IMG/VR virus record: IMGVR_UViG_3300021961_000351
Span: 1-32,733 of that record
Source: a virus
DNA length: 32,733 nt
Strand: one strand, 5' to 3'
The position numbers were made by a program, and so were the translations under genes. Shown piece by piece: positions 1 through 32,733 of the stretch (position 1 is its first letter; each line of letters opens with the position of its first letter). A model generated the notes under the pieces. It made no database searches. It was not told where the DNA came from and worked only from the letters and a program-made list of their open reading frames with translations.

Positions 1-1887
1 TGTATTGGCAATTGCCGAGTCTAAGTCTTGATCTGCACTTGCAGGCTGATTGTAAAGAGCAACTTTTGAAAGAGAAAACTTATTATTGTTAAAGTCATCC
101 GCACCGGAGCCTGTTACTAGTGTATCTAGCTTAAGAATTCCTAATAACTTAGAGTAAGAATCGATTAGTTTATTTCTTTCTCCTGATCCATTTGCTTTTA
201 AAACTGCATTTGTTACAATGTTTTCTGAAGGAACTCTTTCAAACTTGATGCCAAAGAAGTATCTAGCATCGGCTATTTCTAATGTTCCATTTTCTCCGGT
301 CCAAACATTACTTGCTTTGACTGCACCTCTTGTAGCTTTAAATCTCATAGGCACAGGAGGCATAATAGATGAAGATAAAACTTTATCAACATCGGCACCA
401 GGAACAAAGCTAAGTCTAGCAGCATTCAAGTTAGAAGATCCTTCGCCTACAACATTAGTATTATCTGACAAAGAGTTTGTTGTTTTAACAACAGGAAGAC
501 CTCTAAACCCGAATGGTAATGCTGTTTTTGGAATTTCTCTGTCTTCAACATCAGGGTGCATTACGATTCTTACAAAAGCTGATCTGTTCGGTCTTTTGCC
601 AGTTATATTTAATCTTCTTTCAGATTCAGTTTCAGCATCAAAATTGTAGAAAACTTTGTAATCCCCAATTTTGGAACCAACATAGTTTTCATCACCTGGA
701 TTTAGTGTACAATCAGCAAACTGCTCCAATATTTTCATGTCAGTGTCAGTATCTGTGTAATCTCTTACTAGAACTGTAAAAGTTCCGAAAGGATCTTTTT
801 CATTAGTTGATCTTCTTAAGTTTGATATTGATACTTTAACTCTTTTATTGCCAGATGCTCCATCATCCAAGGCTTCAAAATGGAAAAGATCATATTCAAC
901 ATCACCAAAAGGCTGTGAGATAAACGAAGTTGTTTTTGCTGTTTGGTACCTTGTATTAAAAGATCCAAAAAGCTCTGTAAACGATGTTCCAGCTCCGCCA
1001 GCTCCTGCGAGTATAGAAGCAGAACCTGATAGGATGCCAACAGCTGCGTCAGGGCTGTATTCAATACGTGCTAACTCATCTTCGACAGGAAAATCTGCGT
1101 AAAGATAATGTTGTTCTTCATTAAATCTATCTGGGTTTGTATTTAAAATCTTGCCAATGTAGTGCTTACTATCTGGATCTAAAGATGCAGTGTATATTTT
1201 AATACCATCTTTTGATTCATCGCTAGAAAAATTAGAACCTGCTGCTGAAGAAAGCACAAGCTTGAACATGCCCTGTTCAGGAGTTCCATCAAAACTTCTT
1301 ATCTTTGCTGTATCGTCTGCAGTAGTTGTTCCTGTATAGAAAGCATCATGGTCTAAAACTTCAAATCTAGAGCCTGATGCGGTCATTAGCATTGCTCTGA
1401 TTAGGTGCACATCACCGGCTCCATTCACCGATTGGTTGTCAGTAAATAAAGGCATTCCAAACCCTTCGTTGTCGCGTGGAATGTGTTTTGCAGCAAGAAA
1501 TTGAACTGTCCCATTGTACCTATTGTCTGAGTCTGATCTAGATCCAGAAAGTTTAAAGCCTGCATTTTTTACAGTTCCTGCAGTCTGAGTATTCGATATA
1601 TCTGTAGTTGTGCTATTTGCTCCTGCACCTAAAACTCTAACGTATGTTAATGCTGTCCTGTTTTTAAGCCATTCGTTGGCTGCGTAAGTCCCAAATTTTT
1701 CTGGATCTAATGAACCAAATTTATTTTCAAAATCTAAAAACGACCCGACGGTAACAGGAACAAAAGCCGGTCCTTTTTGTGCAGTACCTATAACGCCTGC
1801 AGGAACTCCTACAATTTCCGTTGTTCTTTGAGTTAAATCAATTTCACGCTCAAAAAAGCCCGGAGATCTGAAAGTTTGTTCTGCCAT
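1..1887 (-). CDS. gp18: Contractile tail sheath protein gp18 (3' end beyond window)
   Basis: Forms the contractile outer tube of the tail, polymerising around the inner tube and contracting at infection. The frame is open from the ATG at 1887 to base 1 (629 codons), so the C-terminus lies outside the window; T4 gp18 has 659 residues, so little should be missing. The N-terminus is typical of sheath proteins: MAEQTFRSPGFFEREIDL, then a segment with VPAGVIGTAQKGPAFVPV, GSFLDFENKFG and a conserved W...ALTYVRVLG stretch near residues 74-87. These belong to the sheath core domain. An AGGAG site sits 6 to 7 bases before the ATG. It follows gp13-gp14-gp15, the same gene order as in T4, and a TATAAT lies in the 60-base gap upstream. 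Family assignment is secure. Confidence 0.93.
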   Translation of the reverse strand, partial: MAEQTFRSPGFFEREIDLTQRTTEIVGVPAGVIGTAQKGPAFVPVTVGSFLDFENKFGSLDPEKFGTYAANEWLKNRTALTYVRVLGAGANSTTTDISNTQTAGTVKNAGFKLSGSRSDSDNRYNGTVQFLAAKHIPRDNEGFGMPLFTDNQSVNGAGDVHLIRAMLMTASGSRFEVLDHDAFYTGTTTADDTAKIRSFDGTPEQGMFKLVLSSAAGSNFSSDESKDGIKIYTASLDPDSKHYIGKILNTNPDRFNEEQHYLYADFPVEDELARIEYSPDAAVGILSGSASILAGAGGAGTSFTELFGSFNTRYQTAKTTSFISQPFGDVEYDLFHFEALDDGASGNKRVKVSISNLRRSTNEKDPFGTFTVLVRDYTDTDTDMKILEQFADCTLNPGDENYVGSKIGDYKVFYNFDAETESERRLNITGKRPNRSAFVRIVMHPDVEDREIPKTALPFGFRGLPVVKTTNSLSDNTNVVGEGSSNLNAARLSFVPGADVDKVLSSSIMPPVPMRFKATRGAVKASNVWTGENGTLEIADARYFFGIKFERVPSENIVTNAVLKANGSGERNKLIDSYSKLLGILKLDTLVTGSGADDFNNNKFSLSKVALYNQPASADQDLDSAIANT

Positions 1888-1908
1888 CAATTACTCCTAA
1901 AAAATCCT

Positions 1909-1914
1909 ATTATA
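1909..1914 (-). promoter_or_regulatory. Possible -10 element (TATAAT) upstream of the sheath gene
   Basis: The minus strand reads TATAAT in the gap between gp15 and the sheath gene, about 22 bases before the sheath ATG. No good -35 is found at 16-18 bases, and the match to the T4 late consensus TATAAATA is only partial. It may give extra transcription of a highly needed protein, or be chance in AT-rich DNA. Confidence 0.25.
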
Positions 1915-1947
1915 ACTATGTTTGTCTTTGCTAAACATCTATTTTAA

Positions 1948-3150
1948 TTATGTCTCAATTTCTTCAATTTCTTCAATTATCTCTGAAGATGCAACAGTTT
2001 CACCTGCTCTTTGATTTCTTGTCCTTATTCTTGAAAACTCAGTCTTTGTTGATTTTGTAAAAGGGTTTACAATAGTGTTTTGTATAACTTCTCTTGATTC
2101 TCCTCTTACTAATTCATGTTCTTTTATGTTGGTCAAGTCTTCAAGCACGTGTCTCTTGACTGTTTCTGACTTACGTTCAGGTTGATAGTTGATACTTTCA
2201 ACGTCGCCAATATTGACTCCAAAGCTTAAATTAGGCGCTGACACGTAACTTCTTAACATCTTAGGCATTCCTGGGTGTTTCGGATTGATAATGTAGCCAG
2301 GAATTGTAACAGAAAAAGTATGCTTAATAATCCTTTCAGACTCAGTAAAATCGTCTAAGTTGGTCCCGCTATTGGCAAACGGACCAGAGAAAAAAGCAAC
2401 TAATTCATAGCCTCCGCTTGTTATTATAGGAATTTCTTCTCCTTGTCCGGTAAAGCTAACAACTAGTGTTTCTAGCATTTGATTTGATTGTTGCATATAC
2501 TGCGTCCAGAAAATTACATCGTAAGTAACCGCCACAAATTCAGGATACGGGGCTTGTATTACCTCAAATATATTTTTACCTAATTCTTCTCCAAGACTCA
2601 ATTGCGCCAAGCTAGAGAATCTAGACGCTGTTCCTACACGTTTAGTAGATACAGTTCCTGGTTTTGCAATCGAACCGGGTGAGGGTGTGCTTAAAGAAAA
2701 GTTTTTAGCAGAAGACACATTGATTTGATTTTTAACATTTTGTTTATTGATAATGTTTTGGTATTTTCTATCTCTTTCGCTAAGTCTATATTTAATAACA
2801 TAGTTTTCCTGTTCTCTGAAAGCAATTGCAGTTTTTTTATTTGCCTGTGAAGGAGAAAAATCAATATTTTGACGCATAATTGAAATAAGCGGCAAAATTA
2901 AAGTGTTTTCTTTGTCTCTGATAGGATTTTTTCTTCTGGTAAGCGCAAACCTTTCACCTGAAGCGAAAATAACAGGAACTTTTTGAAGTGACCCTTTGTG
3001 ATTTACTTCAAAAGACAACTTTTTATCAAATAGTTCAAATATCGCTCTATCGATATCTTCTATTCCGATCGAAGGAATATCAAAATCTTCAGGTGCGTTA
3101 TTCCCGTCAAAATCTTTGATTATTTTTTCACCCTTTACTTGATGTCCCAT
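1948..3150 (-). CDS. gp15: Tail terminator / sheath stabiliser, gp15-like
   Basis: gp15 caps the finished tail and attaches it to the neck. The 400-aa product has the family pattern: a central VPVIFASGERFALTRR segment (residues about 57-74), then ILPLISIMRQNIDFSP, and after a low-conservation insert YPEFVAVTYDVIFWTQYM followed by QMLETLV near residues 200-228. It is longer than T4 gp15 (272 aa), with an N-terminal extension, a middle insert and an acidic C-tail of EIIEEIEEIE type. Start: an in-frame TTG at 3156 overlaps the gp14 stop, but the ATG at 3150 has a GAGAG site at better spacing and is preferred. It lies directly between gp14 and the sheath gene, as in T4. Confidence 0.8.
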   Translation of the reverse strand: MGHQVKGEKIIKDFDGNNAPEDFDIPSIGIEDIDRAIFELFDKKLSFEVNHKGSLQKVPVIFASGERFALTRRKNPIRDKENTLILPLISIMRQNIDFSPSQANKKTAIAFREQENYVIKYRLSERDRKYQNIINKQNVKNQINVSSAKNFSLSTPSPGSIAKPGTVSTKRVGTASRFSSLAQLSLGEELGKNIFEVIQAPYPEFVAVTYDVIFWTQYMQQSNQMLETLVVSFTGQGEEIPIITSGGYELVAFFSGPFANSGTNLDDFTESERIIKHTFSVTIPGYIINPKHPGMPKMLRSYVSAPNLSFGVNIGDVESINYQPERKSETVKRHVLEDLTNIKEHELVRGESREVIQNTIVNPFTKSTKTEFSRIRTRNQRAGETVASSEIIEEIEEIET

Positions 3151-3152
3151 AA

Positions 3153-3824
3153 TCAATTGCTCTCTTCGTCATAGAAAGATGATCCTACGCCTCTTGGATC
3201 TCCTTTCGGAGATACTTCTTTGGGTCCAGAAATAGGATTGTCAAGTACACCATTTTCTCTTAGCTGTCTAATGTCTCCTGTTTCACCCAATTTATTCTTT
3301 TCAAATCCTCGCTGCTGAACAAAAGTGTCTTGCACAGCATCACTATCTGAATATGCTTCCGAAGTTGGGCCAAATATTTTCGCCAAAAATTGACCTTTTC
3401 TGGACTGTTTACCAGTAATTGTAATATAACTTTTGTGCTCAATTTGACCAAAAATTACATCTGAAGAAGGACCTTTGATTACTTCAAAGAATGTAGAGCC
3501 GTATGAAAAGAAATCACCTTCAAGAACTTCAATGCCTTTGTCTAATAAGTCTCTTGACTGAACATAAGCCTCTACTGTATAGTATTCTTCAGAACCAAAT
3601 CTATTTGTTCTAATTTCTTGTGGCTCATACTTTACTAAACAATCTATTTCTATTGGATTTTCAAAAACTTTGTCAGGTGATTCTTCATAGACATCATGAA
3701 CTTTTGATTTAACTTCAGATATTGGAAAATAGTAAATCTTTTGACCTACAACATCTTTTACAAGTTCTTTAGCTATGTCATTGATAAAGTTTATCTCTCT
3801 AGGAGTGATAAAAAATCTACCCAT
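3153..3824 (-). CDS. gp14: Neck / head-completion protein gp14-like
   Basis: gp14 works with gp13 to close the filled head and provide the tail docking site. The 223-aa product resembles the gp14 family in its N-terminal two thirds: an opening helix, IYYFPISEVKSKVHDVYEES (residues about 29-48), a beta stretch with PIEIDCLVKYEP, and GDFFSYGSTFFEVIK followed by FGQIEHKSYITITG. The C-terminal third (from about residue 145) is Gly/Asp/Ser-rich and looks disordered. ATG at 3824 is preceded by GGGG and lies 3 bases after the gp13 stop. The family is diverse, so the call rests on both sequence pattern and position between gp13 and gp15. Confidence 0.74.
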   Translation of the reverse strand: MGRFFITPREINFINDIAKELVKDVVGQKIYYFPISEVKSKVHDVYEESPDKVFENPIEIDCLVKYEPQEIRTNRFGSEEYYTVEAYVQSRDLLDKGIEVLEGDFFSYGSTFFEVIKGPSSDVIFGQIEHKSYITITGKQSRKGQFLAKIFGPTSEAYSDSDAVQDTFVQQRGFEKNKLGETGDIRQLRENGVLDNPISGPKEVSPKGDPRGVGSSFYDEESN

Positions 3825-3827
3825 AAT

Positions 3828-4982
3828 TTACCCCATGATTATTGCCTTACCTATAGGCATTGGAATGTAACGCAACTGCTTGTTCATCTGCTCAGCACGA
3901 GTAGACTGAATCTCTACCAACTTATCATAAGTCATTGTATCTAACATTTCTCTCAACTGTGTCTTTAGTTCTTTTTGATCTTCTCTTCCTTGACTTATTA
4001 AATCACTTCCATTTAATGTGACGTCACCGCCCGGAATTGGTATATTGCCAAACTTAGATCTAATTAAGCCTAATTGTTCTTTAGAAAGTGCAAGTGTATA
4101 TTGCCTAATCCATTGCTTTCCAATAGAGTTAATTCTTGAATATGTTAAATTACCAAAAGGAATATTTGACATATTTGAGACACCGTGAATCATTTCGTCT
4201 TTATAAGCAGGATCCATAGGGTCAGCATACTGTCTAACTCTTACCCAAAGTTTTCTTGTATCTGATGTAGGTGTCGGAAAGATTCTAATTTTTGTACCAG
4301 AAACTTCATATGAGTAATTTGACCTTCTTACTCTGTTAGAAAGATCAAGCTGACCTGCTCTTAAAATGTCTTCAAAAACAGGAAGTACATAAAAAATAGT
4401 TTCTGGAGTAAAAGACTCAAAAGAAAACTCGTTGTTAAGATAATTGATAGCTGATGTTGTATCAAAAAATCTATATGCTGCCTGTGGGTTAAAATGAAAC
4501 ATTTCAACAATCTTAAGTTTTCCTTTAGCGTTGTCAAAAATTGCTGCACCGCTTTCATCTTTCAGCTCTGTGTAAAGATCGTAGTCTTGTCGTCCAAGCT
4601 CTAACTCAATCGAACCAGATCTTGTGTTATAAGATCCTCCGACTCCTGCTTCCATAGCATAAGGTTCAGCAAATCTTGTCAAGTATTCAAGATTGTCGCG
4701 GACATATTTTTCTTCTGCACCAGTCATAGAACCTGTAGCAAAACCGAGAAAATTAACAAGCTGTGACTTTGCTTGATATTGATTTAAGATGGAACTGTAT
4801 TCTAGAGAAGACTCTTCCATGTTGCCCCAAATTTGCTTTTTTGTGAGCTCAACACTTAAAACATCGTCACCTAGTTTTCTTTTAATAAATGTAACCATTT
4901 GATCTGCTTCTGTGGAAAAATCAGAGTCAGAGTCAAATATTCCGAAGGGTGTGGGCGCAGTCGTAGTAGTAAATGTTGCCAC
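3828..4982 (-). CDS. gp13: Neck protein gp13-like
   Basis: gp13 binds the portal side of the filled head, with gp14, before tail joining. The 384-aa product has the gp13-like features IFYVLPVFEDILRAGQLDL (residues about 197-215), SNYSYEVSGTKIRIFPTP and KLWVRVRQY, then a helical C-terminus ending in RYIPMPIGKAIIMG. The start is GTG at 4982: a GGAG site lies 6 bases upstream, no in-frame ATG lies nearby, and the N-terminus begins ATFTTTTAPTPFGIF. It is the first gene of the gp13-gp14-gp15-gp18 set. A host-type promoter candidate lies in the 60-base gap before it. Confidence 0.74.
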   Translation of the reverse strand: MATFTTTTAPTPFGIFDSDSDFSTEADQMVTFIKRKLGDDVLSVELTKKQIWGNMEESSLEYSSILNQYQAKSQLVNFLGFATGSMTGAEEKYVRDNLEYLTRFAEPYAMEAGVGGSYNTRSGSIELELGRQDYDLYTELKDESGAAIFDNAKGKLKIVEMFHFNPQAAYRFFDTTSAINYLNNEFSFESFTPETIFYVLPVFEDILRAGQLDLSNRVRRSNYSYEVSGTKIRIFPTPTSDTRKLWVRVRQYADPMDPAYKDEMIHGVSNMSNIPFGNLTYSRINSIGKQWIRQYTLALSKEQLGLIRSKFGNIPIPGGDVTLNGSDLISQGREDQKELKTQLREMLDTMTYDKLVEIQSTRAEQMNKQLRYIPMPIGKAIIMG

Positions 4983-5010
4983 AAAAGTCTCCAGACAGGG
5001 TTAGTCTTTA

Positions 5011-5039
5011 TATATATTCTCGAGAGTTTTGATTGACAA
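5011..5039 (-). promoter_or_regulatory. sigma70-like promoter candidate before gp13
   Basis: The minus strand has TTGTCA (5039-5034), a 17-base spacer, then TATATA (5016-5011) followed by AAG. The -35 matches the consensus at 5 of 6 positions and the -10 at 4 of 6. It lies in the 60-base gap before gp13 and would start transcription of the neck/sheath set. The TATATAAA stretch could instead be a degenerate T4-type late element. Confidence 0.42.
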
Positions 5040-5042
5040 AAA

Positions 5043-5438
5043 TTATCCGACGCCTTCAAATCCGTTCGATGCAGTTAAAATTGGAAATTGATCTTTGTCG
5101 ATTGCTGTGTAGCCTGCAAAAACGCAAAAAGGCAAACTTGAGCTTGATGAACTAACAAACAATGAAGTGCATTTAACTTCAATACGAGGCGTCATTTCGC
5201 CATCATGCAATTCAAAATAATTTGAATTTGAAGGCAAAAAACAGTTTTCTGTGAATCCAAACATTAAAGTTTTAGAAGAGCTATGCCCACCGTTATGAAC
5301 AACTATCCATCTTGTTACACCCGGGAAGGATATTTCTCTGGCTTCATTGTTTAAAATTGAACTTGTTAAATAGGGCCAGCTGCTAACTTGATATTCGGGA
5401 ACAAACCCAAGTCCTGGTTTTGGATTATTTAAGCTCAT
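5043..5438 (-). CDS. Small putative virion protein, function unknown
   Basis: 131 aa, no signal peptide or membrane segment, predicted mostly beta. It opens with GLGFVPEYQVSSWPYLTSS and contains a central VTRWIVVHNGG strand and a Ser-rich SSSSSSLPF loop; it ends FPILTASNGFEGVG. The opening and closing segments recall small structural proteins of other tailed phages, but that is from memory and cannot be tested here. The compact beta fold and the position between head and neck genes suggest a decoration or vertex protein (inference). ATG at 5438 has an AGGAG site, and the gene starts 8 bases after the preceding stop. Confidence 0.6.
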   Translation of the reverse strand: MSLNNPKPGLGFVPEYQVSSWPYLTSSILNNEAREISFPGVTRWIVVHNGGHSSSKTLMFGFTENCFLPSNSNYFELHDGEMTPRIEVKCTSLFVSSSSSSLPFCVFAGYTAIDKDQFPILTASNGFEGVG

Positions 5439-5446
5439 TTTTTCTC

Positions 5447-6175
5447 CTAATTTTCATTATTTTTCCTTAAATAGTGATCCACGGCTCCAGCGCCGAGGCT
5501 AGAATTGTATCTTCTTTTCCACATTTGTGCTCTTTCTTTTATCGAAGGTAGTTCTTTTATATTATCTGGAGAAAAAGATCGTGCCATGTGCAAAACATGT
5601 AAAAGAGCAAATATCGCACCTGATTTAATATTTTCTTTAATTTGATTATTGTCGTAATCTTCTATCTTGCGTCCATCTTCTATTCCAGACAGCTTTTTTC
5701 TATTTTCAAAAAAAATAGATCTCCACTTTTTTAAATTTATATTAGTTTTAGAGTTATCAATAGAAGAATTTGTCAGCTGAAATGGATTTACTTTGTGATG
5801 AGTAAAAGAACTTCCGCCTGTTGGGTCACCACCAGACTCAGCTCTTGCGATTTCTCTAAGGTAGTTTTTAAGAAACTGATTGTTATCTAAACCAAAAAAC
5901 TTTAATGCTCTGTCAATGGCTTTGTCAACTTCTTCTGATGATATAGTATACCCGCCGTCTGAGTTTCCTTCGCTAAGAGCTTTGTTGCGCTCAACTGCTC
6001 GGAGCTGACGCAATGCTTTTTCACGCGACATAGGCTTCTTAGAAAGTGCTCTTCGAGTTTTTCTGCCTTTTTGCGGCTTCTTTGGATAGACTTTGTAGCC
6101 ACCCTTGACCTTTCTTATTTCCTCATCCACAAGTGAGGCAATGATCTCTCTTAAAAGGGCTGCTGGGACCTTCAC
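5447..6175 (-). CDS. Putative virion-associated muralytic protein (lysozyme/SLT-like)
   Basis: 242 aa. N-terminus: an amphipathic helix LLREIIASLVDEEIRKV, then the basic module GGYKVYPKKP and ALSKKPMSREKALRQLRAVE (residues about 25-62), a short motif I associate with virion proteins of large phages and giant viruses. C-terminal domain (about 80-240): LREIARAESGGDP with candidate catalytic Glu113, followed by NPFQLTNSSID at the place where lytic transglycosylases have GLMQ. The C-terminal helices carry ALLHVLHMAR. No signal peptide, so it is more likely packaged in the virion than a lysis enzyme. Start is GTG at 6175 with AGGAG 6 bases upstream. The activity is inferred; substitutions around the Glu motif make it a weak-to-moderate call. 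Confidence 0.6.
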   Translation of the reverse strand: MKVPAALLREIIASLVDEEIRKVKGGYKVYPKKPQKGRKTRRALSKKPMSREKALRQLRAVERNKALSEGNSDGGYTISSEEVDKAIDRALKFFGLDNNQFLKNYLREIARAESGGDPTGGSSFTHHKVNPFQLTNSSIDNSKTNINLKKWRSIFFENRKKLSGIEDGRKIEDYDNNQIKENIKSGAIFALLHVLHMARSFSPDNIKELPSIKERAQMWKRRYNSSLGAGAVDHYLRKNNEN

Positions 6176-6240
6176 AGATGACTCCTGTTAAACATTGTTT
6201 GCTTGCTAATATAGATAGGTGGTTTGCGTTTAAAGTGTCC

Positions 6241-6274
6241 CAGAAACAAAACAAGCAGCTCTAAAAAGAGCTGC
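6241..6274 (-). terminator. Rho-independent terminator after the 87-aa gene
   Basis: On the minus strand GCAGCTCT (6274-6267), a TTTT loop and AGAGCTGC (6262-6255) form a perfect 8-bp stem, followed by TTGTTTTGTTT. It lies 24 bases after the stop of the 87-aa gene and separates it from the muralytic gene. Confidence 0.88.
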
Positions 6275-6298
6275 CTGAAATTGTCTTATCTTAAAAGA

Positions 6299-6562
6299 TT
6301 AGGACTGACCACCGACGACAGTACCGTCTGAGTCAGCTGTAGGTACAGCGTTGTGCCTCTTGAGCGTACCATCTGACTCGAAAAACAAGTACCAGGTCTC
6401 TCCTGTAGGCGCCTGCAAAGATATGTAAGCGGGTGTGTTGCTTCCAGCTCCACACTTAAGATCAATGTGTCCTGCCTCAGCTGAGCCTGAAACTGCTACT
6501 TCAAAACCGTTACCAGTTATCTGGTGCAAACCTTTTGTGTCTGTTACTAATACTTTTGGCAT
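6299..6562 (-). CDS. Small, probably abundant virion protein, unknown function
   Basis: 87 aa, predicted beta-rich: MPKVLVTDTKGLHQITGNG, a Gly/Ala/Ser-rich middle (VAVSGSAEAGHIDLKCGAG), WYLFFESDGTLKRHN and a Gly-rich tail ending VVGGQS. I do not recognise a named family. The ATG at 6562 has AGGAG at 8 bases; an upstream in-frame TTG at 6595 lacks such a site. The gene is a complete transcription unit, with a T4-type late promoter and leader hairpin upstream and a terminator downstream. Its sequence is visibly richer in G+C than most neighbours, like the capsid gene. This suggests strong late expression, consistent with a head decoration or tail tube-like protein (inference). Confidence 0.65.
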   Translation of the reverse strand: MPKVLVTDTKGLHQITGNGFEVAVSGSAEAGHIDLKCGAGSNTPAYISLQAPTGETWYLFFESDGTLKRHNAVPTADSDGTVVGGQS

Positions 6563-6599
6563 AATTTTCTCCTTTTTGAGTTTACTTGTTCGCAAGATT

Positions 6600-6638
6600 C
6601 TAACACGCCGGCGAGGTCGACTTTATGCAATGTGTTAG
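6600..6638 (-). promoter_or_regulatory. Possible 5'-terminal mRNA stem-loop in the leader of the 87-aa gene
   Basis: On the minus strand CTAACAC (6638-6632) pairs perfectly with GTGTTAG (6606-6600) across a 25-base loop. With the late promoter at 6642-6649, transcription would begin near 6635-6637, so the stem would lie almost at the 5' end of the mRNA. 5'-terminal stems are known to protect bacterial mRNAs from RNase E/RppH-dependent decay. The stem is short and the loop long, so this is tentative. Confidence 0.38.
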
Positions 6639-6641
6639 GCC

Positions 6642-6649
6642 TATTTATA
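6642..6649 (-). promoter_or_regulatory. T4-type late promoter (TATAAATA)
   Basis: The minus strand has an exact TATAAATA, the T4 late promoter element recognised by gp55-type sigma with sliding clamp. It lies directly after the stop of the 81-aa gene and 79 bases upstream of the 87-aa gene's ATG. No -35 is needed for this class. It is the only exact copy I found upstream of a gene here. Confidence 0.7.
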
Positions 6650-6650
6650 T

Positions 6651-6896
6651 CTATAGGTCACGTACCATTTTTTCTAGTTTTTGTCTATACTCATCACGAG
6701 ACATGCCTTCTGGTCTTTCTTGAAGTCTTAGCTTGAGGTATTGAATAACACTGTCAACGCGAGCATCTGCACCTCCTGCAGGCTTCTTTGCCAATTCACG
6801 CTTAAGTGCAGTGACTTCTGCTTTTAGAGCTGCAACTTCTGCAACTAATGCCTCAACATCTGGTGCAGCCTGTGCTGCAGTTTTTCCTCTTGTCAT
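6651..6896 (-). CDS. Small coiled-coil protein, unknown function
   Basis: 81 aa. Residues about 12-38 form regular heptads (VEALVAEVAALKAEVTAL type), a clear coiled coil, followed by a Gly/Ala linker and a charged C-terminal helix with SVIQYLKLRLQERPEG and RQKLEKMVRDL. Ala-rich and soluble. The ATG at 6896 has a strong GGAGG site 5 bases upstream. It is likely an oligomeric structural or assembly protein given its place among late genes, but nothing names it. Confidence 0.6.
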   Translation of the reverse strand: MTRGKTAAQAAPDVEALVAEVAALKAEVTALKRELAKKPAGGADARVDSVIQYLKLRLQERPEGMSRDEYRQKLEKMVRDL

Positions 6897-6923
6897 AATT
6901 CCTCCATTTTAAAGAATGTTCGA

Positions 6924-6935
6924 TATAATTATAAT
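6924..6935 (+). promoter_or_regulatory. Tandem TATAAT elements between divergent genes
   Basis: Two TATAAT hexamers abut (6924-6929 and 6930-6935) on the plus strand, 29-40 bases before the plus-strand ATG at 6964. The centre is palindromic, so a TATAAT also reads on the minus strand toward the coiled-coil gene. No good -35 is seen in either direction, so strength is uncertain. Confidence 0.38.
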
Positions 6936-6963
6936 CGTAAATAGCTTTTTACTGGAGTAAAAA

Positions 6964-7296
6964 ATGATCATTAGAAATAGCAGAGTTCCAAAAATGCTTT
7001 CACTTGTCATTGATGCTTATGCAGTAGCAATCTGGCCTTTTATTTTTATTCGTGATGAAGGAAGCGAAAGAGTTATCGCACATGAAAAAATCCACCTGCG
7101 TCAACAGGTGGAGTTAGGAATTATTGGATTTTATATTTTGTATGCAGCTTTTTGGCTTTTTTACATGTTTAAACTTAGAGACAAGAGAGCAGCATATTAT
7201 GCAATACCTTTCGAGCGCGAAGCTTATGCAGGTGATTTTGCCGGAGAACGCTATTTAGAAAGGCGCCACAATTACGAATGGCTTAATTTCCTGTAG
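6964..7296 (+). CDS. Small membrane protein with HExxH motif (putative zinc peptidase-like)
   Basis: 110 aa, the only plus-strand gene of the window. His40-Glu41-x-x-His44 (HEKIHLRQQ) is followed by a hydrophobic segment (about 52-69, GIIGFYILYAAFWLFYMF) and by FEREAY (Glu86 a possible third metal ligand), resembling small bacterial membrane proteins of M48/M56-like type. A shorter hydrophobic stretch lies at 13-29. A GGAG site precedes the ATG by 6 bases. Its last 14 bases overlap the end of the convergent dUTPase gene. Solitary opposite orientation and bacterial-like family suggest an acquired accessory gene acting at the host membrane. Protease activity is unproven. Confidence 0.68.
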   Translation: MIIRNSRVPKMLSLVIDAYAVAIWPFIFIRDEGSERVIAHEKIHLRQQVELGIIGFYILYAAFWLFYMFKLRDKRAAYYAIPFEREAYAGDFAGERYLERRHNYEWLNFL

Positions 7297-7711
7297 ATCC
7301 AAAGCCGCCGTCGCCCCTGTTTGTTTCTGATAGCTCTTCAACTTCACGAAGTTTAACAGTCGGTCTTTTAACTATAAGAAGCTGTCCGATCTTATCGCCA
7401 GGATAGTAAGATTTTCCGCCTCTTCCTTTCGTCTTGGTAAATTTTAGCATAATATCTCCCCGATAATTAGAGTCAATTACACCAACAGAATTGCCAAGAA
7501 AGAATTCTGTCTTAGTAACAGAGCTTCGAGGAAATAGCAGACCTACAAATCCTTGTGGTATTTCTATAGCAATACCTGTATTAAAGACAATGTTGCCGTT
7601 GCTGTCTTCTTCTCTTGATACCGCCCACAAATCAAGACAGCCATCACCTTCTAAAGAATAACTAGGTTTGACAGCATCTGGATGCGTCTTTTTAAAATTT
7701 GCAAAAATCAT
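7283..7711 (-). CDS. dut: dUTP diphosphatase (trimeric dUTPase)
   Basis: Hydrolyses dUTP to dUMP and pyrophosphate, keeping uracil out of phage DNA and supplying dUMP for dTMP. All five motifs of the trimeric family are present: DGCLDLWA (23-30), PRSS (61-64), GVIDSNYRG (77-85, with catalytic-site Asp80 and Tyr83), GDKIGQ (105-110) and the C-terminal arm RGDGGFGSTG (132-141). The length of 142 aa is usual. Its ATG overlaps the TGA of the preceding gene (ATGA), so the pair is translationally coupled and driven by the host-type promoter at 7996-8024. The 3' end overlaps the convergent plus-strand gene. Confidence 0.97.
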   Translation of the reverse strand: MIFANFKKTHPDAVKPSYSLEGDGCLDLWAVSREEDSNGNIVFNTGIAIEIPQGFVGLLFPRSSVTKTEFFLGNSVGVIDSNYRGDIMLKFTKTKGRGGKSYYPGDKIGQLLIVKRPTVKLREVEELSETNRGDGGFGSTGN

Positions 7712-7977
7712 TTATCGCCTCTTACGAAAGCAAACATACGCTCTGCTTCGTGAATAATTTCTGCAACTGTGACGTCTCCATACTGTTTATGTGTTTCCCA
7801 ACGCATAGCTGCTTTTCCTAAAAGAATATCTTTAGATAGATTTAGCAATTCTAAGCGCAAAGTTTCTTCTGGTAAAAGTGTAATTTGCTGGTCGGGAGGT
7901 AAAGCTATCGCCATCATTTCATCTTGGTTTAAATCATCTATTTCATCACTGTGATTTTTTATAGTTTTTTTAGTCAT
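7708..7977 (-). CDS. Small acidic protein of unknown function, coupled to dut
   Basis: 89 aa, soluble, helical; N-terminal acidic stretch (HSDEIDDLNQDEMM), then LPEETLRLELLNLSKDILLG and a C-terminal helix EIIHEAERMFAFVRG. No recognised domain. An upstream in-frame start at 8007 is rejected because the ATG at 7977 has an AGGAG site and the upstream one would fall on the promoter -10. Overlap with dut by ATGA and a shared early-type promoter suggest a role in nucleotide or early metabolism (inference). Confidence 0.58.
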   Translation of the reverse strand: MTKKTIKNHSDEIDDLNQDEMMAIALPPDQQITLLPEETLRLELLNLSKDILLGKAAMRWETHKQYGDVTVAEIIHEAERMFAFVRGDK

Positions 7978-7995
7978 TTGAACTCCTATAAAGTA

Positions 7996-8024
7996 ATAAT
8001 AGCACATTTTTTAAAAAAATACAA
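7996..8024 (-). promoter_or_regulatory. sigma70 promoter with extended -10 for the dut operon
   Basis: Minus strand: TTGTAT (8024-8019), a 17-base spacer ending TGC, then TATTAT (8001-7996). The TGn in front of the -10 makes it an extended -10 promoter. It sits in the gap between the homing endonuclease stop and the small gene before dut, giving host-polymerase (early) expression. Confidence 0.65.
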
Positions 8025-8026
8025 AT

Positions 8027-9439
8027 TTAAAAATTCTTAATAAAAATGTTACTACCACAGCCATAAATCTTAAATAATTTATTTTCCAAAACTTTCTGTT
8101 TTTCTGTTTTTCCGTTTGATGATTTAAATTTAAATCTATCAAATCTCAATTGTCCATTTGTATACCAATAATCAGGTCCTGTTTCTCCCATAAGATTAAA
8201 TCCTGACTTGAGATATCCATTTCCATCACCGAATCTCAAATCTGCATAAGTAAGAATACCTTTAAATCCGTTGTCTTTTGCCCAAAATTCAACTTTTTTA
8301 AGAAGTTTTGTTAAACCACCAACAACGTTGGTATTGCGTGCAGAAGCGAATCTTGAAATCTCAATTAAAGATTTGTATTTTTTTTGTCTAGGCTTTCTAA
8401 CAGATAGACAAAGAACTAGCTCATTATTATAATAAAGACCCCATCTGGATAATGAAGCAGAGTATCCTGAAATATGATTAGATTCAAAAAATATTTTTGC
8501 TTCTCTGACATTTACTTCTTGAATATTACATTTTCTTGCAAAAATCTTTTTATCAATTAGATTTAATCGATTTTTAATCATTGATTTACAAATTTCTTTT
8601 TTGCTAATCCATTCATCACCAAAAATATGAATTAAATTAATTCCCAAAGTCTGAGCAGTTCTTTTTTTATTTAAGTAATAATATCGACTTTTTGATTCTC
8701 CATTTAAAATGGCGTGATAGTATAGCCCGTTATGTTCTATTCCAAATTTTTTCTCTGGTGCGAAAACATCTATTTCTTTTGGATGAAGAATAGATCGATT
8801 ATTAAATTCTACTTCTTGTCCTAAAGATTGAATATATTCGCCTATTTCTTTTTCCGCTTGAGAAGTTCCAACGGGATGACAAACCACACACAAAGATCCA
8901 CGCTCATAAGCTTGCAATGTTTTTTTAAAGATTGTATTACATTGTTTGCATTTAAATTCAAGATATTGTTTTTGTCGAGAAAAATAATCATCATATTCTG
9001 TAATTAGTTCAAAATCTTTAGATCTAGATTTAATTCTTAAATCAAAGTCTTCGAAAGAAACAATTTTTGAAAATCTCATTTTATCTAAAGACACATCAGA
9101 ATGATGCTTTCCAAAAAATGGATTTCTTTCTCCTTTCATGCTCTCTGACTGCCTGAGAAGTCTTTTATCTGTTTTTTTTGTTTTTCCTTTATTCCAGGCA
9201 GGAGCACTTCCTCCTTCTTTTCCTGCTATTGATGATCCTTTTTTAGAGCAAGCTTTGCAAAATCTTTTAAAACTAAATGCAACATATCTTGTTTCACCAT
9301 TACAAACTTCACATTTTGGTTGATTGCCACCTAAAAGATAATCAATCGTGTATTGTTTTGAAGATATTTTATGAAAAGATTGAAGATGATTAGAAAATTT
9401 CTTTCCTTCACCTTGAAAATTGCAAATTTGGCATATCAT
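8027..9439 (-). CDS. Homing endonuclease, Vsr-like/EDxHD type with zinc fingers
   Basis: 470 aa, modular. N-terminus: a C2H2-like finger (CQIC...H...FH), a CxxC pair with second CxxC (KCEVC, CKAC), a NUMOD3-like NPFFGKHHSD, and another CxxC/CxxC pair (CKQC, CVVC). Then a PD-(D/E)xK-like nuclease core: E-I-D-V (222-225), IEHNGLYYHA and GINLIHIFGDEW, which I match to the Vsr-like EDxHD homing endonucleases. C-terminal half (about 290-470): GNAT-like, with NHISGYS, GLYY, GGLTKLL, TYADLRFGDGNGY. It would cut a homing site and spread itself. It lies just after the major capsid gene terminator. A TTG at 9460 is also in frame; ATG 9439 is preferred. Confidence 0.8.
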   Translation of the reverse strand: MICQICNFQGEGKKFSNHLQSFHKISSKQYTIDYLLGGNQPKCEVCNGETRYVAFSFKRFCKACSKKGSSIAGKEGGSAPAWNKGKTKKTDKRLLRQSESMKGERNPFFGKHHSDVSLDKMRFSKIVSFEDFDLRIKSRSKDFELITEYDDYFSRQKQYLEFKCKQCNTIFKKTLQAYERGSLCVVCHPVGTSQAEKEIGEYIQSLGQEVEFNNRSILHPKEIDVFAPEKKFGIEHNGLYYHAILNGESKSRYYYLNKKRTAQTLGINLIHIFGDEWISKKEICKSMIKNRLNLIDKKIFARKCNIQEVNVREAKIFFESNHISGYSASLSRWGLYYNNELVLCLSVRKPRQKKYKSLIEISRFASARNTNVVGGLTKLLKKVEFWAKDNGFKGILTYADLRFGDGNGYLKSGFNLMGETGPDYWYTNGQLRFDRFKFKSSNGKTEKQKVLENKLFKIYGCGSNIFIKNF

Positions 9440-9445
9440 TATGTC

Positions 9446-9462
9446 ATTATACCCTTGCAAGG
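9446..9462 (-). promoter_or_regulatory. Possible homing endonuclease promoter with adjacent palindrome
   Basis: Minus-strand TATAAT (9451-9446) ends 6 bases before the ATG at 9439, so transcription might begin at or near the start codon. Directly upstream is the perfect palindrome CCTTGCAAGG (9462-9453), which would lie in the promoter spacer and could be an operator. The -35 (TTTATA at 18 bases) is weak. Confidence 0.35.
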
Positions 9463-9471
9463 ATTAATGTA

Positions 9472-9505
9472 TAAAACAAAACGGGGCAGCTCGAAAGCTG
9501 CCCCG
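9472..9505 (-). terminator. Strong rho-independent terminator after the major capsid gene
   Basis: On the minus strand CGGGGCAGCT (9505-9496), a TTCG tetraloop and AGCTGCCCCG (9491-9482) form a perfect 10-bp GC-rich stem, followed by TTTTGTTTTAT. It lies 21 bases after the capsid stop codon and isolates the homing endonuclease from capsid transcription. Confidence 0.95.
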
Positions 9506-9526
9506 CAAGATCAAGATCTAATTAAA

Positions 9527-11443
9527 TTAGATAATGTCCATGTCCATGCAGGTGACGGTACCGTAGAAGTCAGCGCGAACCATCTTCTTGCCATAACGAG
9601 TCATGACGCCCTTGCGAGGAGTGAAATCCTCGGGTGCGAAGATAGTCGGGGTGACGATGAGGGGTACGTAAGGAGCGTAGACGTAACCAGTCTCGAGGTA
9701 GGAACCTCCCTTGTAACCAACAAGAATCTTGTTGCGAGGGAAGTAGGGGTCCTTGTAGACTGTGAAACGGTTGCTCAAGCTACCGATTGCAGCAGCACCG
9801 AGTGTGAACTCGCCACCGGTCTGGCCCTGGCCGTCAATCTTGATGGAGGGCTTGTAGAGGACAGAAGCCTCGAAGATGGTAGCAACTTCGGGTGAGCAAA
9901 CGAGGAAGTTTGCGGAACCACGAAGAGTCTTACGGTGGATCTCGTTAGCAACATCGATGATGGTTTCAACGAGAGTCTCGTACCACTCACGAACGGTACC
10001 AGTGAACTGAGGACCAGTTGCGAGAGTTGAAGCGAGCTGAACAGATGCACCAGTTCTCTTGTTGACGAACTTACCGGGGCTACGGCTCCAGTAGAAGTTA
10101 GCGCCACGAGCTTCGGTGAGAAGGTCGTTAAGGATCTCACGATCGATCTCGAGAGCGATCTGCTCGGAGAGGATCTGGGTAAGCTCAACCTCAGCGTCCA
10201 TGCTGTGGTAAGCGTTGAGATCCTGAGCGAGTTCTGGTGACCAACGAGCGCGGAGCTTGCGTGTGGTCGCTGTAACCGCGATGGACTCAATCTTAATGTC
10301 AATCTCAGGAATGACAGGTGAAGGTGAAGTCTGGAAGTTAGACTCAAACGCCGGAATGGTAAGTGTACCACCTGTGGCTCCTGCCGCCTTGACCTGATCT
10401 GAAACAACGAAAGAAGCAGTCAAGTCGAGTGTTGAGCTCGCACCGGCAAGGGCAGTTGCCTGACCTTGGCATACCATGAGAACTGCAGTTGAAGCTAAAG
10501 ATACATCAGCAAGTGGATCTGGTGTGAATGTAACAGCACCGACAGCACCTGCCATTGTTCCGAGCTGGTTAAGGCGTCTAACGTTTAGAACGCCCTGGCC
10601 GCCTTGAACGCTGGAAGCAGGAGCAGTTAGATCTGTTCTGCCTGCTGTAAATAGAGCAACTGACTTAACAGATGTTGGATCCATTCTGCGTTGACCGCCC
10701 CCAGCCTCCTGAAGTAGTGAAGCTGAAACGAGAAGTAGCTGATAAGTCTGAGAGCCATCTTCAATTAACTGTGTGACCTGTGGGTCAAACTGGAGAAGCT
10801 TACCATCCGAACCGCTTACAGTAACGGCGTCGCCTGGGCCCCATGACTGAGCTGCGTCGCCGCCAAAGGCACCGTTAATAACGTTTCCGGCGAGGCCTAG
10901 CTTGACATTCTTGTGAATCTGTGTGTAGGAAGTACCAACTAGATCGTACTGACCGCCGACTGCATCGGAACCGGTACGAACAGAAGCGCCTACCGGGTTG
11001 TTGTAGAGTGACTGACCTTTTTCGTAAGTGGAAGCAGTTGGAGCATCTGTGGCACCATCAGCTGGTGTGTCACCACCGACGTCTGAACCGTAGGTGTAAT
11101 CTAGGTAGAAGAGCAGACCGGAAGGAAGGCTCATGGGCTGAATGCTGACGAGTTCGTTAGCAACGAGGCCACCGAAGACGCGACGAACGATTGGGAAAGC
11201 GATGTTTGAGAAACCATCGACCTGAAGGCTATCTGCACCGCCTGAACCAAGAACGTTAGCCTCACGAAGAACCTGGGCAGCCTGGTTCTCGAGTAGGCGG
11301 GACATGGTCTCACGGTTGTGATCGCCGAGACCGCGAAGTAGACCGGTGCGGGACCACTTCTCCATCAATCTGTTGCTTTCAGCACCAACGTGACGATCAC
11401 GAATGCCTTCAGTCAACTGGTTTAAAGTAAAAGAACGTGACAT
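9527..11443 (-). CDS. gp23: Major capsid protein gp23
   Basis: HK97-fold subunit of the icosahedral head. Residues 1-61 form a propeptide (helical, with RLLENQAAQVLRE) that the gp21 protease should remove after L59-R60-E61. The body has FPIVRRVFGGLVANELVSIQPM and SGLLFYLDYTYGSD, and in the second half RKLRARWSPELAQDLNAYH, QIALEIDREILNDL, and the C-terminal YAPYVPLIVTPTIF, DFTPRKGVMTRYGKKMVRAD typical of T4-like capsids. At 638 aa it exceeds T4 gp23 (521), with an expanded Gly/Ala/Ser-rich region at about 120-375. AAGGAG precedes the ATG. Its G+C content is visibly higher than that of most neighbours, fitting high expression. A strong terminator follows. Confidence 0.96.
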   Translation of the reverse strand: MSRSFTLNQLTEGIRDRHVGAESNRLMEKWSRTGLLRGLGDHNRETMSRLLENQAAQVLREANVLGSGGADSLQVDGFSNIAFPIVRRVFGGLVANELVSIQPMSLPSGLLFYLDYTYGSDVGGDTPADGATDAPTASTYEKGQSLYNNPVGASVRTGSDAVGGQYDLVGTSYTQIHKNVKLGLAGNVINGAFGGDAAQSWGPGDAVTVSGSDGKLLQFDPQVTQLIEDGSQTYQLLLVSASLLQEAGGGQRRMDPTSVKSVALFTAGRTDLTAPASSVQGGQGVLNVRRLNQLGTMAGAVGAVTFTPDPLADVSLASTAVLMVCQGQATALAGASSTLDLTASFVVSDQVKAAGATGGTLTIPAFESNFQTSPSPVIPEIDIKIESIAVTATTRKLRARWSPELAQDLNAYHSMDAEVELTQILSEQIALEIDREILNDLLTEARGANFYWSRSPGKFVNKRTGASVQLASTLATGPQFTGTVREWYETLVETIIDVANEIHRKTLRGSANFLVCSPEVATIFEASVLYKPSIKIDGQGQTGGEFTLGAAAIGSLSNRFTVYKDPYFPRNKILVGYKGGSYLETGYVYAPYVPLIVTPTIFAPEDFTPRKGVMTRYGKKMVRADFYGTVTCMDMDII

Positions 11444-11491
11444 GTTTAAACTCCTTTAAATGTTATATGTCGTAATCAAATGTGAACTAAA

Positions 11492-12505
11492 TTAGTTCTT
11501 CAATCCTGCCAATCTTTGCCAGCGATCAAGCTCAGGTGCATTACCCTGCTTGGGAGCTGATGAAGTAGTAGGTCTTGAAGAAGACCCACGGTTACGAGAC
11601 TCGGTTAGAGGCTTGGCATTACCGCGAGCGAATGTCTCTGTTAGGGACTTGTACAATGACTTAGCTTCTCTTAAGCTGTTAGCTTCATCAAGAGCCTTAA
11701 TGACGGACTTCTTTTCGGCCTCGTTAAGATTCTTATTCTGAAGAAGCTTGTTAACGTAGAGCAACTTCGCATTGAAAAGGTTGAGATCTTCCAACTGTTC
11801 ACGAAGAGTATTAACAGCACTTCTGTATTTACCCAGTTTCTCAGAAAGCGCACGAGTCTTGCGGCGCTCAGCGCGGAATGCTTCCGCGAGTTTGTTCATT
11901 GCAGGCGGGTTGGTAAAGACATCTTGACCTTCACTTCCACCTCCAAAAGCTTTTTTGACACCGGCTTTGCCGCTGCCTGTTCCACCGAAGGCACCCTTAA
12001 CACCGGCTTTGGCGCCGCCCGATCCACCAAAGTGGTGATCCATCTTGCCTTCGCGTACTAGTTTGCGAATTCTTAAAATTTCTTCGGCGAGCATGGCTTC
12101 GTCAACTTCGACTTCTTCCATTTCATCAAGCTGTGCTGCAAAAGGATCTTCGCCTTCTTCACCTTCTTCACCTTCTTCGCCTTCTTCGCCTTCTTCGGCT
12201 TCTTCGGCTTCTTCGGCTTCTTCGGCTTCTTCTTCCATTTCTAGGTCTTCATCGCCTTCTTCGTCGTCAAGCTCGAGCATGCCGCGAAGTTCTTCCGGAA
12301 TTTGATCTTCTTCAACGTCTTCGCCAAGATCCAGGACGAGCTTAAGCTCTTGAAGCATCTCTTCTAGAGAAGCTTTATCTTCAACTTCTTCGCCCTCTGC
12401 GTATGCACCTTCTTCCACGTCATCTTCATGCATGACTTCGGCTAGCTCTGACTCGACAGCTTCACGCAAAGCTTTGAGATCGACTTCATAGTACTTTTCG
12501 CTCAT
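11492..12505 (-). CDS. gp22: Probable main scaffold product from an internal in-frame start
   Basis: Within the long scaffold frame, ATG at 12505 (residue 151 of the long form, MSEKYYEVDLKALREAVE) is preceded by AAGGAG at 9 bases (12520-12515) and by AATAAATA (12545-12538), one mismatch from the T4 late promoter. Base composition also changes at this point: upstream codons are AT-rich, downstream ones match the capsid gene. A separate 337-aa scaffold translated from here is therefore likely, about the size of a complete gp22-type protein (T4 gp22, 269 aa). The two products would share the whole C-terminus. Confidence 0.6.
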   Translation of the reverse strand: MSEKYYEVDLKALREAVESELAEVMHEDDVEEGAYAEGEEVEDKASLEEMLQELKLVLDLGEDVEEDQIPEELRGMLELDDEEGDEDLEMEEEAEEAEEAEEAEEGEEGEEGEEGEEGEDPFAAQLDEMEEVEVDEAMLAEEILRIRKLVREGKMDHHFGGSGGAKAGVKGAFGGTGSGKAGVKKAFGGGSEGQDVFTNPPAMNKLAEAFRAERRKTRALSEKLGKYRSAVNTLREQLEDLNLFNAKLLYVNKLLQNKNLNEAEKKSVIKALDEANSLREAKSLYKSLTETFARGNAKPLTESRNRGSSSRPTTSSAPKQGNAPELDRWQRLAGLKN

Positions 12506-12955
12506 TTTTGAATTCTCCTTTAAATTCGTATCTTTATTATTTATTCTACTGCCAGATAAAGTTCTTTTTGTTTGATTAATTTTATCAGCAATTGCGTTTA
12601 ATTCTGATTTTTGAGAATCAGTTAAGCTATTATAGGCTTGTCTAGTAGCTTCAGAAACTATTTTTGTTCCACCAGAAGAAATTTCTTCTGTGATATTGAT
12701 TCCTAAAAGTGTGGATAGTTTTCTAAGCGCACTTTCATCAAGTGTAACTTCATCTAAGCTATCATTTTCTTCTTGTAAATCTTCACTTTCTTCCATGTCG
12801 TCATCATCATGACGGGTTTCTAAAAGTTCAGACTCAATAAACTCTCTAATTTTAGGTGTGACTGCTTCTAAAACAGCTTTTTTAGCATTCGCTTCAGCTA
12901 CTTCTCTTAATTTTTTAGCATCAGCTATTGCTTCCTCAAAAATCTTGTTTGACAT
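11492..12955 (-). CDS. gp22: Prohead scaffold gp22-like, long in-frame form (N-terminal extension)
   Basis: 487-aa reading frame just upstream of the capsid gene, where T4 has scaffold gp22. Residues 1-150 are a separate helical module (SNKIFEEAIADAKKLREVA, then IREFIESELLETRHDDDD). Met151 begins a second module with its own ribosome binding site. Then come an acidic EEA/EEG repeat tract (about 241-269), two linker repeats ending AGVKGAFGG and AGVKKAFGG, and a C-terminal coiled-coil scaffold core with NAKLLYVNKLLQNKNLNEAE. ATG at 12955 has AGAGG. The first module is AT-rich, the second GC-richer. Whether the long form is made, or mostly the short one, is open. The scaffold would be degraded by gp21 during maturation. 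Confidence 0.8.
   Translation of the reverse strand: MSNKIFEEAIADAKKLREVAEANAKKAVLEAVTPKIREFIESELLETRHDDDDMEESEDLQEENDSLDEVTLDESALRKLSTLLGINITEEISSGGTKIVSEATRQAYNSLTDSQKSELNAIADKINQTKRTLSGSRINNKDTNLKENSKMSEKYYEVDLKALREAVESELAEVMHEDDVEEGAYAEGEEVEDKASLEEMLQELKLVLDLGEDVEEDQIPEELRGMLELDDEEGDEDLEMEEEAEEAEEAEEAEEGEEGEEGEEGEEGEDPFAAQLDEMEEVEVDEAMLAEEILRIRKLVREGKMDHHFGGSGGAKAGVKGAFGGTGSGKAGVKKAFGGGSEGQDVFTNPPAMNKLAEAFRAERRKTRALSEKLGKYRSAVNTLREQLEDLNLFNAKLLYVNKLLQNKNLNEAEKKSVIKALDEANSLREAKSLYKSLTETFARGNAKPLTESRNRGSSSRPTTSSAPKQGNAPELDRWQRLAGLKN
12150..12236 (-). repeat. 9-base tandem repeat encoding EEA/EEG units in the scaffold
   Basis: On the plus strand, about nine units of the type CTTCTTCGG/CTTCTTCAC follow each other, coding on the minus strand for four EEA and then five EEG tripeptides. 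Unit length is a multiple of three, so slippage would change protein length without breaking the frame. The antisense frames here are long only because of this repeat. Confidence 0.85.
12538..12545 (-). promoter_or_regulatory. T4-type late promoter candidate inside the scaffold frame
   Basis: AATAAATA on the minus strand differs from TATAAATA at one base and lies 32 bases before the internal ATG at 12505, with an AAGGAG ribosome site in between. In the long frame these bases encode the R-I-N-N linker around residue 137-140. Confidence 0.5.
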
Positions 12956-13008
12956 ATTAACCTCTTAAACAAAAATAACTATATTTCAAAAAGTAAACTT
13001 ACCCTTAA

Positions 13009-13644
13009 TTATTCTTCTTCTATCTCTTTTATTAAACTTTTTATATGATTGACTCTTTTTTGATGATGTAAAAAAGATCGCTCCATTGGATCTTTTAAAT
13101 CAAATAAAGAAAAGATATTATCGTCGTATTCATCATGATTAGGAAGCGGTGCTCTAGAAGTTCCAAATTGAGTACCACTTATTCTACCGGGCTTGTTTCT
13201 AATATACTGTGCAGTTGATTGTGTTCCAAAACCGGGACCTTTTGTATTTTTTGGAACTGTGTTGTAATCGTCTTTTTGACGATAAGTTAAACGTGGCGAC
13301 AAACCTTTTGTTATAGGTGTCGTATGATCTTCTGTTAGACCCATTTGAGAACCTTGATTTCTCCCAGTCCCGTCAGAATTATCTTTTCTTCCGCTTCTAT
13401 TTGGATTCCTATAAGCACCAGAATCTGTTACTGATCGAATAGCATTGATAACATCTCGATCCATACCTACTTCATCTTCAACTTCTTCTGGGTTTGACTC
13501 TTCTTCTTCTGTATACTGATACATGACACGGGTCATGCCCTGCGTTATACCTGTTGCTGGGTGACCCGTGCCTAATCTACCATGTCCTCCACCGGCATTA
13601 CTGTCTTTTGGTGCGACAGCACCTCCGGTGGTGTTAAAATTCAT
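13009..13644 (-). CDS. Hypothetical head-region protein
   Basis: 211 aa, hydrophilic, rich in Gly/Asn/Ser/Arg and probably partly disordered; an acidic patch (TEEEESNPEEVEDEVG) is followed by MDRDVINAIRSVTDSG, and the C-terminus has a helix SFLHHQKRVNHIKSLIKEIEEE. No known domain. It lies between scaffold and protease genes, where T4 carries small prohead core genes, so an internal or core head protein is plausible. ATG at 13644 is 4 bases after the preceding stop; its own ribosome site is weak, suggesting coupled translation. Confidence 0.55.
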   Translation of the reverse strand: MNFNTTGGAVAPKDSNAGGGHGRLGTGHPATGITQGMTRVMYQYTEEEESNPEEVEDEVGMDRDVINAIRSVTDSGAYRNPNRSGRKDNSDGTGRNQGSQMGLTEDHTTPITKGLSPRLTYRQKDDYNTVPKNTKGPGFGTQSTAQYIRNKPGRISGTQFGTSRAPLPNHDEYDDNIFSLFDLKDPMERSFLHHQKRVNHIKSLIKEIEEE

Positions 13645-13648
13645 TTAA

Positions 13649-14203
13649 TTATCCTGCTGATCCTGCATAAGATCTGCCAGAAATCAAAGCAGTTGCTGTA
13701 TCAACATCTTGTGTTGCAATTTCTGCTGAAGTGCTAGAAGGATTTGCTGTACTCCCCAGCCCTGTTCCAAACTCACCTCCTGCTACCGGAAGTGTCCCCG
13801 TATAGGCAGGCTGATCTGTTGCTGAAACTGAACCTGGACCAGGAGACGTAAGTGGCGGAACATAAGGCGAGCTAGGTGCTCCTTCTCCTGCGCCAAATAC
13901 TTTACCGTCGTCGGTCATTGTATTACCAGCAACGTCAGGGGCATCTGGGTAGTCTCTATCATAAGAAGACATTCTATTTCCTACACCGCCTGCTATAGTT
14001 GTCCCGTATGCTGCAAAACTTGATGTAGCATCTCCTTCTTGAACAGCAGGAATAAATGTTTTTGTAACTTCACCATCTGTCATTGTTCCATTGTGAATAG
14101 GAGATGCTGGGTATGCAGAAGCATAATTTGAAGGGTATCTTTTTCCAAAACCACCTGCTTGTGTATCAGATGGGTTTGCGATAATATGATCTCTTTCAGA
14201 CAT
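13649..14203 (-). CDS. Hypothetical Gly/Ser/Thr-rich protein with an internal repeat
   Basis: 184 aa, low complexity, no Cys, no hydrophobic core. Two stretches repeat: AGGFGKRYPSNYASAYP...NGTMTDGEV (about 16-47) and AGGVGNRMSSYDRDYP...GNTMTDDGKV (about 71-101), each ending in an x-TMTD turn. This suggests two tandem copies of a small peptide-binding or coat-binding unit. Its ATG overlaps the previous stop as TAATG. Position in the head cluster suggests a virion or assembly role; function unknown. Confidence 0.55.
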   Translation of the reverse strand: MSERDHIIANPSDTQAGGFGKRYPSNYASAYPASPIHNGTMTDGEVTKTFIPAVQEGDATSSFAAYGTTIAGGVGNRMSSYDRDYPDAPDVAGNTMTDDGKVFGAGEGAPSSPYVPPLTSPGPGSVSATDQPAYTGTLPVAGGEFGTGLGSTANPSSTSAEIATQDVDTATALISGRSYAGSAG

Positions 14204-14445
14204 TAGCTTTCCTTAATCTTGTTTTTGATTGTTTTAGCTCTGTTTTGAATTTTTTTAATTCTTTCCACAAGAAACTTTTGTTCTCTTTTGAGCTGAAGAT
14301 AAGTTTTTAGTTCTTTTCTTAGCTCATTGACACGCTTTCTTTTTTTTGATTCTTCAATTCTTTTTTTCTGAGCTGCAATTCTTTCGCGCTCTTCTTTGAT
14401 AATTCTCTTTAAGACGTCGGGTGTAAGCTTTTTGATTTTATTCAC
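14203..14445 (-). CDS. Small very basic helical protein in the head cluster
   Basis: 80 aa, nearly all helix and extremely Lys/Arg/Glu-rich: LTPDVLKRIIKEERERIAAQ then ESKKRKRVNELRKELKTYL and a basic end. The GTG at 14445 is preferred because TGGAG lies 6 bases upstream; an in-frame TTG at 14457 would itself start inside that site. Size equals T4 core protein gp67 (80 aa) and the position is similar, but charge and sequence give no support for homology. DNA or scaffold binding is possible from the charge (inference). Confidence 0.52.
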   Translation of the reverse strand: MNKIKKLTPDVLKRIIKEERERIAAQKKRIEESKKRKRVNELRKELKTYLQLKREQKFLVERIKKIQNRAKTIKNKIKES

Positions 14446-14498
14446 AATTGACTCCAAAATATAAGGCTAGCAAATCTAAATATTTCGCTACGAGAAAA

Positions 14499-15011
14499 TT
14501 ATCTATTTATTTTTGGAGCAAAAGCTAAATCAGCCCACTTGCCTGCTGATCCTCCGAACAATTCTACAGGATCACTTTCTGCTACAATTCTTGCTGCTTG
14601 ATCTGCTGGGCGAGCAGGAGCTTGTGTTGCATTGTTACCTTCTCTTTGCTCTTGTAGCGTTGAAGCAGCTGTATCAGCAAAGATTTCACTCATAATAGGG
14701 TCTTTAGTCACTTTTGATATTAAGCTTGAAGTCTTTTCATTAAAAGCCGGACTAGGTTCTTGTTGCCCTCCGCCAAAGCTTACTTTGTCCAAATAACTTC
14801 CAGGAGATTGATGTCTTTTTTGAACATTTCTTTGCTGAACTTCGTTCATTTTACCTAGACCTAATCCTCGAAGAGATCTTTTCTGAATGCTTTCTTTCAA
14901 GTCAGCTTTCTTTTCTTTAAGTTCACCTTCATGTGGATAAAGACCTTCTGCTAAAATTTCTACTAAGCACTCTTTAACAATAGACTTAAATACTTTTTTA
15001 TCAAGTTTCAT
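14499..15011 (-). CDS. Putative internal head/core protein with LxE cleavage-like N-terminus
   Basis: 170 aa. N-terminus is an amphipathic helix KLDKKVFKSIVKECLVEILAEG, ending in L20-A21-E22-G, which fits the (I/L)-x-E site cut by T4-type gp21 and resembles the T4 capsid targeting sequence. The rest is polar, with SLRGLGLGKMNEVQQRNVQKR, a Gly/Gln/Pro loop and a helical C-terminus ending KWADLAFAP. The ATG at 15011 overlaps the protease gene by 11 bases with a GGGAT site; longer in-frame openings to 15158 run inside the protease gene and are not used. It is the first gene after the protease. Confidence 0.6.
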   Translation of the reverse strand: MKLDKKVFKSIVKECLVEILAEGLYPHEGELKEKKADLKESIQKRSLRGLGLGKMNEVQQRNVQKRHQSPGSYLDKVSFGGGQQEPSPAFNEKTSSLISKVTKDPIMSEIFADTAASTLQEQREGNNATQAPARPADQAARIVAESDPVELFGGSAGKWADLAFAPKINR

Positions 15012-16683
15012 TTTTATCCCATCCCAGTATGCTGTTAAAAATTCTATCAATTCTGTCTGATCTGTTAAAGAAATTATTAAGCTCTCTAGGTTTAATTGTT
15101 TTTCCTTCGTGAAGAGACATAAAAGCACCAGGAGTAGAGGGTTCAGAAACCATATCAAAACAAATTAATTGAAAATCGTCTTGAACAACCTGTGTATTAC
15201 CTTTTGACACGGTGGAACCTACGCCTCTTGAGCTAATTCCTAGAGTTACACCACTTTCAATAAGACTTTGAATAATTTTTCCGCTAGGTGTATCTAGAAC
15301 TTCAATTGTCCCATAAACATCATCGCCTCGCATATAAGCTTCTCTAACAATATGTGAGGCATTTTTAAGCTCGACAACAGAAGTATCTGGATGATCGCAA
15401 TTTCCTGTCCAGAATTGTTTTCCTTTTCTCTTAGCCATCCAGTTGCCGCTAGGAGTCGTTACGCAATACACAAAATCGTCGTGATCTACTTCATCAACTT
15501 TCATAAATCTTAGATCTAAACCAATATTTTTAGAAAAATTTTCAGATACTAGCCACATAGGCTTAGAGTTTTCTTGAAGAATCATTCTCCCGGGTTCAAT
15601 TTCTCTATCTTTTTGCAAGTAAGATCTTATGTTGCTGCCAGAACCTAATTTAAGAAATACTTCTCCGACATCTTGTGCAAGTGATGTAGAGGTGGTGTAG
15701 TATTCTTTTACTAATTTTCCTCTAACAACTCTATTTCTTCCATCTCCTATAAGAAGCCATGTCAATAGTATTTCTAAACAATTTTGATCCCATTGCAAAA
15801 TATCACTTGGAATGCTTTTTTCTGAGCTCGAACCTAATTCATATAGATAATCATGAAGTCCTTTGTGAGAGCAAGAAAAATCAACTGTTTCTCCATCTGA
15901 TCTTAATCTTTCCTTCCATTCTAAAGGAAATTCTTTAAGAAGCTCGCGTATTAAATCAATGTTTTCTTTTTTCTTTTGAGTTATTTGAATGTTATTAGAA
16001 GTTGAATATCCTCTTTTAACTCCATCGGAACACCCTTCAGAAATATAAATTCCTATAAATGCTGCCCACACTTGAGGGTCAACAAAAATATTTGTTCCTG
16101 GAATATTATAAACTTCAGGTGTTTCTCCTTTCCAATCAGATTTAAAACTTAAACCACAGTGAGAAAGCCAACTAGACTCTTCTTTGTAGAGATCATAAAC
16201 AGATTGAGCTGTCATGTAGACAGGATTGTTGTTTCTATCAAAAATAAGGGTCTTATGATCAGGTGTAAGTTTCATATCTAAAGTTTTTCCATTATAAAAA
16301 TGGAGCATCTTTCCTTTGTAATGCTTTTTAGTAATATGAAGTATTTCTTCTTCTTGAAGTGTACCTGTTTCTACGTTAAGTGTAAAAACTTTATCGTCTT
16401 TTTCTAGCTCATTAAAAGATAACCATCCTCTTTTTGTCATTATCTGTGTCTCTTGATCAACACACTCACCCAATGCTCTATTTTCTCTAATTAACTTTTG
16501 ATAATTTTCAACTTCTCTTTCTAAAATTGATTTAGGATAAACTCTTCCATTCTGATTTAGTGTATTTGCACGCTGAATTATTCCTTGTAGTATAATTTTT
16601 CCAAATTTTTCTTTATTTTCTTTGATGACAGCTTTATTGCAGGTAATAGGAAGCCATTCAGTTAAAACTTTTAATTCAGACAT
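15001..16683 (-). CDS. gp21: Prohead protease gp21, interrupted by an intein
   Basis: Serine protease that matures the prohead by cutting scaffold and capsid proteins. The 560-aa precursor is an extein of 205 aa (T4 gp21, 212 aa) split by a 355-aa intein. N-extein 1-73: IILQGIIQRANTLNQNGRVYP and ENRALGE. C-extein 429-560: C-DHP (His431, the catalytic His of the conserved GE-x-DHP), LKNASHIVREAY, GTIEVLDTPSGK, and LGISSRGVGS with catalytic Ser (484/485). Intein +1 Cys replaces the usual Leu of GELDHP. Splicing is needed to build the active site. The ATG overlaps the preceding gene by 8 bases. Confidence 0.93.
   Translation of the reverse strand: MSELKVLTEWLPITCNKAVIKENKEKFGKIILQGIIQRANTLNQNGRVYPKSILEREVENYQKLIRENRALGECVDQETQIMTKRGWLSFNELEKDDKVFTLNVETGTLQEEEILHITKKHYKGKMLHFYNGKTLDMKLTPDHKTLIFDRNNNPVYMTAQSVYDLYKEESSWLSHCGLSFKSDWKGETPEVYNIPGTNIFVDPQVWAAFIGIYISEGCSDGVKRGYSTSNNIQITQKKKENIDLIRELLKEFPLEWKERLRSDGETVDFSCSHKGLHDYLYELGSSSEKSIPSDILQWDQNCLEILLTWLLIGDGRNRVVRGKLVKEYYTTSTSLAQDVGEVFLKLGSGSNIRSYLQKDREIEPGRMILQENSKPMWLVSENFSKNIGLDLRFMKVDEVDHDDFVYCVTTPSGNWMAKRKGKQFWTGNCDHPDTSVVELKNASHIVREAYMRGDDVYGTIEVLDTPSGKIIQSLIESGVTLGISSRGVGSTVSKGNTQVVQDDFQLICFDMVSEPSTPGAFMSLHEGKTIKPRELNNFFNRSDRIDRIFNSILGWDKNET
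15400..16464 (-). mobile_element. Intein with LAGLIDADG homing endonuclease in gp21
   Basis: Codons 74-428 (355 aa) of the protease precursor. Block A: Cys1 with CVDQETQIMTKRGWLSF. Block B: T-x-x-H (Thr140, His143 in precursor numbering). Dodecapeptides of the endonuclease: AAFIGIYISEG (acidic Glu216) and LLTWLLIGDG (acidic Asp314), both acidic residues kept, so cutting is likely active. C-terminal blocks: DDFVYCVTTPSGNW and FWTGN, then Cys+1. The penultimate residue is Gly rather than the usual His. It self-splices and would home into intein-free gp21 alleles at the conserved active-site codons. Confidence 0.95.
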
Positions 16684-17542
16684 TTATTTCCTCCTTTTTA
16701 GAAAGCTCACCAATCAGCTTGGTAACAGTTAAAAATTTAACAATTGAAATGTCGTCAATTTTATTTTCATCCAAAGTATTGATAGCACTTCTAACTCTAT
16801 CAACTTTTTCTATTAAAATCCTGTTTGTTTCTAAATCTTCAAAATCTTCTAAAAGAGTCAAGGCATTTGCTTTCTTTTCTAAGAGATAGTCTTTAAGTTT
16901 ATCAGTATTTTCTTGTGATGAATAAAAAGCATAGTGTGAAATGATATCTCTTTCTTCTTTTGTTAGATGCGCATATTTTTGATTAATTTTTTCTGTCATA
17001 ATCTTAAGAACAAGCTTATCTGATTGTGAAGCGTCAAGTTCATTTTTCATTTTTTCAATGTTTTGACTAGGCTTTTCAGAAAGAAGATTTTCTCCGACTT
17101 TCTTTTCAAATTCAATAAGTATTCCCAAATCAGGAGAGTCTTTGCGCCATTCATTAAGTGCAATTTGAATTGCACCTAAGTTTCTATAGTTTGGAACAGA
17201 TTGATAGAAAAAATCTTGCTTTTCAAGAATGTAGTTAATATCTCTTATCAATCTAGACTTTTCTTTATTTAGCTTTTCACTGTTGATATTTCTTGCTGCT
17301 CTTTTTGCTTCTGCGAGTATTGATGCAACAACATGTGTATCATTCACAGTTGAATTAGCAAGTGCTTTAAATAATCTAAACTCCTTATAAAGTTCAGTAT
17401 TTTTAGCAAATCTTTTTTCTATAATTTGCGTAGCTTTCTTAGCAGATCTTCTATCCCCTTCAATAATCGAATTGGTAATGTATTGAATTAGTAGCTCATA
17501 GATAATACCGACATTTCTCTTTTTATTATGTTTGGCTGTCAT
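16676..17542 (-). CDS. Hypothetical helical protein between portal and protease
   Basis: 288 aa, mostly alpha-helical and charged. N-terminal region KRNVGIIYELLIQYITNSI then GDRRSAKKATQIIEKRF and ELYKEFRLFKALAN is the best-defined part; the C-terminal half has charged helices with LTKEERDIISHYAFYS. No catalytic motif, no membrane segment. Its ATG overlaps the portal stop (ATGA), and its end overlaps the protease start by 8 bases. T4 has the small core proteins gp67/gp68 at this place; a head assembly role is inferred from context only. Confidence 0.6.
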   Translation of the reverse strand: MTAKHNKKRNVGIIYELLIQYITNSIIEGDRRSAKKATQIIEKRFAKNTELYKEFRLFKALANSTVNDTHVVASILAEAKRAARNINSEKLNKEKSRLIRDINYILEKQDFFYQSVPNYRNLGAIQIALNEWRKDSPDLGILIEFEKKVGENLLSEKPSQNIEKMKNELDASQSDKLVLKIMTEKINQKYAHLTKEERDIISHYAFYSSQENTDKLKDYLLEKKANALTLLEDFEDLETNRILIEKVDRVRSAINTLDENKIDDISIVKFLTVTKLIGELSKKEEINV

Positions 17543-19491
17543 TTTTCTCCCTCTGATGAATTGTTCTCAGAGATAACTCCTGTAAAAGTTTTAGGCGTCC
17601 CTATTTTTTTCTCAAGTCTAGAAAGAGTACTTTTAATTCTATCAGTCATGTAAGCATTTTGAACAATTTTATTGTCCAAATATTCACTAATATCTATATC
17701 TTCATTTGTTAAACTACCTAATTGTTTTAGGTCACTCATTTCTCTCCTCATTCCTGAGGGATCAAAATTTTGAGCTTTGTCGCCTGCATCTGACGGTTTG
17801 ATTTTATGATGCTTATCAGCCATCACTGAAGCACGCCTCTTTTTTCTTCTTCTTTCTTCGTACTCATGACGAATCTTTTCTCTTTTTTCATCATCTGTTA
17901 AAAAATCTTCAGCATCTTCAGAGAGCATTGTTGCAACTTTTTCTAAAGAATTTTGTATTCTAATTGGAACGTTTTCATCTTCTATAGAATCATTTTCAGA
18001 AAGATCTGTTGGGCCTCCTAAGTCTATGGACTGTGATAATTCTGGCGGCTGCCCGAGATCCATTGGGTCAGATGGACCTTCTGCTGATGTAATTTGTGAA
18101 GACTCAATTTCAAGCTCAAGTATTTTATCTTTCTTTTGTCCTTTTCGAATTGTTTCTATTTCATCTTCTGTAAGTCTAATTATATTTTTCTGAACCCAGG
18201 TTTTGTCTACAAGTCCAGGAGTTTGAAGTGCTGTACTCGCTGCTTCAAATCTTGATCTAAAAAGCTCAAGCTTTTGTTGCTGAGCAATTGTAGATGGATT
18301 TGAAAGCTTAAGTTTAAAATCTAATAAGTCATTATCAGAAAATCCATGACAATAGAGGTGAATAATTGCTATCTTATTGAGTTCTGATAAGACAGTTCTT
18401 TGAACTCTTGCAATTGTTCTAGAAAACCTAATATCTTCTTGTGATAATGTAGCTTTTGCTCCAAGACCTTCATCATATCCTAAGTATGCTTTGGGAATCT
18501 TGAGAGCTGCAAAAAGCTTTTTCTGAATATATTCTACATCATTAGTTTCACCTGCAACTGTTCCTCCTGCAAGTGTAGTAATGTCTGTGCCCGATTCACT
18601 GCCTCGCACAGGTATAAAATAATCTTCATCAACTGAAAGTGGATTATATCTTAGATCAACTCTTCCTGAGCTTTGATCTGTGATAGAAGCACGCTTAAGT
18701 GTTGATTGTGCTCTTTCCATATATGCAGGAATTTCTTCAGGAGGTACATTACCTACGTCAATTTTAAAAACGCGGCGCTCTGGAGCACGAACAATTCTGT
18801 AAACTAACATTGCATCTTCTAAAAGAATTAGCTGACGCCATATTCTACGAGCAGGTTCCAAAACAGAAGATCCATATGGCACAAAAGCATCGTTTCCTAG
18901 AAGCCTCATATGAGAAACTTGCCAGTTTTCTAAAACTTGATTGCCTTGTGTAACCCATCTAAATCTAACAGCAAGCGGGTCATTAGGATCGAAGCCTTCT
19001 TCTCTTTCAACTTCAGAAATGGGCATCGGATAGGCATTAATAATACCGTATTCCGGGCTGACGTCGTTAAAGAGAAAATGATCTCCGTATTTGCAAAGAT
19101 TTCTAACCCAACTTGTTAAATTAAAATCTACGTTAAGTGTATCAAAAAACAAGTCATCAAGTAGTTGCTTGATTTTAGTATTGTCTGAATGAATATGAAG
19201 AACATTTCCGTTTTCGTCAGCTGCTACAGATTCTTCTGCATAAATGTCTAATGCACTACCAATCTCAGGTGTGTATTCCATTTCGCTAAAGTCTGAGTAT
19301 CTTGCCATTCTATCATAAGCTCCGTATGCAGACATTGCATTGCTGTATACTTTACTTTGATTTTTTCTAAAAATTTCAAATGCAGAAGACGTGTATTTGT
19401 CGTCAGGTTTTATAAGCTTACGCTTAACGACGGGCCCAGACCTAAAAAGTCTAGTAAGCCTTCTGAATAGATTTGAATTACTTTCTGCCAT
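17539..19491 (-). CDS. gp20: Portal protein gp20
   Basis: Forms the dodecameric DNA entry ring at one head vertex, nucleates the prohead and docks terminase, later the neck. 650 aa (T4 gp20, 524). Features: YSDFSEMEYTPEIGSALDIY (about 66-85), WVRNLCKYGDHFLFNDV, WQVSHMRLLGND, PYGSSVLEPARRIWRQLILLEDAMLVYRI (about 215-243), RAPERRVFKIDVGN, KLFAALKIPKAYLGYDE and QEDIRFSRTIARVQRTV, all typical of T4-like portals. The C-terminal 160 residues are acidic and basic low-complexity sequence with KREKIRHEYEERRRKKRR, an extension relative to T4. It starts 11 bases after the terminase stop. Confidence 0.95.
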   Translation of the reverse strand: MAESNSNLFRRLTRLFRSGPVVKRKLIKPDDKYTSSAFEIFRKNQSKVYSNAMSAYGAYDRMARYSDFSEMEYTPEIGSALDIYAEESVAADENGNVLHIHSDNTKIKQLLDDLFFDTLNVDFNLTSWVRNLCKYGDHFLFNDVSPEYGIINAYPMPISEVEREEGFDPNDPLAVRFRWVTQGNQVLENWQVSHMRLLGNDAFVPYGSSVLEPARRIWRQLILLEDAMLVYRIVRAPERRVFKIDVGNVPPEEIPAYMERAQSTLKRASITDQSSGRVDLRYNPLSVDEDYFIPVRGSESGTDITTLAGGTVAGETNDVEYIQKKLFAALKIPKAYLGYDEGLGAKATLSQEDIRFSRTIARVQRTVLSELNKIAIIHLYCHGFSDNDLLDFKLKLSNPSTIAQQQKLELFRSRFEAASTALQTPGLVDKTWVQKNIIRLTEDEIETIRKGQKKDKILELEIESSQITSAEGPSDPMDLGQPPELSQSIDLGGPTDLSENDSIEDENVPIRIQNSLEKVATMLSEDAEDFLTDDEKREKIRHEYEERRRKKRRASVMADKHHKIKPSDAGDKAQNFDPSGMRREMSDLKQLGSLTNEDIDISEYLDNKIVQNAYMTDRIKSTLSRLEKKIGTPKTFTGVISENNSSEGEK

Positions 19492-19502
19492 TAATTAATT
19501 CC

Positions 19503-21122
19503 TTATTTGATAACCCACATATAGTCATGTAATATATTACTGCGATTTCTGGTATTATTTAAATCTTGCTTGATATTATTACTAACACCTTTTGCATTAG
19601 GGCTTGACATATAGACACCTTGAGGAGCTAATGCTTGATCAGGCGTATCATTGTAAGATCTTTGTTTTTTGGACATTGCCGCAAGCATAGCTTCATTAAG
19701 CCCTGTGTTAGATTTTGAATATTCGGAAGCACCATCAAACAACCATGACCCAATTGCAAGGCTCATAACCAAATCATCGTTAAACCCAGCTCTTGCTTGA
19801 GCTCTACCTGTATTCCAAGTAAAAACTTTTAATTCTTCGTAAAATCTAGAAGAGTAAGAGACTAATTGTCTATTTCTAAGTAGTTCTTCAAGCTTAGCAA
19901 GAACTGTGCTTCTTGTTTTGCCATTTGTATTAAATCCTGCTGTGTCAGCAGATGAAGGAGGGACATAATCTCCAATATAGACTTGATTTTTCTTTCTGTA
20001 ATAAAGCTTAGGATATTTTAAATCTTGAAGCTTTAAGATTGTAGCATAACCATAAGAATTATTTTCAGGACAGACTAGCGATTTGTTATATTTTAGACCA
20101 AACTCATTAATAAGTTCTGCAAAATTATCTGGACGAATTTTACCCTTATACTCTGCAACAATTTCGGATGTATCTGAGTCTATGATGTGAAATGTGGAAT
20201 AGTCTTTTGAGTCTCCTCGAGAAACATCTGCAGAAAGAATGTAGTTGTTTGCACTAAGTGGGTATTTCCAAATCCAAACATTTCTGTCAAACCCTTGTCT
20301 TTCTACGGGAGGTTTTACTTGTAGCCTCATCCATTCAAGTGTATTAATGTCTAAAAACGTTTCGCCAGATATTGCAAAGTCGCACAGATATTCTTGTGCG
20401 ATCTGACGCTTATTCATGTTTTTTGTAGTTTTTTCAAACCACTCATTATCACGCTCGGGATGGACTGTCCAAGGAAGATTGATAGCATTGAATTCGTTTA
20501 GACCAGCTTCAGCATCTACATAAAGCTTATGGTACTGGCCACCGACACCGTTTGGCGTAGATAAAATAATAACCCTACCACCCGTAGAGATAGTAGGGTA
20601 AATACCCGTCCAGATTGTATCAAAGTTTCTAACAAATGCAGCCTCGTCTACAATCAGCAAAGACAAAGCTTCAGATCTACCAGCGTCTTCGGAAGTAGGT
20701 ATCGCTTGTATTTGTGAACCGTGACTAAATCTTATTTTCTGCTTGTTGTTTTCTACAATATCAGCTAAGATCATCCACTTTGGAAGTGATCTTATCATTG
20801 TTTTTACTTTTGTAATAAAGTTTTGAGCAACCGTAAGTTTAGTAGCAATAATTAGAATATTCTTTTCTTTCTGAAATATTGCCATCCAGACAGCATATGC
20901 TGCAACAAGTGTAGATAAACCCAATTGTCTAGACTTGAGTACAATATTAAACCTATGTTCAAGAAAGTCTTCTACACACTCATCTTGAAATTCATAGGTT
21001 TCAAAAGGAATAAGACCCCGCACTGGGTGCTGGATCTTTAAATAATTTTTAAAGAAATAATTTGGATCTTTTCCGCATTTAATTATTTCTTTAACTTGTA
21101 GCTGCTTATTGTACTTCGTCAT
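19503..21122 (-). CDS. gp17: Large terminase subunit gp17
   Basis: Packaging motor: ATPase plus headful nuclease docked on the portal. 539 aa. ATPase: KSRQLGLST (63-71) as Walker A, with the Lys at the front of the loop and Leu where T4 has Lys; LLIVDE (155-160) Walker B; STP (188-190) coupling motif. Nuclease, RNase H-like: Asp299 in LSADVSRGD, Glu353 in CPENNSYG and Asp449/Asp450 in FNDDLVMSLA. The C-terminal tail (about 465-539) is polar. Length is shorter than T4 gp17 (610). No gp16 homologue was recognised. ATG at 21122, followed closely by the portal gene. Confidence 0.96.
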   Translation of the reverse strand: MTKYNKQLQVKEIIKCGKDPNYFFKNYLKIQHPVRGLIPFETYEFQDECVEDFLEHRFNIVLKSRQLGLSTLVAAYAVWMAIFQKEKNILIIATKLTVAQNFITKVKTMIRSLPKWMILADIVENNKQKIRFSHGSQIQAIPTSEDAGRSEALSLLIVDEAAFVRNFDTIWTGIYPTISTGGRVIILSTPNGVGGQYHKLYVDAEAGLNEFNAINLPWTVHPERDNEWFEKTTKNMNKRQIAQEYLCDFAISGETFLDINTLEWMRLQVKPPVERQGFDRNVWIWKYPLSANNYILSADVSRGDSKDYSTFHIIDSDTSEIVAEYKGKIRPDNFAELINEFGLKYNKSLVCPENNSYGYATILKLQDLKYPKLYYRKKNQVYIGDYVPPSSADTAGFNTNGKTRSTVLAKLEELLRNRQLVSYSSRFYEELKVFTWNTGRAQARAGFNDDLVMSLAIGSWLFDGASEYSKSNTGLNEAMLAAMSKKQRSYNDTPDQALAPQGVYMSSPNAKGVSNNIKQDLNNTRNRSNILHDYMWVIK

Positions 21123-21145
21123 AGCGAAGATAAATATACAGTTCC

Positions 21146-21529
21146 CTAGCTTATTTCAAATACGTGAACTTGGCGAACGAGAGCAGTTCCTTTATCTGAA
21201 TACGCATGATAATTCATGAGTTCGACTGCCACATCTGACGATATCTCTTTAGTCTTAAGCGAACGGCCTGCACGATCTTTAAAATTTTTCTTAATGCTAT
21301 CTACACAGTCCTTGCAAATCTTTTTAAGAGAAGTTTCAGCATCTCTTGCTGCAGTTTGCATTTCGTTTCTATTGCCTAGATTAACAATCATCATACAGGT
21401 CATTTGCATTTTGTCAGTCCCTGTTATTTTAGTTATGCACTTTACAGATCCTGCATAGGGTTCGTAGGAGTCTCCGTAAAGATCTTCAACTACTGTACTT
21501 AAAATGTTTATTTCTTCAAGATTCATCAT
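21146..21529 (-). CDS. Hypothetical protein upstream of terminase
   Basis: 127 aa, soluble, mixed alpha/beta: MNLEEINILSTVVEDLYGD, VKCITKITGTDKMQMTCMMIV, a helical centre with AARDAETSLKKICKDC and a C-terminal strand TALVRQVHVFEIS. No named family recognised. It ends 23 bases before terminase, where a small terminase subunit might be expected, but no helix-turn-helix is obvious. Two adjacent ATGs (21529, 21526) are possible; the first overlaps the preceding TGA and the second has the better AGGAG spacing. Confidence 0.58.
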   Translation of the reverse strand: MMNLEEINILSTVVEDLYGDSYEPYAGSVKCITKITGTDKMQMTCMMIVNLGNRNEMQTAARDAETSLKKICKDCVDSIKKNFKDRAGRSLKTKEISSDVAVELMNYHAYSDKGTALVRQVHVFEIS

Positions 21530-21801
21530 ATCTCCTGATTTTTTGTTGCGTTAATAAGTAGTCTCTTTCTACTATTTATGTATTTTCTTATTTCTCTTTT
21601 TTTTGGTCGCCAGCCTTCTTTCCATTCTTTTCTTCTTGACTCTGCAAATGTTAAGTAACATTCATAACAGCAGGAATGATCAGAATGATGCTGATGATCT
21701 AGAGAAGTCTTTAATATAAAACCACATAGTTCACAGAAGAAGTGTTCTCTGGAGCAATTCTGGGTTCCTTCAATTATCTTTATTTCATATACTCTGGACA
21801 T
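21526..21801 (-). CDS. Small zinc-finger-like protein
   Basis: 91 aa. A CxxC (FFCELCGF), a His cluster (DHQHHSDHSC) and a second CxxC (CCYECYLTF) in residues about 23-52 indicate one zinc-binding unit; the C-terminal half is basic (RRKEWKEGWRPKKREIRKY) and may bind nucleic acid. The start overlaps the 3' end of the SbcDC gene by 17 bases and the end overlaps the next gene, so it is within a coupled operon. Possible accessory of recombination or packaging; function unknown. Confidence 0.62.
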   Translation of the reverse strand: MSRVYEIKIIEGTQNCSREHFFCELCGFILKTSLDHQHHSDHSCCYECYLTFAESRRKEWKEGWRPKKREIRKYINSRKRLLINATKNQEI

Positions 21802-24800
21802 GAGAGTTAACTCCTAATTTCATAATATCAATTGTGTTATCAACAATATCTTTGATTTGGTCAATGTGAGAAATTACAAGAATGTTTTTGAAAGATTTCT
21901 TTAGCGAGTGTAAGAGTCTACCACACGCTTCTAGATTTGTTTCATCTAGTGAGCCAAAACCTTCGTCGATAATAAGCATGGAAGACTTAGGCAATGAAGA
22001 TATATTGATTAAAGCTACCCTTATTGCAAGAGAAGAAATCATTTTTTCCATACCCGAAGCTAGCTCAATAATTCTCTTTGAGTCTCCATAGTCGATAAAA
22101 ACATCCATTGCATTAGACTCTAGATCAGCTTCTAAAACAACAGTGAACCCCACAACACCTTTAAGTATTTTAGATATCTCTTTATTGATTTTAGGAAGAA
22201 GTAAATTAATAATCTGTACTGGAATTCCTCTTTTAGAAGTTGCCTGGATGAATAAATCTTGAACCTTTAGCTGAGTGTTAAGTTCATTAAACTTCTTTTT
22301 AGACTTTTCTGCATTTTCGATCGCCAATCTTAGTCCTTCAATATCACGAATCTTGTCAATTCTATTTTCATCATTTATTTTTAAATCTTTCTTTTTGATA
22401 CTAAGTAATTTAGAAACACCCGATACATCACTTTCGGGATCTTGTCCGTCAAATCTTCTTTTAAGATCTTCGCTTCGACGCTTCTTTGTTTCGTATTCTT
22501 TTTTAAGATTTTCAATTTTGTTTTGTATAGATTGTATCTCTACTCTATTATTTGAAATTTTAGTAACCAATTCCGACTTTTTTTGAATTATAGAGTTGTA
22601 TTTTTCAATTTTTTCTTCATAATTTTCTTTTTTGATTTTTTTATACGAATCCGTTAAATCTGATAAGTTTGTTTCTAGTCCATTAACTTTGATTCTTTTT
22701 TCTTCTATTTTGCTTTTGTCTCTATGAGAATCTTTAATAAACTTACATGTGGGAAAACTATCACCACAGGGTACTTCGAGAAGTCTCTTGACAGACTTTT
22801 CCATAGCAGTTAATTCTGCATTCTCTGCTTTAAGAAGACCTTTAAGCTCCCAAAGCGTCTTGACAAGTTTTTTAGATTCATTGTTCTTTTCTTTTACAGC
22901 ATCTATGTCAAAAGCATCTATGAAATCTTGTATTTTTTTAATTTTAGTTTCTGTGTCATAAATTAAATCTTTGCAGCCATCTAGTTTTTCTTGTTCATCG
23001 TTTATTTTCTTTTTCAAAAGAACGACGCTAGCCTCAGCATCTTCTACTTCTGTAAAAGTTACAAAATCTGAATCTGTATTCTTAAGAACTTCTTTTGTGA
23101 GTTTTTCAATTTCGATTTCTAGACTTTCTTTTTCTTCATTGACCTTATTAAGCATGCTTTGATTTTTACTCATAGCTGCTGTTAGATCATTTATCTTTTT
23201 AGACCAGCTACTTTCTGCTGAGAACTGTTTCAATTCTGTTCTTAAATCTGATGTGTCTTTTTTTGCATTTTCATTCATATTGTCAAAAACACTCATGTCT
23301 AAAAAATTAGATAGAATGTTTTTTCTAGAAGTTGCTTTTTCTTTGATAAAGATGTTCATTTCACCTTGCGAAGCAAGGCTTGTCATGTGAAATTCTTCAG
23401 AAGTACCAATCATAGAACGAAGAATTTTTTCTGATTCTCTTCTTTGTTCTTCTGTCTTGTCTGACGTTATATTTCCATCACCATCAATCTGATAGACTTT
23501 TAAATCAGTCGGAGCCCAAATATTATTTTTAGTATTTTTCTTTTTTGTTTCTCTAATAATTCTAAAAAGAGATCCATTGACTGATATATCAATTTCTGTT
23601 TTACAAAAATTCTTTCTAGAATTAATGATGTGAATATTTTTAATTGATCCACGATCAGAAGAATTAAAAAGACCGTAGGCAATTGTTCCAATAATTGATG
23701 ATTTTCCTCGTGCATTCTTTCCAAAAATTCCTGTAATACCAGGAAGTTTGTCTAGATTGATTTCGTTATTTTCGCCATAACAGAACATATTGTCAAATGC
23801 GACTCTATTGATGCCCCATTTAACATTTCTTAAGTCTGTGTTTGTTTGCGTAACTTCTGATAAATAAGATGATGTTATCTTGTCTAATTCATTCCATTCG
23901 TCTTCACTTATATTACTTCCTGCATAGTATTGACGCATCAAATCTTTCATTACTTTTATGTCTCTAAGATTCAAAGCGTCAGATTCACTTTCTTTTATTC
24001 TTTCGGCAGAAAAAGAGTTGTCAATTTTAAATACAACTTCAGATGCATTTTTTGTCTTCTTAAGTGCTTTTTGTAACGATTTAGTTTGAGCCGACGTAAT
24101 ATAATCATTAACTGCACTAATTCTAAATCGAGATAGTCTCGAGTATTCAGAACAAGCCTTAACAGTTTTTTCTACACTGCCTTTCCAATCTACAGTTACA
24201 AACTGATAATTATTTTTAACAGGATAAAACTCTACGTCAAAATCATTACGAGATTTTATATCCCAAACAAGAAAACCTTTTTCTCCATCTTCTCCATAGT
24301 TTTGTTGAATAGTGCTACCACAGTAAGCAACTGTTTTTTCTTTGTTTAAAAATTGTCGCTTATGAATATCTCCAAGCAATCCAAAATCAAAAGCATCAAA
24401 AAAACTAACAGGAACTTCCCCGTCAAGTGACCAGTCAATATCTGTCAACGATCCAGTCACAGCACCATGAAAAAGTGCAATCGATATATTTTTTGTAGGC
24501 TTTACTGATTTCCAATTTTCTTCATCGAAACAAGAAAAAACACACCAGTCAAAGCCTGGTATGCCTGTTGGATAAACACCTGAATCTTTGTATAAAAATA
24601 TATTTTTATTGTCTATTGCATTAATAATTGGTGAAATTGCGTCTTGTCTATCTTTATTGTGAATAAGACCGTCGTGGTTTCCTAGAATTATATGCGTAGG
24701 TGCAATCTTAGCCATTTCATTAAACCACCAGACAAGATTTTCTACCAATTCGGGAGAAATACCTTGTGTTTTAGAATGAACAATGTCACCACCTACATAG

Positions 24801-24916
24801 ATGACATCTGGTTTAATTTTTTTTGCTTGACGAAAAAGATCTTTAAACGCAAGAACATATTCTTGGTGTCTAGAAAGACCTCGCCAGTGCACATCTGCAA
24901 TATGTAATATTTTCAT
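21785..24916 (-). CDS. gp46/47: Fused SbcD-SbcC (gp47-gp46) recombination nuclease
   Basis: Single 1043-aa chain joining both subunits of the Mre11-Rad50-like DNA end-processing nuclease. Residues 1-220: metallophosphoesterase with DVHW (Asp8, His10), GGDIVH (Asp44), GNHD (80-82), His150 and GDIH (182-185). Linker 220-360 includes the Rad50-binding region. Rad50 part: GKNARGKSS Walker A (399-407), Q-loop Gln517, coiled coil about 555-880 with a hook C717-x6-C724 instead of CxxC, signature ELASGMEK (951-958), Walker B LIIDE (981-985) and His1017. Both active sites look intact. In T4 these are two genes. The start forms a TAATG junction with the upstream gene. Confidence 0.95.
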   Translation of the reverse strand: MKILHIADVHWRGLSRHQEYVLAFKDLFRQAKKIKPDVIYVGGDIVHSKTQGISPELVENLVWWFNEMAKIAPTHIILGNHDGLIHNKDRQDAISPIINAIDNKNIFLYKDSGVYPTGIPGFDWCVFSCFDEENWKSVKPTKNISIALFHGAVTGSLTDIDWSLDGEVPVSFFDAFDFGLLGDIHKRQFLNKEKTVAYCGSTIQQNYGEDGEKGFLVWDIKSRNDFDVEFYPVKNNYQFVTVDWKGSVEKTVKACSEYSRLSRFRISAVNDYITSAQTKSLQKALKKTKNASEVVFKIDNSFSAERIKESESDALNLRDIKVMKDLMRQYYAGSNISEDEWNELDKITSSYLSEVTQTNTDLRNVKWGINRVAFDNMFCYGENNEINLDKLPGITGIFGKNARGKSSIIGTIAYGLFNSSDRGSIKNIHIINSRKNFCKTEIDISVNGSLFRIIRETKKKNTKNNIWAPTDLKVYQIDGDGNITSDKTEEQRRESEKILRSMIGTSEEFHMTSLASQGEMNIFIKEKATSRKNILSNFLDMSVFDNMNENAKKDTSDLRTELKQFSAESSWSKKINDLTAAMSKNQSMLNKVNEEKESLEIEIEKLTKEVLKNTDSDFVTFTEVEDAEASVVLLKKKINDEQEKLDGCKDLIYDTETKIKKIQDFIDAFDIDAVKEKNNESKKLVKTLWELKGLLKAENAELTAMEKSVKRLLEVPCGDSFPTCKFIKDSHRDKSKIEEKRIKVNGLETNLSDLTDSYKKIKKENYEEKIEKYNSIIQKKSELVTKISNNRVEIQSIQNKIENLKKEYETKKRRSEDLKRRFDGQDPESDVSGVSKLLSIKKKDLKINDENRIDKIRDIEGLRLAIENAEKSKKKFNELNTQLKVQDLFIQATSKRGIPVQIINLLLPKINKEISKILKGVVGFTVVLEADLESNAMDVFIDYGDSKRIIELASGMEKMISSLAIRVALINISSLPKSSMLIIDEGFGSLDETNLEACGRLLHSLKKSFKNILVISHIDQIKDIVDNTIDIMKLGVNSHVQSI

Positions 24917-26142
24917 TAAATACCCGTACTCATGCTAATAACGTAGTCTCTTTTATCAGGTTCAAACTGTAATTTTCCGCTAGGACATATTACCCAGCAT
25001 CTCTTAGTTGTACAAGTTTTTGGCTTTGCAGCATATCCGTCTGTCATAACAATACAACCGTCAAAGTTTTTACTAATTTTTCTAAAGTGATCCTCAACTG
25101 CATTAAAACAAGTACCTCCGCTAAGACCTCTTCCAAAGGTTGCTCTTTTACCTTTTTTCCACGTGGTTTTACTTTCTTCATCAACTTGACTATCAAAGTA
25201 ATAATATACAAAAGTATGAGTCTTAGATAGCTGTTCTAGAATTTTACCAAAACGATCGAGAGAATCAGGTCCAACAGATCCGCTCTGATCTATATAGACT
25301 GCCAGCATAGATGTCTTTTCAGTTTTTCTACCTGCATGAATGTAAGGATACTTCCTATTAATTTTCCGCTGGGTTTTAAAATAGTTGTTTCTAAGCTTGC
25401 TTCCGCAAAAATACTTAAGTGCTCTTTCCCATTTAAACTCTACTGTCGTTAGCTTTTCCACTTCAGCCCTGACAGACATTGATACAGAGCCCCAGCTTCT
25501 ACTGTTTCCTACTTCTTTTGCTTTTTCAAGAATTTCTTTTACTTTCTGATCAGCAATAATTTTATCTGTTTCGGAAAGCTCGCTATTATCATGTTCGTCC
25601 AGAACTATTATAACATCTTGCAATCCGTCAATTGTCTCTTGAATGCTTTTGTTTTCAAGAATTTTTTCCATATACCATTCAGAAGACATATAAGCTGGAA
25701 GACTTGCAATCCAGTCATTCATTTTTTCTATCATTGCACGGCGGTCTGGATCGATTTCAATTCCTTCTTTTACTTTTAATTTATTTTTGACACCGGGAAT
25801 AAGACCACATTCTGGAAGCTGAGCTCTAGGAATAATGCTGTTAATTGCAAGATCGGTTGCAATGTTCCAATAATTGTGAGGCTCACGCTTTCTTGTCGTT
25901 ACATGCTTAAAAATAAGATGATAACACTCGTGTTTGAGAAGACCAAAAATCTTTTCACGCGAAAGAGAAGATACAAATTCAGGTGACCAATAAAGAGTCA
26001 TAGTGCCATCTTTGTATGTAACACCCGCTGTGCCTATTTTTGGATCACAAATTTTACGCATTCCACGAATAATTGTAGCAAAAAAAGGTTCATCAATCAA
26101 AAACTTAACTAGAATACTGTCAAACTGCTTTTCAGTAATCAT
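24916..26142 (-). CDS. VWA-like / putative metallopeptidase partner of MoxR ATPase
   Basis: 408 aa. N-terminal domain has an HExxH zinc site (H71-ECY-H75) followed by NIATDLAIN (Asp97 a possible third ligand), as in DUF2201-type metallopeptidases. C-terminal VWA-like domain holds a MIDAS: D285-x-S287-x-S289 (YIDQSGSVG), GGT at 342-344 and TDG at 367-369. Such proteins pair with MoxR-type AAA+ ATPases to remodel or insert metals into target proteins. The upstream MoxR gene ends at its ATG (TAATG), and it ends in the same way at SbcDC. The target in phage infection is unknown. Confidence 0.83.
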   Translation of the reverse strand: MITEKQFDSILVKFLIDEPFFATIIRGMRKICDPKIGTAGVTYKDGTMTLYWSPEFVSSLSREKIFGLLKHECYHLIFKHVTTRKREPHNYWNIATDLAINSIIPRAQLPECGLIPGVKNKLKVKEGIEIDPDRRAMIEKMNDWIASLPAYMSSEWYMEKILENKSIQETIDGLQDVIIVLDEHDNSELSETDKIIADQKVKEILEKAKEVGNSRSWGSVSMSVRAEVEKLTTVEFKWERALKYFCGSKLRNNYFKTQRKINRKYPYIHAGRKTEKTSMLAVYIDQSGSVGPDSLDRFGKILEQLSKTHTFVYYYFDSQVDEESKTTWKKGKRATFGRGLSGGTCFNAVEDHFRKISKNFDGCIVMTDGYAAKPKTCTTKRCWVICPSGKLQFEPDKRDYVISMSTGI

Positions 26143-27221
26143 TAAGCTGCGCCTCGGACTGTTTTAAGAATTCTAGGTTTGAGAGCAGTTGTAATCATTT
26201 TAATATTATGAAGGCGCTTTGTAGTCATAAGGGTTTGAGAAAAGTCTACAACCACTTCGTCAGAAACGTAGCTCATAAAACGTGTCAAATTATCAATTTG
26301 TGTTGCACAAATATCATTGTCTTTCAAAAAGAGCACTACTTGATCAAGAGCTTCATTCTTTTTATCATTTGTCATTGCCTTTACATCTGCTTCTACACTG
26401 TCAAAATTGTTAAGAATATCATTAGCGCTCAACTTAAAAACGTAATTTTTAACAAAATCAAGAAAAGCTGCTGTTGTATGCATGCCAATAAACCCTGCTG
26501 ACATATGAAGCATCATATCTGGAATATCATCTCCGGCAAAATCTTCAGGCTTGCAATTTGCATGCTTAAGAGATTTATCTAGTCGTGCCCATGATGCAGG
26601 ATATGGATACACGCTACCAGGATTGCGTTCACCGCTATGCATAAGATGTGATGGATATTTCTTAATAAACTTTTGAATCATAGAATCGATGTCATTTCTA
26701 GCAGCCCACTCAAGCCAATCTGCAGTTGTAGGAATAAGCTCAGTGACCCAGAAACGACGAAGCAAAGCAGGATCCATTTCGTTTACTGTAAAATCATTTC
26801 CTTCATTGATTGCCATAATAATGCGTGTTTCAGGGTGAAGCTTTTGACCGTTAAGCTCTCTGTCTAGAACGATCTGGAAAGCGCACTGCAAAACTTCTGT
26901 TGTGGCTCGATTACCTTCATCAAGAAAGAGAAGATGCGGCTCGCGACACGCTGCCATAAATCGATCATTGGGAGCAAAACGTGTTACGCCGTCAACGAGT
27001 TCAGGAAGACCAATAATGTCACCTTCAGAAAACACACTTAGACGCCAGTCTAAGACAGGAATCCCAGGACCACTATGATCAAGATACATGTGATTTGTTT
27101 TAATAAGTGAAGCAATATGCTTTGTAATATCTGATTTTCCAATTCCTGTGTCACCCTTTACCAAGATTGAAATATCAGGTGGAAGTGAAGTGGCAACCTG
27201 TACGAACGTTTTAATATCCAT
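26142..27221 (-). CDS. MoxR-family AAA+ ATPase
   Basis: 359 aa, chaperone-like ATPase. GDTGIGKS (23-30) Walker A, LLFLDEGNRA (97-106) Walker B, MAINEGND with Asn139 as sensor 1, and PALLRRFWV with arginine finger/sensor residues (155-156), as in MoxR/RavA-like ATPases. The C-terminal lid extends from about residue 200. It would act with the VWA/metallopeptidase protein encoded next, with which it shares a TAATG junction. Some T4-like phages carry MoxR homologues. The short upstream gap (27222-27266) holds a weak TGTTATAAA-type -10. Confidence 0.87.
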   Translation of the reverse strand: MDIKTFVQVATSLPPDISILVKGDTGIGKSDITKHIASLIKTNHMYLDHSGPGIPVLDWRLSVFSEGDIIGLPELVDGVTRFAPNDRFMAACREPHLLFLDEGNRATTEVLQCAFQIVLDRELNGQKLHPETRIIMAINEGNDFTVNEMDPALLRRFWVTELIPTTADWLEWAARNDIDSMIQKFIKKYPSHLMHSGERNPGSVYPYPASWARLDKSLKHANCKPEDFAGDDIPDMMLHMSAGFIGMHTTAAFLDFVKNYVFKLSANDILNNFDSVEADVKAMTNDKKNEALDQVVLFLKDNDICATQIDNLTRFMSYVSDEVVVDFSQTLMTTKRLHNIKMITTALKPRILKTVRGAA

Positions 27222-27266
27222 TGTATTTCCTTTTGTTTTGCAAAGTTATTTTATAACATTTAAAGC

Positions 27267-27731
27267 TTAATTGCACTCAATAATTTCATAAATGGCTTTT
27301 GGAACAACTGTTACATACCCAACAGAAGAAAGTATTTCTACTAAATCTTCTTTAAGCGCTAATTCATGACTAGTCTTTTTATACGTTTTAATTTTAAAAA
27401 CCATTCCGACTTCTTGCTTTCTATTGTAGTTAAACCCTACTATGTCGCCTTCTTTAAAGCCATAAGAAGTTACAATAGTTTGTTGACTTGAAAAGTCTTC
27501 TTTGATCTGCCTAATCTTTTGTCTTTCATTTTCTTTCAGCTCTTTAGGAGACAATCCAGTTTCATTAAGTTTGGAGTCTCTACCTGCAGCTTTTGCAACA
27601 TCCATTTTTTTCTTCATTGGAGTCGGGGGAGCATACACACCGAGCTCTTGCGAATGTTGAGCCATCTTTTCTTGCTTAAAATTTTCTTTAAGATTTTTTA
27701 AATCTTGTCTCGCAATTTTTCTTTTTGCCAT
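27267..27731 (-). CDS. Hypothetical protein with C-terminal SH3-like barrel
   Basis: 154 aa. The N-terminal 80 residues are basic and charged helix (ARQDLKNLKENFKQEKMAQ, then LSPKELKENERQKIRQIKED). The C-terminal half is beta, with GFKEGDIVGFNY, GMVFKIKTY and VGYVTVVPKAIYEI, resembling an SH3/KOW-like barrel. No specific family recognised; nucleic acid or protein binding is likely. An extended -10 promoter (27750-27758) precedes it, starting the MoxR-VWA-SbcDC block. Confidence 0.6.
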   Translation of the reverse strand: MAKRKIARQDLKNLKENFKQEKMAQHSQELGVYAPPTPMKKKMDVAKAAGRDSKLNETGLSPKELKENERQKIRQIKEDFSSQQTIVTSYGFKEGDIVGFNYNRKQEVGMVFKIKTYKKTSHELALKEDLVEILSSVGYVTVVPKAIYEIIECN

Positions 27732-27749
27732 AATACACCTTGCGTTAAT

Positions 27750-27758
27750 ATTATAGCA
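27750..27758 (-). promoter_or_regulatory. Extended -10 sigma70 promoter (TGCTATAAT)
   Basis: Perfect TGnTATAAT on the minus strand, 19 bases before the ATG at 27731. The -35 at 17 bases (ATGTAA) matches only half of the consensus, as is usual for extended -10 promoters. It lies in the gap after the PAP2/Fic gene and would give host-polymerase transcription of the 154-aa gene and MoxR block. Confidence 0.55.
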
Positions 27759-27779
27759 ATAAATATTACAAATTACATA

Positions 27780-29024
27780 CTATGAAAATAACTTTTCCAT
27801 ATCGTTGTCAAGATAAAAATTCTCTAAAAGTTCAGGCAAATCATTGCATAAAATCTGATTTGTAATGTCAAAATTAAATCCTGCCTCTTTAAGAAAAATA
27901 ATATTTGTAATTTTCTTATTTCCTTTCTCAAAAGGCGCAACCCAGTTGATAGCTGCAAGTTTCATAAAGGGTCTATTATTAAATTTTGAAATTTTAGAGC
28001 AAAACTCTTCAATTTTCTCAACAGGAGACAGCATGACACCTGAAATAGTAGATTTTTCTACTAATCTTACTGCGGATTCTTTTTCCAAAATTCTATTAAG
28101 CAAGACAATGTCACTTATACAAGATTGAGAATTAAAAAATGCATGACACATTCCTTCAAAAAGACGAACAATTTCTTTGTTTTCTGTACACAATTCAAAT
28201 CTATAGCCTGCTAAAAAGTTTTTACTAGCATCATAGGACTCTTGAATAGACGCTCCTGTAGACTCTGATATAAAAATAGACATGTCGTTTGAATATATTG
28301 ACAAACATTCTTTCTTAGTAAAGTTGGGTCGAATTTCGCTACTTCTTTTTCTTAAAAATCTTACAAATGTTTTTTGAGCACTTCTACTATTCGCATTTTC
28401 TTGTATTGTGTTATTTAAGAAGCTTACTGCCTGCTCTCCTACAAATCTACCAGCTGCTATGTCTGATGGGAAATGCACGCCATTTTCTATTCTAGATTGA
28501 CATATCAACTCGGCCAGTTTTTCAAGTTCTCTCTTTCTATGAGGCACAATATTTGAGAGGTAGTCACAAGTAAAATAAGCAAATGCAGCATGACCACTCG
28601 GAAAAGCAGGTGAACTTACTTCTTTTGTCTCTATATCTTCTTTTCTTTCTTTAAAATAGACGTAAGGCCTTTCTCTATTATAGAGAAACTTAAGTCTAGT
28701 AACAACACCGTCAAACTCATCTAGTATTTCATCTAGCTTTTTCCAGTCAACGTCTTCTTTTTTAAGAAGATTTTTAAAAATGTCTTCAGATTTTTTATGT
28801 GACTTTTTTAAGAATTTTTTACTTATCGAAGGATTTCTTACACATCTTCTAACTTCATCTAAGTCTTCCTCAAATTTAGAAGTATTTTCTTGTGGATAAG
28901 AAAGCTTCGGTAACGATTCTTCAAAACCTTTAAAATAATGGCATTTTTTCTGGACTCTGCTTCTATACTTTTTTGGGACACTTTTTCTGTCTTCATCTTC
29001 GAAGAGATTCCTAATAGATAACAT
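27780..29024 (-). CDS. PAP2-family phosphatase fused to a degenerate Fic domain
   Basis: 414 aa, soluble. Residues 1-90 are a charged helical leader. PAP2/haloperoxidase-like core with all motifs: K112-x6-R119-P120, PSGH (142-145) and S177-R178-x5-H184-x3-D188; so acid phosphatase activity is plausible, without the membrane helices of lipid phosphatases. Residues about 215-400 read as a Fic fold: FISESTGASIQES, GVMLSPVEKIEEF, KLAAINWV and then APFEKGNKK (363-371), where active Fic has HPFxxGNGR. The His is Ala, and Gly-Arg is Lys-Lys, so AMPylation is not expected. The start at 29024 has AAGG. Both domain calls come from motifs only; PAP2 is firm, Fic moderate. Confidence 0.78.
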   Translation of the reverse strand: MLSIRNLFEDEDRKSVPKKYRSRVQKKCHYFKGFEESLPKLSYPQENTSKFEEDLDEVRRCVRNPSISKKFLKKSHKKSEDIFKNLLKKEDVDWKKLDEILDEFDGVVTRLKFLYNRERPYVYFKERKEDIETKEVSSPAFPSGHAAFAYFTCDYLSNIVPHRKRELEKLAELICQSRIENGVHFPSDIAAGRFVGEQAVSFLNNTIQENANSRSAQKTFVRFLRKRSSEIRPNFTKKECLSIYSNDMSIFISESTGASIQESYDASKNFLAGYRFELCTENKEIVRLFEGMCHAFFNSQSCISDIVLLNRILEKESAVRLVEKSTISGVMLSPVEKIEEFCSKISKFNNRPFMKLAAINWVAPFEKGNKKITNIIFLKEAGFNFDITNQILCNDLPELLENFYLDNDMEKLFS

Positions 29025-29040
29025 GCCTTTTCCTTGATGA

Positions 29041-29601
29041 TTAATCTTTATGGTGCATATACTCTAGCTTATGGTAGACATCACCTAAATCATCTGCTGC
29101 TTGTGAGATTTTTGTTCTCATCCAATCTTCTAAATCATACCCCGGAGGTATCATATCTTGTATCTTGCCAGCATATTTTTCTATTTTATGAAGCTGTAAT
29201 TTTGCCATATATGCGCCTTCATGATGAGCTGTTCCAAATTCGTGCTCACTTTGAAAATCATCATGCATATCCAATGAAGGTATTTCTAAAGGTTGAAATA
29301 GGCTTGTTGTGCTTCCGCATCCACAACCTTCTTGCATAACCATTACTCCTCCGCACTCTGAACATGCAAGCTTGTATGGATTTCTTGCTATTTCGCATTG
29401 ACACGGAGACATTCCGCAAGCAGGGCAAACATCACCATAGTCATCACAAATACACGGTGACTGGCCACATGATGGGCAAATAGATGAAGTAGGAGACTGT
29501 CTAAGAAAGTTAGGAGATACTTCTTCTGGTTCTACTAAAAAGTCTTCTCTTACTCTTGCAATTTCTTGTTGGATCATTCTCTTTAATGCTTTTCTATTCA
29601 T
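29041..29601 (-). CDS. Zinc-ribbon virion-associated protein
   Basis: 186 aa. Starts with a helix ALKRMIQQEIARVRED. Residues about 42-96 hold three Cys modules: CPSCGQSPCIC, CPACGMSPCQC and CSECGG...GCGC. The C-terminal region EGAYMAKLQLHKIEKYAGKI, MIPPGYDLEDWMRTKISQAA and VYHKLEYM matches a recurring C-terminal motif I know from marine phage virion proteins (MAKxQL...W...KI..A.D). ATG at 29601 starts 9 bases after the primase stop. It is probably a structural or internal virion protein; the zinc ribbons could bind nucleic acid or the prohead core. Confidence 0.68.
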   Translation of the reverse strand: MNRKALKRMIQQEIARVREDFLVEPEEVSPNFLRQSPTSSICPSCGQSPCICDDYGDVCPACGMSPCQCEIARNPYKLACSECGGVMVMQEGCGCGSTTSLFQPLEIPSLDMHDDFQSEHEFGTAHHEGAYMAKLQLHKIEKYAGKIQDMIPPGYDLEDWMRTKISQAADDLGDVYHKLEYMHHKD

Positions 29602-29610
29602 TACATCCTC

Positions 29611-30573
29611 TTAATACATTGAACCTGATTTGATTCCGCTTATTAAATATCTCATTCTTTCCATATTATCAAAAGGTTTAGCATCAAGAATCAAGTTTTT
29701 TACTTCTTCTCTTGTGTAGTCTCCTAAATCTTTATCAAAATTGTTTATAGTTTTTACATCAATTCCGTTTTGATAAAAAAGTTTTGCTATTTTTATTTCT
29801 TTGTGCTTTGCATCTGGATCAAACCCAAGTATCACAGGAGTCTTGTTTTCTACAATTTTTCTAAAAACTGCGTATGACATATCAACCCAGCTTCCTAAGA
29901 CGGGTACAGACTGTTTACCTGACTTGACGGCGTCAAATATTCCTTCAACTAAGACAATAGGTTTCTTCCAGTTTACTAAATGTTCATTAAAAATAATATC
30001 TTTTTTTGAAGCATCGCAATTTTTATATTTTGCAAACTTTGTTTCTTCTTCAACTGTTCTAGTTACATAAAAATTTAAGTCAAGATTACTATCCAAACTT
30101 GGAAAAATTACTCTGTTTTTAAATCCATATTCAAAACTATAACCTACTTTAAATCTATACAAATCTTCTTCTTGCATTCCTCTATTAAAAAGATACTCTC
30201 GTATAAAGTTTGCAGTATGACTATTAGAAAGTACGACCATTTTAAAGTCAGAAGGAAGGCAAATAACCTTTTTTTCATCTTCGTCTGGAGAGTTTTCTCC
30301 TCCAAAAAATTCTCTTACACGGTCAAGATTCTTAAATTCTGGAATATTTTTCTTAACAAACCAAGAAAGACTTTTTCCTTTTGATTCACAAACCCAACAA
30401 TGATAAACGCCTGTTTCAATAGAAATAGAAAGCTTTCTTTTCTTTTTTGTTTTTGGAGACTTTTTGCACACTGGACAATAAACTGCTAAATCTTTTCCAT
30501 CGCCAGAAGTAATTCCTTCACCGAAAACGGATACTAGTAAGTCTTTCTTTTGTTTAAGCGTGACAATATTCAT
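29611..30573 (-). CDS. gp61: DNA primase (DnaG-type, T4 gp61-like)
   Basis: Makes RNA primers for lagging-strand synthesis. 320 aa. N-terminal zinc finger with CPVC (33-36) and HCWVC (58-62), then a helical core, and a TOPRIM domain with VLVEGIFDAV (Glu210) and GFDPD (Asp252, Asp254). Length fits phage gp61-type primases, without a fused helicase. The start is ATG at 30573; no strong ribosome site precedes it, so it is likely coupled to the RuvC gene ending 11 bases upstream. Confidence 0.9.
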   Translation of the reverse strand: MNIVTLKQKKDLLVSVFGEGITSGDGKDLAVYCPVCKKSPKTKKKRKLSISIETGVYHCWVCESKGKSLSWFVKKNIPEFKNLDRVREFFGGENSPDEDEKKVICLPSDFKMVVLSNSHTANFIREYLFNRGMQEEDLYRFKVGYSFEYGFKNRVIFPSLDSNLDLNFYVTRTVEEETKFAKYKNCDASKKDIIFNEHLVNWKKPIVLVEGIFDAVKSGKQSVPVLGSWVDMSYAVFRKIVENKTPVILGFDPDAKHKEIKIAKLFYQNGIDVKTINNFDKDLGDYTREEVKNLILDAKPFDNMERMRYLISGIKSGSMY

Positions 30574-30584
30574 TATTGAGAATA

Positions 30585-31148
30585 TTAATCACTATCTTCA
30601 TTATTTTCAAGCCACTTTGCCTTTGCAATTACAAAAGCGTCTGCCATGTCATATGCGTGTTTTTCATAAACTTTCAAACTTTTTCTAGAGCCCGACTTGA
30701 GAATTTTTGTAGGAAACACAAAGCTTTTGCCTACTATTTCTTTTACTTGGCGCAAGACTTGATCTTTTGTTCCTTCAGAAGTTTTCTTTTTCCCTAAAAC
30801 AATTATATTGTTTATTTTTCTTGCGTTATTAACATTGATAGGATATGCTTCAATGCCTAAGTCATTATAGCAAACCCACTGAATAATACCATTAAATTTT
30901 GCCAACTTAAAAAGTGTGCCAGAAGAAGATCTTCCTCTTGCAAAGCTTGTTAAATAATCTTCGACGGCTATTTCTTCGATAGGGTGTTTAATCATTAGTT
31001 CCAGGACATGCGACTTAACTTTTTTCACTTTTTCAAAAAAGTTTTTGACTTTAGATAGATCCACATGTGAAAAGTGAACTTGCTCACCTTTTTCGTCTAC
31101 TATGCAAAATCCTGTACATGAAGTGGATATGTCCATGCCTAAAATCAT
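30585..31148 (-). CDS. RuvC-like Holliday-junction resolvase
   Basis: RNase H-fold nuclease for branched DNA, resolving recombination intermediates before packaging; T4 uses endonuclease VII (gp49) for this. 187 aa. Catalytic residues: Asp6 in GMDISTSCTG, Glu63 in IAVEDYL, Asp167 and Asp170 in YDMADAF. Loop SFARGRSSSGTLFKL is typical of phage RuvC-like proteins. The start directly follows the stop of the LamG protein (TAA-ATG). Confidence 0.85.
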   Translation of the reverse strand: MILGMDISTSCTGFCIVDEKGEQVHFSHVDLSKVKNFFEKVKKVKSHVLELMIKHPIEEIAVEDYLTSFARGRSSSGTLFKLAKFNGIIQWVCYNDLGIEAYPINVNNARKINNIIVLGKKKTSEGTKDQVLRQVKEIVGKSFVFPTKILKSGSRKSLKVYEKHAYDMADAFVIAKAKWLENNEDSD

Positions 31149-32733
31149 TTAAAAATCCTGTTTGAGTCTAATAATAAACTCATCCTCTTCTGTTTTTGTA
31201 ATAGGCTGTGCTAGTTGAGCTTTCATAATGACATTAAAGTTGTCATCATGAATATTGACAGTCGTCACGTGTATAGTAGAAAGATTTTTGTTGTGTGGCA
31301 ATGCGTCAGGCGGATAAGATGTATACGTACTGTTAGAAGAGGACATAAATTGACCAACTTCTACCGGTACATTTAAAACTAGAGTATTGAGAGTCTGTTC
31401 TCCTCTGAAGCGCATATCAATTTTATCTTTTCCAAAATAAGGCAAATTAGGTGTTTTAATAACAGCTATACCCTCTTCGTACAAGATTGTGCCAATATTA
31501 TTCCATGTTGCCTGTGTTGTCTCACAGTCAGCACGATAAAGACCCCCTCGACCATTGTCTCGAATATTTATGCTAATATCACCTGAAGATCCTGTCAGAT
31601 TTTCTTCGTATAGATGAAAAGACCCTGGGTGTATTTTTGATCCGTAATAAAGGTTAGATATGTCTACAATTGTAATTTCATTTGAACTTACATCTCTTGT
31701 GCGCTGAGCGATTGTCAATACTGCTCCTGGCGCTACACCTGGATTATCAGGTGCTGATCCTACTATTTGATCAAAAATAGAGCCTGACGTGAATACAAGC
31801 CCGGGATACAGTGATGATGTAGGAATAAGATTGTCTAATGCAATAATTGAGTAGTCAATTGCCCTTCCAGACTTTTTAAACATGTTACTTGCAGACATAA
31901 CAGACTTTTCAAGCAAGTCATATTTAGGCTTATGTAGCCCGTTGTCATTAGGAAGAATTGACAAAAGTCTTTTAGCATTAGATCCGGTATCATATGTGTA
32001 GCTATCTGCTGTTATGTTTTGTACTGTGGTATTTATGGTATAAGGAAAAAGACCTAAATGTCTTGGTTGCCTCATTTCAACAAAATCTAGTGTGTAGTTT
32101 TCAAGATTTGTCATCTTTCCGCCTACTCCAAAGGAGTATTGCACACTAAACGGATCATTTGTCGTGCTAAGAATTCTTTGAAAAGGAGTTACTAAAACTT
32201 CTCTTAGTGAAGACGAAGGGAAAAAATATACTGGCACGTAAAACACTAAATCATCAGTTGATGTAGGGCTTTCTTCAAATAGATTTTCGTATTTTTTAAG
32301 ATTTTTATTTATGTACTTGTTGTACATTCTAATGTCATGAATTTCTGCATTTAGTGGGTGACTAAATTCATTTGGTCCTCGAGTAAGTGCTCTATCAGGG
32401 CTAGCTCCAGCAGGCAAATAACCTTCATTTATTGAATTACCTCCTGTGTCTTTGGGGTCGTTGGTCACTAACCCATCCATCGGTGCGCCATAACTATTGT
32501 CGTAGTAGTTTCCTATACATAAAAATCCTGGACTTTTTAAAGTAGGTGCACTTAAAGATGCAGACGGAACATGAAAGTCAGTTTTGTTGTTGTCAATAAA
32601 AATTGATCCAGTAGAATTATTACTACTGTTTGACCACGTAACAAGAACGTTATGCCAGTGATTTTTCTTTAAAGTGTGTGAAGAAGTAAAGACTAAATCA
32701 TTAGGATAAACACTTGATGGCGCAGACAAATCG
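31149..32733 (-). CDS. Large virion protein with LamG-like domain (5' end beyond window)
   Basis: At least 528 codons; the frame is open to the right edge, so the N-terminus is missing. The visible N-terminal part has HTLKKNHWHNVLVTWSN, GSIFIDN and FLCIGNYYD, a concanavalin/LamG-like sandwich (glycan or protein binding). The middle and C-terminus are beta-rich and Ser/Asn-rich, with GKDKIDMRFRGEQTLNTLVL and VEVGQFMSSSNSTYTSYPP, like large T4-type tail/baseplate proteins. It probably sits on the tail or fibres and may bind the host surface. It is the only structural gene upstream of RuvC here, and the next genes follow without a gap. Confidence 0.7.
   Translation of the reverse strand, partial: DLSAPSSVYPNDLVFTSSHTLKKNHWHNVLVTWSNSSNNSTGSIFIDNNKTDFHVPSASLSAPTLKSPGFLCIGNYYDNSYGAPMDGLVTNDPKDTGGNSINEGYLPAGASPDRALTRGPNEFSHPLNAEIHDIRMYNKYINKNLKKYENLFEESPTSTDDLVFYVPVYFFPSSSLREVLVTPFQRILSTTNDPFSVQYSFGVGGKMTNLENYTLDFVEMRQPRHLGLFPYTINTTVQNITADSYTYDTGSNAKRLLSILPNDNGLHKPKYDLLEKSVMSASNMFKKSGRAIDYSIIALDNLIPTSSLYPGLVFTSGSIFDQIVGSAPDNPGVAPGAVLTIAQRTRDVSSNEITIVDISNLYYGSKIHPGSFHLYEENLTGSSGDISINIRDNGRGGLYRADCETTQATWNNIGTILYEEGIAVIKTPNLPYFGKDKIDMRFRGEQTLNTLVLNVPVEVGQFMSSSNSTYTSYPPDALPHNKNLSTIHVTTVNIHDDNFNVIMKAQLAQPITKTEEDEFIIRLKQDF

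Follow-up and report, generated by a model that had tools for sequence, protein, structure and literature searches.

Head genes and the long scaffold-position frame

The window, by which we mean the whole 32.7-kb virus-record fragment that was analysed, carries its head genes on the minus strand in the order of T4 (Table 1). A single frame of 487 codons occupies the position of gene 22, with gp23 as its immediate downstream neighbour and the prohead protease gene upstream. By sequence profile its product matched no PHROG family and no known gp22 family. The C-terminus showed weak similarity to proteins of Flavobacterium phage immuto and Microcystis phage Mel-JY01, which are encoded just before the capsid gene. 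In position, and in being acidic and helical, the 487-residue protein corresponds to the T4 scaffold gp22.

Table 1. Features of the window discussed in the text.
Feature	Position	Strand	Remarks
Terminase	19503-21122	minus	PHROG match
Portal	17539-19491	minus	PHROG match
Prohead protease	15001-16683	minus	PHROG match
Four smaller frames	between prohead protease and 487-aa frame	minus	
GAGG, ribosome site of the long form	12961-12964	minus	SD energy about -6.4, compared with -8.7 at the internal site
Long scaffold-position frame, 487 aa	11492-12955	minus	gene-22 position, in the interval from protease to capsid
Module 1, codons 1-150	12506-12955	minus	AT-rich, long form only; first 46 residues a strongly conserved helix
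Linker RINNKDTNLKENSK	12506-12547	minus	also bears the promoter-like box and the ribosome site
AATAAATA, box of T4/cyanophage late promoter type	12538-12545	minus	ATAAATA begins at -39 relative to the internal ATG
AAGGAG, putative internal ribosome-binding site	12515-12520	minus	9 nt between GGAG and ATG
Internal ATG, putative short-form start	12503-12505	minus	invariant in the 19 closest relatives; with SD in wider relatives
Module 2, the putative short scaffold form, 337 aa	11492-12505	minus	acidic middle, conserved C-terminal coiled region
Major capsid protein	9527-11443	minus	PHROG 138, E 1.2e-74

Several further observations concern the surroundings of this frame. The capsid gene has about 53% GC amid surroundings of 28-40%. 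The close relatives L001-L005 likewise have a capsid GC3 of 0.44-0.55, which does not extend to relatives further away. Two frames resembling HNH/homing endonucleases lie on the minus strand at 8027-9460 (PHROG 3339/559) and 24916-26142 (PHROG 1314); the former lies immediately after the capsid gene and is much richer in AT than that gene. The scaffold-position protein of Flavobacterium phage immuto_2-6A (2592-3833) is annotated as 'DNA polymerase phi-like' but is probably the scaffold; a tandem repeat of about 60 residues (GFEQWLDSVSAQMDKFGKNNPTIQAIEKAV...) occurs within it.

An internal start codon with a conserved ribosome site

The earlier note had pointed to an ATG at 12505 inside the 487-residue frame, preceded by AAGGAG and by AATAAATA at the junction of two modules. 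All three elements are present as described and all are translated, within SRINNKDTNLKENSK-M, and the frame contains an in-frame, coterminal internal start with a translation signal of its own. Five scans of viral contigs yielded more than 200 loci for comparison. With an HMM pipeline, both ends of the protein were found in one frame at 217 loci, corresponding to 145 distinct proteins, five of which are outgroup scaffolds. Among the 19 closest relatives the whole frame aligns with an invariant internal Met, and the linker preceding it varies by whole codons in length and sequence.

Alignment of all 115 divergent proteins failed near the junction for about half of them, and the homology-defined test therefore comprises 62 rows, in which the internal ATG was set by the alignment and not by its ribosome site; junction sites outside these rows were picked by an SD-guided choice. 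Among these sequences, which are related by descent, so that p-values for SD and box statistics alike overstate independence and are not to be taken literally, GGAG or AGGA precedes 60 of the 62 aligned internal ATGs, compared with 51 of 789 (6.5%) other in-frame ATGs of the same genes. The median SD pairing is -8.6 kcal/mol at the internal ATG, -6.0 at annotated first starts and -1.7 at other in-frame ATGs. The ATG always follows the SD-like element by 5-12 nt, mostly by 9. This contrast is large and seen in deeply divergent clades.

The constraint lies at the level of nucleotides. Wherever the junction reads K-E or Q-E, Glu is encoded by GAG (46/46) and the preceding Lys or Gln by a codon ending in G (AAG or CAG; 46/46), whereas in module 1 GAG makes up 31% of Glu codons and G-ending codons 35% of those for Lys and Gln; AAG/CAG GAG is thus fixed despite an AT-rich background. 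GGAG falls in either of two codon phases (85 and 19 sites) under different peptides (KEN, QEN, RGE, SGD), which means that the same ribosome site encodes different peptides in different clades. The residues after the internal Met also vary by group (YYEVDL, SRRR, KKNLKSLTEAE and others), and the ribosome site precedes them in nearly all. Freshwater members have a weaker SD (GTGGAGC, about -5.6) and competing SD-like sites in their acidic repeats. When all internal ATGs were allowed to compete, only 22 of 115 genes exceeded 90% of synonymous draws. A best-site synonymous test spanning the entire middle region was weak, since acidic Glu/Gly repeats themselves make SD-like sequence.

A late-promoter-like box within the coding sequence

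Late promoters of T4 have the sequence TATAAATA, with A at the first position as a known variant, and those of cyanophages NATAAATA (PMC2988020, PMC2984593). The sequence of the box in the window and its spacing from the start codon fit a T4-type late promoter of either form, which would lie about 10 bp before a start of transcription. The stretch from -450 to +600 around the internal ATG, taken over 113 relatives, contains 24 copies of ATAAATA, of which 16 lie at -39, two each at -36 and -33, and four elsewhere. The linker carries the box in 20 of the 113, the window among them, against 4.9 expected from synonymous codon draws, and Ile at this place is encoded by ATA in 28 of 30 cases, compared with 24% in module 1. 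The same ATAAATA stands before gene 22 at -35 in T4 and at -44 in Synechococcus phage Syn19.

A perfect box is absent from 93 of the 113 relatives. The late box is not enriched over the window as a whole, nor before the other genes of the relatives' loci (13 forward and 16 reverse occurrences in 349 upstream regions). An internal promoter is likely in the clade of the window, and it is less certain than the ribosome site.

Two observations concern late-type boxes elsewhere. One clade (L008, L012, L014, L021, L023 and L047) has no box at the scaffold junction; its ATAAATA instead precedes the capsid gene by 31-41 nt, as though the promoter had shifted one gene downstream. The only perfect TATAAATA of the window is intergenic (6562-6649, minus strand), 86 nt before an ATG with an SD (6562), and the leader in between contains the inverted repeat CTAACAC ... 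GTGTTAG.

Two modules with different composition

Comparison of the window with its five nearest relatives gave a dN of 0.02-0.06 for residues 1-46 of module 1, where dS is high to saturated. Synonymous difference was 0-0.37 in the linker, against 0.46-0.74 in modules 1 and 2. Both modules are under purifying selection, which is strong on module 1. The dN/dS of module 1 and the frame kept open through the AT-rich linker point to translation across the junction. Helices are predicted at residues 3-31 and 34-49 and disorder for the linker (residues 136-157); the structure model of the 487-residue protein is of low confidence (mean pLDDT 59.8, pTM 0.24).

A shift in composition at the junction, as claimed previously, does hold for the window and most near relatives and is clear in only part of the family. 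In the window GC3 rises from 0.16 in codons 1-150 to 0.41 in the remaining codons, and the capsid gene has 0.51; after adjustment for amino acids the jump is +0.24 (p ~0.001). The adjusted jump is also significant in most near relatives, and small or absent in other clades. In the clade of the window, module 2 comes close to the capsid gene in codon bias, which might hint at a higher expression of module 2 alongside the capsid, although this is not a general property.

The similar stretches that had been claimed for the two modules (IREFIESELLETRHDDDD and LREAVESELAEVMHEDD) found no support in profile comparison with hhalign, which gave a probability of 0.7%. With no detectable homology between modules 1 and 2, a duplication as their source was rejected. 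Weak HMM matches of each terminus in the opposite module reflected whole-sequence E-values and were set aside. Within the acidic middle of the scaffold, positions 12145-12240 consist of near-perfect GAAGAAGGC / GAAGAAGCC codon repeats, and the length of the acidic stretch varies strongly among relatives.

Fused and separated relatives

More than 110 distinct divergent relatives keep the frame open across the junction. Among relatives with both ends, it is continuous except in four unfused contigs and two doubtful ones, L225 with a stop codon after the internal ATG and L231 with a frame break elsewhere, which may reflect errors or decay and were left out. In the four unfused contigs (L172, L173, L177 and L236), module 2 is a separate, adjacent gene with an SD in front of it. 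The stop codon that the earlier note had proposed to look for between the modules was found in L177, L173 and L172, just before the ribosome site. In L177, which reads AAA TAA GGAGAAATT ATG AGT, nothing separates the stop codon from the ribosome site. Its close relative L173 comes from a different metagenome and reads AAA TAA GGAGAAAATT ATG, in another frame. L172 has TAA TTAC GGAGG AAACT GTG, with the stop 4 nt before the SD, and in L236 module 2 begins within the end of module 1.

On capsid trees the unfused contigs fall in two places, nested within fused relatives; outside these, scaffold genes are single and continuous. Backbone support is limited, with a single origin of the separation recovered in 6% of bootstrap trees, and the outgroups have long branches. 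Most simply, the gene has long been continuous with an internal start and was later split about twice, so that the separation appears derived. Deeper still, the upstream reading frame might have been joined to a gene-22-like gene, a possibility left by the box that T4 and Syn19 have before gene 22.

Other variants were observed among the relatives. The scaffold of L023 (4715-6133) lacks the second half of module 1 and keeps the frame, the internal SD and the ATG. L225 (IMGVR_UViG_3300013006_002344) has an in-frame TAG a few codons past the internal ATG, where the near-identical L237 is intact with Glu; the TAG could be a sequencing error, decay or a site of stop readthrough.

Alternative explanations

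The internal start might be used by translation alone, in which case AATAAATA would be no more than the way an AT-rich gene encodes a conserved I-N-N, and one mRNA would serve both forms. The rarity of the perfect box among relatives, its lack of enrichment before other genes and the near-universal SD are all in keeping with this model, but the box is fixed at three in-phase positions with almost no others within 1 kb, its Ile codon is nearly always ATA, and both motif and distance match those before gene 22 in T4 and Syn19. We consider translation alone unlikely as the full account, while giving it some weight. Far less weight falls on the idea that the SD-like sequence is there for ribosome pausing during folding of the N-terminal module, or for coupling to downstream genes, instead of initiation. 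SD-like hexamers within genes have been proposed to slow ribosomes, and the junction is a predicted disordered linker; nevertheless, the ATG invariably lies within initiation distance, and the same element starts a separate gene in the unfused relatives, which makes a role in pausing or coupling highly implausible.

The junction could also be read as protein and not as a start site. The cleavage consensus of the T4 protease gp21 is (L/I)-x-E, and the K/Q-E junction might be a site at which the prohead protease, whose gene is nearby, later cuts a single protein. An [LI]xE motif is indeed present in the seven residues before the internal Met at 56 of 113 sites, compared with 17% of seven-mers in module 1. 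Half of the sites, however, lack the motif (RGE, SGD, NQE, NEG), the AAG/CAG GAG codon choice is fixed, and a cleavage site would need no ATG; TTAAAGGAG and ATTAAGGAG lengthen the pairing with the 16S tail and encode L/I-K-E incidentally. Cleavage of a single protein is thus a very improbable explanation of the junction, and cleavage in addition to initiation is possible. The suggestion in the earlier note that a separating stop codon was recently lost after duplication, leaving the internal signals as relics, has in its favour the separate-gene relatives with TAA directly before the SD (L177, L173) or 4 nt before it (L172). It conflicts with the joined frame in more than 110 divergent relatives, the scattered and nested separation on capsid trees, the nucleotide-level constraint on the signals and the missing homology of the modules, and we regard a recent accidental fusion as scarcely tenable; an ancient, non-duplicative fusion is possible.

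Comparison with known scaffold genes

Herpesvirus UL26/UL26.5 encodes two in-frame, 3'-coterminal scaffold products, of which the short one is abundant and has its promoter inside the long gene (PMC2949831). The window resembles it in having a coterminal, in-frame internal start; the late-promoter box would be the counterpart of the internal promoter, and the predicted short form that of the abundant product. The two arrangements differ in that the part restricted to the long form is here a helical module instead of a protease, and they belong to different virus groups. Phage lambda makes the short scaffold Nu3 from an in-frame internal start within the head gene C. The long lambda protein is a protease, whereas the protease is encoded by a separate gene in the window. 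A C-Nu3-portal initiator complex has been described for lambda (PMC3224144).

T4 shares with the window the order of protease, scaffold and capsid and has ATAAATA 35 nt before gene 22. An internal translation start is annotated in T4 gene 21, and neither T4 gp22 (269 aa) nor Syn19 gp22 (341 aa) has an in-frame ATG with a strong SD. The box stands before gene 22 in T4 and Syn19, whereas in the family of the window it lies within the coding sequence. By description, the family resembles the Far-T4 phages, which are uncultivated T4-like phages of marine and fresh waters and have a divergent gp23 (Roux et al. 2015, PMC4360716); the main text of that paper makes no mention of gp22, scaffold or internal starts.

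Proposed mechanism and implications

We consider it very probable that the scaffold gene consists of two coterminal, in-frame nested genes encoding a long and a short scaffold. At the sequence level there is strong support for the earlier suggestion that one locus yields both forms by way of an internal promoter and ribosome site (SD at 60/62, box in register in 20/113). Nested in-frame scaffold genes were already known, and the T4-like case is well supported at that same level; our search of the literature, mainly open-access, found no report of a nested arrangement in T4-like scaffolds.

Transcripts from upstream head genes would be translated from ATG 12955 by means of GAGG into the 487-residue long scaffold. 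A second transcript might arise from the late-type promoter AATAAATA within the coding sequence, with a start expected near 12530, and AAGGAG with ATG 12505 would direct synthesis of the 337-residue short scaffold on either transcript. The short form would be made together with the major capsid protein by the expected co-transcription. The T4 prohead core contains about 580 copies of gp22 (PMC9958956). Short scaffold and capsid protein are both needed in hundreds of copies, and we expect the core to be made mostly of the short form, with the long form as a minor component. The conserved helical N-terminal module of the long form could give a small share of the core subunits an added function, and we might guess that it serves to anchor or place the core, the portal and the protease being possible sites. 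A part in head-size control, raised in the earlier note, would be a further possibility. Module 1 would act in trans in the separated relatives. We infer the production of both proteins, their ratio, the start of transcription and the role of module 1 from these signals.

Taken as a whole, we lean towards the view that a T4-like lineage builds its head core from two coterminal isoforms of one gene, with a late promoter and a ribosome site under dual coding constraint, that this arrangement arose independently of UL26/UL26.5, and that it has been split into two genes at least twice. Genome annotation lists one scaffold protein where two probably exist. The positioning of the T4 core and the localisation of its components have been described as unresolved (PMC9958956), and the natural fused and separated versions allow a test of the role of the extra N-terminal module and of the need for tethering. 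If true, the arrangement would be a phage counterpart to the nested herpesvirus scaffold with its internal promoter.
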